Assembly: GCF_010501095.1 (NCBI RefSeq)
Contig: NZ_QVMP01000018.1
Location: forward strand, 3,562 to 67,561
Direction: 5' to 3'
DNA from: Dysgonomonas sp. 520
GTDB taxonomy: Bacteria > Bacteroidota > Bacteroidia > Bacteroidales > Dysgonomonadaceae
Length of the DNA: 64,000 nucleotides
The notes under the pieces were generated by a model. That model ran no database searches, was not told where the DNA came from, and saw only the letters and a program-made list of their open reading frames with translations. Position numbers and translations under genes: made by a program. Position 1 is the first letter of the stretch. Each line of letters begins with the position of its first letter. Shown here one piece after another: positions 1-64,000 of this stretch.

Positions 1-70
1 AATGTCACGTTTACACCCGTCAGGCGAAACGGCATCTGCTTCGCAGGCGGGGACACGTTAAGCGAAACAA

Positions 71-156
71 GGCGTAAAATTGAACACCTCCCCAACCCTG
101 CTCCAAAAGAGGGGTTTGCTCCCTCTCCTCTTGGAGAGGGCCGGGGTGAGGTCGGT
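71..156. repeat. Composite intergenic repeat, copy A
   Basis: The GGCGTAAAAT module is followed by CCTCCCC and then by the palindrome CCCTCTCC-TCTT-GGAGAGGG at 121-140 and a GGGGTGAGGT end. The same modules in the same order occur at 1910-2010. The GC-rich, palindromic make-up contrasts with the AT-rich surroundings, which is typical of dispersed non-coding repeats in Bacteroidetes. Confidence 0.6.
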
Positions 157-290
157 CGTCAACCAACTCAATACAGATGCTTCGCATCTCTCAGCAGCAC
201 AAGATTACAAAGTTAAGATTAAAATATTCAATATCAACACATAGCTGTGAATATATACATTCCGATAACGATAGTTAAATAAGTTTTTTG

Positions 291-298
291 TACTTTTG
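291..298 (+). promoter_or_regulatory. Candidate -7 promoter element
   Basis: TACTTTTG fits the Bacteroidetes -7 consensus TAnnTTTG and lies 49 bases before the lipoprotein start at 347. The -33 element is not clear. Confidence 0.45.
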
Positions 299-346
299 TG
301 ACCTAAAAAATAGCATTTAACATAGTAAACATATCTCAAAAAAAAG

Positions 347-1012
347 ATGAAGTATGCATTAGCATTTTGTTTTGCATCCTTAGTGCTTTTCGCATGCAAA
401 CAAGAACAGGAACCGGAGCGAGGAACAAATCGGCAGGAAACAAAAGAAGAAAAAAAATATACAAGGTTTAAGGGCAACTACAACAATACGTTCAACGACC
501 TGCACAACCTGCACACCGAAGCTGCCCTAAGAAAAGGAATACCGCCACTGGCCTGCAGGGCAGACACGAGCAAATATATGACCCGGTTGAAGAGAATACC
601 AAACGAATTGTTTTTGTACAAAACCGATTCTTTGGCCTATTCTATCCCCTACCTGACCAACGATGCTTCCGACCTGCTCATAAATATTTGCGCCAATTTC
701 AGAGACTCTTTATCGAGAAAGAGTTTAACTCTATATAAACCAATAATAACCAGCATCACGCGCACAGACGAAGATGTGGCAAAGCTGACCAGAAGAAACG
801 TCAATGCCAGCGACAGTTCGGCGCATCGTTATGCCACCACTTTCGACATATCGTGGAGGCGTTTCGAGAAAGTTGACACCCGAGGGGCTGATGTTGGAAC
901 CGATAAGCTGAAACTAATTTTGGGAGAGGTTCTGCACGATTTGCGGGAACGTGACAGGTGCTACATAAAGCACGAAAGAAAACAAGCGTGTTTTCATATA
1001 ACTGTAAGATAA
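347..1012 (+). CDS. Lipoprotein of unknown function
   Basis: The 221-residue protein starts with a short hydrophobic signal and a lipobox-like LVLFAC with the cysteine near residue 17, so it is probably lipidated by signal peptidase II and held in the outer or inner membrane facing the periplasm or surface. The mature part begins with a charged, Gln/Glu/Lys-rich linker and then shows a mixed alpha/beta composition with many basic residues and no motif I recognise. The protein ends with a basic stretch. It has its own TAnnTTTG-type promoter candidate at 291-298 and is followed, 75 bases later, by truA. A hairpin without a T-run (1020-1041) lies just after the stop. No function can be assigned from sequence alone. 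Confidence 0.75.
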   Translation: MKYALAFCFASLVLFACKQEQEPERGTNRQETKEEKKYTRFKGNYNNTFNDLHNLHTEAALRKGIPPLACRADTSKYMTRLKRIPNELFLYKTDSLAYSIPYLTNDASDLLINICANFRDSLSRKSLTLYKPIITSITRTDEDVAKLTRRNVNASDSSAHRYATTFDISWRRFEKVDTRGADVGTDKLKLILGEVLHDLRERDRCYIKHERKQACFHITVR

Positions 1013-1087
1013 AAACTGATGATTGCAGGGAAATGCAATCAACATGCAGCTTGTCTGCTCGCAACCGAATAAAAGAAACATTTAAGC

Positions 1088-1831
1088 ATGAATAGATATT
1101 TTATATATTTAGCATATAACGGCACTGATTATAACGGTTGGCAAATACAACCGAACGGAAAATCTATTCAGGAAACCCTGCAAAATGCGCTCTCCACATT
1201 GTTGCGAACGCCAACTGAAATTGTAGGAGCAGGGCGAACCGATGCCGGAGTGCATGCCAGACTGATGGCTGCACATTTTGATGCAGAAATTAGCAATTTA
1301 GACGAATTTTCTGACAGAATGAACAGAATATTGCCTAAAAATATCGCCATTTTCAGAACAATTCGGGTAAAACCGGATGCTCATGCCCGATTCGATGCAA
1401 CGGCTCGCTTATACAGATATTATATAACGACGGAGAAAGATCCATTTTTGTATCCGTTCAAACACAAGATACACCACGATCTTGATATGGATATGATGAA
1501 CCGCTGTGCAAACATCCTGTTTGAGTATAAAGACTTTACCAGTTTCAGCAAACTTCACACAGATGTGAAGACAAACGATTGTGAGATTATGCATGCTCAA
1601 TGGGAACGGCAAGGCAACGATTACATTTTCACCATTCAAGCCAACAGGTTTCTTCGCAACATGGTCAGGGCGATAGTGGGAACCTTGCTTGAAGCAGGAC
1701 GGGGAAAACTGGACGAGCAGGGCATGAGAAGAATAATAGAGGCGAAAAACAGATCGACGGCAGGACATTCTGTTCCGGGAAATGCGCTTTTTTTGGAAGA
1801 TATTGAATATAAGGAAGATATATTTTTATAA
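1088..1831 (+). CDS. truA: tRNA pseudouridine(38-40) synthase TruA
   Basis: TruA converts uridines 38-40 in the tRNA anticodon arm to pseudouridine. The catalytic motif GRTDAGVHA is present with the nucleophilic aspartate at residue 52, and the usual second half follows, including FTSFSK near residue 155 and the [14 protein letters not shown] segment near residue 190. The length of 247 residues is normal for the family. The ATG at 1088 gives the typical N-terminus with a YNGTDYNGW segment. It stands alone between intergenic repeats, so it probably is not in an operon with nhaA downstream. Confidence 0.97.
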
Positions 1832-1909
1832 TTGAAAAACGGTCTTTTAAATTTATACAAATCATATTTGTAGGTGTGAATAAAAACTCACCCAATGTTG
1901 TTGTTATAA

Positions 1910-2010
1910 GGGCGTAAAATTTTACGCCCCTACAAATCACCGCCACACATCCTCCCCCAAAAGGAGGAAGGGTTATTCCCTCTCTTTGGGAGAGGGTTAG
2001 GGAGAGGTGT
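1910..2010. repeat. Composite intergenic repeat, copy B
   Basis: A perfect 20-bp palindrome (GGGCGTAAAA/TTTTACGCCC, 1910-1929) is followed by CCTCCCCC, GGAGGAAGGG and CCCTCTC-TTTGG-GAGAGGG pieces ending in GGAGAGGTG. Order and content match copy A at 71-156. It lies between truA and nhaA. Confidence 0.65.
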
Positions 2011-2053
2011 ATTCAACTAGATTCGCATAAATGATAGATAAACTATAATAACT

Positions 2054-3217
2054 ATGAGAATAAATACTTATTTGAACGGAAGGACATTGAAAGGATTCAT
2101 GGAAAGTGAAAAATCGGGCGGACTTGTCCTCATTGTATGCACTCTCCTATCCCTTCTGTTGGCAAATTCGAGTATCGGACAACATTATCTGGGTATATGG
2201 GATTTCCATATCGGCAGCCATTCCTTTGCCCATTGGATCAACGACGGATTGATGGCGATATTCTTTCTTTTGGTGGGACTGGAACTGATTCAGGAAATTC
2301 ACGAAGGAGAACTATCAAACACCAAAAGAGCCATGCTCCCTTTATCCGGGGCATTAGGAGGAATGCTAGTCCCCGCCGGAATTTATATGTTATTCAACTA
2401 CGGCACTGAAACACACGCCGGCTACGGAATACCGATGGCAACAGATATTGCTTTTGCCTTGGGCATTCTTTCATTGCTTGGTAGCCGTGTGCCCACATCC
2501 CTGAAAGTCTTCCTTACGGCATTGGCAGTAATAGACGACCTGGGGGCAATTATTGTGATTGCCATATTCTACACATCCTCGCTTTCTTGGATCAGCTTGT
2601 TTATCGCTCTGGGAACATTTGTCGTTTTACTTGTATTGAATAAGGTTTTCAATATAAAAAACCTTATCCCATACCTGATTGGAGGTGTCGTTATGTGGTA
2701 TTTCATGCTTCAATCGGGAGTTCACGCAACCATTGCCGGAGTATTGCTTGCAATAACCATCCCTTTCAAGAAAGGAGATCCGGCTTGCATGTCGAACAAG
2801 ATGCAACATGCGCTTCATTATCCCGTGGCATTCATCATATTGCCATTGTTCGCATTAGCCAACACGGCCATAGTGATGGAAGGCAATTGGGATCAGGCAA
2901 TAGGAGAACCATTTGCCTTGGGTATAATATTCGGGTTGATACTAGGCAAACCACTGGGTATCACGCTATTCAGCTTCATCATGGTTAAATCAGGCCTGTG
3001 CTCACTACCCAGAGGTACTAAATGGAAAGAGATGATTGGGGTCGGCATGCTGGGAGGTATAGGCTTCACAATGTCTATTTTTATTACCTTATTGGCGTTT
3101 AAAGACAGTGTACACTATATAAACGAGTCGAAACTGATGATTCTCTTCGCCTCCACAATTGCGGGAATATTGGGGTATACATGGCTCAACTTTGTATTGA
3201 AGAAACGAAAAGAATAA
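2054..3217 (+). CDS. nhaA: Na+/H+ antiporter NhaA
   Basis: NhaA is an inner-membrane antiporter that expels sodium in exchange for protons, used for pH and salt homeostasis. The 387-residue protein has the expected set of about 12 hydrophobic segments. The ion-binding residues are visible: ATDIAFALG with D131 and the AVIDDLGA motif with D161-D162, corresponding to the paired aspartates of the E. coli protein. The C-terminal MLGGIGFTMSIFI segment is also characteristic. The gene is followed after 16 bases by an EamA transporter in the same direction, so the two may be co-transcribed. Confidence 0.97.
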   Translation: MRINTYLNGRTLKGFMESEKSGGLVLIVCTLLSLLLANSSIGQHYLGIWDFHIGSHSFAHWINDGLMAIFFLLVGLELIQEIHEGELSNTKRAMLPLSGALGGMLVPAGIYMLFNYGTETHAGYGIPMATDIAFALGILSLLGSRVPTSLKVFLTALAVIDDLGAIIVIAIFYTSSLSWISLFIALGTFVVLLVLNKVFNIKNLIPYLIGGVVMWYFMLQSGVHATIAGVLLAITIPFKKGDPACMSNKMQHALHYPVAFIILPLFALANTAIVMEGNWDQAIGEPFALGIIFGLILGKPLGITLFSFIMVKSGLCSLPRGTKWKEMIGVGMLGGIGFTMSIFITLLAFKDSVHYINESKLMILFASTIAGILGYTWLNFVLKKRKE

Positions 3218-3233
3218 AAAAAATTAAACATAT

Positions 3234-4133
3234 ATGTGGTTAGCTCTGGCCTTTCTATCGGCTTTTTTTCTAGGGTGTTACGATGTCAACAAAAAGATGT
3301 CGGTTCAGAATAATGCGGTTATTCCCGTCTTATTCCTGAACACTTTTTTCTGTACATTATTCTTTCTTCCACTATTCCTGTTATCCCGCTTTGTGCCCGA
3401 TCTGGTTGCCGGGAGCATTTTCTACGTGCCCGCAATAGATGCCGAAACCCACTTCTACATTGTCCTGAAGTCGGCCTTGGTACTATCGTCCTGGATATTC
3501 AGCTATTTTGCCATAAAACACCTCCCCCTTACAATCAGCGGACCAATAAACGCCACACGCCCCGTAATGACGCTGCTGGGTGCGCTCCTCATATTCGGCG
3601 AAAGGCTGAACCTGTATCAGTGGATAGGTGTCTTACTGACTATTATATCGGTCTTTCTTCTTTCGGCGACAGGTAGAAAAGAGGGGATTAACTTCCGTCG
3701 CAACAAATGGATCATCTTCATGTTTCTGGCAGCGGCTCTTGGTGCTGCAAGCGGATTGTACGACAAATTCCTGATGCAAAGATTCAGTTCCACGTCTGTT
3801 CAGTTTTGGTACAATTTCTATCAATTCTTGATGATGGCCATAGTCCTGATTGTATTATGGTATCCACGACGGGGAAAGTCCACCCCTTTCAAGTGGAAAT
3901 GGAACATTCTGCTGGTTTCCTTTTTCCTTACACTTGCCGACTTTGTCTATTTCTATGCCCTGACCGATCCTGAGGCCATGATTTCGATCGTTTCTATGGT
4001 AAGAAGGAGCTCTGTTGTAGTCTCGTTTATCGGAGGAGTTTTATTCTTCCATGAAAAAAACTTAAAAGGAAAGGCAATAGACCTTGCTTTAATCATTATA
4101 GGGATGTTTTTCTTATATTTGGGAACAAAATAG
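3234..4133 (+). CDS. EamA/DMT-family membrane transporter
   Basis: The 299-residue protein has ten hydrophobic segments arranged as two five-helix halves, the drug/metabolite transporter (EamA) layout. The first half ends with the typical ISGPINATRPVMTLLGALLIFGERL segment family signature (conserved Pro plus GE near residues 95-123), and the second half repeats it with VVSFIGGVLFFHEK near residue 265. Members export amino acids, metabolites or drugs; the substrate here cannot be told. It begins 16 bases after nhaA and ends 39 bases before the DUF3256 gene. Confidence 0.85.
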   Translation: MWLALAFLSAFFLGCYDVNKKMSVQNNAVIPVLFLNTFFCTLFFLPLFLLSRFVPDLVAGSIFYVPAIDAETHFYIVLKSALVLSSWIFSYFAIKHLPLTISGPINATRPVMTLLGALLIFGERLNLYQWIGVLLTIISVFLLSATGRKEGINFRRNKWIIFMFLAAALGAASGLYDKFLMQRFSSTSVQFWYNFYQFLMMAIVLIVLWYPRRGKSTPFKWKWNILLVSFFLTLADFVYFYALTDPEAMISIVSMVRRSSVVVSFIGGVLFFHEKNLKGKAIDLALIIIGMFFLYLGTK

Positions 4134-4172
4134 GCCGCTGGCCTCACAATACATTATACAGTACGCACACTT

Positions 4173-4811
4173 ATGAAAAATAAAATCATATTATTATTTC
4201 TATTCGTTTCTTTCGTATCAAGCCTGACAGCACAAGATATTACCGGCATCGTGCTGAATGCTCCGGACAATATTATCTTCGGATTATCGGCTGAAGAAAA
4301 AGACAAACTTGTTGCCCAACCAAAAGACAGTGCAATAGTGTCTGTTAACAATATATTCCAGAAAACGACCAAACGCCTCAATTTGTCGGACGATTATATT
4401 TCGCTTCAAACATCCGAAGCCGGAACCACTCAGATAAAACTGCTTCCTCTTGTTAACGAATCGAAAATAATATGCGTGGTTACAACAGTATGCGGCAAGG
4501 TTTGTGACAGCAAAATACAATTTTTCTATTCTGCCAATTGGACTCCGCTCGAAAACGTAGAGTTGTTTCCCCGGCTTGATATAAACACTTTCCTTGAAGA
4601 TAATATTGATAAGAATTCCGACGATTTCCAGAATGCTCTGGCTGTGGTTTCAATGCTGCCTGTCAAGTTAGTTTTAGATGCTGATACGCAGGATATAAAA
4701 GCCGAGTTAGGGATAAAAGAATATCTTTCCGAAACCGAGTACAACGAAATAGAGAAATACCTGAAAAAAGATCCGGTGACATTTAAATGGAATAAAATTT
4801 CGTTCAAATAA
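4173..4811 (+). CDS. Secreted DUF3256-like protein
   Basis: This 212-residue protein has a clear N-terminal signal peptide (hydrophobic to about residue 18, cleavage after SLTA-Q), so it is exported to the periplasm or beyond. The mature domain begins with DITGIVLNAPDNI and contains two nearby cysteines (TTVCGKVCDSK). It looks like the Bacteroidales DUF3256 family, which has no known function; that assignment comes from memory of the family. It follows the EamA gene in the same direction and is separated by about 180 bases from the next gene, which has its own promoter. Confidence 0.7.
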   Translation: MKNKIILLFLFVSFVSSLTAQDITGIVLNAPDNIIFGLSAEEKDKLVAQPKDSAIVSVNNIFQKTTKRLNLSDDYISLQTSEAGTTQIKLLPLVNESKIICVVTTVCGKVCDSKIQFFYSANWTPLENVELFPRLDINTFLEDNIDKNSDDFQNALAVVSMLPVKLVLDADTQDIKAELGIKEYLSETEYNEIEKYLKKDPVTFKWNKISFK

Positions 4812-4826
4812 CACAATATATTAATC

Positions 4827-4861
4827 TTTGTTTCATAATTTATCAATATTATGTACTTTTG
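4827..4861 (+). promoter_or_regulatory. Candidate promoter of P-loop kinase-like gene
   Basis: A TTTG at 4827-4830 and TACTTTTG at 4854-4861 match the Bacteroidetes -33 and -7 elements with near-normal spacing. They lie about 135 bases before the start at 4995, implying a leader of roughly 125 bases. Confidence 0.5.
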
Positions 4862-4994
4862 CTGCAATAATATCATTTTTATCGAATAAAGGAAAGAATC
4901 ACGACAAAATTGTTACATTTTGGACATTTTATAAATACAAAACAAGAAAAAGAGGTATCAATAACAAACAAATTGTATATAACTATATAAAATC

Positions 4995-6728
4995 ATGCAA
5001 CAAGAATTTACGTTAGGCAGGGGCAAAGCGATGATTAATTTTACGCTTAAATATTGCGATACCCGCCAAAAAATGTTTAACAGCTACGGCTTTAGACGAG
5101 TAATAGAAAGTTTCATCATAGAAAACTTGAAAAAGGATGAAGTAATAATATACGATTATTACATCAAAACATTCAAAACGGATGAAGAATTTATCAACTC
5201 TCTTTTAGAGTTTTTCAAACTTGTGAATGTTTGCGAGTTGGACGAAATTTTGAAGGTAAACAATATCTATTCTGTTTTCCTCGACGATAAAAGCCTGTTT
5301 ATTGAGTTGATAGAACTTCTCTACAAATATTGGAGAAGACTGGAAAGGATAACCATTGTTCGCAACTCACAGCTGGGCGACGGTCTGCAAAACGTAAGGT
5401 TCATTCAAGCAAACGACCTCTTCAACGAGCTGATCTTGTCAATTTATCGCCGCACGGAAGAAACCGTGATGGGATATAGCCACCGTGTATATCGTCAGTT
5501 GGCGGCAGGCGCAAACGCCGGACTCACCCTGAACGACGTGAAATGGAACTGTCCCGCCGAGTACAACGGATTATCAACTGTGCCTTTCATCAGTTCTGTT
5601 GTGTTCAACCCTCCCGTTATCACGTACACTAAGAAAAATACCCGTGACGGAATATTTCAGGAACATAAAGAAAATCCTTTGAAAGGAATAAACCTGAATG
5701 ACGACAACTGGTTCGTGTTTCCTGCCTGGGTGGGAAATATGTTGACATTTGTCTACTTCCACAAAGATTTTATCGACCACGGATTGGGATTGGCAAACCT
5801 CTTCGAACTGGCTACCGAAAGTGACTATATAGGCAAAAAACCGGATATGATCTATCTGTTCGGTTATCCTGATGCACATGAAGAAAAACGCACATTCTAT
5901 CATAAAGACAAAAAGAACGACATCCTTATCGGATATGCAAACTATTGCGACGATATCGACTATTTCGGATACATGAAAAAGATGTTGCTCACATTGCACA
6001 ATGTGAAGCAAATGGAAAACGGAGCCCTTCCGCTGCACGGCGCAATGGTTAATGTTGCCCTGAAAAATGGAAAGGAAGCAAATATCATTATCATTGGCGA
6101 CAGTGGTGCGGGAAAATCGGAAAGCCTTGAAGCATTCCGTACTCTCAACGACAACTTTATCCGCCACATGCGCATAATTTTTGACGATATGGGTTACCTG
6201 AAATTTGAGAATGATGGTTCGATAAAAGCATACGGAACAGAAATTGGTGCTTTTGTGCGCACAGACGACTTAGATCCGACTTACGCTTTCGAACAACTCG
6301 ACCGTGGCATCTACACAAATCCGGACAAGGTAAACGCCCGTGTAACAATTCCTGTATCTACCTACGAGGTTATATCGAAAGGATATAAAGTTGATTATAT
6401 GCTTTATGCAAACAATTATGCCGAAAGCGAACAAAAGATCAACTTCTTCGATAATCTGGAAAAAGCAATCGAAGTTTTTGAAGCCGGAGCACGCAAAGCC
6501 AAAGGTACAACAACAGAAAAAGGACTGGTTAAATCTTATTTCGCCAATCCTTTCGGACCTGTGCAGGAACGTGAACTAGCCGAAAAACTCATCAAAAAAT
6601 ATTTTACTGCCATGAACGAAAATGGGGTAAAAATTGGTGAAATGCATACAAGCCTTGCCATAGACGGGATGACTAAAGACGGTCCGAGACAAGCAGCCGA
6701 AGAACTATTTACCCTTATCAATGAATAA
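4995..6728 (+). CDS. HPr-kinase/PEPCK-like P-loop protein
   Basis: The 577-residue protein has an unrecognised N-terminal half and a nucleotide-binding C-terminal half. The P-loop GDSGAGKSE near residues 367-375 matches the HPr kinase/phosphorylase form (GDSGxGKSE) better than the classical PEP carboxykinase form (GxSGTGKTT). A following IIFDDMGYL segment supplies a likely metal-binding acidic pair, and YGTEIGAFVRTDD may be the equivalent of the PEPCK adenine/substrate region. Homologues in Bacteroides are commonly annotated as phosphoenolpyruvate carboxykinase, but the length and motifs argue for a distinct branch of unknown substrate. It is a single-gene unit with its own promoter and a strong terminator at 6751-6784. 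Confidence 0.7.
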   Translation: MQQEFTLGRGKAMINFTLKYCDTRQKMFNSYGFRRVIESFIIENLKKDEVIIYDYYIKTFKTDEEFINSLLEFFKLVNVCELDEILKVNNIYSVFLDDKSLFIELIELLYKYWRRLERITIVRNSQLGDGLQNVRFIQANDLFNELILSIYRRTEETVMGYSHRVYRQLAAGANAGLTLNDVKWNCPAEYNGLSTVPFISSVVFNPPVITYTKKNTRDGIFQEHKENPLKGINLNDDNWFVFPAWVGNMLTFVYFHKDFIDHGLGLANLFELATESDYIGKKPDMIYLFGYPDAHEEKRTFYHKDKKNDILIGYANYCDDIDYFGYMKKMLLTLHNVKQMENGALPLHGAMVNVALKNGKEANIIIIGDSGAGKSESLEAFRTLNDNFIRHMRIIFDDMGYLKFENDGSIKAYGTEIGAFVRTDDLDPTYAFEQLDRGIYTNPDKVNARVTIPVSTYEVISKGYKVDYMLYANNYAESEQKINFFDNLEKAIEVFEAGARKAKGTTTEKGLVKSYFANPFGPVQERELAEKLIKKYFTAMNENGVKIGEMHTSLAIDGMTKDGPRQAAEELFTLINE

Positions 6729-6750
6729 GCGAAAATACTGACCAAAAAAA

Positions 6751-6790
6751 AAAATGGAGATTGCAAAATTGCAATCTCCATTTTCTTTTG
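6751..6790 (+). terminator. Rho-independent terminator
   Basis: A near-perfect hairpin (arms 6751-6766 and 6769-6784, core TGGAGATTGCA/TGCAATCTCCA) ends in a T-rich tract. It sits 22 bases after the P-loop gene and, because its A-run is also T-rich on the other strand, may also stop leftward transcripts. Confidence 0.9.
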
Positions 6791-6816
6791 ATAAACTCTA
6801 TTTAAAAACCCAAATA

Positions 6817-7569
6817 TTAGTCTAATATTTGTTTCACCGTTTCAACAGAACCATTTTCGTAAGTTACTTTTTTCAATACTAAACCTTTAGCATCAGCAGC
6901 AACTTGTTTTCCTTGAAGGTTGTAATATACTTCAGATACAACAGCTCCTTTATCGGCAGTAGCATCGCTGATAGAAGAAGTGCCTTCCGTAGCCCAAGAA
7001 AGGCTATATATATTTATACTACTAACCGGGAATGTAATAGTTACTTCACCTGCTGCAGGAACTTCAACATTTATGTATGGGTAAACTTTTGACGTTGCAC
7101 TAGGATCAGTTTGGCTAGGATTTGATACTGCCTGAGCACTTGACTCTACTACAACTTTATTATACAATTCTTTTCCAGCTTGTGCTACCACTACAGTTCT
7201 ATCTGTTGCTGAATTACTACCTGTTCTAGCAGCAATTTTAAGCGTTCCTTTATCTTTTGCATCTAAAATTATATAACGATAAGAAGCCTTACTTGCTCCT
7301 CCTGATTTAAGGCGAAAATCAAATTTATCGCAATCTCCAATAGCAACAGTTGTCAAATCTCCATCGTAGAAATACGCTGTATTACCATCTATCTCAAATC
7401 CTCTGTTGTAAGGTTTGTCTGTCTTATCTGTTTCTGTCGCCTTAAATGTAAAAGATCCATTTTTTGTATCAGCTGTATATCCACCAGCTTCAGTAAAAGT
7501 AATCAGTTCTTGTGCACTTGCACCCAAAGTCATCGCCAAAGCGGCTACGAAAAGTAAAGTTTTTTTCAT
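6817..7569 (-). CDS. Secreted protein with C-terminal sorting-like domain
   Basis: The 250-residue protein has a canonical signal peptide (MKKTLLFVAALAM..., cleavage after GASA-Q). Residues about 20-195 form an all-beta domain rich in Thr, Ser and Gly that resembles the jelly-roll modules attached to Bacteroidetes pectate lyases (for example the YRYIILDAKDKG and INIYSLSW segments). The last 50 residues (VYYNLQGKQV... ending in VKQILD) resemble the C-terminal sorting/anchoring domains of Prevotella and Bacteroides secreted enzymes. There is no catalytic motif, so a pectin-binding or surface role is a guess. It lies downstream of the pectin locus, has its own promoter (7630-7637) and a motif shared with the other end of the locus (7679-7699). 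Confidence 0.65.
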   Translation of the reverse strand: MKKTLLFVAALAMTLGASAQELITFTEAGGYTADTKNGSFTFKATETDKTDKPYNRGFEIDGNTAYFYDGDLTTVAIGDCDKFDFRLKSGGASKASYRYIILDAKDKGTLKIAARTGSNSATDRTVVVAQAGKELYNKVVVESSAQAVSNPSQTDPSATSKVYPYINVEVPAAGEVTITFPVSSINIYSLSWATEGTSSISDATADKGAVVSEVYYNLQGKQVAADAKGLVLKKVTYENGSVETVKQILD

Positions 7570-7629
7570 GATAAAAATTGTTTTGATTGTTAATAATTTG
7601 TTTGTATCTTTTTTTAATCTCTCGTATCA

Positions 7630-7637
7630 CAAATGTA
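7630..7637 (-). promoter_or_regulatory. Candidate -7 promoter element
   Basis: Read on the minus strand this is TACATTTG (TAnnTTTG), 60 bases before the secreted-protein start at 7569. The shared motif at 7679-7699 lies about 42 bases further upstream, a position suited to an activator. Confidence 0.5.
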
Positions 7638-7678
7638 TGTAAATCAATATTTAACAGGGTGTAATAATTGACTTTATA

Positions 7679-7699
7679 GGGTAGTCTTTTTGGTTTTTA
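7679..7699. promoter_or_regulatory. Candidate pectin-locus operator, copy 1
   Basis: GGGTA-GT-CTTTTTGGTTTTTA. The 14-base part CTTTTTGGTTTTTA preceded by GGGTA recurs at 19974-19993. Both copies lie 88-110 bases upstream of leftward genes for secreted proteins. Binding by the AraC-type output domain of the hybrid regulator encoded at 20090 is an inference. Confidence 0.45.
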
Positions 7700-7737
7700 G
7701 CTAAGTAAACATGCAACGTGCAACAACAATGAAAGGA

Positions 7738-7800
7738 TTGTCATGCTGAGCAACACGAAACATCTACAAAACAGATATTCCGATTCACACAACATGACAA
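7738..7800. repeat. REP-like hairpin repeat, copy 1
   Basis: TTGTCATGCTGAG ... ends in ATGACAA; the ends are inverted repeats (TTGTCAT/ATGACAA). The same element, with the internal order TGTCAT-CTGA-GAA-CATCT ... TTC-ACA/CAC-ATGACA, recurs at 25823-25885 and 50614-50684. Confidence 0.6.
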
Positions 7801-7858
7801 TTTGCCTCTGCATTTTCAACTTCATGCTACGATGAAAGCGAGAATGCCTAATAAAACC

Positions 7859-9901
7859 TTATTTAATGAACTTATGAGTAGAAACCACTCCCTGGTTGCC
7901 AATTAGCCTGACAATATAAATACCTGTATTCAGATTGCCTACATACAATTGATTTTTCTCTGAAGAGACAATCGGTTTCCCTGTTATTGAATATATTTCT
8001 ATTCTTTTTGCATCGGAATATAACATATCGCCAATCAGAGTAAAGATCAATTCATTAGAAACAGATTCCTCTATCGAAGAATTAAGTATCTCTTGTATGC
8101 ACAAATCTGTCATACTGAATACATTTGCATCTGCACCACCAATTTCCTGTATACGGATTGTATTTGGAGTATCGCTATCTAAATTGAACGATATCGCTTG
8201 GCAAGATGTCTTTTCTATTGAGTATGTCAGACTTTCTGCTTCGTTTCCGTTTATTGTTACAGACACCGTGCGCACACCATTCGCTGTAAGATTTACAGAA
8301 AAACGAGTTTTTGCAGGCAACGTAAATGTCACATCATTCGTGCGCCAAGCATATCCATTCTCGCTGCAAGCGTCCTTCGACCCTCTATTCTCGATACTCA
8401 AACTACCATTTGTAATCAGAGATGAAACTTCGAGAGGAACACCTCCATCGGTTGGGATGCTGCCACAAAACAAGTCTTTCGTTTCGTCCTGATTTTCATC
8501 ATCTTTCAGACTTAATTGTGCTTTTGTTATATCTTCAACAATGCTATTCAAATATACTTCCAGATAAGTATATCCTTCTTCATTTAAGTCTGTCGACTTT
8601 TTGCCCGGATAGTTAGTATTCAACCACCCGTCAGGTATACCATCCGCATCAGAATCAGCCGGAGCCTTTCCTTGTGTATACTCGGGCCACGAACCAACAT
8701 CGTTCTGAGAGTCTATGATACCAAGTTTTCCGGTTTCCGAACCCACATAAGTGTAAGTTCCGTTACGGACCTCCCTTGCTATGCGCTCGTCTACTACATC
8801 TCTCACCAGAGAAGCTCCGCCATAAGTCAACACTCTCTCGAATGCCATCTGAGGCGTATGCTGCGTAATCGGATAATAATCGAAAGGTTGATTTGTCCGG
8901 CAAGCTGTTTTATCTACACCTTCAGCATATTTAACTGCCGCACTATTCCAATTGTCATTTGTAGCAGTATTATTTCCATAAACATAATTATCTGTAATAT
9001 AATACTGTCCATATCCCGGCGGATTTTTCGTAGGATCTTTATCTATGTCTATTTGTGTTATCAGACTTCTGATATCCGATTTGGTTGCAGGGCCATACTT
9101 ATAATAGTTTGCTACTATATTGTACTTTCCTGCGCTTTCGCCGCCATAAGCACCGTTAGCTCCCCAATTATAAATTACATTGTTCCTGAAATCGAGCCGT
9201 TCTTCACTCATTGGGTTATTGTAACTCAGACCCGATCTTTTCCATCCATTAAAACGTGGATTCCTGCTATTGTGATGCGCAATCAGATTGTGGTGAAATG
9301 AAGCGTTCTTTCCGCCCCAGATGCCGCCATAACCATGATCGCCCTTATCATGCCCTGCTCTGTTCAACGATTCTGTAATATAGCACCATTGCATAGTGAA
9401 ATTTTCGTTGGAATAGAACGAGGCACATTCATCTATCGACCAGCTCATCGAGCAATGGTCTAAAATAACGTTTTTTTGGTATCTACCCCAAATGGCATCC
9501 ATGTCGTCGTTGGATGTTGCATCTCCCAGACGAAACCTCATATAGCGAATTATAACTTCATTTGCATAAACATATATATCATAATTTTTCACACAAATCC
9601 CATCTCCGGGAGCTGTTTGCCCGGCAACAGTTACGTATCCGTTGCTTATTCTGATTTCACTTTTCAATTCAATAGTTCCCGACACTTTAAAAACTACGGT
9701 TCTTTTTCCAGATGCAGTTAAAGCTGCCCTAAGGCTGCCCGTGCCGGAATCATTCAGATTGGTTACATAAATAACTTTGCCTCCACGGCCACCTTTCGTA
9801 TACATACCTCCACCCTCGGCACCCGGAAATGCAGGAGTTTGAGCAGATAAACTACTGATCGCACAGATTAAAAAGCCGAAAAAGATTGCTTTAAATTTCA
9901 T
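7859..9901 (-). CDS. Pectate lyase (PL1-type) with T9SS sorting domain
   Basis: This 680-residue enzyme would cleave alpha-1,4-galacturonan by beta-elimination. After the signal peptide (cleavage after SLSA-Q) comes the PL1-type parallel beta-helix, recognised by AFPGAEGGG at about 25-33, TVAGQTAPGDGI near 94, VIIRYMRFRLGD near 116, DHCSMSWSIDECASFY near 148 and NSRNPRF near 217. It has an EF-hand-like DSDADGIPDGW near 424, an added beta domain (about 470-600) and a C-terminal type A T9SS sorting domain (about 610-680, with IEIYSITGKP and GIYIVRLIG). It is therefore likely exported through the T9SS to the surface or medium. It is the last gene of the leftward pectin operon and lies 34 bases after GH28. 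A shorter paralogue is at 18480. Confidence 0.93.
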   Translation of the reverse strand: MKFKAIFFGFLICAISSLSAQTPAFPGAEGGGMYTKGGRGGKVIYVTNLNDSGTGSLRAALTASGKRTVVFKVSGTIELKSEIRISNGYVTVAGQTAPGDGICVKNYDIYVYANEVIIRYMRFRLGDATSNDDMDAIWGRYQKNVILDHCSMSWSIDECASFYSNENFTMQWCYITESLNRAGHDKGDHGYGGIWGGKNASFHHNLIAHHNSRNPRFNGWKRSGLSYNNPMSEERLDFRNNVIYNWGANGAYGGESAGKYNIVANYYKYGPATKSDIRSLITQIDIDKDPTKNPPGYGQYYITDNYVYGNNTATNDNWNSAAVKYAEGVDKTACRTNQPFDYYPITQHTPQMAFERVLTYGGASLVRDVVDERIAREVRNGTYTYVGSETGKLGIIDSQNDVGSWPEYTQGKAPADSDADGIPDGWLNTNYPGKKSTDLNEEGYTYLEVYLNSIVEDITKAQLSLKDDENQDETKDLFCGSIPTDGGVPLEVSSLITNGSLSIENRGSKDACSENGYAWRTNDVTFTLPAKTRFSVNLTANGVRTVSVTINGNEAESLTYSIEKTSCQAISFNLDSDTPNTIRIQEIGGADANVFSMTDLCIQEILNSSIEESVSNELIFTLIGDMLYSDAKRIEIYSITGKPIVSSEKNQLYVGNLNTGIYIVRLIGNQGVVSTHKFIK

Positions 9902-9935
9902 TGTATACCTCTTAATGTTTCTGAGCTATTTACTG

Positions 9936-11582
9936 TTAATTTGCCATGACGATTTTCTCGCCTTTTATATTTTTAGGCAATTTAATGTTCTTATTATTCC
10001 CTTTCAGTTCAACCACCTTTTCCAATGTCGACGGATAATCGAAACCATCTACATTGAAGTTCGATACATTCTTTATAATCAATGCCGGACCTTCTTTGGG
10101 GTTGATTGTTACGTTTTTAAAGTTTATCTGGTCAGATTCCGACAATTCGGCTCCTATGGTAGAAGTAATTATTACATCCTCTACATTTATATTTTTAATA
10201 TGCATTTCGGGTAAACCGTTGAATAACATTGCCCTGCGAGCATTTCTCGATACCAGATTCTTTACATAAATATTGCGGAAAGCTGGAGTTTTTTCACTCA
10301 CTGCCGGAATTGTGGTATCAACCGGAGTCTTGTCTCCGTCTTGCAATGATTCTGTTGCCGATTTTCCTCCATAATAAAGGTCGAACAAGAAAGATTCTGT
10401 CGCTATATTAAACATATTGATATTATTTATGTAAATATTTTCGACAATACCTCCACGACCTCTTTTGCTCTTAAACCTTAAACCTACATCCGTTCCTAAA
10501 AACTGACAATTAGACAAAGCTATATTTCTCACGCTACCCGACATTTCGCTTCCTACTACGAAGCCACCATGCCCTTGAAAAACCTTACAGTTGTCAATAA
10601 TCACATTTTCGGTAGGACGGTTTCGACGACGACCATCTTCGTCTTTTCCCGATTTGATACAAATAGCATCATCACCCACGTCGAATATACTATTCACAAT
10701 AATTGAATTTACGCAAGACTCAAGGTCCAATCCATCGCCATTTTGCGCATATCCGGGATTGCGTACCACAATATTGTCGATAATCACATTTTCGCACATC
10801 AAAGGATGTATGTTCCATGCTGGTGAATTTTCGAAAAGCACACCTTCCAAGAGTATATTCTTACACTCTATGAAATTTACCATCACCGGACGAAGAAAGT
10901 CTTTAACTTCAAGCCATTGCGCTTCTGTCAGTTTTCCTTTCGGCACATTCATGTCACTTATCAATAGTCCTTTCTTGGAACCTTCTGACGGGAACCAATA
11001 ATTGTCGTCCATTACAACGCCGCCCGAATTGACAACCGCTTTCCAATGATTGCTTGTTACTTTTCCTTCCTTCAACGGCCTCCAAGCCTCACCCGATCCG
11101 TTGATAGAGCCTTCTCCCGTAATTGCGATATTCTCCAGATTACGACCCGAAATAGGCGATTGGCAACGACGAGTATTAAGTCCTTCAAAAACAGTTTCAA
11201 CTAAAGGATACAAGTCAAAATCTGCCGAGAAAAGAATTAGTGCTCCTTTTTCGAGATGCAGATTTATATTTGATTTAAACACGATTGGGCCTGTATACCA
11301 AACTCCCGATGGAACTATTAATGTTCCGCCTCCTTTGCTTGCCAAAGCATCCATCGCCTTTGCAAAAGCTTCTGTGTTTAGGGTAGAACCATCCGATACA
11401 CCTCCAAAGTCTGCTATCGACACACTGTTTGCGGGAAAAACGGGCGCTTTAATCTTAGGCATTTTAAATTGAAGATCTTTATACAGATATTCATATTTAT
11501 ATTGCCCTTGGCTATATGCACCAAACCCCTGCCCGAGTATCAATAACAATAGAGCAACTTTTTTCACATTTCTCATAAACAT
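9936..11582 (-). CDS. GH28 polygalacturonase
   Basis: A 548-residue glycoside hydrolase family 28 protein that hydrolyses galacturonan (endo- or exo-polygalacturonase; possibly rhamnogalacturonan-active). A signal peptide precedes the right-handed beta-helix. All four GH28 signatures are visible in order: NGDGLD near residue 281, GDDAI near 302, GHGG near 338 and [10 protein letters not shown] near 373; the aspartates are the catalytic residues. The N-terminal [15 protein letters not shown] segment is the usual GH28 entry. It is translated between the surface lipoprotein (upstream, 80-base gap) and the T9SS pectate lyase (34-base gap) in one leftward operon. Confidence 0.95.
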
Positions 11583-11662
11583 TTTAAGTAGTTTTATTTA
11601 GCCGAGATGCAGAACCGATATAGTCCTGCTTCCCGGATAAAATATTCAATAATCTTTTTTCT

Positions 11663-13222
11663 TTATTTCAACCATCTTGGGTCACCAACAGTTACAGCTG
11701 CATTTCCTACTGTGAAAATACCCTCTGAAGCATTTTCAAATTGAGGATCAGCAGTTGTATAATTTGTTGATGTATCGTATTTAGCAGTTTCGTGAATATT
11801 GCTGTCGGATAAGAATCCCGGAGCATTGAAATAGTTATTGTTTGCACATTGTGGCTGCGCCGATGCTAAACTATTTGTATAATATCCCGCAGTATTAGCA
11901 AAAATACAATTTGACACACTTAATGTATTCTTCACAAAACGAACATACAATATACGTCTTGATGAGCTATTAGAAACTGCATTAAATGTACATTGATCTA
12001 CAGACACATTACATGTTTCATCCGGGAATGTTGCCGAAGAGTCATCAAGACGAAGGAAATCACGTTCCGGAGCACAATTATTAAATGTGCTTTTTGTTAT
12101 CATCAAATTTGCCACAAATCCTGCACGGATATCAATACAATCGGCACTGTTTGTCAATATGTTCGAAACAACTGAGTTATTTATTGTTACAGAATTGATC
12201 TTAACAGCAATACCCGAACCGGCTGCTATCAACGATTTATTGTAATTTCTGACAGTACATCCATCAATTACAAGAGACTGTATGGATCCTGATGTAGCGG
12301 TATATTGAACTGCATGATCCAGCAATCCACTAGGTCTTGTTCCGTCCAAATCTAAATATTTCAACTCAAGAGAAGCTGCCGTACTAACAATAAAGTGTGC
12401 ATGAATAGTTGGCTTCGCATTTTCATTGTCTCCTGATATGGAAATGTTCTTATCGATAGTAATTTTTTCTCCGGCATCCAAGTAATCTCCCGGAAGAACA
12501 AGGAATGCAGCGCCATCCTTAGCTTCAGCTATCAACGCAGCTAAATCATCACCCGATTCGACAAAAATAGTTCCTTCTTTCAGTGTTGTAATTTCTCTCA
12601 ATGATATTTTTTGCTTATCATTATATAGTATAGCCTCATATTTAGTAGACCCTGTCAGATCTGGAACCGTAACAAATCCATTTGCGATATCATCATCAGA
12701 CAGAGTTACACTTACAGAACCTTCCGTAGCCGATTTGAAAGTTATTTTCGTTGCAGGCAATTCGGGGTTCCATCTCATCGTAACCTCATTCACCCTAACA
12801 TCCCCTATCTCTGCCGATAAATATCTGTCGGGCACTGATGTCAGGAAATCTATGCCATACCACTTAGACTCATCTTTCTCTGACGATAAAGCCTTGATAC
12901 GTGCCGAATAACGTGTATCGCTTTCCAAGTCTTTTATTACAGTAGTTTCCGATACCTCTGTCGTATAAATACGATTTTCTTCGAGAAACTCCATACTATC
13001 TTTATAAAGTTCCACTACATAGTTGTCTGCGCCCTTAACCGATTGCCAGGTAAGATTCACAGTCATATAGTTAGTAATTTTTGCACTTACTCCGACCGGA
13101 GCCATCAGACGATCGAAGTCTAACGAATCTATTACGGGATCTATATCATCGTCACAGGCAACCATAAATGCACCTGAGAAAATAGTAAGTCCTATTATAA
13201 ATTTTGAAATATATTTTTTCAT
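11663..13222 (-). CDS. Surface lipoprotein: FN3 plus beta-helix (DUF4957/DUF5123-like)
   Basis: The 519-residue protein has a lipoprotein signal (…FMVAC at about residue 23) followed by CDDDIDP, the acidic run that follows the lipidated cysteine in many Bacteroidetes surface lipoproteins. Residues about 40-130 look like a fibronectin type III module (APVGVSA ... ARIKALS), a second beta module follows, and from about 215 onward a parallel beta-helix resembling DUF4957/DUF5123 runs to the C-terminus. It sits in the SusE/F position directly after susD (22-base gap). In such loci these proteins bind the target glycan at the cell surface; a lyase activity for the helix cannot be excluded but I see no catalytic signature. 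Confidence 0.8.
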   Translation of the reverse strand: MKKYISKFIIGLTIFSGAFMVACDDDIDPVIDSLDFDRLMAPVGVSAKITNYMTVNLTWQSVKGADNYVVELYKDSMEFLEENRIYTTEVSETTVIKDLESDTRYSARIKALSSEKDESKWYGIDFLTSVPDRYLSAEIGDVRVNEVTMRWNPELPATKITFKSATEGSVSVTLSDDDIANGFVTVPDLTGSTKYEAILYNDKQKISLREITTLKEGTIFVESGDDLAALIAEAKDGAAFLVLPGDYLDAGEKITIDKNISISGDNENAKPTIHAHFIVSTAASLELKYLDLDGTRPSGLLDHAVQYTATSGSIQSLVIDGCTVRNYNKSLIAAGSGIAVKINSVTINNSVVSNILTNSADCIDIRAGFVANLMITKSTFNNCAPERDFLRLDDSSATFPDETCNVSVDQCTFNAVSNSSSRRILYVRFVKNTLSVSNCIFANTAGYYTNSLASAQPQCANNNYFNAPGFLSDSNIHETAKYDTSTNYTTADPQFENASEGIFTVGNAAVTVGDPRWLK

Positions 13223-13244
13223 GATTATTTTCTGTTTTTATCTA

Positions 13245-15065
13245 TTAATATCCGTAATCATTTTTCAAATAACCGTTGCTGTTACTTATAAAAGTTTGCC
13301 AAATAGGCCAGAACTGATATTTATCCGGATCACGAACAAATAATACATCTATTTTCTCATCCTTAAGTTTACCTGTGCCAACCCACTCTATGTTAGACTC
13401 ATATTTAGCCGCTTCCACCGGATCATTTTCGCCACGGTTCAATCCATAAACAATTAAACTTTCCTTTTCCACCAGTTTATTATTTTTGGCAACATCGGCG
13501 GCAGTAGCATACCGGTAGTAAAGAACTGCAGGCACATCTTCATAACGATCTCTACGATCACGCAATTCTCTCATTCGTTCTTTAGTATCTTCCATATTGG
13601 CCTGCAACAGATTCCAGCGAATCAATGCTTCTTTACGCAACATTTCTCCTGCAAACTCATAAGCATGCTCATTCTGAATAGCTTTCAGCATAGCATCTTT
13701 TGATGTAATAGCATTTACATATCCATCAACTTTCGAACTATGCAATGACTTGTCAAATGCTCTGCGACGAATCTCTTTCAAATACGGAGCTGCCGCTGAA
13801 TAACCGTCTAATTCGTTTGTAACTTCAGCCAACATTAAAATGACTTCTGAAAAACGCATATATTGCTTGCGTAAACCATCATCTTGCTCTGATGTTACTT
13901 CACGCGACATCCATTCGAAACGATATTTACCAAAACACCAACTGTTAAGGGCGTTAAGCTCTTGTATTGCAGGGTTTGTTTTACTCCATCTGTAAGGAAC
14001 GCATGTTACGTCGCGACGAAGGTCATTTACATCGTAATCGTAAAATAAGTTCGGTGTCGGACCAACCTGTCCTCCCTGAGCCATAGCTGTATATTGATCG
14101 GAAAGCTGATGTCTTACGGCAAAAGTATAAGCCATACGGCCACGGCTGCTCGAAAATGGTATTTCCCACATAGACTCCCCTCCGGGTGTCAAATCTTCCT
14201 CACAAAGTTTTCTGAACACCATTTCAAAATCATCTTCCATGCTTCCTGCCGCAGAATTCTTATACAAATCCAGCAATTCTTGTTTTGCAATAGGGTACAA
14301 TACACTTTTATCCAGTTCCGGATCATTGCTCAAGCGTGGAGAATCTGAATCCGGACGCTGAGAGTAACCCGATGCAACCAAACAAAGACGAGCTCTAAGA
14401 CCTTTCACAAAAGTTTTGTTTATTCTTGTCACTTTTTTGGTATATGTATGCTCATTTGGCCAGAATGTAAGTTCGGCAGCCTCTCCCAAGTCAGCTATGA
14501 TTTGTTTGTAGATAACGTCTCTGTCCGATTTTGGTATGTACACTGTTTCTCCGCTAATAGGCTCGAAACGAGCAGGAACATCGCCCCATGCTCTTACCAG
14601 GTCTGCATAGATTACAGCTCTCAGGGTCAACGCTTCACCAAGAAGGTGGCCCAGCTCTGTACCCGGCTCTGCCAATCCAGAGTTTTTTAATCCCCTGACA
14701 GCAATATTGGCTCTCTCTACCCCTTCATACATTTTAGCCCAAGCGTTTTTGTCCGAGTTCATTTGGCTATTATTGGCAGCAGCTCTGTATACCGCCAAAT
14801 CGGCCTTACCATTATCTGTTTCGTAGTTAGCAGAAGAGTTATACCACTCTATATCTGTATTCAAACCATACCAAGGCAAGAAACGCCCCCTGTAAGATTC
14901 GGTTTCGGCAAAAGACATCGTTATCCCCATAATAGCCCCTTCTGCCAAAATAGGGTTTGAATATATAACCGCTTCGTCGAGAGACGATTCTGATGGTGTG
15001 TCTAAGAAATCATCACAAGACACAAACAACAGCGCTAATATTAATAATATATTTATTTTTTTCAT
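13245..15065 (-). CDS. SusD/RagB-family glycan-binding lipoprotein
   Basis: SusD-type outer-membrane lipoprotein that caps the SusC channel and binds incoming oligosaccharide, here probably pectin fragments. The start at 15065 (MKKINILL) gives a proper lipoprotein signal with lipobox FVSC followed by DDFLDTPSES, the classical SusD N-terminus; a start 21 bases upstream is possible but adds a non-signal tail. The 606-residue length, TPR-rich alpha-helical body (for example LTLRAVIYADLVRAWGDVP near residue 145) and the C-terminal YQFWPIW ... LKNDYGY ending fit the family. It follows susC by 28 bases. Confidence 0.95.
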   Translation of the reverse strand: MKKINILLILALLFVSCDDFLDTPSESSLDEAVIYSNPILAEGAIMGITMSFAETESYRGRFLPWYGLNTDIEWYNSSANYETDNGKADLAVYRAAANNSQMNSDKNAWAKMYEGVERANIAVRGLKNSGLAEPGTELGHLLGEALTLRAVIYADLVRAWGDVPARFEPISGETVYIPKSDRDVIYKQIIADLGEAAELTFWPNEHTYTKKVTRINKTFVKGLRARLCLVASGYSQRPDSDSPRLSNDPELDKSVLYPIAKQELLDLYKNSAAGSMEDDFEMVFRKLCEEDLTPGGESMWEIPFSSSRGRMAYTFAVRHQLSDQYTAMAQGGQVGPTPNLFYDYDVNDLRRDVTCVPYRWSKTNPAIQELNALNSWCFGKYRFEWMSREVTSEQDDGLRKQYMRFSEVILMLAEVTNELDGYSAAAPYLKEIRRRAFDKSLHSSKVDGYVNAITSKDAMLKAIQNEHAYEFAGEMLRKEALIRWNLLQANMEDTKERMRELRDRRDRYEDVPAVLYYRYATAADVAKNNKLVEKESLIVYGLNRGENDPVEAAKYESNIEWVGTGKLKDEKIDVLFVRDPDKYQFWPIWQTFISNSNGYLKNDYGY

Positions 15066-15093
15066 TTGTTTGTATTTTAACGGCAATTAGTAA

Positions 15094-18000
15094 TTAAAAG
15101 GTCAAGTTCACACCAAGTAAGAATTGACGGCTCTTAGGATAAGCAGAGTGGTCTACTCCAGGAGTTGGAAGCCCACCAGACGAATCGCGGGTAGAAACCT
15201 CCGGATCAAATCCTGAATAGTTTGTCAAGCAAAATACATTATAAATAGATGTATAGAATCTTAAATTCTGAATCTTATATTTCATCAACAGGCTTTTAGG
15301 AACTGTATAACCTAAAGTCAATGTGTTGAGACGAAGGAAAGAACCATCCTCTACTGCCCAGTCTGTAAATATATATCTGTCCATATAAGGAGACCACATC
15401 GTTGTATTTTCATTCATGGCTTTCAATGTTGCATAATCTTTCGAAATTTGTCCATCCGCAGTCATGCTTGTCCAGCGTCTGCCGGAAGCCATTTCGTTTA
15501 TCATGTTGTTATAATTGCGTTTACTTGTAGAAGTATATTCTATTTTGTTTGCATTGTAAACATCGTTGCCATAACTCCAGTTGAATACTGCAGACAGGTC
15601 AAACCCTTTGTAACGTCCGTTGATCGTAAAACCTCCTGTGTGAGTTGGGTTTGCATCTCCTATAAATCTTCTGTCATTAGGGTTTATGCTTGTTGTTCCA
15701 TCGTTTTCGGTTTTCTTCAATTTCATTGCTCCGGGACGAATAGTACCCACAACTGAAGAAGAATTGGCAACACCTTCATTTAAGATATAGTTTCCTTTTG
15801 AGTCGAACACAAATTGACGTTGACCATTTGCATCCATCTCCGTCAAAAAGTCATCTACTTCGTATCGTCCATCAGAAACGTATCCATACATCTGACCAAC
15901 AGAACCACCTACTCTTAGCATATAATCGTCTTTAATCTCCGTCGATGCCCAATACGAGTTGGCAGAATACACATCTGTCAATCCTAATGATTTCACCTTG
16001 TTTTTATTGAATCCTATGTTAAAGCTAAAGTCCAAACCATAGTCAGGTTTATCCAATGCTATATAGTTCAACTGCATTTCAATCCCTTTGTTCTGGGTTT
16101 TACCCATGTTACGATACTGGAAATCATAAGCAGACCCGGATGTATTGAACTTGATCAACAAATCTTCGGTTGTGTTCCAATAAAATTCGAAAGCCCCACT
16201 CAATCGGCCTCTCAGCAATGTATAGTCAATACCGATATTTCTTGTATAAGTTGTTTCCCATGTCAGGTCTGGATTAGCCATTATCTTCGACGGGTTAAAA
16301 TAACTGGTAAGTCCTTCAATCCAATTGACATTGGAGGTTGACGGAGCCAAAGTCTGATTCAACATTCCTGAAGGAATATTATTATTTCCGGCCGTACCAT
16401 AGCTTAAACGAAGTTTCAAGTCATCAAGCCAAGTTGTTGCTCCTTGCATAAAATCTTCGCTGGAGATACGCCAGGCAAAGGCTGCCGATGGGAAATAACC
16501 CCATTGATTTCCTTTCGAGAACTTGCTTGATCCGTCGGCACGGAATGTTGCAGACAAGATATATTTACTCTTATAATCGTAACCCAAACGTCCAAAGAAC
16601 GAAACCATGTTGTCGTCGGGATGGTAGAAATCTTCTACTGTTGCTTTACCTGCCAATGCTGTCAGTTTCTTCACATCATTAAAACCAAATTCGACAGGAA
16701 AACCTTCCATCATGTTAGTCATAATTTTCTCTTCACGATTAATTATTTCATGACCGAGCAACAGCCTTAAAGAGTGAGACTTATTGTTCAACAACTTTTT
16801 GAAGTCATAATTGATCGTGTTTGTATTGCGAAGAGTTCTTCTTGATGTATTGACAAGTTGCAGAGCCGGTTTATCTTTGTTACCTACGGCTGCACTTTCT
16901 TTCGAATAGGTAGTGCTTGTTCCATAAAAGCGTCGGCTGTCGTTATCGTACGTATCCAATCCTATCTCTGTTTTCAAAGTAAGATTATCTATAATTTTCC
17001 AAGCAAAACTTCCTGCAATATTCAAGTTTCTACGTTCTTGCTCCCTTTCATTATCCGAAACAATTGTAAGCGGATTTATCAAATATGAAGAAGCCTCAGG
17101 ATCGTCATCATCTTCGTCTAATCCTCCGCTACCGTTCAATGGTACGGGCGAATATAGCATAGCTCGTTTGGTTCGGGCATCTGTTGTAGAATTCACTTTC
17201 TGGTCAGTTGCTCCACCACCTTTAATTTCGGTTTCAGAGTAACGTGCCGTAAAGTCTAATGTTACAGTCTTGGTTGGCTTATGATTCAATTTTAAAGAGA
17301 AGTTATCCCTTTTGAAATTAGAACTGATCATAATAGCTTTATCATCAACATGAGCATAGCTGAAAGCATACTTCATTTTGTCAGAACCACCTGTCAAACT
17401 CAAATTTTGATTGAAAACATGGCCTGTACGTCCATATATTTGATCCATCCAATCATTGCCCTTCACGTCGCCATATAGATCCATATCTTGGTATGCTCCA
17501 AAATATTTCTCATATTTATCCGGTTTACCTTCTTTCAGCATAGCCAACTCATATTGCCAGTTCAGGTAGTCAGGAACGCTTAGTCTTTTCAACTCTTTTC
17601 CTGCCTTATGTTTTATGGCATAATATGCGTTGTAGCTAACTGTTAGTTTCCCTTCTTTTCCGCTTTTAGTAGTAACAATAATTACCCCGTTAGCTCCACG
17701 AGATCCATAAATAGCAGTGGATGAAGCATCTTTCAATACGTCAATTGATTCTATGTCAGTTGGCGGTATATCGGATATACTTGAAACAGGAAATCCGTCT
17801 ACAATAAACAATGGAGTATTGTCTCCCGTAACAGAACCTCCTCCACGAACACGGATTTTAACTTCCGCATCAGGAGATCCCTCCGTAGTAGTAACTTGTA
17901 CCCCTGCCAGCTTACCTGTAATAGCCTCTGCCGCAGTTGTAACAGGAATATCCTTCAGTGCTTTTTCGCCGATGGATGAAACAGAACTTGTCAGATCTCT

Positions 18001-18363
18001 CTTTTTCACAGTCTCGTAACCGATAACTACTAATTCGTCCAGCTCTGTTAAAGCCTTATTTTCTTCCATCACGATATCAAGGCTGTTACTTGTTATCGCA
18101 ACCTCTTGCGTTTGCATACCAATGTATGATATCACAAGTGTTTTTGCATCGTTTGGCACAGTTAACGTGAAATTTCCATCTAGATCCGTAACTGTTGCAG
18201 TATTTGTCCCTTTAAGCGTTACGCCGGCTCCTATGATCGCATCGCCATTCGCTTCTGTCACAACCCCTTTTATTGTTTTTGTTTGTGCATACAAACTCAC
18301 GCAAGGCAGCATGAAGAAAATAGCGCAGATCGAAAAAATCACTTTTTTCTTAAGATTGTTCAT
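15094..18363 (-). CDS. SusC/RagA-family TonB-dependent transporter
   Basis: Outer-membrane TonB-dependent transporter of 1089 residues, expected to import pectin oligosaccharides with its SusD partner. In order: signal peptide (to about 27), a carboxypeptidase-regulatory-like beta-sandwich (about 30-105, KTIKGVVTEANGDAIIGAGV), the SusC TonB-box region (LDELVVIGYETVKKRDLT), the plug with SIDVLKDASSTAIYGSRGANGVI near 210-232, and a long beta-barrel ending in an aromatic strand (QFLLGVNLTF). It is followed by susD in the same operon. A 116-base gap separates it from the upstream pectate lyase and may contain a second promoter. Confidence 0.97.
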   Translation of the reverse strand: MNNLKKKVIFSICAIFFMLPCVSLYAQTKTIKGVVTEANGDAIIGAGVTLKGTNTATVTDLDGNFTLTVPNDAKTLVISYIGMQTQEVAITSNSLDIVMEENKALTELDELVVIGYETVKKRDLTSSVSSIGEKALKDIPVTTAAEAITGKLAGVQVTTTEGSPDAEVKIRVRGGGSVTGDNTPLFIVDGFPVSSISDIPPTDIESIDVLKDASSTAIYGSRGANGVIIVTTKSGKEGKLTVSYNAYYAIKHKAGKELKRLSVPDYLNWQYELAMLKEGKPDKYEKYFGAYQDMDLYGDVKGNDWMDQIYGRTGHVFNQNLSLTGGSDKMKYAFSYAHVDDKAIMISSNFKRDNFSLKLNHKPTKTVTLDFTARYSETEIKGGGATDQKVNSTTDARTKRAMLYSPVPLNGSGGLDEDDDDPEASSYLINPLTIVSDNEREQERRNLNIAGSFAWKIIDNLTLKTEIGLDTYDNDSRRFYGTSTTYSKESAAVGNKDKPALQLVNTSRRTLRNTNTINYDFKKLLNNKSHSLRLLLGHEIINREEKIMTNMMEGFPVEFGFNDVKKLTALAGKATVEDFYHPDDNMVSFFGRLGYDYKSKYILSATFRADGSSKFSKGNQWGYFPSAAFAWRISSEDFMQGATTWLDDLKLRLSYGTAGNNNIPSGMLNQTLAPSTSNVNWIEGLTSYFNPSKIMANPDLTWETTYTRNIGIDYTLLRGRLSGAFEFYWNTTEDLLIKFNTSGSAYDFQYRNMGKTQNKGIEMQLNYIALDKPDYGLDFSFNIGFNKNKVKSLGLTDVYSANSYWASTEIKDDYMLRVGGSVGQMYGYVSDGRYEVDDFLTEMDANGQRQFVFDSKGNYILNEGVANSSSVVGTIRPGAMKLKKTENDGTTSINPNDRRFIGDANPTHTGGFTINGRYKGFDLSAVFNWSYGNDVYNANKIEYTSTSKRNYNNMINEMASGRRWTSMTADGQISKDYATLKAMNENTTMWSPYMDRYIFTDWAVEDGSFLRLNTLTLGYTVPKSLLMKYKIQNLRFYTSIYNVFCLTNYSGFDPEVSTRDSSGGLPTPGVDHSAYPKSRQFLLGVNLTF

Positions 18364-18479
18364 GTTTTCGATTTTTGGTTAATTAATAACTTTATTATTT
18401 ATTTTTATTTGATTGTCAGCTATGTACGTTCTCATTTTTTCATATAAATTATGGCATTAGATAGTGTTTATCTGTTATT

Positions 18480-19886
18480 TCATTTTGCTTGATTTTTTGT
18501 GATGTTTTGTACAAGTTGGTTCAGATATACCTCCAAGTACGTATAACCTTCTTCGTTGAAGTCTGTCGACTTCTTGCCCGGATAATTACTTTCCAACCAT
18601 CCATCCGGAATTCCATCAATATCGGAGTCTTCCGGAACTTCATTTTCCTGATACGAGTATACATCCCAACCGCCTACATCTTCCTGACTATCAATAAGCC
18701 CGGGCTTTGTACCGGCATCATGCGATGCTCTTTTCGGAGCCAAACCTTTTTTCACCTCATTCACAACCCGAGCATCCGTATTGTCTCGTTTGTAACTGGC
18801 TCCTCCATACAACAATATTTTTTTATAAGCGTCTCTTGCCGAGTCAGTTTTCACTCCTGCCAGGGAAAATTCCTTCAAAACCATTACACTTATCGCATGA
18901 GCCCCTTTGGCGTTTATCCCCAACATATTATTTTCTGTCACTTTAATATCTCCATCAACATAGTTGCCATCGACATAAAATTGACCCCATACTCCGGCTT
19001 CTTGCTTATTCTTGCCATCATCTGCATTTGCTGCAAAGATGCGACCTCTATTAGATGAGGCTTTAGATGGTTTGTAATAATTGTTTACAATATTATATTG
19101 TCCACCTTCTCCGCCATAAGCGCTGTTACTTCCCCAGTTATATATTACATTGTTTCTGAAATCTACTTTTTCCAACTCAGGCTCGTTCGAATAGCGGCTT
19201 CCACACATACGAGGGTTGCGGCTATCGTGATGCGCTAATAGATTGTGATGAAAAGTTGCTTTTTGTCCGCCCCATATTCCTCCATATCCATGAGCACCCT
19301 TCGAGTGTTTCGATGCACGCAGGCTTTCCGATATTATGCACCATTGCATGGTAAAATTTTCATTATCGTAGAAAGACGCACATTCATCAACCGCCCAACT
19401 CATAGAACAATGATCTATGATCAGATTTTTCTTTTTCGACGCTTTGAGCGCATCATCCTGAACATCGTATTTATCTCCAAGCCTGAAACGCATATAGCGT
19501 ACAATAATATTGTCTCCATCCAATTTCACCGTATTGCCCGAAATACAGATTCCGTCGCCGGGTGCGCTTTGTCCGGCTATTGTGGTATTAGCAGGCACAC
19601 TCAGGGGCGACTTCAAGTCAATTATTCCACCAACTTTAAACATAATGACCCTTGGTCCCGGTCTTTTCAAACACCATCTTAACGAGCCTTCTTTTGTCTC
19701 CTTATTTCCAACAATTGAATCCTCCAGAGTGTTTACATAATAAACCTCTCCACCTCTTCCTCCTGTGGTATACATACCGGCACCTTCGGCTCCGGGAAAC
19801 GCCGGCATCTGAGCGAACAGACCTGCTGCCGACATACCCAAAATGCAGAAAAGGCATCCTATCACTATTTGCTTAGTATTCAACAT
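18480..19886 (-). CDS. Pectate lyase (PL1-type), compact form
   Basis: A 468-residue paralogue of the lyase at 7859. It carries the same core signatures: AFPGAEGAGM near 30, TIAGQSAPGDGI near 105, IIVRYMRFRLGD near 127, DHCSMSWAVDECASFY near 157, NSRNPRM-like DSRNPRM near 222, and the DSDIDGIPDGW motif near 430. The N-terminal signal peptide (cleavage after GLFA-Q) exports it, but it lacks the added beta domain and the T9SS sorting domain, so it may stay in the periplasm and trim imported oligomers. It is the first gene of the leftward arm and is divergent from the hybrid regulator gene at 20090. Confidence 0.93.
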   Translation of the reverse strand: MLNTKQIVIGCLFCILGMSAAGLFAQMPAFPGAEGAGMYTTGGRGGEVYYVNTLEDSIVGNKETKEGSLRWCLKRPGPRVIMFKVGGIIDLKSPLSVPANTTIAGQSAPGDGICISGNTVKLDGDNIIVRYMRFRLGDKYDVQDDALKASKKKNLIIDHCSMSWAVDECASFYDNENFTMQWCIISESLRASKHSKGAHGYGGIWGGQKATFHHNLLAHHDSRNPRMCGSRYSNEPELEKVDFRNNVIYNWGSNSAYGGEGGQYNIVNNYYKPSKASSNRGRIFAANADDGKNKQEAGVWGQFYVDGNYVDGDIKVTENNMLGINAKGAHAISVMVLKEFSLAGVKTDSARDAYKKILLYGGASYKRDNTDARVVNEVKKGLAPKRASHDAGTKPGLIDSQEDVGGWDVYSYQENEVPEDSDIDGIPDGWLESNYPGKKSTDFNEEGYTYLEVYLNQLVQNITKNQAK

Positions 19887-19973
19887 ATTTTATATCTATA
19901 CTTTTTTAATTAATTTCTATTAAATAGATACCACTTTTCAATATACAATATTATCACATATCGGCGACAGAAC

Positions 19974-19993
19974 GGGGTACTTTTTGGTTTTTA
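19974..19993. promoter_or_regulatory. Candidate pectin-locus operator, copy 2
   Basis: GGGGTACTTTTTGGTTTTTA, sharing GGGTA and the 14-mer CTTTTTGGTTTTTA with 7679-7699. It lies in the divergent intergenic region, 88 bases upstream of the pectate lyase start and 97 bases upstream of the hybrid regulator start. Confidence 0.45.
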
Positions 19994-20049
19994 AATGGGT
20001 ATAAATTGTTTTTATCATTTTTATGCGATGTGATATAAAAGAGATAAAC

Positions 20050-20057
20050 TATATTTG
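20050..20057 (+). promoter_or_regulatory. Candidate -7 element of hybrid regulator gene
   Basis: TATATTTG fits TAnnTTTG and lies 33 bases before the ATG at 20090. The -33 element is not obvious. Confidence 0.5.
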
Positions 20058-20089
20058 TATTATTCAGAAAAAAGAGAGGCTTTACCACC

Positions 20090-23000
20090 ATGAAATTTAA
20101 CCATCGGTTTATCTTTTTGTTACTTCTGCTACTGATTTTTCAGCAGGCTCAGGCTCAACCCAAATGTTACTTCCAACATTTTGGCACTGAGGATGGTTTG
20201 CCTCAACATACCATTATGGATATTTTGCAAGACAAGAAAGGGTTCCTTTGGTTTTCTACCTGGGATGGTCTTTGCAAATTTGACGGATACGACTTCACTA
20301 CATACAAGATACAGCAAGGCGATACATATCACATGAGAAGTAACCGTATAGACCACATCTACGAAGACATATTCGGTCATATATGGACTCTGTCGTACGA
20401 CAGGGAAGCTCACAGGTTCGACCCGAAAGCAGAAAAATTTATGAGCGTGAAATCCTTGCAAGAGTATCAGAACTTCACTTTTTCGACTCAAAGGATTATC
20501 TCCATGAAATCGGGCAGAACGTGGCTGATTTCCGACAATAGCGGATGTATATGTGTGAAAGATTCGGCGTTTAATGTCGAAACTTTCAACATGGAGAACG
20601 GAAAGCTGAAGGGAGAAAAAGTATACGAAATATACGAAGACAGGCACAATAACACTTGGATACTCACCAACAACGGCATTGCCATGTTAACGCCCGACGG
20701 CGAAAAGTTCAACTATTATTTTTCAGAAAAAGGATATACCGAAAACAACCGTAACCAATCATTTTTTTCCATTCTGGAACAGGATAAGTTTATTTGGTTT
20801 GGATCTAAAAACGGACGGATTTGGAAATACACAAAAAAAAGCGGACAATTTGACTTGCTCGATCTGCATCGCCAATCAAAAATACCTCAAATAAAGGAAA
20901 TTACCGACGATAAGATTGTTGCCATCACCGAAAACAACGGCTTCTACATATACGAAATCAGCAACAACAACCTGAAAAACTACACAACCGCCAATCTGAT
21001 TAATATGCGGTCTGACAATATCGTAACAAGTTTTGTAGACCACTCCAAAAATGTTTGGTTGGAAATGGATTGTTTCGGCGTTGCGAAGTTTGATTCGCAC
21101 AGCCAAACGATGACGCATTTCACGCCCAAAATAGAAAGTTCGATATCAACCGTATTTCTTCCTAATTTCTTCATTTTCGAAGACCGTGACAATCGGGTAT
21201 GGGTACATCCCAGAGGTGGAGGATTTTCATATTACGACCCCTCTAACAATTCTTTGATGCCCTTCTTCAACGAGCCCTTTTCGCCCAACTGGAAGTTCTC
21301 GAACATGTTGCACTCGGCTTTCTCCGACAAGCAAGGAAACATGTGGCTGGGCACACGTTCGTATGGATTGGAAAAGGTGATATTCGACGACGGATGCTTT
21401 CGCAACATGATCGTAGACAACGAGTTGCACTCAACTGTCAGCAACGACGTCCGGTCTATTTTCGAAGATAAAAATCAAAACACATGGATCTCTACAAAAG
21501 GAGGAAAAATATATGTGTACGACAGGAACAAAAAACAACTGGGATATTTGTGCGACAATGGTAAAATAGGTTACGGAAATCCCATTCCCGGCGTTGCATA
21601 TTGCATGATGCAAGACAGCGGGCAGAATATCTGGATCGGGACTAAAGGCGAAGGCGTATTTAAAGCTACACCAAAAGGCGATGAAAGCTACCATATTGAA
21701 CAGTTCAAATATGCACCTGACAACATTTACAGTCTGAGCGACAACAACATCTACTCTATCTTTCAGGATAAAAGGGGCAGAATATGGATAGGCTCGTACA
21801 ACGGAGGACTCAACCTCTACGAAAACACCCAACAGGCAAATCCCCGGTTTATAAACCACCGGAACAACCTGAAAAAATATCCTATTGAAACAGGTTCGCA
21901 AATCAGAATCATATCTTCTGACAAAAGAGGGAATATTCTGGTTGGAACCACCGTGGGGCTAGTTGCTTTCCCCTCCGACTTCGAATCGCCTGAAAAGATT
22001 GATTTCAAGACATATATGAGAATACCGGGCGATGACAACAGCATCAGCGGTAACGATATATTCGATATTTGCACCACTCTGAACGGGCAAACATACATCG
22101 CCACTTTCGGAGGCGGATTAAACGTGATTGCCGAATCAGACCAGAAAGGATTTCCCACAAAATTCAAGACTTATACTACCTTGAACGGACTACCCTCCGA
22201 TGTGACCCTTTCCATCGTTGAAGACATAGACAAAATGTTGTGGATCAGTACCGAAAGCAACCTGACTAAATTTAATCCGAAAGACGAATCTTTCGAAACA
22301 TTCAGTGAAATTAAACGGCTGATAAAAGGGCAAAATTTCTCTGAGGCTTCAAGGTGTGTCACATCCAACGGAGACGTTCTGTTCGGCTTCTCTAAAGGGA
22401 TAGTTGTCTTCGACCCCAGAGAGGTAAAAAACAACACGTACAACCCATATATTGCCTTGGTTAAGTTCAAGTTGTTCAATAAAGACATTGAGGTAGGCGA
22501 AGACTCTCCTCTAAAATCGAACATTGACGAGGTAGATAAATTGGTATTGGAACACAACCAAAACTTTTTCAGTATCGAATTTGCGGCACTAGACTATATC
22601 GAACCCAAAAATATCCAATACGCCTACATGCTCAAAGGCTTCGATTCCGATTGGATATATTGCCAGAATCAGAGGGTGGCAAATTACACTAATTTGCAGA
22701 AAGGCGAATATGTATTCATGGTGAAAGCGACAAACAGTGACGGCGTTTGGAGCGATGACATACGCGAGCTTCCTATTGTGGTGAAGCCATCTTTTTGGGA
22801 AACAATCTGGGCATACCTTATTTACACCATACTGATTGTTTCTCTGATCTTTATCAGCTTCCGCATTCTCTTTTCTTTCTATCGGATGAAAGATAAAATG
22901 GAATTGGAGCATAAAGAAACCGAAATGAAAGCCCGTTTCTTTACCGATATATCGCACGAAATACGTACACCTCTGACGATGATAGTTTCTCCGATAGAGA

Positions 23001-24556
23001 ATATCTTGCAGGATAAGGAAACCCCCGACGGCATAAAAAAACAACTTCAACTTGTGTCAAAAAACACATCAAGAATGTTGGATATGGTGAATCAGATTCT
23101 CGATTTCAGGAAGATACGTCAAACAGACCTGAATGTTCAGGAGTCTGAGATCGGCTATTTTGTAGAAGATGTGTGCGACAGTTTTACCAAAACCGCCGAA
23201 GCGCAGAATGTGCGTTTCATCGTAAACAACGAAGTGGGTAACGAAAAAATCTGGTTCGACAAGAATTGCGTGGAAAAAATCGTTTTCAACCTGTTGTCGA
23301 ATGCGTTTAAATATACGCCTGCAAACAAATCTATAAAGGTTAATATCTTCAACAAGAACGGAGGCGTTGCCGTGCAGGTAGAAGACGAAGGCGTGGGCAT
23401 CACAAAAGAGATACAAAGCCGTTTGTTTAAACGTTTTGCGTCTTTCAACGAAGACAAAAACAAGCCTAGTACGGGCATCGGGTTATCGATGGTGAAGGAG
23501 TTGGTTGATAAACACCATGCCAAAATATATGTAGAAAGCGAGCCCAATGTGGGGTCTTCGTTCACTGTTGTTTTTCAGAAAGGAACAGGACACTTTGATG
23601 ATGATGTACATTATTCTAACAACAAAGAAAAATCGCTCAAGCAAGAATTAATGTCAGACCCCGACGAGATGGAAATTGCAAACGATAGCAACTTGTCTTC
23701 TCTGACCAAAGACATCGACGAAAAACCCACTGTCCTGGTTGTTGAAGACGACGCCGATTTGCGCAACTTCATAAAAACAACACTCGAAGATAATTATACC
23801 ATTTTTGAAGCGGAAGACGGAAAGGAAGGTCTGGAAAAAGCCTCCCGTTTGATGCCCGACCTGATTGTCAGCGACATCATGATGCCGGAAATGGACGGAA
23901 TGGAATTTCTTCAAAAAATAAGACACAATATCAACACCAGTCATATATTATTTGTACTTTTGACAGCTAAAACCACTCTCGACAGTAAGATAGAGGGCTT
24001 GGATTTTGGAGCCGACGAATATATAACGAAACCTTTCAGCGTTCCGTTTTTCAAGGCTCGTGTAAAAAACTTACTGGAAAGACGTAAGAAAATACAGAGT
24101 TATTATCAAGAGTTTATCTCTGCTCAGTCGAACAAAAACGACGATACAGATACACCGGAAGATAATAACGACAATGCAACATTTGCTCCGTCTACGCCAA
24201 ACATAAGTTCACGCGATCAGGATTTTATGTCGTCTGTCATCACAATTATCGAAGACAATATTGATAATAACGAGTTTATGGTAGAAGATCTGGCCTCGAA
24301 AGTAGGCATGAGCCGTACCGTATTCTTCAAGAAAATAAAAAGCCTGACAGGCCTTGCCCCGATAGAATTTATCAGGGATATTGTTATTCAAAGGGCAGCG
24401 CAATTGCTGGAAACAGGGCAATATTCGGTGAAAGAAGTTTCGTACATGGTGGGTTTCTCCGATTCTAAGTACTTTAGCAAATGCTTTAAGAAAAAGTATA
24501 ATATGACGCCATCTGAATATAAAAGAAATCTGGAACCAGATGCAAACGCTAATTAA
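20090..24556 (+). CDS. Hybrid two-component system sensor/regulator (HTCS)
   Basis: A 1488-residue one-protein phosphorelay that senses glycan fragments in the periplasm and activates its linked locus. In order: signal peptide (to about 22), a periplasmic double beta-propeller built from repeated GFLWFSTWDGLCKFDG-type blades (about 30-770), a Y_Y_Y beta-sandwich (about 815-900), one membrane helix (about 905-930), a HisKA domain with phosphorylatable H956 in DISHEIRTPLT, a HATPase with NAFKYTP and GIGLSMV motifs, a receiver with phospho-acceptor D1262 in LIVSDIMMPEMDG and conserved lysine in TKPF, and a C-terminal AraC-type HTH (about 1380-1480). Divergent from the pectate lyase and next to pectin and galacturonate genes, so its inducer is probably a galacturonan oligomer. 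Its stop abuts the next reading frame. Confidence 0.97.
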   Translation: MKFNHRFIFLLLLLLIFQQAQAQPKCYFQHFGTEDGLPQHTIMDILQDKKGFLWFSTWDGLCKFDGYDFTTYKIQQGDTYHMRSNRIDHIYEDIFGHIWTLSYDREAHRFDPKAEKFMSVKSLQEYQNFTFSTQRIISMKSGRTWLISDNSGCICVKDSAFNVETFNMENGKLKGEKVYEIYEDRHNNTWILTNNGIAMLTPDGEKFNYYFSEKGYTENNRNQSFFSILEQDKFIWFGSKNGRIWKYTKKSGQFDLLDLHRQSKIPQIKEITDDKIVAITENNGFYIYEISNNNLKNYTTANLINMRSDNIVTSFVDHSKNVWLEMDCFGVAKFDSHSQTMTHFTPKIESSISTVFLPNFFIFEDRDNRVWVHPRGGGFSYYDPSNNSLMPFFNEPFSPNWKFSNMLHSAFSDKQGNMWLGTRSYGLEKVIFDDGCFRNMIVDNELHSTVSNDVRSIFEDKNQNTWISTKGGKIYVYDRNKKQLGYLCDNGKIGYGNPIPGVAYCMMQDSGQNIWIGTKGEGVFKATPKGDESYHIEQFKYAPDNIYSLSDNNIYSIFQDKRGRIWIGSYNGGLNLYENTQQANPRFINHRNNLKKYPIETGSQIRIISSDKRGNILVGTTVGLVAFPSDFESPEKIDFKTYMRIPGDDNSISGNDIFDICTTLNGQTYIATFGGGLNVIAESDQKGFPTKFKTYTTLNGLPSDVTLSIVEDIDKMLWISTESNLTKFNPKDESFETFSEIKRLIKGQNFSEASRCVTSNGDVLFGFSKGIVVFDPREVKNNTYNPYIALVKFKLFNKDIEVGEDSPLKSNIDEVDKLVLEHNQNFFSIEFAALDYIEPKNIQYAYMLKGFDSDWIYCQNQRVANYTNLQKGEYVFMVKATNSDGVWSDDIRELPIVVKPSFWETIWAYLIYTILIVSLIFISFRILFSFYRMKDKMELEHKETEMKARFFTDISHEIRTPLTMIVSPIENILQDKETPDGIKKQLQLVSKNTSRMLDMVNQILDFRKIRQTDLNVQESEIGYFVEDVCDSFTKTAEAQNVRFIVNNEVGNEKIWFDKNCVEKIVFNLLSNAFKYTPANKSIKVNIFNKNGGVAVQVEDEGVGITKEIQSRLFKRFASFNEDKNKPSTGIGLSMVKELVDKHHAKIYVESEPNVGSSFTVVFQKGTGHFDDDVHYSNNKEKSLKQELMSDPDEMEIANDSNLSSLTKDIDEKPTVLVVEDDADLRNFIKTTLEDNYTIFEAEDGKEGLEKASRLMPDLIVSDIMMPEMDGMEFLQKIRHNINTSHILFVLLTAKTTLDSKIEGLDFGADEYITKPFSVPFFKARVKNLLERRKKIQSYYQEFISAQSNKNDDTDTPEDNNDNATFAPSTPNISSRDQDFMSSVITIIEDNIDNNEFMVEDLASKVGMSRTVFFKKIKSLTGLAPIEFIRDIVIQRAAQLLETGQYSVKEVSYMVGFSDSKYFSKCFKKKYNMTPSEYKRNLEPDANAN

Positions 24557-24583
24557 ATGATTAATTTTTATATGATTTCAAAT

Positions 24584-25816
24584 ATGAAAAGAAACAGTTT
24601 TCTTATTATTTCACTATATTCAATCTCTATTTGGAGCGGTTTGTGTGCGCAAACAGTGCAAATAAGCAATAAATCGGATAAGCCTGTTAAAGACTATACG
24701 GTTGAAATTCCGATAGAAAATCTAAAACTGAATATTGGAGATTATATTGCTGTTGATGGCAGCAATACGTCTTTGCCGGTTGAGATTGTAACCGACCTCA
24801 AAGGAAATCAGAAAGCAATATTTCCGGTTTCCCTTCTACAAGGCAAGGAATCTCAAAGTTTCGGCATACGTAAAGGGACTGCCCACGCTTATCCCAAACG
24901 AACTTATGCCGAACTGGCACATAAAATAGGAGGAAAATTTGAGCCGAAAGTCACTGAAAAATATACCCGCAACGAGTATGTCGGTGGTTACTCGTGGGTG
25001 AAACCTAACTACCTGAGAGTGCCTGACAATTTCACGGATCATGCCTACTATATCAAATACGAGGGTCCGGGATGGGAGAGCGACAAAGTTGGCTTCCGGT
25101 TCTATCTCGATTGGCGCAACGGTATAGATGTTTTCGGGAAAAAAACACCTGGAATTGTACTTCCGTTTGTTGGAGTAGATGGTTATGACAATTACCATAA
25201 CATGGCCGATTGGGGCATGGATAACATGAAAGTAGGAAGCAGTTTGGGTATAGGGTCTATCGCAATCTGGAATGGAGAAAAAGCCGTAAGGGTGGAAAAA
25301 ACAGACAGTACTATCTGCCACATTCCTGCCGACGGCAAAGTCCGATCGCAAGTGAAAACAACCTACTACGGATGGGACGCAAACGGAACAAAATGTAATC
25401 TGACATCACTTATCTCTATTGATGCCGGCAGCCGTGCTTCGCACATGGAACTGCTTGTGGACAAGAAGATTGACAATCTGGCAACAGGTATCATCAAAAT
25501 GAAGAATACTGAACTGATCGTATCAAACGACAGTGGAAACGAATGGTCTTACGTAGCCACCTTCGGAAAACAAAGCCTCAACAACGATATGATGGGGTTG
25601 GCCGTTTTTGTTAGAACCAAACAGGTTGAAAAAATTACCGAAGACAAACTGAACCACGTTGTTGTGCTTAAACCGGATAACGGATATGTTGAATATTACT
25701 TCATGCCAACCTGGGAGTTGGATTGGGAGCCTGTGGCTACGATAGATGATTTTAAAAGATGTATTGACGAAGTACTCGTTCGCCTGAACAACCCTGTAAC
25801 AGTGAAAATAAAATAA
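24584..25816 (+). CDS. Secreted DUF4861 protein
   Basis: A 410-residue exported protein. The start at 24584 (MKRNSFLIIS) gives the best signal peptide (cleavage after GLCA-Q); an in-frame ATG at 24557 directly touches the upstream stop codon but adds nine residues before the signal. The mature protein resembles DUF4861, an all-beta Bacteroidetes family rich in aromatic residues (YAELAHKIGGKF, GPGWESDKVGFRFYLD, MADWGMDNMKVG). It is a recurring neighbour of pectin and rhamnogalacturonan genes, but I know of no firmly established activity. It lies 27 bases after the hybrid regulator, probably in one transcript, and is followed by a REP-like repeat before uxaB. Confidence 0.8.
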   Translation: MKRNSFLIISLYSISIWSGLCAQTVQISNKSDKPVKDYTVEIPIENLKLNIGDYIAVDGSNTSLPVEIVTDLKGNQKAIFPVSLLQGKESQSFGIRKGTAHAYPKRTYAELAHKIGGKFEPKVTEKYTRNEYVGGYSWVKPNYLRVPDNFTDHAYYIKYEGPGWESDKVGFRFYLDWRNGIDVFGKKTPGIVLPFVGVDGYDNYHNMADWGMDNMKVGSSLGIGSIAIWNGEKAVRVEKTDSTICHIPADGKVRSQVKTTYYGWDANGTKCNLTSLISIDAGSRASHMELLVDKKIDNLATGIIKMKNTELIVSNDSGNEWSYVATFGKQSLNNDMMGLAVFVRTKQVEKITEDKLNHVVVLKPDNGYVEYYFMPTWELDWEPVATIDDFKRCIDEVLVRLNNPVTVKIK

Positions 25817-25822
25817 ACACTT

Positions 25823-25885
25823 TGTCATGCTGAACATTTGTGAAGCATCTGAAAACACAGAAACTTCGTTTCACTCATGATGACA
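25823..25885. repeat. REP-like hairpin repeat, copy 2
   Basis: TGTCATGCTGAACA ... ends in ATGACA, with inverted ends and internal GAAGCATCT and ACTTCGTTTCACTCAT pieces shared with copies at 7738-7800 and 50614-50684. It starts 7 bases after the DUF4861 stop. Confidence 0.65.
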
Positions 25886-25941
25886 TAGAAAGTATAGAAA
25901 ATATCAGATAAAAATAATACAAACCTAATAACTTATTAACA

Positions 25942-27375
25942 ATGAAAGAATTAAATAAAACAACAGTAGAAAAGAAAGATCTTCCGGTAAAAATTCTTCA
26001 ATTTGGAGAAGGAAACTTCCTCAGAGCATTTGTAGACTGGATGATTGATAAAGCAAACAATGCTGGTGTGATGAACCACGGTGTTGTAGCTGTTCAGCCA
26101 ATAGCACAAGGATTAGGCGAAATGTTGAGAAAACAAGACTGCATGTATCATGTTTATCTGGAAGGTATTAAAGATAAACAACCGGTGAAAGAAGTTTCGC
26201 TTGTGAAAACCATTATGGACGTATTGAATCCTTACGAAGAATATGCCGAATATGAAAAATTGTTTTTAAGCGATGGGCTTGAAATGATTATTTCGAACAC
26301 AACAGAAGCCGGTATCCGTTACGAAGAAGGAGACGACCTGACTGCTCAACCTCCAAAATCGTTCCCTGCTAAAATGACAGCACTTCTTCACAAACGTTTC
26401 CAAAAATTCAATGGCGACGCCAACAAAGGTTTGCTCATCATTTGTTGCGAATTGATAGAAGACAACGGTTCCACTCTTCGTGAATATATCCTTAAACACG
26501 CAGAATATAACAACCTCGGAGCAGATTTCATCAATTGGGTGAAAACAGCAAACCATTTCTACGACACGCTTGTTGACCGCATTGTACCGGGATTTCCTAA
26601 AGAAAATATCGACGAGATTAAAGCTGAACTAGACTTCAACGACAATCTTGTGGTAAAAGGTGAGTATTTCCATGTGTGGGCAATTGGCGGTGACCCGATC
26701 ATCAAAGAAAAACTTCCTTTGGATAAAGCTGGTTTGAACGTATTGTTTATGGACGACATCAAAGATTTCCGTGCAAAAAAAGTACGTATCTTGAACGGAT
26801 CGCATACAGCAATGGTTCCTGTGGCTCTTCAATTGGGTTGCGAAACCGTAATGGATGCGTTCAACACTCCTGAGGTAGAAAAATATATCAACGAAATGGT
26901 TGCTCAGGAAACCCTTCCTACAATTGACGAAGATGCGGCAGAATTGGAAAAATTTGCAGCAAAAATTCTTGAACGTTTCTATAATCCATTCCTGAAACAC
27001 TATTTGAAAGATATTTCTTTGAATTCCATCTCAAAATGGGAAACAAGAGATTGGCCAATGGTTTACGACAACTACAAGAAATTTGACAAGAATGCCAAAC
27101 TTGTAACATTCTCATTTGCAGCCTTGCTTGTTCTTTACACAGGAAAATCGGAAGCTAAAGGATTTACTCCGAACGATACCCCTGAATTTATCGAATTCAT
27201 CCAATCGACATTCAACGCAAATGACATTAAAGGATGGGTGTCAGGAATTGTAAACAACAAATCTATGTGGAAAGAAAACTTTGCAGAGGTTCCATTCTTC
27301 ATCGACGAAGTGACAAAAGACGTAGAGTCGATCCTTAAGAATGGCATGCAGGTTGCACTTAAAGAAATAATCTAA
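25942..27375 (+). CDS. uxaB: Tagaturonate reductase (altronate oxidoreductase)
   Basis: UxaB reduces D-tagaturonate to D-altronate with NADH, the second step of cytoplasmic galacturonate breakdown. The 477-residue length is normal. The mannitol-dehydrogenase-type fold shows ILQFGEGNFLRAFVDWM at residues 14-30 (the nucleotide-binding FGxGNFxRAF motif), ISNTTEAGI near 115, and VRILNGSHTAMVPVALQLG near 280 with the catalytic-region lysine and asparagine/histidine. It heads the galacturonate gene cluster uxaB-HIT-uxaA; UxaC and the KDG kinase/aldolase genes are not in this window. A repeat-rich 141-base spacer separates it from the HIT gene. Confidence 0.96.
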   Translation: MKELNKTTVEKKDLPVKILQFGEGNFLRAFVDWMIDKANNAGVMNHGVVAVQPIAQGLGEMLRKQDCMYHVYLEGIKDKQPVKEVSLVKTIMDVLNPYEEYAEYEKLFLSDGLEMIISNTTEAGIRYEEGDDLTAQPPKSFPAKMTALLHKRFQKFNGDANKGLLIICCELIEDNGSTLREYILKHAEYNNLGADFINWVKTANHFYDTLVDRIVPGFPKENIDEIKAELDFNDNLVVKGEYFHVWAIGGDPIIKEKLPLDKAGLNVLFMDDIKDFRAKKVRILNGSHTAMVPVALQLGCETVMDAFNTPEVEKYINEMVAQETLPTIDEDAAELEKFAAKILERFYNPFLKHYLKDISLNSISKWETRDWPMVYDNYKKFDKNAKLVTFSFAALLVLYTGKSEAKGFTPNDTPEFIEFIQSTFNANDIKGWVSGIVNNKSMWKENFAEVPFFIDEVTKDVESILKNGMQVALKEII

Positions 27376-27382
27376 TAAATAA

Positions 27383-27505
27383 AGTTACGAGTAGACTTCG
27401 CCCTTCGGGCAGCTATAAGTCAAAATATGCCTAGCAGGCGTATGCAACCTGGCAACTCGTACCTGTAACTTGTAACTCGTAACTTGTAACTCGTAACTCG
27501 TAACT
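27383..27505. repeat. Repeat-rich spacer with GTAACTY heptads
   Basis: Six tandem heptamers GTAACT(T/C) fill 27465-27505. The block starts with AGTTACGAG (27383-27391), the inverted complement of its end CTCGTAACT (27497-27505). Inside are two small GC hairpins, GCCC-TTC-GGGC at 27400-27410 and GCCT-AGC-AGGC at 27429-27439. It lies between uxaB and the HIT gene and contains no reading frame. Confidence 0.75.
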
Positions 27506-27516
27506 AAAAAACTATT

Positions 27517-27936
27517 ATGGCAGACTGCTTATATTGCGATAGAAATCAAACTCAAAAAGATTTGATGATTGAGATATGCGATTTGAACGTTTCCACTGTT
27601 TTTTTGTTTAAAGAACAAACATACAGCGGCAGATGTATAGTTGCATACAACAAACACAATGTTGAACTCTTCGAACTTAGTGATGACGAATTGCTTGCAT
27701 TCATGAAAGATGTGAACAAAGTTGCCGCAGTGATGAAGAAGCAATTCAACGCTGTAAAAATAAATTATGGAGCTTATTCGGACAAATTGCCGCATTTGCA
27801 CATTCATCTTGTGCCAAAATATGAAGGAGGACCTGATTATGGCGGTACATTTACGATGAATCCTCAAAAGGTATATTTGTCTGATCAGGAATATACTGAA
27901 ATGATTAACAAAATTAAGGAAGGACTGAATCAATGA
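27517..27936 (+). CDS. HIT-family nucleotide-binding protein
   Basis: A 139-residue histidine-triad protein. The catalytic triad HLHIHLVP near residues 92-99 (HxHxHxx) is present, as is an N-terminal CLYC pair that may bind zinc as in Fhit/HinT relatives. HIT enzymes hydrolyse or transfer nucleotidyl groups (for example AMP-lysine, AMP-amides or dinucleoside polyphosphates); the substrate is unknown. Its stop codon overlaps the uxaA start in ATGA, so the two are translationally coupled, which ties it to galacturonate use by position if not by known chemistry. Confidence 0.9.
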   Translation: MADCLYCDRNQTQKDLMIEICDLNVSTVFLFKEQTYSGRCIVAYNKHNVELFELSDDELLAFMKDVNKVAAVMKKQFNAVKINYGAYSDKLPHLHIHLVPKYEGGPDYGGTFTMNPQKVYLSDQEYTEMINKIKEGLNQ

Positions 27937-29420
27937 ATAAATTTTTGATTATCAACCCTAACGATAATGTCGCTGTTGCCATCGACACTCTCAACGAAGG
28001 TGATGTGCTGAACGTTAACGGCACCGATATTACCATAAAAAATAATATCGAAACAGGGCATAAATTCGCTATCCGTCCAATAAAGGAGGGCGAAGACGTT
28101 ATCAAATATGGTTACCCTATTGGTCATGCTCTGGCTGATATTGCGGTGGGAGAACATGCTCACACTCACAATATAAAGACCAATTTGCATGACAATTTGG
28201 AGTATAAATATGTGCCGGTACACCCTACCCTGTCGATCCCCAAAAGCGACCTGACCGTAAAAGGATATCTTCGCTACAATGGCGATATGGGTATCCGCAA
28301 CGAGCTGTGGATTGTGCCTACGGTTGGCTGTGTGAACGGTCAGGCTCAGGCAATTATAGACCGGGTGAAGAAAGAGCTGGACACAAGCCATATTGATGAC
28401 ATCCGTGTTTATACGCACAATTATGGTTGTTCTCAATTAGGCGATGACCATGTGAATACGCAAAAAGCATTGGCAGCATTGGCTAAACATCCCAATGCAG
28501 GAGGCGTTTTGGTATTGAGCCTCGGTTGCGAAAACAATCAGCAGAAAGACTTTAAGAAAGTGATGGGCGAATGGGACGAAAACCGTGTCCGTTTCCTTAT
28601 TTCTCAGGAAGTGAAAGACGAAATTCAAACAGGCTTTGAAATGATGAAAGAGCTTGTTGAATATATGAGAAATGATAAACGTGAAGACCTGCCTCTTTCT
28701 AAACTGAAAGTTGGATTGAAATGTGGCGGTAGCGACGGATTCTCGGGTATTACGGCAAATCCTCTTGTAGGTCAATTCTCCGACTGGTTGATTGCTCAAG
28801 GCGGGACATCAATATTGACAGAAGTTCCTGAAATGTTCGGAGCGGAAACAATTTTGATGAACCGTGCTAAAGATGAAAGTGTATTTAACAACACTGTTCT
28901 TTTGGTGAACAATTTCAAAGATTATTTCCGTCGTTTCGATCAGGAAATATATGAAAACCCTTCACCGGGAAATAAAGCAGGAGGAATCACAACTCTGGAA
29001 GACAAGTCTTTAGGCTGTACTCAGAAAGGAGGAAACTCGGAAGTAGTTGATGTGCTTGACTATGCCCAACCAGTGAAAGTGCATGGTTTGAACCTGCTGA
29101 ATGCTCCGGGTAATGACCTTGTTGCTGCTTCTGCTCTGGCAATGTCCGGCTGTCAATTGGTATTGTTCACCACAGGTAGGGGAACTCCATTCGGCTCATT
29201 TGTTCCAACAATGAAAATATCGACAAATACTAAACTTTTCAACTTCAAGAGCAACTGGATCGACTTCAATGCAGGAGTTTTGCTGGAAGGTCAAAGCATG
29301 GAGAAAGTGTTGAAAGACTTTGTTGATTTCATCATTCAAACTTGTAACGGTAAGCATCTGCATCACGAAGAGACCGGTTTCAAAGAAATCGCTATCTTCA
29401 AAACAGGTGTTACTTTATAA
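27933..29420 (+). CDS. uxaA: Altronate dehydratase
   Basis: UxaA dehydrates D-altronate to 2-keto-3-deoxy-D-gluconate, an iron- or manganese-dependent step. The 495-residue protein has the N-terminal SAF-like domain (residues 1-90, including GHKFAIRPIKEGEDVIKYG) and a catalytic domain with VGCVNGQAQAI near 130, THNYGCSQLGDDH near 165, LGCENNQ near 200, LKCGGSDGFSGITANP near 262 and TTGRGTPFGS near 415, all family landmarks. It overlaps the HIT gene by four bases and is followed by a strong terminator at 29448, closing the operon. Confidence 0.97.
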   Translation: MNKFLIINPNDNVAVAIDTLNEGDVLNVNGTDITIKNNIETGHKFAIRPIKEGEDVIKYGYPIGHALADIAVGEHAHTHNIKTNLHDNLEYKYVPVHPTLSIPKSDLTVKGYLRYNGDMGIRNELWIVPTVGCVNGQAQAIIDRVKKELDTSHIDDIRVYTHNYGCSQLGDDHVNTQKALAALAKHPNAGGVLVLSLGCENNQQKDFKKVMGEWDENRVRFLISQEVKDEIQTGFEMMKELVEYMRNDKREDLPLSKLKVGLKCGGSDGFSGITANPLVGQFSDWLIAQGGTSILTEVPEMFGAETILMNRAKDESVFNNTVLLVNNFKDYFRRFDQEIYENPSPGNKAGGITTLEDKSLGCTQKGGNSEVVDVLDYAQPVKVHGLNLLNAPGNDLVAASALAMSGCQLVLFTTGRGTPFGSFVPTMKISTNTKLFNFKSNWIDFNAGVLLEGQSMEKVLKDFVDFIIQTCNGKHLHHEETGFKEIAIFKTGVTL

Positions 29421-29447
29421 ATCAAAAAGTAATAATACGAATGTGGA

Positions 29448-29482
29448 GAGTGCAGAATATATCTGCACTCTTTATTTTTTTC
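29448..29482 (+). terminator. Rho-independent terminator of uxaA operon
   Basis: GAGTGCAGA (29448-29456), five-base loop, TCTGCACTC (29462-29470), then a T-rich tract. Confidence 0.92.
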
Positions 29483-29495
29483 GTTTTCAAATTCT

Positions 29496-29503
29496 TATCT
29501 TTG
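29496..29503 (+). promoter_or_regulatory. Candidate -7 element of PanE-like gene
   Basis: TATCTTTG fits TAnnTTTG and ends 14 bases before the ATG at 29518, so the transcript would have a very short leader. Confidence 0.5.
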
Positions 29504-29517
29504 CCCGAAAAAGTAAT

Positions 29518-30441
29518 ATGGCATTAAGATATGCAGTTATAGGATCGGGAGCCATAGGCGGATATTATGGCGGAATGCTTGCCAAATCGGGTAAAGACGT
29601 TCACTTCTTGTTTCATTCCGACTACGAGCATGTAGAAAAAAACGGTTTGCAGGTAGATTCCGTAAACGGAAATTTCTTAATTTCCCCTATTCAGGCATAT
29701 CATAATGCAAACGATATGCCTCAGTGCGATGTTGTTTTAGTATGCCTCAAATCTACAAACAACGCTATATTGAAAGATTTGCTTCCTCCTCTCTTGCACG
29801 CTAATACAATTGTTGTTTTGATACAAAACGGTTTAGGATTGGAAGCCGATCTGGCAAAAGATTTCCCCAACCTCAGCATTGCGGGTGCAATGGCTTTTAT
29901 ATGTTCAAACAAGATTGGCGACGGGCACATTGCGCACCTTGACCAAGGGTCGATAAGTATAGGCTCTTACTCCTGTAAAGATAGCAGTATATTAGACACT
30001 ATTTGTTCCGATTTCGTCGAATCGGGTGTAAAATGCCATATTGTTGACTTGGAGCCTGCCCGATGGAAAAAACTCGTCTGGAATATCCCTTACAACGGCA
30101 TGACGGTTGTTCTGAATACAACGACCGACAAGTTGATGAAAAACCCGCACACCAGAAAATTGCTCCGAGATCTTATGCTTGAGGTTATACAAGCGGCTAA
30201 TCTGGTTGGAAACGGGCGATTCCTGATTTCGGAAGATTTTGCAGATCAAATGCTGACAACAACGGATAAAATGACTCCATACTCGCCAAGTATGAAACTC
30301 GATTATGACAACCACCGCCCGTTGGAGATTGAATATATCTATTCCCGTCCCGTTCTCACAGCAAAAGAGGCCGGTTATGAAATGTCGCACACTGCAATGC
30401 TTGAACAACAGTTGCGTTTCATCGAATCTCAATATTCTTAA
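29518..30441 (+). CDS. panE: 2-dehydropantoate 2-reductase (PanE/ApbA family)
   Basis: NADPH-dependent ketopantoate reductase-like enzyme, 307 residues, a step of pantothenate and coenzyme A synthesis. The N-terminal Rossmann motif YAVIGSGAIGGYYG (residues 5-18) is clear, followed by DVVLVCLKST near 75, VVLIQNGLG near 100 and the helical C-terminal domain with WKKLVWNIPYNGMTVVL near 184, which carries the catalytic lysine. I chose the ATG at 29518 because it opens directly on the Rossmann strand and lies after a terminator and promoter; the open frame continues upstream but encodes no recognisable domain. Several ApbA-family members reduce other 2-oxo acids, so the substrate is likely but not certain. 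Confidence 0.88.
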   Translation: MALRYAVIGSGAIGGYYGGMLAKSGKDVHFLFHSDYEHVEKNGLQVDSVNGNFLISPIQAYHNANDMPQCDVVLVCLKSTNNAILKDLLPPLLHANTIVVLIQNGLGLEADLAKDFPNLSIAGAMAFICSNKIGDGHIAHLDQGSISIGSYSCKDSSILDTICSDFVESGVKCHIVDLEPARWKKLVWNIPYNGMTVVLNTTTDKLMKNPHTRKLLRDLMLEVIQAANLVGNGRFLISEDFADQMLTTTDKMTPYSPSMKLDYDNHRPLEIEYIYSRPVLTAKEAGYEMSHTAMLEQQLRFIESQYS

Positions 30442-30476
30442 AAAGTCTTTTGCGCACTTTTCACTTTTCATTAATT

Positions 30477-31850
30477 ATGTCTTTTCTTCAAACCTATAAA
30501 AGTCAATATATTGCAACCCTGCGTCTGGCTGCACCTGTAATGCTTTCGCAATTGGGCGTGATTGCCGTGCAACTATTCGACAATGCCATGGTTGGCCGCC
30601 TCGGTGCGTTGCCTCTTGCTGCCGTAGCCTTTGGCGGAACAGTTTTCTTCTTGGGATTTATTTTTGTCACCGGTATTTCGATGGCACTCACGCCATTGGT
30701 CGGAGAACAATTTTCGCAAGGGAAACAGCATATTGCAGCAGCTTATTTTCAAAATTCTTTACTGCTCTTCACTCTCGTTAGTTTTGTTTCTTTTGCATTG
30801 CAATATTCCATTACTCCGCTAATGTATTATATGAAACAACCTCCCGAAGTGGTAGATATGGCTATTCCATACTATCAATATCTGGTATGGTCGGTTATTC
30901 CCTATATGATTTTTGGTGTATTCAAACAATTTTTAGAAGGAATTGGAAACACAACCGTAAATATGGTAATTATCATTACAGCCAATCTTATCAACATATT
31001 TTTCAATTGGCTTCTCATCTATGGGAACTGGGGTTTTCCCCGCATGGAGGCTGCCGGAGCCGGATTAGCTACTCTAATTTCACGCATTTGCATGCCGGTT
31101 TTCGCAATATTGTTTTTCATATTTGCGTCCAAATTCAGGTATTATTTCAGCTATTTCAGAAAGAAAAACTTCAGTTGGATACGCATACGCAATTTACTTT
31201 CCGTAGGACTGCCTATTTCGTCGCAGATGTTTATGGAAGGATCAGCGTTTGCCCTGACATCCATCATGATGGGATGGATAGGTACGGTTCAGATCGCAGC
31301 CAATCAAATTGCCATGACTATCTCCAATTGTGCGTTTATGATTATCATAGGACTTGGTTCGGCAACCACAATCCGTATCAGTCACTCGTATGGACGAAAC
31401 GATGCTCCCGAACTGAAAAAAGCAGCCAATGCCTCATATCACATGGGACTGATGTGGAATACATTCACCGCAATCATGTTTATTGTCTTCCGAGAACAAA
31501 TCGCCCGCATATTTACAGACGATCCGGAAGTAATAAGAATTGCCTCTCAACTTTTGATTTTTGTTGCTGCGTTTCAGTTTTCCGACGGATTGCAATCCAT
31601 ATCGGTGGGCATACTTCGTGGAATACAAGATGTGAAACCAATAGCAACAATAGCGTTTTTCTCTTACATCGTAATCAATTTGCCGACAGGATACCTTTGC
31701 GCTTTCATATTCAATTGGGGGGCAGGAGGTTTGTGGGTAGGCTTCATCTTCGGACTTTCAATTGCAGCAATACTACTTATGAGGCGATTGAGAAAGCAAC
31801 AAAGAAAGCTGGCTCTCGAATTTTCTCAAAACAATTCCGCAAAACAATAA
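30477..31850 (+). CDS. MATE-family multidrug/Na+ efflux transporter
   Basis: A 457-residue inner-membrane exporter with 12 predicted helices in two homologous halves. The N-terminal half has LRLAAPVMLSQLG and LFDNAMVGRLGALPLAAVAFG, the second half GLPISSQMFMEGSAFALTSIMMGWIGTVQIAANQIA, both typical of MATE proteins. Members expel cationic drugs or metabolites against Na+ or H+. I place the start at 30477 (MSFLQTYK); an upstream start would add nine residues. It begins 35 bases after panE and ends in a strong hairpin terminator. Confidence 0.93.
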   Translation: MSFLQTYKSQYIATLRLAAPVMLSQLGVIAVQLFDNAMVGRLGALPLAAVAFGGTVFFLGFIFVTGISMALTPLVGEQFSQGKQHIAAAYFQNSLLLFTLVSFVSFALQYSITPLMYYMKQPPEVVDMAIPYYQYLVWSVIPYMIFGVFKQFLEGIGNTTVNMVIIITANLINIFFNWLLIYGNWGFPRMEAAGAGLATLISRICMPVFAILFFIFASKFRYYFSYFRKKNFSWIRIRNLLSVGLPISSQMFMEGSAFALTSIMMGWIGTVQIAANQIAMTISNCAFMIIIGLGSATTIRISHSYGRNDAPELKKAANASYHMGLMWNTFTAIMFIVFREQIARIFTDDPEVIRIASQLLIFVAAFQFSDGLQSISVGILRGIQDVKPIATIAFFSYIVINLPTGYLCAFIFNWGAGGLWVGFIFGLSIAAILLMRRLRKQQRKLALEFSQNNSAKQ

Positions 31851-31886
31851 AAAAAGAGGTTGATTTTCATCAACCTCTTTTTGCAA
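31851..31886 (+). terminator. Rho-independent terminator after MATE gene
   Basis: AAAAAGAGGTTGAT (31851-31864), loop TTTC, ATCAACCTCTTTTT (31869-31882). The stem begins directly after the stop codon and ends in T residues, and could work in both directions. Confidence 0.92.
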
Positions 31887-32303
31887 TAATTCCAAAAGAA
31901 ATTATCTCACAGACACCTTTACACTTTTACCATTACTACAACAATATACAATCCATTATCGAAAGACTAAGGAATGTACTATATGAAGTGTCTGTTTTTT
32001 TATTATTAATTATAAATCAGTTATTCTAAATTCGACCTATTTTTAAAATTGAAAATGTAGGGGCAAATTGCATTTATCCGACAAGAACAATGTGTATTAC
32101 TAATGCGAAAGTAAACGATTTATAATGGATCGAGGGGTAATAATCAACAAATAAGGGGTGATATTTTGACTCTCCGTGCATACATTATGTGTGAAAAGTT
32201 ACACTTACATTCAGAATAATTAGGAATCATTTATTCCTATTTAGAAACAAATATTGTTAATTTTACGTTCTATAAAGGAGGAATCCACTAAACTAAACAA
32301 TAT
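31883..32303. other. Intergenic region upstream of ppc
   Basis: About 420 bases without an intact gene. It contains a minus-strand relic of a T9SS sorting domain (31902-31980), a GTAGGGGC-type repeat fragment near 32058-32075, a 7-bp hairpin TAGGAAT-CATTT-ATTCCTA at 32221-32239 and an AT-rich stretch before ppc with a weak TAATTTTA element near 32258. I see no RNA gene. Confidence 0.55.
31902..31980 (-). pseudogene. Frameshifted remnant of a T9SS C-terminal domain
   Basis: On the minus strand, NGKSVKVSVR followed by a TAA stop at 31902-31904 is preceded, one base out of frame, by DNGLYIVVV, and before that, in the third frame, by LSLS. Together these reproduce the usual end of a Bacteroidetes secreted protein (…SLS-NGLYIVVV-NGKSVKVSVR). 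The frame breaks and the absence of any upstream open frame indicate a decayed gene end. The similarity is from pattern memory, not a search. Confidence 0.5.
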
Positions 32304-34937
32304 ATGACATCTAATTCACTCATGCACAACAATATCAATCTACTCGGCAGCTTGCTGGGAGATACGATACGTGAAGCAATAGGGCAAAAAGCATTCGACA
32401 AGGTAGAGAGCATTCGCAGATTGTCGAAAGCCATAAACAAAGGTGATCAGAAGGCAATATCAGAACTTTTGAACACTCTTCAGACCCTCGACAATAAAGA
32501 TTTTCTGACCGTGGCAAAGGCATTCAATCAGTTTCTTAACCTTACGAATGTTGCAGAAGAATATGATTCTGTGTCACCCCATGCAAAAGGGAAAAAAAAT
32601 CCCGTACATTTCAAGGAGTTATACAAAAAACTAAAAGAAAAGGATTTCAGCGACGAAGACGTAGTTGACGCCCTCAACAACATAGATATCGACTTGGTTC
32701 TGACTGCACATCCTACCGAAATAAATCGCCGTTCCCTCATCAACAATATGAATCAGGTGAGCGAATGTTTACAGCAACTCGATCATGACGATCTTGTAGA
32801 CTATAAACAGGAAAAGATTCTTAAAAGACTAAAGCAGCTTATTGTTCAATACTGGTATACTGACGAAATCAGGCAGAACCGCCCTACGCCCAACGAAGAA
32901 GCCAAATGGGGATATGATGTTATCGAAAACAGCCTTTGGGAGGCTGTACCCGCTTTCATCCGTGATTTGGATGAGCAAACTTTCGAAACAATTGGATACA
33001 GGTTTCCGGTTGATGCACGTCCTATCCATTTTTCATCTTGGATGGGAGGAGACAGGGATGGAAATCCGAATGTTACGGCAGCAGTAACGCAGCAAGTCTT
33101 GATAGACAGCAGAAGAAGGGCGGCAATATTATTTCTCGGAGATATAGAAGTGTTGGTTAAAGAACTTTCTATGTCAAATTGCACCAAAGAATTTCGTGAT
33201 TATGTAGGGAATTACGAAGTACAGGAACCTTACAGGGAATTGATGAAGAAGTTGCGTTCGCAATTAAGGAAAACAATTGCTTACCACGAAGCGAAGAAAG
33301 AAAACAAGGATATTGCACTGACCGACGACATACTTATCAGCAACGACCAACTATGGGAACCCCTCAATGCTTGTTATCAATCCCTTATTGCATGTGGGAT
33401 GCACATGATAGCGAACGGAAATTTGCTCGACACCATGCGCCGTATAAAATGTTTCGGGATAACATTGGTGCAAATAGACATCCGTCAGGAAAGCACTGCT
33501 CACTCCGACGCAATATCCGAAATAACCCGTTATCTCGGATTAGGTGACTACTCGGCTTGGACGGAAGATAAAAAACAGGCATTCCTCATCGAAGAATTGA
33601 ACTCGAAACGACCGCTTGTCCCTCATTCGTGGCAACCGAGTGCCCAAACCAAGGAAATACTGGATACGTGCAAAGTTATTGCATCAACTCCGGAAGGGGT
33701 GATACCTACTTACGTGATTTCAATGACACGCACGCCGTCCGACATATTGGCTGTTTATTTATTGTTGAAAGAGGTTGAGTGCCCTTACACCGTGCCAGTA
33801 ACACCTCTTTTCGAAACACTAAACGACCTGAATAACGCTGCTCCGATTATGAAGGAATTATTCAATATCGAGTGGTATAGAGGCATCATCGAGAATAAAC
33901 AAATGGTAATGATCGGATATTCCGACTCGGCCAAAGACGCCGGATCCCTGGCGGCAGGTTGGGCACAATACACAGCTCAGGAAGCACTGATCAGAACATG
34001 TGACGAAGCAGGCATAAGATTGACCCTGTTTCACGGACGGGGCGGAACGATAGGCAGAGGAGGAGGCCCTGCAAAAGTTGCGTTATTTTCCCAACCTCCC
34101 GGTTCTTTGAAGGGTGGTTTACGTGTAACAATACAGGGCGAGATGATCAGGTTCAAATTCGGATTGCCCGATCTTGCCATAAACTCCCTGGCATTGTATG
34201 TAGATGCCATATTGGAAGCCAATTTATTGCCTCCACCCATCCCTAAAGACGAATGGAGGGCAACGATGAACGAATTGTCGGACATATCGAGCGAAATGTA
34301 TCAGGACTTGGTAAAAAAGACACCGGAATTCATCACATATTTCTATCAGGCTACCCCCGAAGCCGAATTGGCTAAGTTGCCTTTAGGTTCTCGCCCTGCA
34401 AAAAGGAAAGCAACAGGAGGGGTTGAAAGCCTCCGTGCCATTCCCTGGATTTTTGGGTGGACACAAAACCGCCTGATGTTGCCTGCATGGCTGGGTGCGG
34501 GAGCAAGTATGCAAAAGCTGATTGACAACGGAAAGAAAAACATGCTGGAAGAAATGTACGTCAACTGGCATTTTTTCAATACCCGCATAAGTATGCTCGA
34601 AATGGTTTTCACTAAAGCCGATGCCCGCATCTCGCAGTATTACGACGACAGGCTCGTGGAAAAAGATTTGCTTCAATTTGGCGAAGATCTTCGCTCTCAA
34701 CTGAAAAAAGATACGCAAACCATACTCGACATAGCGAAAGATAAGTCTTTGATGGAAAACATGCCCGATACGGCTGCAAATATTGCCACCAGAAACATAT
34801 ATACCGAACCGTTAAACCTGTTACAGGTAGAACTGCTATACAGATGCAGGAAAGATGAAAATTCGCCTCTCGAACTTGAACAGGCTTTGATGGTTACCAT
34901 ATCCGGCATAGCGGCTGGTATGCGAAATACAGGTTGA
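32304..34937 (+). CDS. ppc: Phosphoenolpyruvate carboxylase
   Basis: PEP carboxylase condenses phosphoenolpyruvate with bicarbonate to oxaloacetate, an anaplerotic step feeding the reductive branch to succinate. The 877-residue length is that of bacterial enzymes. Both signatures are present: [13 protein letters not shown] with catalytic H136, and [14 protein letters not shown] with H577 followed by the glycine-rich loop. The invariant C-terminal MRNTG is intact. Additional landmarks are MGGDRDGNP near 250 and [10 protein letters not shown] near 538. It is a single-gene unit with its own terminator at 34972 and stands just upstream of a SulP anion transporter. Confidence 0.97.
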
Positions 34938-34971
34938 TTCATTTGCAAACATGTAAAAATAATTATTTACG

Positions 34972-35005
34972 ACGTCCGGAAATATTTTCGGACGTTTTTC
35001 TTTTT
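34972..35005 (+). terminator. Rho-independent terminator of ppc
   Basis: ACGTCCG (34972-34978) pairs with CGGACGT (34989-34995), partly extended by AT pairs in the loop, followed by TTTTCTTTTTT. Confidence 0.9.
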
Positions 35006-35070
35006 TACACACTTTTAGGGAAAACAAAAAGTTTTCTTAACAACAATTAGCTTTCTCCAACTTATTGTTA

Positions 35071-35078
35071 TAATTTTG
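35071..35078 (+). promoter_or_regulatory. Candidate -7 element of sulP gene
   Basis: TAATTTTG fits TAnnTTTG and lies 60 bases before the ATG at 35138, downstream of the ppc terminator. Confidence 0.5.
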
Positions 35079-35137
35079 CAGCTTTGTTTTTGGTATCGAG
35101 TAAAACCTATTTATTTGGTTAATAAATATTAGCCTTC

Positions 35138-36844
35138 ATGAAACTAAAGCTAGACATTAAGAACAGTTTTAAGCCTCAACTTTTTAGTTCACTAAAGACT
35201 TATAACAAAGAAAAATTTATGAAAGACCTCATGGCAGGTCTTATCGTAGGTATAGTAGCATTGCCTTTGGCCATTGCTTTTGGTATAGCATCCGGAGTTA
35301 GTCCCGAAAAGGGGATTTACACATCCATCATTGCCGGATTCATAATTTCCTTTCTGGGCGGCAGCAGCGTGCAGATCGGAGGCCCGACGGGGGCATTTAT
35401 TGTTATCGTTTCCAATATCTTGGCGCAATATGGCACTAGCGGGCTGATAATAACAACTATTATGGCGGGCATCATCCTCATTTTGATGGGGGTACTGAGG
35501 CTCGGTATAGTTATCAAGTTCATCCCCTATCCCATTCTGGTTGGTTATATGAGCGGGATAGCCGTGATAATATTTTCGACACAGGTAAAAGATTTTTTCG
35601 GACTACAGATAGGTACAATACCCGCCGATTTTCTGAGTCAATGGAAATTATACATCGCAAATTTCACAACGCTGGACATCACAACCACAATTGTAGGGAT
35701 ATTAAGTTTGCTTATCATCATTTTCTCGCACAAGATATCGAAGAAAATACCCGGTTCTCTATTGGCAATAGTCATAGTTACCATATTGGTGGTAATATTG
35801 CGCAATTCTTGCGACATTACCTCTGTCCAGACAATTGGAGATAAGTTTGATATTAGCAGCAATCTGCCCACGGTTGAGAAGTTTTCGTTCAACATCGAAT
35901 TAATAAATGTCCTGTTTCCAACCGCATTCACCCTAGCCATTTTGTGTGCAATAGAATCTCTGGTATCAGCCAGTGTTGCGGAAGGGGTTACAGGCGACAA
36001 AAGCCACTCCAACACCGAATTGATAGCCCAAGGTATAGCCAACATCATTACTCCTATATTCGGAGGTATTCCGGCAACAGGTGCTCTGGCTCGCACAATG
36101 ACAAACGTAAGCAATGGAGGACGAACCCCGGTGGCAGGCATCATTCATTCCATTTTCCTTTTGTTGGTTGTTTTGTTTCTTGGTGGGTTAACCAAACACA
36201 TCCCAATGGTTTGCCTTGCCGCCATATTAGTAGTGGTTTCGTACAACATGAGCGAATGGCGTTCCTTTGTTGCACTGATGAGAAATTCAACAGCCGATAT
36301 TATTGTTCTGGTTACAACCTTTCTGCTGACCGTGATCTTCGGCTTGACAATGGCTATTCAGGTGGGGATCGTCTTGGCTATCTTCCTGTTTATGAAACGT
36401 GTAACAGAATCGACACAAGTATTGGTTTCTAAAGACGTGTTGAACGTGTCCGACAAAAGTTCGGCAAAATACAAAGACAAGGTAGAACTACCCAAAGGCG
36501 TTGAAGTATACGAAATTGACGGGCCTTTCTTCTTCGGAATTGCCAATAAGTTTGAAGAAAGCATGCGTGTGATTAGCGGAAAACCCAAAATACGGATCAT
36601 CAGGATGCGGAAAGTTCCGTTTATGGATTCAACAGGCTTGCACAACCTTGAGAGTTTATGTATGAAAGCCAAGAAAGAAGAAATACATATTATCCTATCC
36701 GGTGTAAACGAAGAAGTTAGGGAATCGCTCGAAAAAGCAAAATTCCCGGCACTGATTGGTGTAGAAAATATCTGCCCCAATATTGATGCGGCACTGGAAA
36801 GAGCAAATGTGCTGCTGAACGAATGGCAAAATACTGACAATTAA
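35138..36844 (+). CDS. SulP-family anion transporter with STAS domain
   Basis: A 568-residue inner-membrane transporter. The membrane part (residues about 20-425) has the SulP signature near LMAGLIVGIVALPLAIAFGIASGVSPEKGIYTSI and a second QIGGPTGAFIVIV segment; a cytoplasmic STAS domain (about 445-560) follows with the MRKVPFMDSTGLHNLE motif. SulP proteins carry sulfate, bicarbonate, dicarboxylates or other anions. The neighbouring PEP carboxylase consumes bicarbonate, so a BicA-like bicarbonate role is attractive but not shown. It has its own promoter candidate and converges on the next gene across a long hairpin. Confidence 0.92.
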   Translation: MKLKLDIKNSFKPQLFSSLKTYNKEKFMKDLMAGLIVGIVALPLAIAFGIASGVSPEKGIYTSIIAGFIISFLGGSSVQIGGPTGAFIVIVSNILAQYGTSGLIITTIMAGIILILMGVLRLGIVIKFIPYPILVGYMSGIAVIIFSTQVKDFFGLQIGTIPADFLSQWKLYIANFTTLDITTTIVGILSLLIIIFSHKISKKIPGSLLAIVIVTILVVILRNSCDITSVQTIGDKFDISSNLPTVEKFSFNIELINVLFPTAFTLAILCAIESLVSASVAEGVTGDKSHSNTELIAQGIANIITPIFGGIPATGALARTMTNVSNGGRTPVAGIIHSIFLLLVVLFLGGLTKHIPMVCLAAILVVVSYNMSEWRSFVALMRNSTADIIVLVTTFLLTVIFGLTMAIQVGIVLAIFLFMKRVTESTQVLVSKDVLNVSDKSSAKYKDKVELPKGVEVYEIDGPFFFGIANKFEESMRVISGKPKIRIIRMRKVPFMDSTGLHNLESLCMKAKKEEIHIILSGVNEEVRESLEKAKFPALIGVENICPNIDAALERANVLLNEWQNTDN

Positions 36845-36845
36845 A

Positions 36846-36877
36846 CGCCATGTCAAATCGGTCGATTCGACATGGCG
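36846..36877. terminator. Long hairpin between convergent genes
   Basis: CGCCATGTC (36846-36854) pairs with GACATGGCG (36869-36877), and the inner AATCG/CGATT continues the stem, giving an almost perfect 32-base palindrome. It lies between the stops at 36844 and 36885. No T-run follows on either strand, so it may act as a transcript-end stabiliser or weak bidirectional terminator. Confidence 0.55.
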
Positions 36878-36884
36878 CGAAATA

Positions 36885-37616
36885 CTATATCCCCAGAAAA
36901 ATGACTTCTACCGCATTTCTACCAGCTGTGCTACTGGTAATAAGAAGAGGTGCTCCGATTTGGGCGACAACTCTGAAGGATATAACATCTCCTGCATTCA
37001 GAGATACTACCGTAGAATAGTGTGTGTTTAGAACAGAACCTTGAGTAACGTAACTGTATGTCTCATCATTCGAAAGAGGAGAGCCATTTCTGTAAATCCA
37101 GAAATAAAAAGATTTCATTCCTGCAGCAGATGTTGATGGAACATGCAAAAAGGAGTGAAAAAAAACGAGATATTTACCTGAATTAACAGCCGTATAAGTT
37201 CCTACGCCAGGCAATTCATTACTTACCCCAGTAGTAAGAGTTACTGTAGAAGCTGTAGAAGCTGCTAATTTTCGATATAAGGAGCTTTGATTACCAACGT
37301 TTTGCTGCCAGCTGGCATTCCCATCATTGTCTGAAATCAAAACTCTGCCCGCCAACTGTGATCCGTCCTGTAATCTGAAACCTTTGTTAATAGTTCCGGA
37401 ACGGATATCTACTTTAGTCTGCGGCGCATTCGTCCCAACTCCGACTCTGCCTTGCGCATCCACCACCACATCGTCTGCGATGTTTGTGTTACTACTCGTG
37501 TTACGTGCCGCATCGATGTGAAATACTCCCTGTGGCGATTCCGTGTTCACTCCCACCTGTGCTTTGAGTGCCGTAACGGCTAAAAAAATCAATAAAACTA
37601 AACTGCTCTTTTTCAT
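36885..37616 (-). CDS. Secreted protein, possible C1q/TNF-like C-terminal domain
   Basis: A 243-residue protein with a signal peptide (cleavage after ALKA-Q). The N-terminal VGVNTESPQGVFHIDAARNT and VVVDAQGRVGVGTNAPQTKVDI segments are the GVGT-type repeats of Bacteroidetes surface and tail-fibre-like proteins. The C-terminal third (from about residue 120, VTLTTGVSNELPGVGTYTAVNSGKYLV onward) is all-beta and looks like a C1q/TNF-type trimerising head, which I state as inference. The gene is divergent from an AraC-type regulator, with one arm of a 25-bp inverted repeat 55 bases upstream of its start. Surface adhesin-like function is plausible. Confidence 0.65.
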   Translation of the reverse strand: MKKSSLVLLIFLAVTALKAQVGVNTESPQGVFHIDAARNTSSNTNIADDVVVDAQGRVGVGTNAPQTKVDIRSGTINKGFRLQDGSQLAGRVLISDNDGNASWQQNVGNQSSLYRKLAASTASTVTLTTGVSNELPGVGTYTAVNSGKYLVFFHSFLHVPSTSAAGMKSFYFWIYRNGSPLSNDETYSYVTQGSVLNTHYSTVVSLNAGDVISFRVVAQIGAPLLITSSTAGRNAVEVIFLGI

Positions 37617-37930
37617 AAGTTTCTAATGTTGTTTGTTGTGTTAAATATCTCTGTTTTAACCCTTTGCATATCTGTCACTGGGTAAGTGACGGAGGAGTGA
37701 TTTTGGATATGTTATTCTGTTTGTAATCAATTAGTTAAGAAAGGGTGAAATTGAAAAAGATAAACATTGATAAAACATGGTCGAAAAGGAGAAGTAAGTC
37801 GGGCTACTTATTTCATTCTAAGTTTTTAGAAGACAGTCACTTTCTGGTTCAGACGAAAAATGTATACGAAAAATAATTATTAGACATTGGTTAAACACGC
37901 ACAGCAACAAATACTTAAACAACAGAAAAT
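37617..37930. other. Divergent intergenic region of secreted protein and AraC regulator
   Basis: 314 bases without a gene. It holds the left arm of the 25-bp inverted repeat (37671-37695) and is otherwise AT-rich. I could not find a convincing TAnnTTTG element for either gene. Confidence 0.6.
37671..37695. repeat. 25-bp inverted repeat, left arm (with internal dyad)
   Basis: Perfect inverted match to 38719-38743 over 25 bases. Each arm is itself a dyad: GTCACT-GGGTA-AGTGAC, extending to nine-base half-sites with one mismatch (TCTGTCACT / AGTGACGGA). It lies 55-79 bases upstream of the secreted-protein start. It could be a recombination site or an operator. Confidence 0.85.
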
Positions 37931-38839
37931 ATGGAATATGAAGAAAAAGGAATTCTGTTCGTTGATCTTCAAAAAGGTCAGGAATGGAAAACAAACAGGA
38001 GAAATTGCAGCGTTATTCTCATTAGTAAAGGTCGATTGAATATTTCTTCTTTATCGCATAAAGATGAAAGGATTTCGGCAGGAAAGATATTCATGATCCC
38101 TACCGGCTACGAAACAGTCGTAAAGGCAATGGAGGAATCTGCTCTGATATCCATTGATATAAGTGAGGAAATCAATCAGTTGACATACTTTCAATCGGAC
38201 AAAACAGATGAAAATGATAACAATCAAAACCTCTATTTGACTTTCAACGAGATTGTCTCCGCATACATCGAATCGTTACAGGTCTACAAGGGTAGTAGTT
38301 TAGATTACAACTCCTTAGCAAGAATAAAAGCAAAGGAATTGATATACATACTGAAGGCGTCTTACACACAGAAAGAGCTCAGCCGTTTTTTCAGCAGCTA
38401 TATCACAAACGATTTATACTTCTCGGAACAGGTGAAATTGTTATCTCAAGATATTAAAAATATCCGCCAACTGGCTGAAATTATGAATTATAGCTATTCA
38501 GGGTTCAACAAGCGGTTCAGGCGATCGTTCGGCGTATCGGCTTACTCATGGCTCAGAAAGCGTCGGGCAAATATGGTGTATCACGATATTTATTACACGA
38601 ACAAAAGTTTGAAGCAAATATCGACAGAAAACATGTTCAGCACGCTTTCTCACTTCAACGAATTTTGTCACAAAAATCTGGGAAATTCTCCTTCCGAAAT
38701 CAGAAGAAAAAAAAGACCCCTCCGTCACTTACCCAGTGACAGAAGGCTATTATTTAGTTGTTTACCAAAGTACAAAGATAGGCAAATTATTATGAGATAT
38801 GCAATAGAACATAGATACTTTTTTCGAGAGAGAGCTTGA
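37931..38839 (+). CDS. AraC-family transcriptional regulator
   Basis: A 302-residue regulator. Residues about 1-100 look like a cupin-type sensing domain (SVILISKGRLNISSL ... ISAGKIFMIPTGYE), and residues about 170-262 form the AraC double helix-turn-helix (IRQLAEIMNYSYSGFNKRFRRSFG, then LKQISTENMFSTLSHFNEFCHKNLGNSPSEIR). The AraC domain ends at about residue 262; the remaining 40 residues are basic and unlike the family. The right arm of the 25-bp inverted repeat (38719-38743) lies exactly in this tail, so the C-terminus would change if the segment inverted (a stop would follow after the residues YAKG). The gene is divergent from a secreted-protein gene, its likely target. Confidence 0.85.
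   Translation: MEYEEKGILFVDLQKGQEWKTNRRNCSVILISKGRLNISSLSHKDERISAGKIFMIPTGYETVVKAMEESALISIDISEEINQLTYFQSDKTDENDNNQNLYLTFNEIVSAYIESLQVYKGSSLDYNSLARIKAKELIYILKASYTQKELSRFFSSYITNDLYFSEQVKLLSQDIKNIRQLAEIMNYSYSGFNKRFRRSFGVSAYSWLRKRRANMVYHDIYYTNKSLKQISTENMFSTLSHFNEFCHKNLGNSPSEIRRKKRPLRHLPSDRRLLFSCLPKYKDRQIIMRYAIEHRYFFRERA
38719..38743. repeat. 25-bp inverted repeat, right arm
   Basis: Exact inverted copy of 37671-37695, located inside the 3' end of the AraC regulator gene just after the codons for the HTH domain. The two arms bound a 1,023-base segment (37696-38718). Confidence 0.85.
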
Positions 38840-38936
38840 CTATAAAATCTTGCAGAGTTTTGTTTTTCATTCTTCCTGAATTTATTCCCCATGCAACTTC
38901 GCAGTTAAATATTCTTCAATTTTCATTGCATTTAAC

Positions 38937-38967
38937 TTGTTTATTTAAAATAAACTCCCTAATTTTG
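38937..38967 (+). promoter_or_regulatory. Candidate rpmH promoter
   Basis: TTG at 38937-38939 and TAATTTTG at 38960-38967 (TAnnTTTG) give a good Bacteroidetes promoter, with the rpmH ATG about 45 bases downstream. Confidence 0.6.
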
Positions 38968-39011
38968 CAACCCGATTGTCAAGAATATAAAACATATAAT
39001 ATAATATCGCA

Positions 39012-39173
39012 ATGAAAAGAACTTTCCAACCATCGAACAGAAAGAGAAAAAACAAACACGGTTTTCGCTCAAGAATGGCTACTGCTAACGGACGCAGAGT
39101 GTTAGCTTCTCGCAGAGCCAAAGGTAGAAAAAAACTATCAGTATCTGACGAATACCTAGGCACTAAAAAATAA
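39012..39173 (+). CDS. rpmH: 50S ribosomal protein L34
   Basis: A 53-residue, highly basic protein of the large ribosomal subunit. It begins [20 protein letters not shown] and contains [20 protein letters not shown], the diagnostic L34 sequence, with a short Bacteroidetes-type extension ([12 protein letters not shown]). It has its own promoter upstream (38937-38967) and a hairpin downstream. It is not beside rnpA or dnaA, as is common in this phylum. Confidence 0.97.
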
Positions 39174-39210
39174 AAAGCCTGTTTAAAGATATTTTGTTTA
39201 AACAAAACTG

Positions 39211-39240
39211 AGTAAGAATTTATAAAATTCTTACTTTTGT
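39211..39240 (+). terminator. rpmH terminator overlapping the cvpA promoter
   Basis: GTAAGAATTT (39212-39221), loop ATA, AAATTCTTAC (39225-39234), then TTTTGTTG. The right arm overlaps TACTTTTG (39232-39239), a TAnnTTTG element 20 bases before the cvpA ATG. Confidence 0.65.
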
Positions 39241-39259
39241 TGTATATATACATTTGCTT

Positions 39260-39748
39260 ATGAATTGGTTCGACTTCTTCGTTTTTGCAGTACTTGTTTT
39301 TGCAGTAATCAAAGGCTATATGTCGGGATTCATTATGCAAATTGCCTATCTGGCAGCCTTAGTTGCCGGAACCTTGTTTGTTGGTGAAGTATCGGCATTC
39401 ATACTTCCGTACATGAAGTTCAGCCCCGAATCTATGCACTATGCAAAACCGGCTACGTTCATCATAGCATTCTTAATAATCGGGTTAGCCATCATACTGA
39501 TGGGGAAATTTCTCACCGGCATACTGAAAACTATAAAACTGAACCTGCCCAACAGGCTTGCAGGCAGCTTATTCTGCACGATAAAATATTTCTTCCTGCT
39601 AAGCCTTCTTGTCAATCTCGTTGCCCAGTTCCAAATAAACGAACCAACAGCGACCAATACCGAAGATACTTCACTCACATACCCCTACGTTAAAGCCGTA
39701 GTACCCAAAATCATACCATATTTCAGAATGGTAAAGGAGAATGTATAA
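39260..39748 (+). CDS. CvpA-family membrane protein
   Basis: A 162-residue inner-membrane protein with four hydrophobic segments. The N-terminus MNWFDFFVFAVLVFAVIKGYMSGFIMQ matches the CvpA/colicin V production family, linked in other bacteria to envelope integrity and colicin V secretion; its biochemical role is unsettled. I use the ATG at 39260; a TTG two codons earlier is in frame but less likely. The gene has its own -7 element (39232-39239). Confidence 0.85.
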   Translation: MNWFDFFVFAVLVFAVIKGYMSGFIMQIAYLAALVAGTLFVGEVSAFILPYMKFSPESMHYAKPATFIIAFLIIGLAIILMGKFLTGILKTIKLNLPNRLAGSLFCTIKYFFLLSLLVNLVAQFQINEPTATNTEDTSLTYPYVKAVVPKIIPYFRMVKENV

Positions 39749-39836
39749 TCGCAACTATCCGATTTTTTTTTCTGTAATAGACTGACTCTTATATTCTTTT
39801 TTCCGAAAAACGACACTAGCAATCAATTAAAAGCAG

Positions 39837-39844
39837 TAAATTTG
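39837..39844 (+). promoter_or_regulatory. Candidate -7 element of patatin-like gene
   Basis: TAAATTTG fits TAnnTTTG, 39 bases before the ATG at 39884. Confidence 0.5.
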
Positions 39845-39883
39845 TATTTTCGACTAAAGACATATTTTTAAGCATATCTATTC

Positions 39884-40678
39884 ATGAATAATAGCAGAGA
39901 ATACCCCTACAAATTAGGTTTAGCATTAAGTGGAGGTGGCGCGAAAGGCTTCGCTCATCTTGGCGTACTTCAGGCTATGGACGAAATAGGTATTAAACCC
40001 CAGGTTATAGCCGGAACCAGTGCCGGTTCTTTAGCCGGAGTTTTGTATGCCGACGGGTATGCTCCGCAAGAAATAGCCGAAATATTCAAGAAAAAGGCAT
40101 TCTCGGAATTTGCCAAATTTACAATACCAAGTGCCGGCATTTTTAAAAGTGACAAAATAGAAACCTTTCTGAAACAGTACTTAAGGGCAAAAACTTTTGA
40201 GCAACTGCAAACACCTCTTTTTGTCACAGCCACCGATATAGAGGAAGGCATCAGCACCCATTTTTCGGAAGGTACACTTATCCCAACCATTGTTGCCTCC
40301 TGTTCTGTTCCGATAATATTCACGCCAAAAGAAATTGATGGCAAATATTATGTCGACGGAGGATTATTCAAGAATTTTCCGGTATCAGTGATCAAACCTT
40401 TATGCGAAAAGATTGTTGGAGTAAATGTAGCACCTCTGACAAAGATGAAATATAAGAAATCTATGCTACATGTGGCAGAAAGGTCTTTTCACTACATGTC
40501 ATCATCCAACACTTTGTATGACAGGAAATTGTGCGATATATTGATTGAATCTACAAACGTCTCGAAATATACAATGTTCGACCTCGATCATGTAGACGAA
40601 ATCTACAAAATAGGATATGATACATCTAAAGAAATATTACTAAAAGAGTTAAACAAAATCAAATTAGTTACAATATGA
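39884..40678 (+). CDS. Patatin-like phospholipase
   Basis: A 264-residue serine lipase of the patatin/RssA type. The oxyanion-hole motif SGGGAKGFAHLGVL is at residues 16-29, the nucleophile elbow GTSAG has Ser46, and the catalytic-dyad aspartate is D158 in YYVDGGLFKNFPV. The family hydrolyses phospholipid or lipid acyl esters. There is no signal peptide, so it acts in the cytoplasm or at the inner membrane. Its stop codon overlaps the start of the GH13 gene in ATGA, indicating translational coupling. A TAnnTTTG element lies upstream. Confidence 0.93.
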   Translation: MNNSREYPYKLGLALSGGGAKGFAHLGVLQAMDEIGIKPQVIAGTSAGSLAGVLYADGYAPQEIAEIFKKKAFSEFAKFTIPSAGIFKSDKIETFLKQYLRAKTFEQLQTPLFVTATDIEEGISTHFSEGTLIPTIVASCSVPIIFTPKEIDGKYYVDGGLFKNFPVSVIKPLCEKIVGVNVAPLTKMKYKKSMLHVAERSFHYMSSSNTLYDRKLCDILIESTNVSKYTMFDLDHVDEIYKIGYDTSKEILLKELNKIKLVTI

Positions 40679-42363
40679 AAGGTAAGTTATTGATCTATCA
40701 GGTATTTCCAAGATGGTTTGGAAACACAACAAATGTCAATAAAGAAAACGGAACAATAGAAGAAAACGGGGTTGGGAAATTCAGTTCATTCACAACAAAG
40801 GCTCTTTCCGAAATCAGAAAAATGGGTTTTTCCCATATCTGGTATACCGGAGTAATAGAACATGCCACAAAAACCGACTACTCAGGCTTCGGTATAAAAA
40901 AAGATCATCCCGACGTAGTGAAGGGAAATGCCGGATCCCCTTATGCCATCAAGGACTATTATGATGTTGACCCCGATTTGGCCGACTCGGTAGAGTTCAG
41001 GATGGAAGAATTTGAAGACCTGGTTGAAAGATCGCACAAGCAGGACTTAAAAGTTATTGTAGATTTTGTTGCCAACCATGTTGCCCGCCAATATTTTTCG
41101 GATGCAAAACGCCGAAAGGTAGACAATCTGGGAGAAAAAGACGATACATCCAGAGCCTTTGCTCCGGATAATAATTTTTATTATACACCGAATCAAGAAC
41201 TTTACCTCGACTTTGCTGCCGACAAAGGAGAAAATGCCTATCACGAATTTCCGGCAAAAGCAACAGGTAACGACAGATTTGACAACACTCCCAATTTTTA
41301 CGATTGGTACGAAACTGTCAAGTTAAACTATGGGGTTGACTACGCAAACGGGCGTAACAAATATTTTATACCCGAACCCGACACCTGGTACAAAATGAAA
41401 GACATCTTGCTTTTTTGGGCATCGAAAGGCGTCGACGGTTTCCGCTGCGATATGGCAGAAATGGTTCCCGTCGAATTCTGGAACTGGGTGATTCCGAAAA
41501 TCAAAAGCAAATATAAGTCAATCACTTTCATTGCCGAGGTATACAATCCGAACGAATATGCAAGTTATATTCAGGCAGGATTCGACTATCTGTACGACAA
41601 AGTCGGACTTTACGATTCGCTCAAAAACATTATTACAGGCAACCGCCCCAGCTCAGACATAACCGGCTGCTGGCAAAGTCTGGGCGATTTGCAACCTCAC
41701 ATGCTCAACTTTCTCGAAAATCATGACGAGCAGCGCATTGCATCCGATTTCTTTGCAAAAGACCCGTTCAAAGCCATTCCGGGACTCATTGTTTCAGCAA
41801 CAATGAACACTTGCCCGTTCATGGTATACTCGGGACAAGAACTCGGCGAAAAAGGCATGGATAAAGAAGGTTTCAGCGGCATTGACGGACGAACAACCAT
41901 ATTCGATTACTGGTCTGTCGATTCTATCCGCAACTGGTACAATGACGGCAAATTCGGACTAAGCAATTTGACTGAAGATCAGAAAAATCTGAGAAAAATA
42001 TACACAAAGATACTGTCTCTTTGTTCTTCCGAACAGGCCATATCCGATGGTAAGTTTTTCGATGTCATGTATGTAAACTATGACAATCCCGATTTTGACC
42101 CAACCAAACAATATGCATTTTTCAGAGGATATAAAAAAGACCTGTTGCTTATTGTTGCCAATTTTGACGATAAGGCGGTAAATATCAACATCAATATACC
42201 TGAGGCAGTATACGACTACCTCAATATTGACGCCTCGAAGTTCAGGTCGGCTAAAGATTTATTATCCAACAAAAAACAATCGTTAAAATCCGGTCTATCA
42301 TCTAGCTTCGAAACCAAATTGGAAGCATATAGCGGAAGAATTTTCAAATTTGTAGTAGAATAG
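40675..42363 (+). CDS. GH13 alpha-amylase-family protein
   Basis: A 562-residue glycoside hydrolase family 13 protein. The TIM-barrel landmarks are visible: VDFVANHVARQ near 130 (region I), GFRCDMAE with the nucleophile D259, FIAEVYNP with the acid/base E288 and FLENHDEQR with the third acid D351. It lacks a signal peptide, so it is probably a cytoplasmic alpha-glucan enzyme (maltodextrin or glycogen metabolism); a separate C-terminal beta domain starts near 480. The exact specificity cannot be read. It is translated from an ATGA overlap with the patatin gene. Confidence 0.93.
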   Translation: MKGKLLIYQVFPRWFGNTTNVNKENGTIEENGVGKFSSFTTKALSEIRKMGFSHIWYTGVIEHATKTDYSGFGIKKDHPDVVKGNAGSPYAIKDYYDVDPDLADSVEFRMEEFEDLVERSHKQDLKVIVDFVANHVARQYFSDAKRRKVDNLGEKDDTSRAFAPDNNFYYTPNQELYLDFAADKGENAYHEFPAKATGNDRFDNTPNFYDWYETVKLNYGVDYANGRNKYFIPEPDTWYKMKDILLFWASKGVDGFRCDMAEMVPVEFWNWVIPKIKSKYKSITFIAEVYNPNEYASYIQAGFDYLYDKVGLYDSLKNIITGNRPSSDITGCWQSLGDLQPHMLNFLENHDEQRIASDFFAKDPFKAIPGLIVSATMNTCPFMVYSGQELGEKGMDKEGFSGIDGRTTIFDYWSVDSIRNWYNDGKFGLSNLTEDQKNLRKIYTKILSLCSSEQAISDGKFFDVMYVNYDNPDFDPTKQYAFFRGYKKDLLLIVANFDDKAVNININIPEAVYDYLNIDASKFRSAKDLLSNKKQSLKSGLSSSFETKLEAYSGRIFKFVVE

Positions 42364-42398
42364 TTAGAAAAGAGGGACTGTAATACTAAATAGTTTTA

Positions 42399-42406
42399 TA
42401 AATTTG
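42399..42406 (+). promoter_or_regulatory. Candidate -7 element of prs
   Basis: TAAATTTG fits TAnnTTTG. It implies a leader of about 140 bases before prs at 42553, in which TAAGGT (42424-42429) can pair with ACCTTA (42464-42469) and GCAAA (42431-42435) with TTTGC (42449-42453). Confidence 0.5.
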
Positions 42407-42552
42407 CACCATCAAAACACAAGTAAGGTCGCAAACTTATTTTATTGCTTTGCAAGTAAAACAACCTTAGCGGGTTACAACTTGATAATAAATCATTAAG
42501 TATTTTTATACTCAATTAATTAGTCACTCAAAAAACATAAGAGAAGAAGAAA

Positions 42553-43488
42553 ATGGAAAAGGAGCCTTTTAAAATTTTTTCAGGAACAAATTCACGCTAT
42601 TTGGCAGAAAAAATATGTAAAAGTTTAGGATGCACCCTCGGAAACATGAATATTGAACGTTTTGCCGACGGGGAATTCTCTGTTTCGTACGAAGAATCAA
42701 TCAGAGGACATCAGGTTTTTCTGGTGCAATCGACATTTCCAAACTCGGACAACCTCCTCGAACTTCTCTTGATGATCGACGCTGCTAAAAGAGCTTCTGC
42801 CAGATCAATAGTAGCCGTTATCCCTTATTTCGGATGGGCTCGCCAAGACAGAAAAGACAAACCCCGTGTATCCATCGGAGCTAAACTTATTGCCGATATG
42901 CTAAGCGCTGCGGGGATACACAGGCTTATAACCATGGATTTGCATGCCGACCAGATACAGGGATTCTTCAATGTTCCTGTCGACCACTTGTATGCTTCCG
43001 CAATTTTCACAGAATATATCAATACGCTGGACAAAGAAAATTTGGTTATAGCAACACCAGACGTTGGTGGTACAAAAAGAGCCAGTTCGTATGCCAAATA
43101 TTTCGGAATACCGATGGTTATTTGCTACAAATTGCGTAAAAAAGCTAACGAAATTTCGGAAATGCAAATCATTGGAGACGTGGAAGGCATGGACGTTTTA
43201 TTGGTGGACGACATTGTTGATACTGCCGGTACAATTACAAAAGCAGCCGATTTGATGATGGCACACGGAGCTCGTTCCGTAAAAGCGATTGCCAGTCATG
43301 CTGTGATGTCGGATCCGGCTTCGGCTCGTGTAGACCAGTCCAGCTTATCTGAAATTTTATTTACCGACAGCATCCCTTATTCAAAGAAATGCGAAAAAGT
43401 AACCATCCTGTCGGTTGCCGATGTTTTTGCCGAATCCATTCGCAGGGTTCGCCTCAATGAGTCGATCAGTTCTCTTTATGTCCTTTAA
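42553..43488 (+). CDS. prs: Ribose-phosphate pyrophosphokinase
   Basis: PRPP synthetase makes 5-phosphoribosyl-1-pyrophosphate from ribose-5-phosphate and ATP for nucleotide, histidine and NAD synthesis. The 311-residue length is normal. Motifs: FADGEFSV near 38, the catalytic flexible-loop region FGWARQDRKDKPR near 95, the DLHADQIQGFF metal/ATP site near 135 and the PRPP-binding VLLVDDIVDTAGT near 217. It has its own promoter candidate and a long leader. Confidence 0.97.
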   Translation: MEKEPFKIFSGTNSRYLAEKICKSLGCTLGNMNIERFADGEFSVSYEESIRGHQVFLVQSTFPNSDNLLELLLMIDAAKRASARSIVAVIPYFGWARQDRKDKPRVSIGAKLIADMLSAAGIHRLITMDLHADQIQGFFNVPVDHLYASAIFTEYINTLDKENLVIATPDVGGTKRASSYAKYFGIPMVICYKLRKKANEISEMQIIGDVEGMDVLLVDDIVDTAGTITKAADLMMAHGARSVKAIASHAVMSDPASARVDQSSLSEILFTDSIPYSKKCEKVTILSVADVFAESIRRVRLNESISSLYVL

Positions 43489-43547
43489 ACACAAGGGATG
43501 TAAATAAAATTAGTAAAAAATTTGATACCCATCACACTATACAAAAT

Positions 43548-44213
43548 ATGACTGTACATCATGAAGGGCGCGGAGTTCTGGCTACACTAACAATCCTTTT
43601 GATTCTCATCAATGGGTGTATGTTACGTTTTTGCCCATATTCAATACTCAACTATCTCGTATTAGCAGCTTCTATAATATTCTTTCTGATAGTACTAAAT
43701 TTTTATAGAAGTCCATACAGAAGATTTTCCGGAAATATGCGGGACTCGGTTGTTGCCCCTGCCGACGGTAAAATTGTTGCCATAGAGGAAGTGTTTGAAC
43801 CCGAATATTTTAAAGACAAAAGATTGCAGGTTTCCATCTTCATGTCTCCCCTCAATGTTCATGCCAATTGGTTTCCGGTAAACGGAAAAGTTGTGCTAAA
43901 GAAACATCACAAAGGGCGTTTTCAGGCTGCTTACCTACCCAAGTCTAGCACGGAAAACGAAAGATCGACAGTCGTCATTCAAAGGGAAGATGGCACGGAA
44001 GTACTTGTCAGACAGGTTGCCGGAGCTATGGCTAGGCGCATCATAACTTACCCCGAAGTTGGGCATGATGCTCATATTGATGAACATTTCGGATTCATCA
44101 AACTTGGCTCCAGAGTAGATGTTTATCTGCCGGTGGGCACCCCTGTATTGGTAGACATGGATCAAAAAGTAACGGGAAATCAAACAGTTATCGCAGAACT
44201 TCCCATAAAATAA
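43548..44213 (+). CDS. psd: Phosphatidylserine decarboxylase, short form
   Basis: This enzyme turns phosphatidylserine into phosphatidylethanolamine. The 221-residue protein is of the short, archaeal/Bacteroidetes-type form, with two N-terminal membrane segments, VVAPADGKI near 71 and the self-cleavage site LGSRVDVYLP, where processing between G187 and S188 creates the pyruvoyl group. It is followed after 7 bases by pssA, so the two phospholipid genes form one transcription unit. Confidence 0.95.
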   Translation: MTVHHEGRGVLATLTILLILINGCMLRFCPYSILNYLVLAASIIFFLIVLNFYRSPYRRFSGNMRDSVVAPADGKIVAIEEVFEPEYFKDKRLQVSIFMSPLNVHANWFPVNGKVVLKKHHKGRFQAAYLPKSSTENERSTVVIQREDGTEVLVRQVAGAMARRIITYPEVGHDAHIDEHFGFIKLGSRVDVYLPVGTPVLVDMDQKVTGNQTVIAELPIK

Positions 44214-44220
44214 GACACTG

Positions 44221-44925
44221 ATGAAAAAACATATTCCAAATCTATTCACTTGCCTCAATCTATTTTCAGGATGTATTGCTTGCACAATGGCTTTTCAAGG
44301 TGAATATTTTTGGGTTGTATTTTTCGTAATATTGGGGAGTATTTTCGATTTTTTCGATGGATTTATGGCTCGCCTGCTCAAAGCATACTCCGACATTGGC
44401 AAAGAACTGGATTCGTTGGCCGACCTCGTGAGTTTCGGTGTTGCACCCAGCCTTATCGTTTTTCATTACATTACAAGTGCCTTAGGTGCTGAATCGGCTC
44501 TACATTCGTTGCAAAATATCCTACCCTATTTTGCATTTGTCCTGACCATATTTTCAGCTCTTAGATTGGCTAAATTCAATATTGATACTAGGCAGACTAC
44601 CTCTTTCATCGGATTGCCAACACCAGCCAACGCATTGTTCTGGATCAGCTTATGCTATGGATTGAATGAAAAATTTGTAGCATCCGACACCATTGTATAC
44701 ATAATAATAGTTCTGATTGTTATTTTCTCATTACTGATGGTTTCCGAGATTCCGATGTTTTCCTTAAAGGTAAAAAACCTAAAATTGAAAGGGAATGAAT
44801 TAAAGTACCTTTTAATAATCTTCTGCATAGCAGCCATTGCAATATGGCAAATAATGGGTATAGCAGCTACAATTATCTTCTACATAGCCTTGACGCTTGT
44901 CTCATACAAGAAAGTGAAGGAATGA
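44221..44925 (+). CDS. pssA: CDP-diacylglycerol-serine O-phosphatidyltransferase
   Basis: Makes phosphatidylserine from CDP-diacylglycerol and serine, immediately feeding the psd product encoded upstream. The 234-residue membrane protein carries the CDP-alcohol phosphotransferase motif, D-G-x2-A-R-x8-G-x3-D-x3-D, at DFFDGFMARLLKAYSDIGK and ELDSLAD (about residues 44-67), and six or more hydrophobic helices. The N-terminus KKHIPNLFTCLNLFSGCIA is typical. It is coupled to psd by a 7-base gap. Confidence 0.96.
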   Translation: MKKHIPNLFTCLNLFSGCIACTMAFQGEYFWVVFFVILGSIFDFFDGFMARLLKAYSDIGKELDSLADLVSFGVAPSLIVFHYITSALGAESALHSLQNILPYFAFVLTIFSALRLAKFNIDTRQTTSFIGLPTPANALFWISLCYGLNEKFVASDTIVYIIIVLIVIFSLLMVSEIPMFSLKVKNLKLKGNELKYLLIIFCIAAIAIWQIMGIAATIIFYIALTLVSYKKVKE

Positions 44926-45021
44926 ACAAAAACCACGCATAACTCGTTAAAATAACGAAACAAGTTTCTTTGTTTATCTTAGAATTTATATCTTTAATCT
45001 CTGATTTTAACAAAAAGAGTT

Positions 45022-45291
45022 ATGTCATTTCTATTATTTTTCTTTTTTCTTATACTTGTTCTGTTCATTACGGTGCTGTCCATAGGTGGAGGTATTGTAA
45101 GAGGCATTTTGCGTTTATTATTCGGCAAGAATGTTTCCCGCCAATATCAGAGCAGACAACAAGGAAGAGGCAGTTACAATTACAGCAATTCTGAGTCAAA
45201 AGACAGCAGAGACCATCAACATACAGGACAAAAAAAGATATTCTCTAAAGAAGAAGGAGAATATATTGATTTTGAAGAAATTACGGAATAA
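45022..45291 (+). CDS. Small membrane protein, DUF4834-like
   Basis: An 89-residue protein with a single N-terminal membrane helix (about residues 2-24), a short basic stretch, and a polar tail rich in Ser, Gln and Asn that ends with EGEYIDFEEI, a motif I associate with DUF4834. The family is Bacteroidetes-specific, often downstream of pssA, and has no known role. It lies 96 bases after pssA in the same direction. Confidence 0.7.
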   Translation: MSFLLFFFFLILVLFITVLSIGGGIVRGILRLLFGKNVSRQYQSRQQGRGSYNYSNSESKDSRDHQHTGQKKIFSKEEGEYIDFEEITE

Positions 45292-45306
45292 CTTATAACA
45301 TAACAA

Positions 45307-46065
45307 TCAACCAATTACCTTATATTTAAAAGCATTCTTATATATTTTTTCATTTTCTTTATATCCGGTTGGATAGCCATGAGCATCTATAAAATAGCTT
45401 CTCTGCACATTTTCATAATTACCACCCTGTCTGGTTTTCCAGTTATTGTTTCCAACATGACCCACAAGACCTCCTTTATATACCCAATACCATTTAGGAG
45501 TGATTTGATTGGAGAAAATACTTTTGCTATTGTCATATCCATATACAAATTTTGAACTTTGATATTCTTTTCCACAAAAAGAAGAATAAGAAACTATCTC
45601 TATTAAATTATTATTATCGTATTCGTATAGAGTATAATGAATACCTGAATACATTTTAATAATGAGACCTTTGGCATTTAATATTAAGGTATCTCGCGCC
45701 ATCATAGCCGGATCCGGATATCCTTTGTACATAAAGACTCCTCTTTCTGCAAAAATAGAATCCCCATTATATGCAAACCATTCATAATGTTGGTTATCAT
45801 CCTCTACTTTCTCAAGGAATCCATCTTCTGAATAGGTAAATATTTCTTCTGAATAACCTTTAGAATAGTAAAGATCCCATTTATGCTTTAATTTCGTAAT
45901 TCTATTCGACGAATCGTATTCTAAAATCATTGATTGAGCCCCATCCTCATCAACAAGATTTATTTCTGTCAAAAGTTTTAACTTATCCTCATCGTCATCA
46001 TCTCTACAAGAAGAAAAACCAATTATCAAAAGTACAATAGATAATAATAGAGTAAATAATTTCAT
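45307..46065 (-). CDS. Lipoprotein of unknown function
   Basis: A 252-residue lipoprotein (lipobox FSSC near residue 20, followed by an acidic RDDDDEDK run that is typical of surface-exposed Bacteroidetes lipoproteins). The body contains repeated Tyr/Asp-rich segments such as LEYDSSNRITKLKH, YSEDGFLEKVE and YEYDNNNLIEIVSYS, which are like the YD-type or DUF4595 beta repeats. No catalytic motif is seen. It is leftward, lies downstream of asnS after a terminator, and is convergent with the DUF4834 gene. Confidence 0.7.
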   Translation of the reverse strand: MKLFTLLLSIVLLIIGFSSCRDDDDEDKLKLLTEINLVDEDGAQSMILEYDSSNRITKLKHKWDLYYSKGYSEEIFTYSEDGFLEKVEDDNQHYEWFAYNGDSIFAERGVFMYKGYPDPAMMARDTLILNAKGLIIKMYSGIHYTLYEYDNNNLIEIVSYSSFCGKEYQSSKFVYGYDNSKSIFSNQITPKWYWVYKGGLVGHVGNNNWKTRQGGNYENVQRSYFIDAHGYPTGYKENEKIYKNAFKYKVIG

Positions 46066-46104
46066 TATGCTTGCTCTTTATTTTGTCAAGATTCAATCTA
46101 AAAT

Positions 46105-46139
46105 AAAAAAGGAACTGGAAATATTTCAGTTCCTTTTTT
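46105..46139 (-). terminator. Rho-independent terminator of asnS
   Basis: AAAAAAGGAACTG (46105-46117) pairs with CAGTTCCTTTTTT (46127-46139). On the minus strand the stem ends in a T-run 16 bases after the asnS stop. Confidence 0.9.
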
Positions 46140-46154
46140 ATTCATAATACTTAT

Positions 46155-47552
46155 TTAAAAATCAGCGTTATTCGGTGTACGCGGAAACGGAATCACATCC
46201 CTGATGTTTGCCATACCTGTAACAAAGAGCATAAGACGTTCAAAACCCAGACCAAATCCGGCATGTGGAGCAGTACCAAATTTACGAGTCTCGATATACC
46301 ACCAGATTGGGGCAGAATTCATACCGATCTCTTCCATGTGTTTGGTTAGTTTATCATAATCCGATTCACGCTCAGAACCTCCGATAATCTCCCCGATTTT
46401 AGGGAACAAGACATCCATTCCCCGAACGGTTTTTCCATCATCATTCTGTTTCATATAGAAAGACTTGATTTCCTTCGGATAATCCGTTAAGATTACAGGA
46501 CGCTTAAAGTGATTCTCTACAAGATAACGTTCGTGCTCCGACTGAAGGTCTGCACCCCAATATACAGGAAACTCAAACTTATGTCCGCTTTCTTCCAATA
46601 TCTTAACCCCTTCGGTATAAGTCAAACGCACAAAATCATTGTTTACGACAAAATTCAGGCGTTCGATCAATTCTTTATCGAAATGCTCGTTCAAGAAGGC
46701 TATATCATCAGCACAATTATCCAAAGCATAGCGGATTAGATATTTCAAGAAATCTTCTGCCAAATCCATGTTATCGTGAATGTCGTAGAAAGCAACTTCC
46801 GGCTCAATCATCCAGAACTCAGCCAAGTGACGTGGCGTATTTGAGTTTTCGGCACGGAAAGTTGGTCCGAATGTGTAAACAGCACCTAAGGCCATTGCAC
46901 CCAATTCGCCCTCTAACTGACCCGATACGGTAAGATTTGTTTGACGCCCGAAAAAGTCTTCCGAATAATCAACATCCTGCATTTCCGTTCTGGGTACATT
47001 GTTCAAATTGAGTGTTGTAACCTGAAACATAGACCCTGCACCTTCTGCGTCGGAAGCCGTTACAATTGGTGTATGCAGATAATAGAATCCCCTGTCATTA
47101 AAATACTTATGTATTGCATAAGACATGTGGTGACGCATACGGAAGATAGCCCCAAATGTATTTGTACGAGGGCGCAAGTGAGCGATCTCTCTCAAAAATT
47201 CCAATGAGTGACCTTTCTTTTGCAACGGATATGTAGCCGGATCGGCCGACCCGTATATCTCTATCTTCTCTGCCAGAATTTCACCTTTTTGTCCTTGACC
47301 TTGCGACTCCACATATTTGCCCACAACGTGTATACACGCACCTGTGGTAACAGGTTTCAGAAAATCTTCTCCAAATTTTTCAATTTCAGCTACAATCTGG
47401 ATATTATTTATTGTAGAACCATCATTAAGTGCTATAAAGCTAACATTTTTGTTACCACGTCGGGTCCTCACCCAACCTTTTACACTCACGGTTGCTCCGA
47501 AATCGTCTTGTTGGAGCAAATCTGAAATTTTAGTTCTACGAATTGTTTCCAT
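46155..47552 (-). CDS. asnS: Asparagine-tRNA ligase
   Basis: Class II aminoacyl-tRNA synthetase of 465 residues that charges tRNA-Asn. The N-terminal OB-fold anticodon domain ([25 protein letters not shown]) is followed by motif 2 ([21 protein letters not shown] near 232) and motif 3 ([15 protein letters not shown] near 438), and the [18 protein letters not shown] segment is typical of AsnS. The distinction from AspS rests on this segment and overall length. It is the last of the leftward purB-rluB-asnS group and ends in a terminator. Confidence 0.96.
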
Positions 47553-47597
47553 TTTGTGTTTGTTATTATTCTAATCTTAATAGTTTTTATTTCTTCA

Positions 47598-48917
47598 TTA
47601 TTCAAAAGCTCCCATACGAAGCATATTCACCTCCGACTCAGTCAGATATCTCCAACGTCCTCGTGGAAGGTTCTTTTTGGTCAGGCCTGCAAAATAAACA
47701 CGGTCTAATTTCAATACCTGATAGCCTAACTTTTCGAATATACGACGGACAATGCGGTTACGACCTGAGTGAATCTCAATACCGACCTCATTCAGAACGT
47801 CTTCGGCTACATAAGCGATAGAATCGGCATGAATTTCTCCATCGTCCAACATGATTCCGTCGGCAATAGCCTGCATGTCTTCAATAGCCACATCTTTATC
47901 GAGACGCACCTGATATATCTTTTTCTTTAAGTATTTCGGATGCATCAACTTAGAAGCCAAATCTCCGTCATTGGTAAGCAGCAACACACCTGTTGTATTC
48001 CTGTCTAACCGGCCAACGGGATATATACGTTCGGGACAAGCATTTTTCACTAAATCCATCACCGTCATACGGTTTTGAGGATCGTCTGATGTTGTCACGC
48101 AGTTTTTAGGTTTATTCAATAACACATAAACTTTGCTCTCTAAACATACCGGTTGCTCCTGAAAAGTAACATTATCGCCTCTTTTCACTTTTGCACCTAG
48201 TTCCGATATAACCACTCCGTTTACTTTTACCACACCTGCCGTGATAAAGGCATCAGCCTCACGACGTGAACATACTCCGGCATTTGCCAGATATTTGTTC
48301 AAACGGATATCCGTATTCGGATCTATATTTTCCTTATATTTTACAGGCTTAATCAGCTGTTTTACTCTCTGTATAACTTTTCCGTTTCGAGGCACATTAG
48401 CACCCGGACGCTGATTTCTGTTTCCTTGTCCCTGTCGATTGTTGGGACGTTGTCCTCCGCCGCCACCATAACTATTTCCTCCCCGGTTATTGTAGTTGCG
48501 GTTATTTCCATTATTATATCCACCGGAAGAACGTCTTTCTCCTCCACCGTCTGAATAACGGTTTCCGTTGTTATAGTTTCCTCTGTCTCCTCCGCCTGAG
48601 TAGCCACCTCCTCGATTGTCGTTCGAATAGTTTCTTCTGTCGTTGGAGTATCCTCCGCTTCTATCGTTTGAATAGCCGCCTCCCCGGTCGTTAGAATAGC
48701 CGCTATTGCGGTTGTCATAATTCCTGCGAGGTGCATACCCACCACCTCTGTTTTGGGAGTCTGATGAGTTATTATCCCTGTAGTTTGTATTTCCCCGAGA
48801 AACGCCAATCTCACGATTAGCTACTCTCCCTGCCTCTCCTACACGAGGTCTTTTTTTCTTAATTCCTCCGCCGTCTTGTTGCGATTTTCCTTCATTGCGG
48901 CTGTCGTCTGTAATCAT
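47598..48917 (-). CDS. rluB: RluB-type 23S rRNA pseudouridine synthase with disordered N-terminus
   Basis: The 439-residue protein has two parts. Residues about 205-430 are a normal RsuA/RluB-family enzyme: an S4 RNA-binding domain (IRLNKYLANAGVCSRREADAFI) and a catalytic domain with GRLDRNTTGVLLLTNDGDLASKL, the aspartate being the nucleophile. Residues about 1-185 are a low-complexity tail of Gly, Arg, Asn, Tyr and Ser, with repeated GYSNDR and GGGYSN blocks. Such tails occur in Bacteroidetes RluB proteins and could bind RNA or drive condensation. Family members modify the peptidyl-transferase region of 23S rRNA. It is between purB and asnS. Confidence 0.92.
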   Translation of the reverse strand: MITDDSRNEGKSQQDGGGIKKKRPRVGEAGRVANREIGVSRGNTNYRDNNSSDSQNRGGGYAPRRNYDNRNSGYSNDRGGGYSNDRSGGYSNDRRNYSNDNRGGGYSGGGDRGNYNNGNRYSDGGGERRSSGGYNNGNNRNYNNRGGNSYGGGGGQRPNNRQGQGNRNQRPGANVPRNGKVIQRVKQLIKPVKYKENIDPNTDIRLNKYLANAGVCSRREADAFITAGVVKVNGVVISELGAKVKRGDNVTFQEQPVCLESKVYVLLNKPKNCVTTSDDPQNRMTVMDLVKNACPERIYPVGRLDRNTTGVLLLTNDGDLASKLMHPKYLKKKIYQVRLDKDVAIEDMQAIADGIMLDDGEIHADSIAYVAEDVLNEVGIEIHSGRNRIVRRIFEKLGYQVLKLDRVYFAGLTKKNLPRGRWRYLTESEVNMLRMGAFE

Positions 48918-48971
48918 GATAATAATAAAAAATTAAATGTTTAAATATATAACCTCACGGTTACTTGTTTC

Positions 48972-50315
48972 TTAAATTCCAGTATACGAATGTGGTGTTA
49001 TTTTTCTTAGTTCGTCTTTTACGGTTTCACTCACATCCAGAGTTTCTATAAAATCACGTATCGATTGTTGCGTTATCGCCTCATTGGTGCGGGTCAAAGC
49101 CTTCAACGCTTCGTATGGCTTGGGGTATCCTTCCCTTCTCAATATGGTTTGAATACCTTCGGCAACCACTGCCCAGCAATTATCCAAGTCGGAATTTAAT
49201 GCTTCAACATTCAACAGCAATTTATCCAATCCTTTTTGTGTGCTTTGTAAAGATATGAGAATGTGTCCCATAGGAACACCTACATTACGCAATACGGTAG
49301 AATCCGTCAAATCCCTTTGCAAACGTGAAACGGGCAATTTAGCCGACAAATGTTCCAGAATGGCATTGGCTATTCCCAGATTTCCTTCGGCATTTTCAAA
49401 ATCTATCGGATTCACTTTATGTGGCATTGCCGAAGAACCTATTTCACCAGCCTTAATTTTCTGCTTGAAATATTCCATCGAAATATATTGCCAAAAGTCC
49501 CTGTTCAGATCAATCATTATTGTATTTATACGCTTCAAGGCATCGAACACTGCCGCCAGATTATCATAATTTGATATCTGGGTGGTCCATTCTTCCCTTT
49601 GAAGGCCCAACTTCTCTGAAACAAACTTGTTTCCAAATTGTTTCCAATCGAATTCGGGATATGCTACATTGTGCGCATTGTAGTTGCCTGTTGCCCCGCC
49701 AAATTTCGCAGAAATCGGCAGTTGTTTCAAAATAGAAAGCTGTTGCTCCATCCTGCTCACAAACACCATAACCTCTTTCCCTAAGCGTGTAGGGGAGGCC
49801 GGCTGTCCGTGGGTTTTAGCCAGCATCGAGATATCTTTCCATTCTTCGGCCTTAGCTCTTAACGATCCGATCAGTTGCTCCAACATCGGATAATACACAT
49901 CGGTCAAAGCATCTTTCAATGACAATGGAATAGATGTATTGTTTATATCCTGCGATGTCAATCCGAAATGGATGAATTCTTTGTAAGGCTCTAATCCTAA
50001 AAGATCAAATTTCTCTTTTATAAAATACTCTACTGCCTTGACATCATGATTGGTTACGCTCTCAATTTCCTTGATATGAGAGGCATCCGACTCTGAAAAA
50101 TCAGATACGATTTTCCTTAAATCGGGGAAGACTGAACTATCCACCTCTTTCAATTGAGGCAATGGTAATTCACATAACGCTATAAAATATTCGATTTCTA
50201 CATGTACTCTATACTTTATTAATGCGTATTCGGAGAAATAGTTCGTCAGTTGTTGTGTTTTACTACGATAACGCCCATCAATAGGTGATATGGCTGTTAG
50301 GGTATTTAAGTCCAT
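48972..50315 (-). CDS. purB: Adenylosuccinate lyase
   Basis: PurB cleaves SAICAR and adenylosuccinate, releasing fumarate, in purine synthesis. The 447-residue homotetrameric fumarase/aspartase-family enzyme has the signature GEIGSSAMPHKVNP near 293, and the helical THGQPASPTRLGKE segment near 165 contains the catalytic base region. The N-terminus LTAISPIDGRYRSKT is typical of PurB. It heads a leftward set with rluB (54-base gap) and asnS. Its divergent neighbour is rnhB across a repeat-bearing spacer. Confidence 0.97.
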   Translation of the reverse strand: MDLNTLTAISPIDGRYRSKTQQLTNYFSEYALIKYRVHVEIEYFIALCELPLPQLKEVDSSVFPDLRKIVSDFSESDASHIKEIESVTNHDVKAVEYFIKEKFDLLGLEPYKEFIHFGLTSQDINNTSIPLSLKDALTDVYYPMLEQLIGSLRAKAEEWKDISMLAKTHGQPASPTRLGKEVMVFVSRMEQQLSILKQLPISAKFGGATGNYNAHNVAYPEFDWKQFGNKFVSEKLGLQREEWTTQISNYDNLAAVFDALKRINTIMIDLNRDFWQYISMEYFKQKIKAGEIGSSAMPHKVNPIDFENAEGNLGIANAILEHLSAKLPVSRLQRDLTDSTVLRNVGVPMGHILISLQSTQKGLDKLLLNVEALNSDLDNCWAVVAEGIQTILRREGYPKPYEALKALTRTNEAITQQSIRDFIETLDVSETVKDELRKITPHSYTGI

Positions 50316-50556
50316 TATATTTTTCTTTTGGATGTTGGTTTCCTATGCAATTTAAATGCCTTTATTTTAGAATATAAACAATCTTCTTTGTTTTTGTTTT
50401 CCCGATGCTATTAATTATCAATACAAAAATAATGATTAATTTATATCGGAGAACATAAATGCCTAAAAATATTTTTTTTGGCAGGAATATTATAACAAAA
50501 CTTACATTTTCTGCAAATCATCGTATATTTGTTTCGTTAAAAATGAGATATATCCA

Positions 50557-50743
50557 CTCGTAGTGCATTTAGAAAATAAAAGATAATTAACTGAAACATA
50601 ATACATATTTACATTGTCATCCTGAGTAAAACGAAGGATCTGGATTGAAAATACACAGATTTTTCACTTCGTTCAAAATGACAAAACCAATATGTATCTT
50701 ATAATAAATGAGTTAACATCAAAGTATTAAATGCACTACGGGT
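50557..50743. mobile_element. Putative MITE (miniature inverted-repeat element)
   Basis: Terminal inverted repeats of about 15 bases (C(T/C)CGTAGTGCATTTA; 13 perfect bases at 50559-50571 and 50728-50740) bound the element. The 8-base direct repeat TATATCCA lies on both sides (50549-50556 and 50744-50751), as a target-site duplication would. Inside is a second inverted pair ATACATATT/AATATGTAT (50601-50609, 50689-50697) around a REP-like hairpin. No transposase frame exists, so a transposase would have to act in trans. Confidence 0.6.
50614..50684. repeat. REP-like hairpin repeat, copy 3
   Basis: TTGTCATCCTGAG ... ACTTCGTTCAAAATGACAA, with inverted ends and the same internal GAAGGATCT and TTTTTCACTTCG pieces as in the copies at 7738-7800 and 25823-25885. 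It is nested inside the MITE-like element. Confidence 0.7.
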
Positions 50744-50793
50744 TATATCCATATAAAGTTCATCTCCGAAATTAAAAAAAACATACATATTTT

Positions 50794-51393
50794 ATGCTTC
50801 AACTTTCTTTATATCCCGACCTCATTGAAGCCGGTTGCGACGAAGCCGGAAGAGGATGTCTTGCCGGTCCTGTTTTTGCCGCTGCCGTTATACTTCCTGC
50901 CGATTTTTACTGCGAAGAATTGAACGACTCGAAGCAACTTTCCGAAAAGGCGAGATACAGGTTACGACCTGTTATCGAGGAAAAGGCTATTTCTTTTGCA
51001 ATTGGCATTGTCGACCACGAAGAAATTGACAAGATTAATATTCTAAACGCCTCTTTTCTTGCCATGCACAGGGCAATAGCATCCCTGAATTGCGAGCCTC
51101 AACACCTTTTGATAGATGGAAACCGCTTCAAAAAATATGGGGATATCAAGCACTCTTGCATTGTGAAGGGCGACAGCAAATTTCAACCGATAGCAGCAGC
51201 GTCTATACTTGCGAAAACTTATCGGGACGATTTCATGATGAATCTACACAACGAGTTCCCTCATTATAAGTGGGATAAGAACAAGGGATACCCGACTGCC
51301 GAACACCGCAAGGCAATAGAAATACATGGAGTTTCTCCCTATCACAGGCTAAGTTTCAATTTATTCGACCGCCAATTGAAACTTGATTTATAA
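50794..51393 (+). CDS. rnhB: Ribonuclease HII
   Basis: RNase HII removes ribonucleotides from DNA and degrades RNA-DNA hybrids. The 199-residue protein has the metal-binding acidic residues in the family order: DEAGRG near D16-E17, LLIDGNRF near D109 and KTYRDDFM near D146, all in the expected places. The C-terminal [22 protein letters not shown] and SPYHRLSF segments are diagnostic for RnhB. It is divergent from purB and starts 43 bases after the MITE-like element; it ends convergent with the DUF4468 gene. Confidence 0.96.
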
Positions 51394-51402
51394 TGCTGTA
51401 TA

Positions 51403-51942
51403 TTATTTTATGTATTCGGTAAGGCTTTGGCAAAGTTCATTAAGAAAATAGGTAGTGCTTTTTCTTATATTGTTTTTAAATTCGGCTGAAAAATGACCTC
51501 CAACCACGCTGCCTTCCAGAAAGAGATCCTCGGCCTTGTAGCGTTTCAACTTCCTGCCCTCGTTTACAAAATAAACGATTTCAGTCACTTCCAGCACATA
51601 TTTATCTTGAACAATAAATATATTGGCTTTGTATTTCATTTGAATTTTCTCTCTCTTTTTCGCCTGATTTTCGGGCAAAAGCAATTCTATTCGTGAGTGA
51701 ATCCTCACTTCATCATTATTCTGGTCAAACTTGATTGTAGAATGGAAATCTGTTCCATACCTCTTTCTCCCCCATTCTTTTATCTGTGGATAAGCGGGTT
51801 GGGAAAGAGTTTCGGGTAGTTTCATCTCTTTTGTAAAAATAATTTTCCCGTCAACAACTGCTACATCATCTGTATCTATAATCTGAGCTTTAGATATCAA
51901 TACCAAAGAGCACATCAACATCAAACAAATTAACCTTCTCAT
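51403..51942 (-). CDS. Secreted DUF4468 protein
   Basis: A 179-residue exported protein with a signal peptide (cleavage after LISKA-Q). The mature part begins IIDTDDVAVVDGKIIFTKEMKLP and matches my memory of DUF4468, a Bacteroidetes domain with a TBP-like fold and unknown function. It lies 55 bases before the acyltransferase gene in the leftward direction and converges on rnhB with only nine bases between. Confidence 0.75.
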   Translation of the reverse strand: MRRLICLMLMCSLVLISKAQIIDTDDVAVVDGKIIFTKEMKLPETLSQPAYPQIKEWGRKRYGTDFHSTIKFDQNNDEVRIHSRIELLLPENQAKKREKIQMKYKANIFIVQDKYVLEVTEIVYFVNEGRKLKRYKAEDLFLEGSVVGGHFSAEFKNNIRKSTTYFLNELCQSLTEYIK

Positions 51943-51997
51943 TTTTTTTTCAAGTTTTTAGATCAACAACAAAACGAAAACAACAGATGTTATTTCA

Positions 51998-53158
51998 TCA
52001 TTCACTCATAGCTTTCAAGTGGTTTTTCAATGTATTTGAATACATCACCAAGAACCTGTCTTTCAAGAACTCTATGTCCTTTTCTTCTATATCAATCTTG
52101 CCTATTTGCTTATCTATATAGCTCTTGAAATTTTCGGCTTGTTCCTCCGTATACATCGAACGAAACCGATCTGTCTCGTTCAGCAAATCGTAAGCTATAT
52201 AATTGATCGGATATATCTTATAATTTTTATGTATTTCTTTATCAACACATTGAGCAACCAATTCAACTTGCTTCTTTTTGTCCGGCTCCAACGCAATCTT
52301 ATCCAGCTCGTCGTTTATTTCTTTGCCAAACTGAAAATGAATATCTCCTTTGAATCCCATAATACCTTTTTCCATACTAATCAGATCGTCCTTCTTAGTC
52401 TTCTTATATTCAGGATTATCTCTTTTCAACTGAAATTCCCTTGCTTTCAGATAATCGCATGGGTCGTATTCGTACGACAGGCTTAACGGAATAATATTCA
52501 GTTCTTTCAGGCTATCGGAAAACGTCTTGCCGGTAGAGGCCATCGTCAACATTTTCAACAGGCTTTCCTGAGTCTTGTCGTCCGAATCCTTTGCCCTCCC
52601 CTCACGTTGAGCAAGCCATATCGACTCCCCTTTTCGGGTGATTACATAATGAATGTACTCCGACATGTGCTTCGAGGCTAATAGTATTTCACGACCCGAA
52701 ACCCCACGCTTAACGATGAAACTTTTGTTCAGCCTCACCAGGTTCTTTATCCATGGGTACACAAACAGATTGTCGCCGATACCTATTTCCGTTGTCTTTA
52801 AACTATGATCAAACATCAATATATTCAAGATGCCTGCGTCTAAAACAATGTCCCTGTGATTGGATAGGAACAGGTGTTTTTTGTCCCGGCTAATATTTTC
52901 CCAGTTCGAGGATGTTACGGAAGACGCCGTTTTTTTGAGAACACCCCATACCAACGGATAAATAATACTTTTTTGAAAATCAATTTTTGTTTCAAAGGTT
53001 AACATCTGCGCTCCCAACTCCGTCCAATTGACGCCGGGAATCAGATACTCCAATGCGTTACGAAATCCCTGATCATCCAGCAATTCCTGAATAACCCGCT
53101 TTACTTCATGATCATAAACAGGAGCAATGTCGTCATAAATAGTACTATCTTCCATCAC
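51998..53158 (-). CDS. Glycerol-3-phosphate/acylglycerol acyltransferase-family protein
   Basis: A 386-residue acyltransferase of the PlsB/PlsC superfamily, expected to transfer acyl groups to glycerol-phosphate or a related lipid. The catalytic histidine block reads SNHRDIVLDAG (H101); the spacing to the second aspartate differs by one from the usual HX4D motif, a variant seen in Bacteroidetes members of the family as I recall. The second motif may be KSFIVKRGVSGRE near 145. It has no signal peptide. Its start overlaps the ddl stop by four bases, so it is translated with the ddl operon. Confidence 0.75.
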   Translation of the reverse strand: MMEDSTIYDDIAPVYDHEVKRVIQELLDDQGFRNALEYLIPGVNWTELGAQMLTFETKIDFQKSIIYPLVWGVLKKTASSVTSSNWENISRDKKHLFLSNHRDIVLDAGILNILMFDHSLKTTEIGIGDNLFVYPWIKNLVRLNKSFIVKRGVSGREILLASKHMSEYIHYVITRKGESIWLAQREGRAKDSDDKTQESLLKMLTMASTGKTFSDSLKELNIIPLSLSYEYDPCDYLKAREFQLKRDNPEYKKTKKDDLISMEKGIMGFKGDIHFQFGKEINDELDKIALEPDKKKQVELVAQCVDKEIHKNYKIYPINYIAYDLLNETDRFRSMYTEEQAENFKSYIDKQIGKIDIEEKDIEFLKDRFLVMYSNTLKNHLKAMSE

Positions 53159-54135
53159 TTAACCTTTTTATATTCTTCCTCAATTATATCTGTCAGCACA
53201 TCCGTCATGCTCAATCCTGCTGCTTTCACTTGCTGCGGAATGAAACTCGTAACCGTCATGCCGGGAGTAGTATTCACCTCCAACAAAAACGGAACATTAT
53301 CCGAAATTATGAAGTCGGCTCTTATAATACCCTTTGCCCCAACAAGATCGTAAATACGTGATGTTAACTGCTGAATACGCAAAGTCATTTCTTCCGAAAT
53401 CCGTGCAGGAGTTATTTCTTCCACCTGCCCTGCATATTTTGCATTGTAATCAAAAAATTCGTTAGTCGTAACCACCTCTGTCAATGGCAATAGAGTCTTT
53501 TCATTTCCTATCTTATAGCATCCGCATGTTACTTCCACTCCCGATATAAAACTTTCAGCCACCACATCTTCAGCTTCGTTAAAGGCGTCATCCATAGCCT
53601 TCTGAAAATCGTTCAGCGATTTTACCTTCGTTGTGGCAAAGCTGGAACCTCCGGTATTGGGTTTCACAAAAAGCGGATAGCCTAGTTCTTCGCCCACCTG
53701 CCCTAAATCGTATGACATATCTTTCGTAAAATGCCTCGATTTGGCAACAGTTATGCCAAAATTTTTCAAATAATTATTGCAGATATATTTATTAAATGTT
53801 AGTGCCGATGCCATCAATCCGCAAGAAGAATACGGCATGCCGATCATGTCAAAATAACCTTGCAGATGCCCGTCTTCGCCGGGTGTTCCATGAATGGTGA
53901 TATAAGCAAAGTCGATATTAACTTTCTCTCCTTCAACAGAAAAACTGAAATCATTTTTATCAACCGGATATTCAGCGCCATCCGCCACAACATTCCACGA
54001 TTGCCTGTCGATCTTTACACTATAAACATTATACAATTTGGTGTCGAGGAAAGAGCAGATTCCTACCATGCTCTTTTCCGAAACTATCCATTCCGACGAA
54101 TAGCCTCCCCACACAACTGCAATATTTTTCTTCAT
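53155..54135 (-). CDS. ddl: D-alanine-D-alanine ligase
   Basis: Makes D-Ala-D-Ala for peptidoglycan. The 326-residue ATP-grasp enzyme has the DDL signatures: YITIHGTPGEDG near 79, PLFVKPNTGGSSFATTKV near 153, and ADFIISDNVPFLLEVNTTPGMT near 274, ending with the typical GMTVTSFIPQQ. It lies downstream of rluD (28-base gap) and upstream of an acyltransferase in the leftward operon that starts with a PASTA protein, a grouping that suggests envelope-related transcription. Confidence 0.96.
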   Translation of the reverse strand: MKKNIAVVWGGYSSEWIVSEKSMVGICSFLDTKLYNVYSVKIDRQSWNVVADGAEYPVDKNDFSFSVEGEKVNIDFAYITIHGTPGEDGHLQGYFDMIGMPYSSCGLMASALTFNKYICNNYLKNFGITVAKSRHFTKDMSYDLGQVGEELGYPLFVKPNTGGSSFATTKVKSLNDFQKAMDDAFNEAEDVVAESFISGVEVTCGCYKIGNEKTLLPLTEVVTTNEFFDYNAKYAGQVEEITPARISEEMTLRIQQLTSRIYDLVGAKGIIRADFIISDNVPFLLEVNTTPGMTVTSFIPQQVKAAGLSMTDVLTDIIEEEYKKVK

Positions 54136-54163
54136 ATATAATTATATAACGAATTTATTACTT

Positions 54164-55225
54164 TTATATTTCCCTGCTGGATACATAATTACGCCACCTT
54201 TCCAACAATTCTTCCATATCGGATGGCAACGGAGCCTCAAACATCATTTCCTCTTTTGTTCTCGGATGCACAAATCCCAAAGTCCGGGCATGCAATGCCG
54301 GTCGGGGACATGTATTAAAACAATTCTGAACAAACTGTTTGTATTTAGCAAAAGTAGTTCCACGCAAAATCTGGTTTCCGCCATATCGCTCGTCATTAAA
54401 CAACGTATGGCCAATATATTTCATGTGTACACGTATTTGATGTGTACGTCCTGTTTCCAACTGACATTCAACCAAAGTCACATACCCCAAGCGTTCCAAC
54501 ACTTTGTAGTGTGTAACAGCATGTTTACCTTGTTCGCCATCTTCAAAAACGGTCATCTGGAGGCGATCTTTCACGCTTCGCCCGATATTTCCTTCTATCC
54601 GTCCTTCGTCTTCCGAAATGCTACCCCAAACCAAGGCGTTGTACAAACGCTTCGTAGTTTTGTTGAAAAACTGCTCCGACAAACGGGTTTTCGCATTTTC
54701 ATTCTTGGCAATCACCAATAGTCCCGAAGTTCCTTTATCTATGCGATGAACAAGCCCCATCCGGGGATCTTTCGCATCATAACCGGGCAGATCTTTCAAT
54801 CTGAAAGCCACTGCGTTGACCAACGTTCCCGAATAGTTTCCATGACCGGGATGCACCACCATTCCGGCTTTTTTGTTTATCACCATCAGGTCGTCATCTT
54901 CGTACACGACGTCGAGAGGCAAATCTTCCGGAATAATCTCCAACACCCGTTTTGGTCGATCCATAACAATGGAAACTACATCCATTGGTTTTATCTTGTA
55001 GTTCGACTTCACAACCTGGTCGTTCACCAATATGCAGCCTGCATCCGCAGCCTGTTGTATACGATTTCTTGAAATTCCTTCTATCCTGTCTGTGAGGAAT
55101 TTATCTATACGCAGAAGGCTCTGCCCCTTATCGGCAACGAAACGATAATGTTCATATCTTTCCGATGCGTCATCAATTGGGTTGTCTTCTATAAAATCGT
55201 CTATATCGTCTTGATATTCTGTCAT
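54164..55225 (-). CDS. rluD: RluD-type 23S rRNA pseudouridine synthase
   Basis: Pseudouridylates 23S rRNA (helix 69 in E. coli). The 353-residue protein has an S4 domain (RIDKFLTDRIEGISRNRIQQAADAGCILVNDQVV) and the catalytic motif GLVHRIDKGTSGLLVIAK with the nucleophile aspartate near 165, followed by ECQLETGRTHQIRVHMKYIGHTLFNDERYG. The start overlaps the PASTA-gene stop by one base, so it is translated as a coupled pair. The acidic N-terminus (DIDDFIEDNP) is a modest extension. Confidence 0.95.
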   Translation of the reverse strand: MTEYQDDIDDFIEDNPIDDASERYEHYRFVADKGQSLLRIDKFLTDRIEGISRNRIQQAADAGCILVNDQVVKSNYKIKPMDVVSIVMDRPKRVLEIIPEDLPLDVVYEDDDLMVINKKAGMVVHPGHGNYSGTLVNAVAFRLKDLPGYDAKDPRMGLVHRIDKGTSGLLVIAKNENAKTRLSEQFFNKTTKRLYNALVWGSISEDEGRIEGNIGRSVKDRLQMTVFEDGEQGKHAVTHYKVLERLGYVTLVECQLETGRTHQIRVHMKYIGHTLFNDERYGGNQILRGTTFAKYKQFVQNCFNTCPRPALHARTLGFVHPRTKEEMMFEAPLPSDMEELLERWRNYVSSREI

Positions 55226-55869
55226 TATTCCATGAAAGTTTCGTCAATGACTGTCGATGGGTCAATTTCCGGTATCGGCTCCATATATTCTGATTCGCCT
55301 GTGCCACTGCCAACCTTCAACACCAACTCTGCATCAACCGGGACGCGATCTCCCAATTTTAGTTTTTTTCCTTTATATTCGAGCGAAAAAACGAGGTCTT
55401 TAAATTCGGAGCTGATTGTCTCTTTTTTCACATTTGTCAGTCCATACGCACTCAGTAGCGCTTCGGCCTGCCTGTAAGAACTATCTTCCACATCCGGAAC
55501 CGAGATCATTTTCTTCCCTTTTGCCTGAATTATCAGATAGATAACACGTCCTTTCTTCACTTTTGATTTTGGCTTTTGCACTTGATCCAATATGGCTCCG
55601 CCTACCGCTTTTTTCTCGAACAGTGAATCTATCACCTCATATCCCAATCCTGACGATTTGAGTATGGCTGATGCTTCTTCCACTTGCAGACCTGTCAGAT
55701 CGGGTACATCAACCGATGTTCCGTGCCTGGTATAACCATCCATCAAGAACAAGACCAAAAATATTGATGCGACGAAAATGAGTGCCATCAAAAGAATATT
55801 CGTAAGGTATTTGTTCGTAAATATTCTGAAGAAGATATTAGATTTCGATTTCTTTTCTGTTTTAGCCAT
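55225..55869 (-). CDS. Membrane-anchored PASTA-domain protein
   Basis: A 214-residue protein with a short cytoplasmic N-terminus, one membrane helix (about residues 22-43) and two PASTA domains facing the periplasm: VDVPDLTGLQVEEASAILKSSGL and ISVPDVEDSSYRQAEALLSAYGL. There is no kinase domain or penicillin-binding domain. PASTA domains bind peptidoglycan or beta-lactam-like ligands. I chose the start at 55869 (MAKTEKKSK); the frame is open to 56010 but adds no recognisable signal, and an ATG at 55908 is an alternative. It leads the operon with rluD and ddl. A TAnnTTTG element lies at 56055-56062. Confidence 0.8.
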   Translation of the reverse strand: MAKTEKKSKSNIFFRIFTNKYLTNILLMALIFVASIFLVLFLMDGYTRHGTSVDVPDLTGLQVEEASAILKSSGLGYEVIDSLFEKKAVGGAILDQVQKPKSKVKKGRVIYLIIQAKGKKMISVPDVEDSSYRQAEALLSAYGLTNVKKETISSEFKDLVFSLEYKGKKLKLGDRVPVDAELVLKVGSGTGESEYMEPIPEIDPSTVIDETFME

Positions 55870-56054
55870 CTTTAGTTTAGATAATAAGGTCGCACAGACC
55901 TTTTTCATTACTTTTTGTTTAGTTACGAAACAAGTAAGCCTGTATAGGTTTTCTATGTGCACCCCACGTTTATTTGTAACTGCCCGAAGGCCGAAATAAC
56001 TTATAATCAAGTAAAGTATATCATTGAATTTATAGACTACTTACTTAACACGCA

Positions 56055-56062
56055 AAAATACA
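56055..56062 (-). promoter_or_regulatory. Candidate -7 element of PASTA-rluD-ddl operon
   Basis: CAAAAATA on the plus strand is TATTTTTG (TAnnTTTG) on the minus strand, upstream of the PASTA gene. It implies a leader of about 180 bases if the start is 55869. Confidence 0.4.
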
Positions 56063-56134
56063 AAAAAAAGAATAAAATGATACTTTAACCCCGATAGAAA
56101 GAGTATTTATTTACTTATTAGGTATTTATTTGTT

Positions 56135-56174
56135 AAAAAAAAGAAGAAGTAACCATCCGTTTTTCGATAGCTAC
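56135..56174 (-). terminator. Rho-independent terminator of Lrp-family gene
   Basis: On the minus strand GTAGCTATC pairs with GATGGTTAC (with wobble pairs) around a short loop and is followed by TTCTTC and a T-run, 30-70 bases after the regulator stop. Confidence 0.6.
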
Positions 56175-56203
56175 TCCCTCATATTATAATTTCTTATTGT
56201 TTT

Positions 56204-56668
56204 TTACTCCGTTTTCGATATAGGAATCTGCCTTTTTACACCTTGACTCAACGATATCATGGTTTCGGTGGCAACAACACCTTCTATCTCTTGTATCCTG
56301 TCGTTCAACAAATCCATCAGGTGTTCATTATCTCTGGCATACAGTTTAACCAAAATAGTGTAAGGCCCTGTTGTAAAGTGCGATTCCACTATTTCGGGTA
56401 TCTTATCCAATTCGGGTATAACTGTTTTATACATAGAACCTTTTTCCAGTTTCACGCCTATATACGTACATGTATTGTAGCCGAGTACCTTCGGATTGAT
56501 GATATAACCTGAACCTACGATTACGTTCATCTCTATCATTCTCTGCACACGCTGGTGAATGGCGGCTCTTGAAACGCCACATTCCAGTGCTACATCTTTG
56601 AAAGGTATACGTGCATTCTGAGAGATAATTTCTAAAATCTTCTTGTCCAGTTTATCAATTTTATCCAT
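56204..56668 (-). CDS. Lrp/AsnC-family transcriptional regulator
   Basis: A 154-residue regulator with an N-terminal helix-turn-helix (LDKKILEIISQNARIPFKDVALECGVSRAAIHQRVQRM, residues 6-43) and a C-terminal RAM ligand-binding domain (from about residue 60; VGVKLEKG and TGPYTILVKLYARD segments). Lrp/AsnC proteins respond to amino acids or related ligands as octamers. It has a TAnnTTTG element at 56701-56708 on its own strand and a terminator. The target genes are not visible. Confidence 0.92.
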   Translation of the reverse strand: MDKIDKLDKKILEIISQNARIPFKDVALECGVSRAAIHQRVQRMIEMNVIVGSGYIINPKVLGYNTCTYIGVKLEKGSMYKTVIPELDKIPEIVESHFTTGPYTILVKLYARDNEHLMDLLNDRIQEIEGVVATETMISLSQGVKRQIPISKTE

Positions 56669-56700
56669 AATTATGTGCTTTTTCGTTACGATATTTAGAC

Positions 56701-56708
56701 CAAAAATA
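56701..56708 (-). promoter_or_regulatory. Candidate -7 element of Lrp-family gene
   Basis: TATTTTTG on the minus strand (TAnnTTTG), 33 bases upstream of the start at 56668. Confidence 0.5.
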
Positions 56709-56791
56709 ATATTATTTTTTTGATTTACTATCTTTTTGATATTTTTTTCACATAAAAAGATTCAAAATATATAGTTATAAAACATTTTTTC

Positions 56792-56831
56792 TAAAAAAAG
56801 AAGAGATTATTGTGTACAATAATCCCTTCTT
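56792..56831 (-). terminator. Rho-independent terminator of FKBP genes
   Basis: GATTATTG-TGTA-CAATAATC with outer AAGAAGA/CCTTCTT arms; the minus-strand end carries a T-run (plus-strand A-run at 56793-56799). It lies just after the stop of the lipoprotein FKBP gene. Confidence 0.88.
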
Positions 56832-56853
56832 CAATTTCAGGGTTCTATTATTC

Positions 56854-57864
56854 TTATTTTGCCTTCTTCACGTCTATCAGTTCTATATCGAACACAAGAG
56901 TTGAACCTCCTTTAATCGGGCCGCCTGTATTGGCATCTCCATAAGCAAGATCCGATGGAATAACAACTTGCCATTTAGATCCGGTAGGCATCAATTGAAG
57001 AACTTCTGTCCATCCCTTAATCACCTGATTTACCGGGAACGAGATTGGTTCACCTCTGTTTACACTACTGTCAAACACTGTTCCGTCTACCAAAGTTCCG
57101 TGATAATGAACAACAACTGTATCTGTTTCCGATGGTTTTACACCAGTTCCTTCTGTCAATACTTTGTATTCGATTCCGCTAGGTAAAACTACCACGCCTG
57201 CTTGTTGTTTGTAAGCATCCAGATATTTTTGTCCTTCTTCTTTGTTCTTACCAACTTCTTCTTGTTCTTTTGCTTTTTGTCTTTCCTGAACTTTTCCTTC
57301 CATAGCTCCGATCATTTTTTCAAATACTTCGCTCGGATTTTCAATTGCAGGTTCTTTGCCATTAGCTGCGTCTTTCACGGCTGCCAACAATATTGCTCTC
57401 GATATTTTGTCGTCTGTTCCTTCGAATGCGAAAGTTTCTAAACTTTTCACTTGCATTCTCATTTGTGCACCCGCCATTAGACCGGCTGCGTAAGCATCTT
57501 TCTTCTCATCCAAATTTAATGTTTGAGTAAGACCTTTCATAAACTCAGCCTTATTTTTTTGATTTGCAGTATTTGCCGAATCCAATTTGCTTTTAAATTC
57601 TTTTTCCAACTCGGCTTTCTTTGCTTCATCGGTTTCTGCACCAATACGTGCCTGATATGAACTAGCCAATGCTGCCGTGTCAGTCAGTAGTCCTGCTTGT
57701 TTCATGAATTGAGGCACTGCTTTATCTCCAATTTCTGCACCAAAAAGGTATGAAAGTGAGTCTGCTTCGGTTTTCAAAGAACCTACTCCAGACGAATCAC
57801 AAGATGTGAATAGGCCACCTATTGCAACAAATGCACCTAGAGCCAAAATTTGAATTTTCTTCAT
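56854..57864 (-). CDS. FKBP-type peptidyl-prolyl isomerase, lipoprotein
   Basis: A 336-residue outer-membrane or periplasmic isomerase. The signal ends in a lipobox (GLFTSC near residue 22). Residues about 35-210 form a helical FKBP_N-type dimerisation domain, and the C-terminal FKBP domain (about 225-333) carries VHYHGTLVDGTVFDSS, IKGWTEVLQLMPTGSKW and DLAYGD, the ligand-binding residues of the family. It likely folds exported proteins. It follows a cytoplasmic-type paralogue by 24 bases in one leftward transcript and ends in a terminator. Confidence 0.93.
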   Translation of the reverse strand: MKKIQILALGAFVAIGGLFTSCDSSGVGSLKTEADSLSYLFGAEIGDKAVPQFMKQAGLLTDTAALASSYQARIGAETDEAKKAELEKEFKSKLDSANTANQKNKAEFMKGLTQTLNLDEKKDAYAAGLMAGAQMRMQVKSLETFAFEGTDDKISRAILLAAVKDAANGKEPAIENPSEVFEKMIGAMEGKVQERQKAKEQEEVGKNKEEGQKYLDAYKQQAGVVVLPSGIEYKVLTEGTGVKPSETDTVVVHYHGTLVDGTVFDSSVNRGEPISFPVNQVIKGWTEVLQLMPTGSKWQVVIPSDLAYGDANTGGPIKGGSTLVFDIELIDVKKAK

Positions 57865-57888
57865 TGTTTATCAATATTTAAATTTAGA

Positions 57889-58473
57889 TTATACTATATC
57901 CAACAGCTCCACATCAAAAATAAGAGTCGAGTTAGGCTCTATCATTTGCCCTGCGCCCGATTCTCCGTAAGCAAGATTTGACGGGATGAACAATCTCCAC
58001 TTCGACCCTACGGGCATCAACTGCAATGCTTCTACCCAACCGCTAATAACCTGAGTCACACCAAACGTTGCCGGCTCGCCACGGTCAACACTGCTATCGA
58101 AAACAGCTCCGTTGATCAACGTTCCGTGATAGTGAACTTTTACCTGATCCGTTGCTTTGGGAATGGCTCCGTCTCCTTTTTTCAATATTTCATATTGCAA
58201 ACCACTTGGCAAGGTTACCACGCCATCTTTCTTTGCATTGATATCAAGAAATTCCTGACCTGCTTTACGGTTGATTTCAAGTCTTTCTTCTTGCAATTTT
58301 GTGAAATAGTCGTTGATGATTGCTTTTGCCTCATCGTAAGACATTGTCAGAGCCGAATTGCTCAGCACATCCTGCAATGCTTGTGTAAATGAAGCGATAT
58401 CCAACTTATCAATACCTGAATTAAGGAAATTATTTCCTATACTTAACCCTAATGCGTAACTTACTTTGTCCAT
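57889..58473 (-). CDS. FKBP-type peptidyl-prolyl isomerase
   Basis: A 194-residue isomerase without a lipoprotein signal. A short N-terminal helical domain (residues about 1-85, with KVSYALGLSIGNN and ALTMSYDEAK segments) precedes the FKBP domain with VHYHGTLINGAVFDSS, VISGWVEALQLMPVGSKW and NLAYGE. The first 25 residues look like the start of FKBP_N rather than a signal peptide, so a cytoplasmic location is likely. It is the first gene of the leftward pair. Confidence 0.92.
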   Translation of the reverse strand: MDKVSYALGLSIGNNFLNSGIDKLDIASFTQALQDVLSNSALTMSYDEAKAIINDYFTKLQEERLEINRKAGQEFLDINAKKDGVVTLPSGLQYEILKKGDGAIPKATDQVKVHYHGTLINGAVFDSSVDRGEPATFGVTQVISGWVEALQLMPVGSKWRLFIPSNLAYGESGAGQMIEPNSTLIFDVELLDIV

Positions 58474-58530
58474 TTAGTTTACTTATATATAATTATTTAG
58501 ATTCTTCTACTAATGTTTTTATAAAACGCA

Positions 58531-58538
58531 CAAAAGTA
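58531..58538 (-). promoter_or_regulatory. Candidate -7 element of FKBP gene pair
   Basis: CAAAAGTA on the plus strand is TACTTTTG (TAnnTTTG) on the minus strand, 58 bases upstream of the start at 58473. Confidence 0.55.
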
Positions 58539-58594
58539 ACGTTTTTAAACTTATATATATCACTTTAAAGTCAAAAAAAAAGTAAAGAAGCCTA

Positions 58595-60136
58595 TTAATC
58601 TACTTTTTTGTACAGATAATACATACTTTCATCTTCATAAAGCGAATCAACCGGCTGATAATTTGCACTGAACGAGTCTAACTGTTTGAAATATTGGTAA
58701 TAGATAAATACATCTCTCATCACCACAAATGTTATTTTTCCTTCGTCAATATATTGCTGCTGGCTATCCCTTATATCGGGAAATTTTTCATAGTAAATAT
58801 TCGGATAGAAAAAGTACTTGACATTAGGCACAATATCCGCTTTCGTAAACAGTCCGAGACTACGATCCATGCCCAAACACAACAAAGTAGGATTTTTCTC
58901 TTTTTTTATTATTGCCCCAAACTTATTTTCCAGTGTCGGAGGCACCGACCGCCTCAACAAGTATTCGTTAGCTTCCCCGAAAAAACTTTTCTGCCAACAG
59001 CCTAAGGCTAATCCCGCAATGCTTGCGATAAATGCCAGATACGAAATACTTTTCGTCCGAAAATAGCGTTCAACAACGAAAAACAGTACAACGAACGTAA
59101 ATATCAGAAAAACAGAAAAAGATGTGTAATAATATTCCATCATCGCAGCACCGAGGAAGATCACAAAAGACAAGGATACGAACGATAGAACCAAGGCTGT
59201 TTTCGCATAAATATTCCTGACAAAACCGGGGATAAAAACAAATGCCAGCAACCCTGCAACTCCGGCTCCAAAACTAAACGGATAACTCACCAACAGATGC
59301 GTAAAGCGCGCTGCAATGCCTACGAACAAGGCAGGATTCAGTTGCAACTCATTCGCATAGCGCGAATTAAATTCTATATACCCTGTCCACAAATCGCTTA
59401 TCGCCGAATTGGACAGAAAATATGCCAAGACAATAGCAAACACGAGAAATAATCCTGCCAATAAGGCTAGAGAATTTTGGAGAAAATTCCGGTACAATTT
59501 GTTCTTTAATAAATTTATAAATATCGCCACGATGAGAAAGAACCAAAAAACAGTAAGGTTCAATTTCATGAAGAAAACCAAACCGATCAGCACTCCCTGC
59601 ACAAACATCGCTCCAATACTATGTTCTTTCGGATTGCCAGACGAAAAATACCTCAAAAACAGAAATAAGCCAACAGCTTGAAGCATTAAGATATATTCTT
59701 CTGCCGACCCTCCCAATCCGGCAAAATACAATGCCATCACCGCAAACAGGGTCGCAATAAAAAAGGCATAAGGTTTAGACAGATAGAGCCGTGCCAGCAG
59801 ATAAACAGCCGAACTGCCCATAAAAAAGAACAATGATTCTATAATATATACACCCGTAAACGTATCATTCGATATCAAATATCCCAATCCGTATACAAGG
59901 AAAATCAAAGGGCCTTTGTGGTCGAACAAATCCCGATAGGGCACAAGTCCGTTCATCATCCCTTTCCCCACCGTAAAATATATATTTACATCCGACCAAT
60001 AATTGAAGTCGTACAAAGGCGACAATTTCGTACACAGAAAAAGGAGCAGAAAACTATATATAAAAAGGGCAAGGAAAAACCACTTTTCCTGCCCTATTAT
60101 TTGTTTTAAAGACTTGTTTTTTATCGTCACATCCAT
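58595..60136 (-). CDS. Membrane glycosyltransferase, GT-C (PMT/ArnT-like)
   Basis: A 513-residue integral membrane protein with about 11-12 hydrophobic segments and a C-terminal soluble tail (about residue 400 onward). The first loop contains the short YRDLFDHKGPLIF block after an acidic DVNIYF segment, matching the DxD-like catalytic loop of GT-C glycosyltransferases such as ArnT/PMT. Such enzymes move a sugar from a polyprenyl-phosphate donor to lipid, glycan or protein. The acceptor is unknown. It is followed by the outer-membrane barrel gene in the leftward direction. Confidence 0.75.
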   Translation of the reverse strand: MDVTIKNKSLKQIIGQEKWFFLALFIYSFLLLFLCTKLSPLYDFNYWSDVNIYFTVGKGMMNGLVPYRDLFDHKGPLIFLVYGLGYLISNDTFTGVYIIESLFFFMGSSAVYLLARLYLSKPYAFFIATLFAVMALYFAGLGGSAEEYILMLQAVGLFLFLRYFSSGNPKEHSIGAMFVQGVLIGLVFFMKLNLTVFWFFLIVAIFINLLKNKLYRNFLQNSLALLAGLFLVFAIVLAYFLSNSAISDLWTGYIEFNSRYANELQLNPALFVGIAARFTHLLVSYPFSFGAGVAGLLAFVFIPGFVRNIYAKTALVLSFVSLSFVIFLGAAMMEYYYTSFSVFLIFTFVVLFFVVERYFRTKSISYLAFIASIAGLALGCWQKSFFGEANEYLLRRSVPPTLENKFGAIIKKEKNPTLLCLGMDRSLGLFTKADIVPNVKYFFYPNIYYEKFPDIRDSQQQYIDEGKITFVVMRDVFIYYQYFKQLDSFSANYQPVDSLYEDESMYYLYKKVD

Positions 60137-60156
60137 CTGTGTACTGATTTTCTTTA

Positions 60157-62013
60157 TCAGAATTTTATGCTTACACCTGCCATAGCATGAAAACCTTGGA
60201 GGGTATAGCCTGCATACATTTCGTATTTCTGATTCAGGATGTTATTCAAACTGGCATTTAGAGACAGCCAATCGAAAAGTTGATATTCACCTCTCAGATT
60301 CAATTCGCTCACATCTTTCATTTTAAAAGATCTGCTTCTAAAACTATCTTCATAAATTACCTTTATAGGTCCAAGATCATCTGAAGACGGAAGAATTCCA
60401 TACGAGAATATGGATTGTGCCATATTCTTCCTTCCTCCTTTATAAATGTAGTTCAAAGTCAGGGTTAGATTATCAATTGGCTTGACATCCGCATTAAAAT
60501 CGAGTGTAAAGGTAGGTCTTCCCCATGCTTTAGTTTTTCTATCAGAATTCCATCCGGAACCTCTACTTTTCGAATATTTTGCATCATAAAAATATGCTTT
60601 GGCTTTCAACGACAAGTCTGTATATGGAATCAGACTTGTTTTTATTTCACCTCCAACATGACCTTCATAAATGTTTGAATAATTTAAACCCGAAAAACCA
60701 CGAAAATATTCTTTATAATGTTCTCCTTTACCTCCGAAAAGCAACATTTGAAGAAAAGTATAAGAATGATCATCTTTCGTATATTTATATCCTCCGAAAA
60801 TATCGAATTCTATCCCCCTTACTGCTCCTATCTTGAAACCAAGAGTTGCGTCAAACGGAGTTCGGGAAATATCAACCCTCGATACGGGAGTGACATAGCG
60901 ATTTTCCATCAACGTAGATATAAAGTCATTATCATTTATTCCACCTGTAACAATGGCATAGATAGATGTTTTATCTGCGATCGACACAGAAGCCCTGATG
61001 TCGGGAGCAATCAGAAACCTGTTTTTCTTATCAATGGCATAATTCACTTTTGCGCCGATGGACAAATTCCAGATATCCCCGTCCAAATCGAAGTGAGCCC
61101 GTGCTTTCAACGATGTCAAGTCATGAAATCTGTCATCACCCGATGCAACATCAGTAAATGACTGGTGCAACAAGCCGAATTCCAGTCCCACTTTCTTGTC
61201 ACTATCAAATGCGGCTCCCACTCCGGCTTTCAGTTCAAGCAGGTTTCCACCTTCCCCGTCATCTCCCAACCAATCAAATTTATTATCGAAATGATGAAAT
61301 CTTAGTTCACCCAAATATGAAATTTCGCTCCATTCGTCCGATTTTATCCCGATTTCACCTCCAAAAACACTCACACGTTGTTGCCTGTCCGAAAATTTGG
61401 GAAACTCTACTCCCTCAAGAAAACGATAGTCGTTGAGAAAGCTGTTTCCATAATAATTGAACATTGTGTTCAGAAAAGAACCGTTTACATAAAACAAAGA
61501 CGAAGCAAAGGAATGTTCATATTTCAACTTGGCAAACAGATCGGAATATTTCGCTTTCGCTTTCTTAAACTTATAATTCTGATCTTCATAATCAACATTG
61601 CTGTTTGCCGAATTGTAAGACACAAATGCATCCAGACGGTCTGATTCCGTCCCGACAATGCGATAACCCAAACGCCCGTCTATATTCAAATTGCTACCTA
61701 CCCCAAGGGTTAGATAACCTCTTTTTTTGCTAAAATCAATATCCGTTGCAGCACTCCCTGAACCCATATCTTTAATCGGGAAATTATAGAAATCTATCCG
61801 GGGAAGTTCCGTCACATATTTCACATTCGTATTTGGTTTTGCCGATTCCTGAACAGCTGGCAATGTATTAATTTTTGAAGCATCCTGAATCACGGGCGTA
61901 TACTCACGTTCGACCCGCACCTGACGGGTTATTGTCGTATCTTGCTGAGCCGACAGAGAGAAACTACCCGCAAGGCATATCAGTGTAAAAAATGACTTAT
62001 ATATTGTTTTCAT
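60157..62013 (-). CDS. Outer-membrane beta-barrel protein (TonB-receptor-like)
   Basis: A 618-residue outer-membrane protein with a signal peptide (cleavage after LSA-Q). It resembles TonB-dependent receptor barrels, with repeated strands of alternating residues, but no plug or carboxypeptidase-like domain was recognised. The N-terminal part contains REYTPVIQDASKINTLPAV, a segment seen in Bacteroidetes proteins paired with TPR partners, as I recall. The C-terminus ends in a hydrophobic strand (GFHAMAGVSIKF). It is the downstream partner of the TPR gene (52-base gap) and precedes the glycosyltransferase. Confidence 0.75.
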   Translation of the reverse strand: MKTIYKSFFTLICLAGSFSLSAQQDTTITRQVRVEREYTPVIQDASKINTLPAVQESAKPNTNVKYVTELPRIDFYNFPIKDMGSGSAATDIDFSKKRGYLTLGVGSNLNIDGRLGYRIVGTESDRLDAFVSYNSANSNVDYEDQNYKFKKAKAKYSDLFAKLKYEHSFASSLFYVNGSFLNTMFNYYGNSFLNDYRFLEGVEFPKFSDRQQRVSVFGGEIGIKSDEWSEISYLGELRFHHFDNKFDWLGDDGEGGNLLELKAGVGAAFDSDKKVGLEFGLLHQSFTDVASGDDRFHDLTSLKARAHFDLDGDIWNLSIGAKVNYAIDKKNRFLIAPDIRASVSIADKTSIYAIVTGGINDNDFISTLMENRYVTPVSRVDISRTPFDATLGFKIGAVRGIEFDIFGGYKYTKDDHSYTFLQMLLFGGKGEHYKEYFRGFSGLNYSNIYEGHVGGEIKTSLIPYTDLSLKAKAYFYDAKYSKSRGSGWNSDRKTKAWGRPTFTLDFNADVKPIDNLTLTLNYIYKGGRKNMAQSIFSYGILPSSDDLGPIKVIYEDSFRSRSFKMKDVSELNLRGEYQLFDWLSLNASLNNILNQKYEMYAGYTLQGFHAMAGVSIKF

Positions 62014-62064
62014 ATCTTATCCGATTTTTTCGTTATTCATTTTTATATCTATCCTCTCTCAAGA

Positions 62065-64000
62065 TTAATTTTTCAATGTTGCCAACCGTTCGTTCACCAT
62101 TGAGGTTATGTCTGCTTCCGCATTTTTATAGTTTGCCTGCAAACTTTGCAGATATTCGCGAGCCTTGAACTTATCGCCTTTTGCCACATAGTTGTCCGAC
62201 AGCAATATCAATGCCCTTGCCAACCAATATTGGTGAGGTGTACCTGTCTTGGAAAATTCCAATATCTGTTTTTCTGCCTTATCGTAGGCTTTTGCTTTAT
62301 AGAATATTTCGGCCAACAGGTATTGAGCCTCAGCTCCGTACACGCTTCTCACGTCTTTGCCCGCTTGTTGCAGGTCGGGAGTCGCCTTATCCGTATTTTT
62401 CTGATTCAGATAAGATTTTGCCCTTAACAGATGTGCTTCCATCTGCACCTCCGGCGAAGTTTTAGTATCGGCCAAAACCGCCGTTGCGGAAGATATGACT
62501 TCACTATCCTTTTTTAGGGCAACTGCACATCTTAACATACCCAATCGGGCTGTACTTTTTTGCTCGCTATCAACCGCCCGAACGCTCAACTGTTTATAAA
62601 GATCGTTGGCCGTATCGTAAGCAGATTTTTCATATTGCAGATTTGCCGCAAGGCTCAAGGCTTCGTTCATATAACGTGAATTACTGCTATTTATAGTTGC
62701 CATAAATTCCGACAAAGCCTGATCTTTATTGCCCTGATCATAAGCAATGCTTCCCAAACTGAAATGCGCATCCCCCACAAACGCTCCTTTCGGATAATTG
62801 TGGATATAACTTTGCATCGCACTCCTTGCTCCGGAAGATTGTCCTTTCATAAACAGGTTTTCTGCCGCCTGATAGGTCAGCGAATCCTGACGGGTAGATG
62901 AAATTATAATGCCCGAACCTAAAGAGTTGACATAAGATACATACGAATTTATATCATTAGTTTCTTTATATATGTTTTCCATGCTCTGAATAGCCGCCCT
63001 CGCCTCGTCAGTTGTCGAGTTTACCGCAACCACAGACTTGTAGGCAGATATAGCTTTCGTATAATTATTTGCATTGAAGTTCAATTGCCCCAACAACAGA
63101 CCCGCCTCCTGAGCCATTTGTGGCTGTGGTTTCATTCTCATCAATTCGTCCAGAACCGATATGGCTTGTTTTTCGTTGCCCAACATCACATAAGCACGGC
63201 TTTTCTCAAACAATGCGTCATCCTTGTATTGTGAGTTCGGATATCTCTTCATCATCGCATCCAATGCCGATATCTTGCCACTATAATTTTTTTGAAGCCC
63301 CAATACAAACGCCTTCTGAAAATCGGCATAATCGGCTCCCTCTCCACCTATGGAAGCCGCTTGCGAATAAGATCTTTCGGCTGCCGAGAAATTCCGTTCG
63401 AACAAGTAGCAATCTCCAATCCTGTTCATTGCATCGGGATAGGTATTTTTCGATTTGTTTTTTTCAACTCCCGTATATTTCTGGAAATTTCCCAATGCTT
63501 TTGAATATTGTTTCAACTGAAATTGTGAATACCCTAAATTATACAGAGCCAGTCCGTAATTTGCATCTGTTGCCGGCGCAGAACTTACAAAATTGCTGTA
63601 ATCGCCAATCGCAGTGCCGTAATTGCCCAAACGGTAATATGTCTCTCCCCTCCAGAAATATGCCTGACGCCTTGCCGTAGCGTCATAATTTCCCAGATTG
63701 ATGCTGGACACAAAGTTGTTCAACGCCGACGAATAATCTCCGTTAATGAAATCTTCCGTCCCGATGTGAAACAATATAGATTGCTTTGCCGCCAGAATCT
63801 GGCTATCGGGAGACTTCAACTTATTGATAATATTCAATGCTGCCTTATAATTTTTGGTCGACAGGATTGTCGATGCCATCAAGGCATTTATATTTTTGGT
63901 ATAGGCAGACCCCGGATATTCGGTAAGGAATCGCTCCAATGCCGTAACCGACTGATCGAAAGCAGACAATGACGTGCGATGCACCAAAACAGCATAGTTA
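62065..64000 (-). CDS. TPR-repeat protein, 5' end beyond the window
   Basis: The reading frame stays open to the end of the window (no start codon needed at 63987; the codons upstream continue N-Y-A-V-L), so this is the C-terminal part of a longer protein. About 645 residues are visible. They contain many tetratricopeptide-type repeats with the A-x-x-x-Y pattern (for example YKAALNIINKL, YSSALNNFVSSI, YGTAIGDYSNFV, YSKALGNFQKY, FSAAERSYSQA, YTKAISAYKSVV). TPR proteins of this type act as scaffolds, here probably for the outer-membrane barrel protein encoded next. A signal peptide, if present, is outside the window. Confidence 0.85.
   Translation of the reverse strand, partial: NYAVLVHRTSLSAFDQSVTALERFLTEYPGSAYTKNINALMASTILSTKNYKAALNIINKLKSPDSQILAAKQSILFHIGTEDFINGDYSSALNNFVSSINLGNYDATARRQAYFWRGETYYRLGNYGTAIGDYSNFVSSAPATDANYGLALYNLGYSQFQLKQYSKALGNFQKYTGVEKNKSKNTYPDAMNRIGDCYLFERNFSAAERSYSQAASIGGEGADYADFQKAFVLGLQKNYSGKISALDAMMKRYPNSQYKDDALFEKSRAYVMLGNEKQAISVLDELMRMKPQPQMAQEAGLLLGQLNFNANNYTKAISAYKSVVAVNSTTDEARAAIQSMENIYKETNDINSYVSYVNSLGSGIIISSTRQDSLTYQAAENLFMKGQSSGARSAMQSYIHNYPKGAFVGDAHFSLGSIAYDQGNKDQALSEFMATINSSNSRYMNEALSLAANLQYEKSAYDTANDLYKQLSVRAVDSEQKSTARLGMLRCAVALKKDSEVISSATAVLADTKTSPEVQMEAHLLRAKSYLNQKNTDKATPDLQQAGKDVRSVYGAEAQYLLAEIFYKAKAYDKAEKQILEFSKTGTPHQYWLARALILLSDNYVAKGDKFKAREYLQSLQANYKNAEADITSMVNERLATLKN

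Follow-up and report, generated by a model that had tools for sequence, protein, structure and literature searches.

We consider it very likely that the 25-bp inverted repeats framing an AraC-family regulator gene in the Dysgonomonas sp. 520 window (the whole stretch of 64,000 nucleotides analyzed, C9:3562-67561) delimit an invertible regulator cassette, of which this genome has about 40 copies. In what we regard as the best explanation of the data as a whole, the assembled state of the cassette would be OFF, inversion would turn it ON, and a tyrosine recombinase encoded on a different contig (C6) would act on it in trans. The segment carries two inverted recombination sites with an identical crossover region, as an inverton does, and homologous loci occur in both orientations; from these comparisons across loci and genomes we infer that flipping also takes place in sp. 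520 itself.

A perfect inverted repeat frames an AraC-family regulator gene

The first-pass annotation of the window had described perfect 25-bp inverted repeats on either side of an AraC regulator, and the two arms (left arm, TCTGTCACTGGGTAAGTGACGGAGG) are indeed exact reverse complements of each other with 1,023 bases between them, the similarity extending to 34 nt at 91%. Each arm also contains the dyad GTCACT-GGGTA-AGTGAC, as had been noted (Table 1). The left arm lies ~55 bases ahead of the start of a divergent secreted-protein gene, in agreement with the distance given earlier, and the right arm falls within the AraC-like ORF beyond its helix-turn-helix (HTH) region, a placement that we could confirm because the HTH_18 match spans residues 181-259 (E=2e-15, 57.2 bits vs. 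a cut-off of 33.6) and thus establishes a C-terminal AraC-type HTH. When the inverted sequence was read by eye, the AraC frame would end in YAKG-stop just beyond the other site, the same tail that had been predicted. Finally, the window was said to lack a recombinase gene, and all 28 PF00589 and 11 PF00239 hits in the genome do lie outside it.

Table 1. Features of the cassette and its surroundings, in window coordinates.
Feature	Position	Strand	Remarks
Left 25-bp arm	37671-37695	+	Core site GTCACT-GGGTA-AGTGAC at 37674-37690; member of a genome-wide family
Right 25-bp arm	38719-38743	-	Core site at 38724-38740; spacer the same as on the left, in inverted orientation
Putative invertible segment	37691-38723		Between the two core sites; both orientations seen among homologous loci
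AraC-family regulator ORF	37931-38839	+	302 aa as assembled; HTH_18 match; frame passes through the right site
Secreted-protein gene	36885-37616	-	Adhesin-like by the profile of its paralogues, weakly so on its own sequence
TTAAACA repeats	37885-37925	+	GTTAAACA at 37890 and ACTTAAAC at 37913; just ahead of the AraC start; may be bound by the regulator
TAnnTTTG (-7 type) promoter motif	38773-38780	-	40 bp outside the right core site, facing the segment; -7 element only assessed
Predicted intrinsic terminator	38700-38746	-	Spans the right site; would act on transcripts from the outside TAnnTTTG promoter

The repeat belongs to a genome-wide family of cassettes with pair-specific spacers

The annotation had also called for a genome search for further copies of the repeat. 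GTCACTN5AGTGAC (17 bp) occurs in 75 exact copies in the sp. 520 genome (3.91 Mb, 68 contigs) compared to none for a reversed-pattern control, so the repeat in the window is not a product of chance. The dyad was present in 12 of the 120 genomes searched, sp. 520 included; inverted pairs beyond sp. 520 were found in four Dysgonomonas genomes (G019, G038, G042, and G063), all of genus g7, and the other genomes carried single copies.

A search of the sp. 520 genome with the window AraC protein returned 47 matches, fragments and weak ones counted. We aligned 37 complete cassettes, each with two inverted sites ~1.05-1.17 kb apart and an AraC gene between them, leaving out two degenerate loci (L111 and L114), a disrupted one (L115), two at contig ends (L017 and L028), a fragment (L044), and an AraC-less pair at L031; the loci examined in this genome cover 73 of the 75 exact sites. 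Both arms were exact in 34 of the 37 cassettes, while L026, L034, and L042 carried a one-base change in one or both sites.

The 5-bp spacer in the middle of the dyad was the same within a pair in 36 of 37 cassettes when compared in inverted orientation and in 0 of 37 when compared directly, and 16 distinct spacers were observed across the set. With a chance of a match of 9% per pair from pooled frequencies, the binomial probability is ~1.5e-36 if loci are treated as independent, although the loci of a single genome, over which this and the following counts are taken, are not independent, and the shuffles used throughout are mononucleotide shuffles. Matched but pair-specific spacers are a requirement of strand exchange by tyrosine recombinases.

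The exception was the first of two cassettes that lie in one stretch of contig C22 (L025:2352-3452). Its spacers differ (TGTAG vs. TGGTA), so it should be unable to invert, and its 60-bp right flank is identical to that of the second cassette. Based on the mismatch and the shared flank, this first cassette is probably fixed in the OFF state, possibly as a result of gene conversion.

In 35 of the 37 cassettes, a divergent secreted-protein gene adjoins the AraC 5' end; its start is 14-165 bp away from the site, apart from L010 (322 bp) and L022 (622 bp). At L033 this gene instead lies at the AraC 3' end, and no such gene was found at L034 in the ~400 bp before the contig end. Judged by their starts, the genes past the other (AraC 3') site vary between loci. 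The disrupted locus (L115:3426-5567, C67) is a decayed AraC locus in which a transposase-like ORF, recognized by eye, and runs of N accompany AraC fragments. At L031:3698-4108 (C54), a 411-bp site pair (sites at 3698 and 4092) has no AraC gene inside; by eye, a promoter motif and a hairpin with a T-run precede it, and a 695-aa secreted-protein gene and then an AraC gene follow downstream.

A conserved promoter motif outside the segment faces a predicted terminator

TAnnTTTG is given as the Bacteroides -7 consensus in work on B. fragilis (PMC4747536). This motif was found 38-40 bp outside the AraC 3' site, facing the segment, at 35 of 37 loci (shuffle mean 0.1, maximum 2), with L011 and L033 missing it by a single base, and outside the opposite site at none of the 37. 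When the inside and outside of 36 cassettes were compared, the motif was present outside the right site in 35, inside the leader in 2 and 1 (two strands), and near the 3' end of the segment in 0, the shuffle means for these three inside regions being 4.2, 7.7, and 4.8. The cassette is therefore not an invertible promoter of the Bacteroides type, since its promoter motif lies outside the inverted segment.

A hairpin followed by a T-rich tract was predicted at the promoter-side site in 31 of 37 cassettes as assembled (median stem extension 9 bp, -22.5 kcal/mol), whereas the simulated inverted junction qualified as a terminator in only 7 of 37 (median 3 bp, -12.4 kcal/mol). The window is among these 7: its predicted hairpin as assembled has a 6-bp stem extension, up to 8 T in 9 positions, and -18.7 kcal/mol, and its simulated inverted junction is weaker yet just over the threshold (5 bp, 5 T, -15.4 kcal/mol). 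In the simulated ON state, the stretch leading from AraC into the secreted gene scored as a terminator in 2 of 37 cassettes, and the same promoter-side hairpin read on the opposite strand passed in 15 of 37. Six of the 37 failed the threshold as assembled; one of them, L033, was scored on the wrong side and, when flipped in silico, shows a perfect hairpin and T-run. The terminator is not general outside this genome, as the predictions for 20 AraC loci of relatives were mostly weak and had no consistent OFF/ON difference.

Since the single conserved promoter motif is external to the segment and faces the AraC 3' end across a predicted terminator, the window as assembled is most likely OFF. The position of the motif outside the right arm implies that inversion should join promoter, regulator, and adhesin-like secreted gene in that order, an ON/OFF assignment that we infer from motif positions. 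The first-pass annotation had proposed that inversion would strip the promoter region from the secreted gene, a polarity that is probably the reverse of the actual one.

The converse arrangement, in which the assembled state is ON, with the AraC and adhesin genes transcribed divergently from an AraC-dependent promoter within the 240-bp leader and turned off by inversion, has in its favor the conserved TTAAACA boxes that the leader carries between the two divergent genes and the finding that 36 of 37 cassettes share the assembled orientation. It nevertheless seems unlikely to us, because the one conserved TAnnTTTG stands outside the other end and faces inward at 35 of 37 loci, the motif is scarcer inside the segment than in shuffles, and a promoter that soon meets a terminator would be of use only once inversion had released it; moreover, two locked-looking loci, L111 and L114, keep their AraC and secreted genes co-directional. 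The predominance of one orientation also weighs against the switch that we favor, in that flipping may be rare or many loci may be locked.

Homologous loci occur in both orientations

Using the recombinase gene that adjoins the cassettes of relatives as a reference, we found the AraC gene to run against it (OFF) at 18 of 20 loci and along it (ON) at two, namely L139 in Parabacteroides sp. PH5-46 and L157 in Dysgonomonas sp. 521; L201 (G025) is a third ON-oriented locus. The promoter motif was present within 110 bp on the recombinase side at 16 of these 20 AraC loci and on the other side at 2.

When L157 was aligned with L127, also from Dysgonomonas sp. 521, the recombinase gene (70%) and the downstream secreted genes (75%) were collinear in plus/plus orientation, while the segment between them aligned in minus orientation over 1,050 bp at 69%. 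These two loci are paralogues rather than alleles, and one end of the inverted alignment coincides with the sites while the other stops 250-280 bp inside. L157 and L129 of Dysgonomonas sp. PF1-14 gave the same pattern (943 bp, 69%, minus). No orthologous locus was found in both orientations among those compared, L201 and L116-L118 sharing only part of their recombinase DNA (L196 and L198 repeat L116 and L118). Within the sp. 520 genome, the left site of L111 and L114 is degenerate or absent and the AraC gene runs in the same direction as the secreted genes, the arrangement that a switch frozen ON should show. Thus, both orientations exist at homologous loci, the loci compared being paralogues or from other species.

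A tyrosine recombinase family is associated with the sites

Six cassettes fetched from other Dysgonomonas genomes adjoin a gene for a 410-449 aa tyrosine recombinase, which lies on the promoter-motif side where the motif was found. Both family members whose domains were scanned contain PF13102 and PF00589, and the sp. 520 member also contains PF17293. From a scan of named genomes we took the best 80 of 144 relatives of this recombinase and dropped 5 with less than 400 bp after the match. Among the 75 retained from these best 80, a near-exact inverted dyad pair began 24-309 bp after the recombinase gene in 41, and the pair was of the motif type in 40 (the pair at L171 is of another type, and L158 has another repeat besides its motif pair), compared to 0 of 75 for shuffled sequences and 0 of 61 for upstream controls; a motif-type pair was absent under the criteria used from the other 35 of the 75. 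Some recombinase-adjacent pairs frame an AraC gene, and others enclose 142-744 bp (between site starts) without an AraC hit. The arms differ among recombinase loci (GTCACT, GACACT, GTCGCT, ATCACT, ATCTCT, and others) yet remain nearly symmetric and paired, which indicates that the motif is tied to the recombinase more than to AraC. Members of the family at L200, L203, and L204 frame segments of 174-504 bp with GGCACT or ATCTCT/ATCTCC-type sites, and these segments are probably other invertible elements.

Among the 28 integrase hits in the sp. 520 genome, one clear member of the family was identified, a 423-aa protein encoded at C6:55264-56535. It is 44-54% identical to 11 site-adjacent enzymes of relatives, compared to 35% or less for the other integrases of this genome, and scores E=7e-212 against the family profile vs. 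7e-63 for the next integrase. Its gene has no intact pair as a neighbor, the degenerate L111 cassette being ~6 kb away. The recombinase family is thus adjacent to the sites in relatives and its clear sp. 520 member is unlinked, and the search for a linked invertase that the annotation had proposed bore fruit in the relatives but not in sp. 520, whose family member is on another contig. We take the C6 protein to be the best candidate enzyme, presumably acting in trans on all cassettes, so that one distant recombinase probably serves the switch copies of this genome. Such trans action has a precedent since B. fragilis Tsr19 is described as acting on a distant region (PMC4747536). Taken together, the pair-matched spacers, the homologous loci in both orientations, and the associated recombinase family give good support to the invertible switch that had initially been raised as a possibility.

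Three related 195-aa tyrosine recombinases are also encoded in the genome (L047, L051, and L054; contigs C5, C22, and C68), with close homologues in several relatives. We rejected them as the invertase since their distribution does not follow that of the sites: a site pair is present in G038 but the hits there are weak, while G018, G037, G006, and G013 have close homologues but no exact site.

The regulators share a DNA-binding part and a second conserved repeat

The HTH parts of the 37 AraC proteins have a mean pairwise identity of 69% compared to 36% for their N-terminal parts, which suggests a shared DNA target combined with different inputs. TTAAACA occurs 87 times in the sense strand of the 37 leaders (shuffle mean 3.6) and 4 times in the opposite strand, and forms direct repeats ~23 bp apart directly upstream of the AraC start in the window and in other cassettes. 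This repeat is a better operator candidate than the GTCACT dyad, and its boxes may mediate autoregulation.

These observations bear on the other reading offered in the first-pass annotation, that of static operators, in which an AraC-like protein would bind GTCACT-N5-AGTGAC and the pair would form a repression loop with nothing being inverted. Although a single operator is conceivable given the conserved HTH, and each site is a dyad, we consider this reading very improbable and find it unsupported as the main one. Operators have no need of a matched spacer, yet the inverted match holds in 36 of 37 pairs; similar dyad pairs adjoin the recombinase at loci without an AraC hit, with arms that vary but stay nearly symmetric; loci in the opposite orientation exist; and it is a different conserved repeat, TTAAACA, that stands at the AraC start.

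The secreted proteins resemble a Bdellovibrio adhesive trimer

We gathered 42 secreted-protein ORFs (195-396 aa) by motif at the loci. By BLASTP, 34 of the 42 match the window secreted protein (itself counted), 27 of these across residues 1-100, and their C-termini differ; the remaining 8 (at L007, L008, L018, L024, L025, and L027) gave no hit and have only the general form of the start in common. A profile built from 35 of the proteins matched Bdellovibrio Bd2133 (PDB 8ond, E=1.3e-10) and 8on4 (E=2e-4), while the window protein alone had its best match to 8on4 at E=0.012. Pfam searches of the 35 proteins found Peptidase_S74 in 1 and a weak BclA_C in 1. The profile match thus points to homology with the fibre of a mosaic adhesive trimer (MAT), which the secreted proteins appear to resemble. 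The neighbor of the L102 cassette in Dysgonomonas hofstadii is Mfa-fimbrillin-like.

Cassettes and adhesin genes seem to combine freely

The L032 locus (L032:2199-3322, C54) has an adhesin flank of the window group, 93-97% identical over the 250 bp up to the site, next to a cassette unrelated to that group (65%, near the all-pairs background). Its spacer, GGGTA, is the same as in the window, L012, and L014, but not L019 and L020. Among the 33 cassette pairs that are at least 80% identical, the left flanks (250 bp) are 82-98% identical in 16, 71% or less in 16, and 79% in 1. Given L032 and the 16 similar pairs with left flanks at 71% or less, cassettes and adhesin genes seem to have been combined freely, perhaps through the recombinase, through homologous recombination, or through fast divergence of the adhesin genes.

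Dozens of dispersed copies beside different genes, no transposase inside, and the 16 of 33 pairs that look as if the segment had moved without its neighbor gene might also suggest a non-autonomous transposable element with terminal inverted repeats, but such a mobile insertion cassette is highly unlikely, because in another 16 of the 33 pairs the homology extends beyond the left repeat and enters the secreted-protein gene, and on the right takes in the promoter region, the spacers are pair-specific, and the linked gene in relatives encodes a tyrosine recombinase.

A model for the switch

In the model that we favor, an invertible AraC cassette served in trans, the two inverted GTCACT-N5-AGTGAC sites would be the recombination sites of a tyrosine recombinase, with the N5 spacer, which is the same within a pair and different between pairs, having to match for recombination. 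The 423-aa C6 enzyme would act on them in trans while the promoter stays fixed outside the right site. In the OFF state, as assembled, a transcript would meet the hairpin and T-run at the right site and then the antisense strand of AraC. Once inverted, the cassette would have a weaker terminator or none at all, and the promoter would drive the AraC gene with the adhesin-like gene a short distance behind it, so that regulator and adhesin would be co-transcribed.

Comparison with known switches

Among the invertases described for B. fragilis, Mpi acts on 13 regions (PMC4747536), Tsr0667 on three gene clusters and nine further regions (PMC4747536, PMC12632263), and Tsr19/BF2766 on a local promoter directly downstream of its own gene and on a distant promoter (PMC4747536). 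What these systems would have in common with the cassettes is a recombinase-driven inversion in Bacteroidales that governs surface molecules, one enzyme acting at distant loci, and TAnnTTTG. They differ in that promoters are reported to invert in B. fragilis, whereas here the promoter motif is outside and the regulator gene would invert, at ~40 loci of one type.

The RecV-dependent cwpV switch of C. difficile has its promoter outside a 195-bp segment lacking an ORF, with a terminator proposed across the repeat in the OFF state; its recombinase is not beside the switch, its output is a surface protein, and about 5% of cells are ON (PMC2784873). An outside promoter, a predicted OFF terminator across the repeat, an unlinked recombinase, and a surface-protein output would be shared with the cassettes, the promoter-plus-terminator arrangement being a prediction here (31 of 37 OFF vs. 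7 of 37 simulated ON junctions, with the window among the 7). However, cwpV is described as one locus, in an unrelated organism and with no ORF inside, while here a whole AraC gene would flip and an AraC ORF is present in 37 of 37 cassettes. The 411-bp AraC-less pair at L031 is closer to cwpV than the AraC cassettes are and looks like a cwpV-like terminator switch. The short recombinase-adjacent segments of other Bacteroidales (142-744 bp) share with the cassettes the recombinase family and the dyad pairs after its gene but have no AraC hit inside.

Bd2133 is a Bdellovibrio mosaic adhesive trimer, a group in which a similar fibre carries exchanged tips (PMC10769870). The secreted proteins are like these MATs in their profile match to Bd2133, in a common N-terminal region (27 of 42 ORFs) with differing C-termini, and in Peptidase_S74 in 1 of 35; unlike them, they are short (195-396 aa), come from Bacteroidota, and lie beside a regulator that is very probably invertible.

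No description of invertible AraC gene cassettes or of phase-variable inversion in Dysgonomonas was found in the open-access literature searched. Each of the elements is known; what we rate as new is a regulator gene as the invertible unit, present ~40-fold and together with a secreted-protein repertoire.

Implications for surface variation

An extension of the model to combinatorial display is possible but doubtful: a single trans-acting recombinase would flip ~40 regulator-adhesin units independently, units that are ON would retune others via TTAAACA, since the regulators share a conserved DNA-binding domain and have divergent sensor halves, and recombination would swap regulators among adhesins, as at L032, thereby shuffling both the ON/OFF pattern and its wiring. 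Because the regulator gene is itself the inverted unit, each flip would switch a local transcription program and an adhesin together. If the switch works as proposed, the number of phase-variable loci under a single enzyme would exceed that described for the master invertases of B. fragilis (13 regions for Mpi, PMC4747536), and the pair-specific spacers would be an address code for a single recombinase. Secreted proteins related to the prey-recognition fibres of predatory bacteria would then be under random switching.
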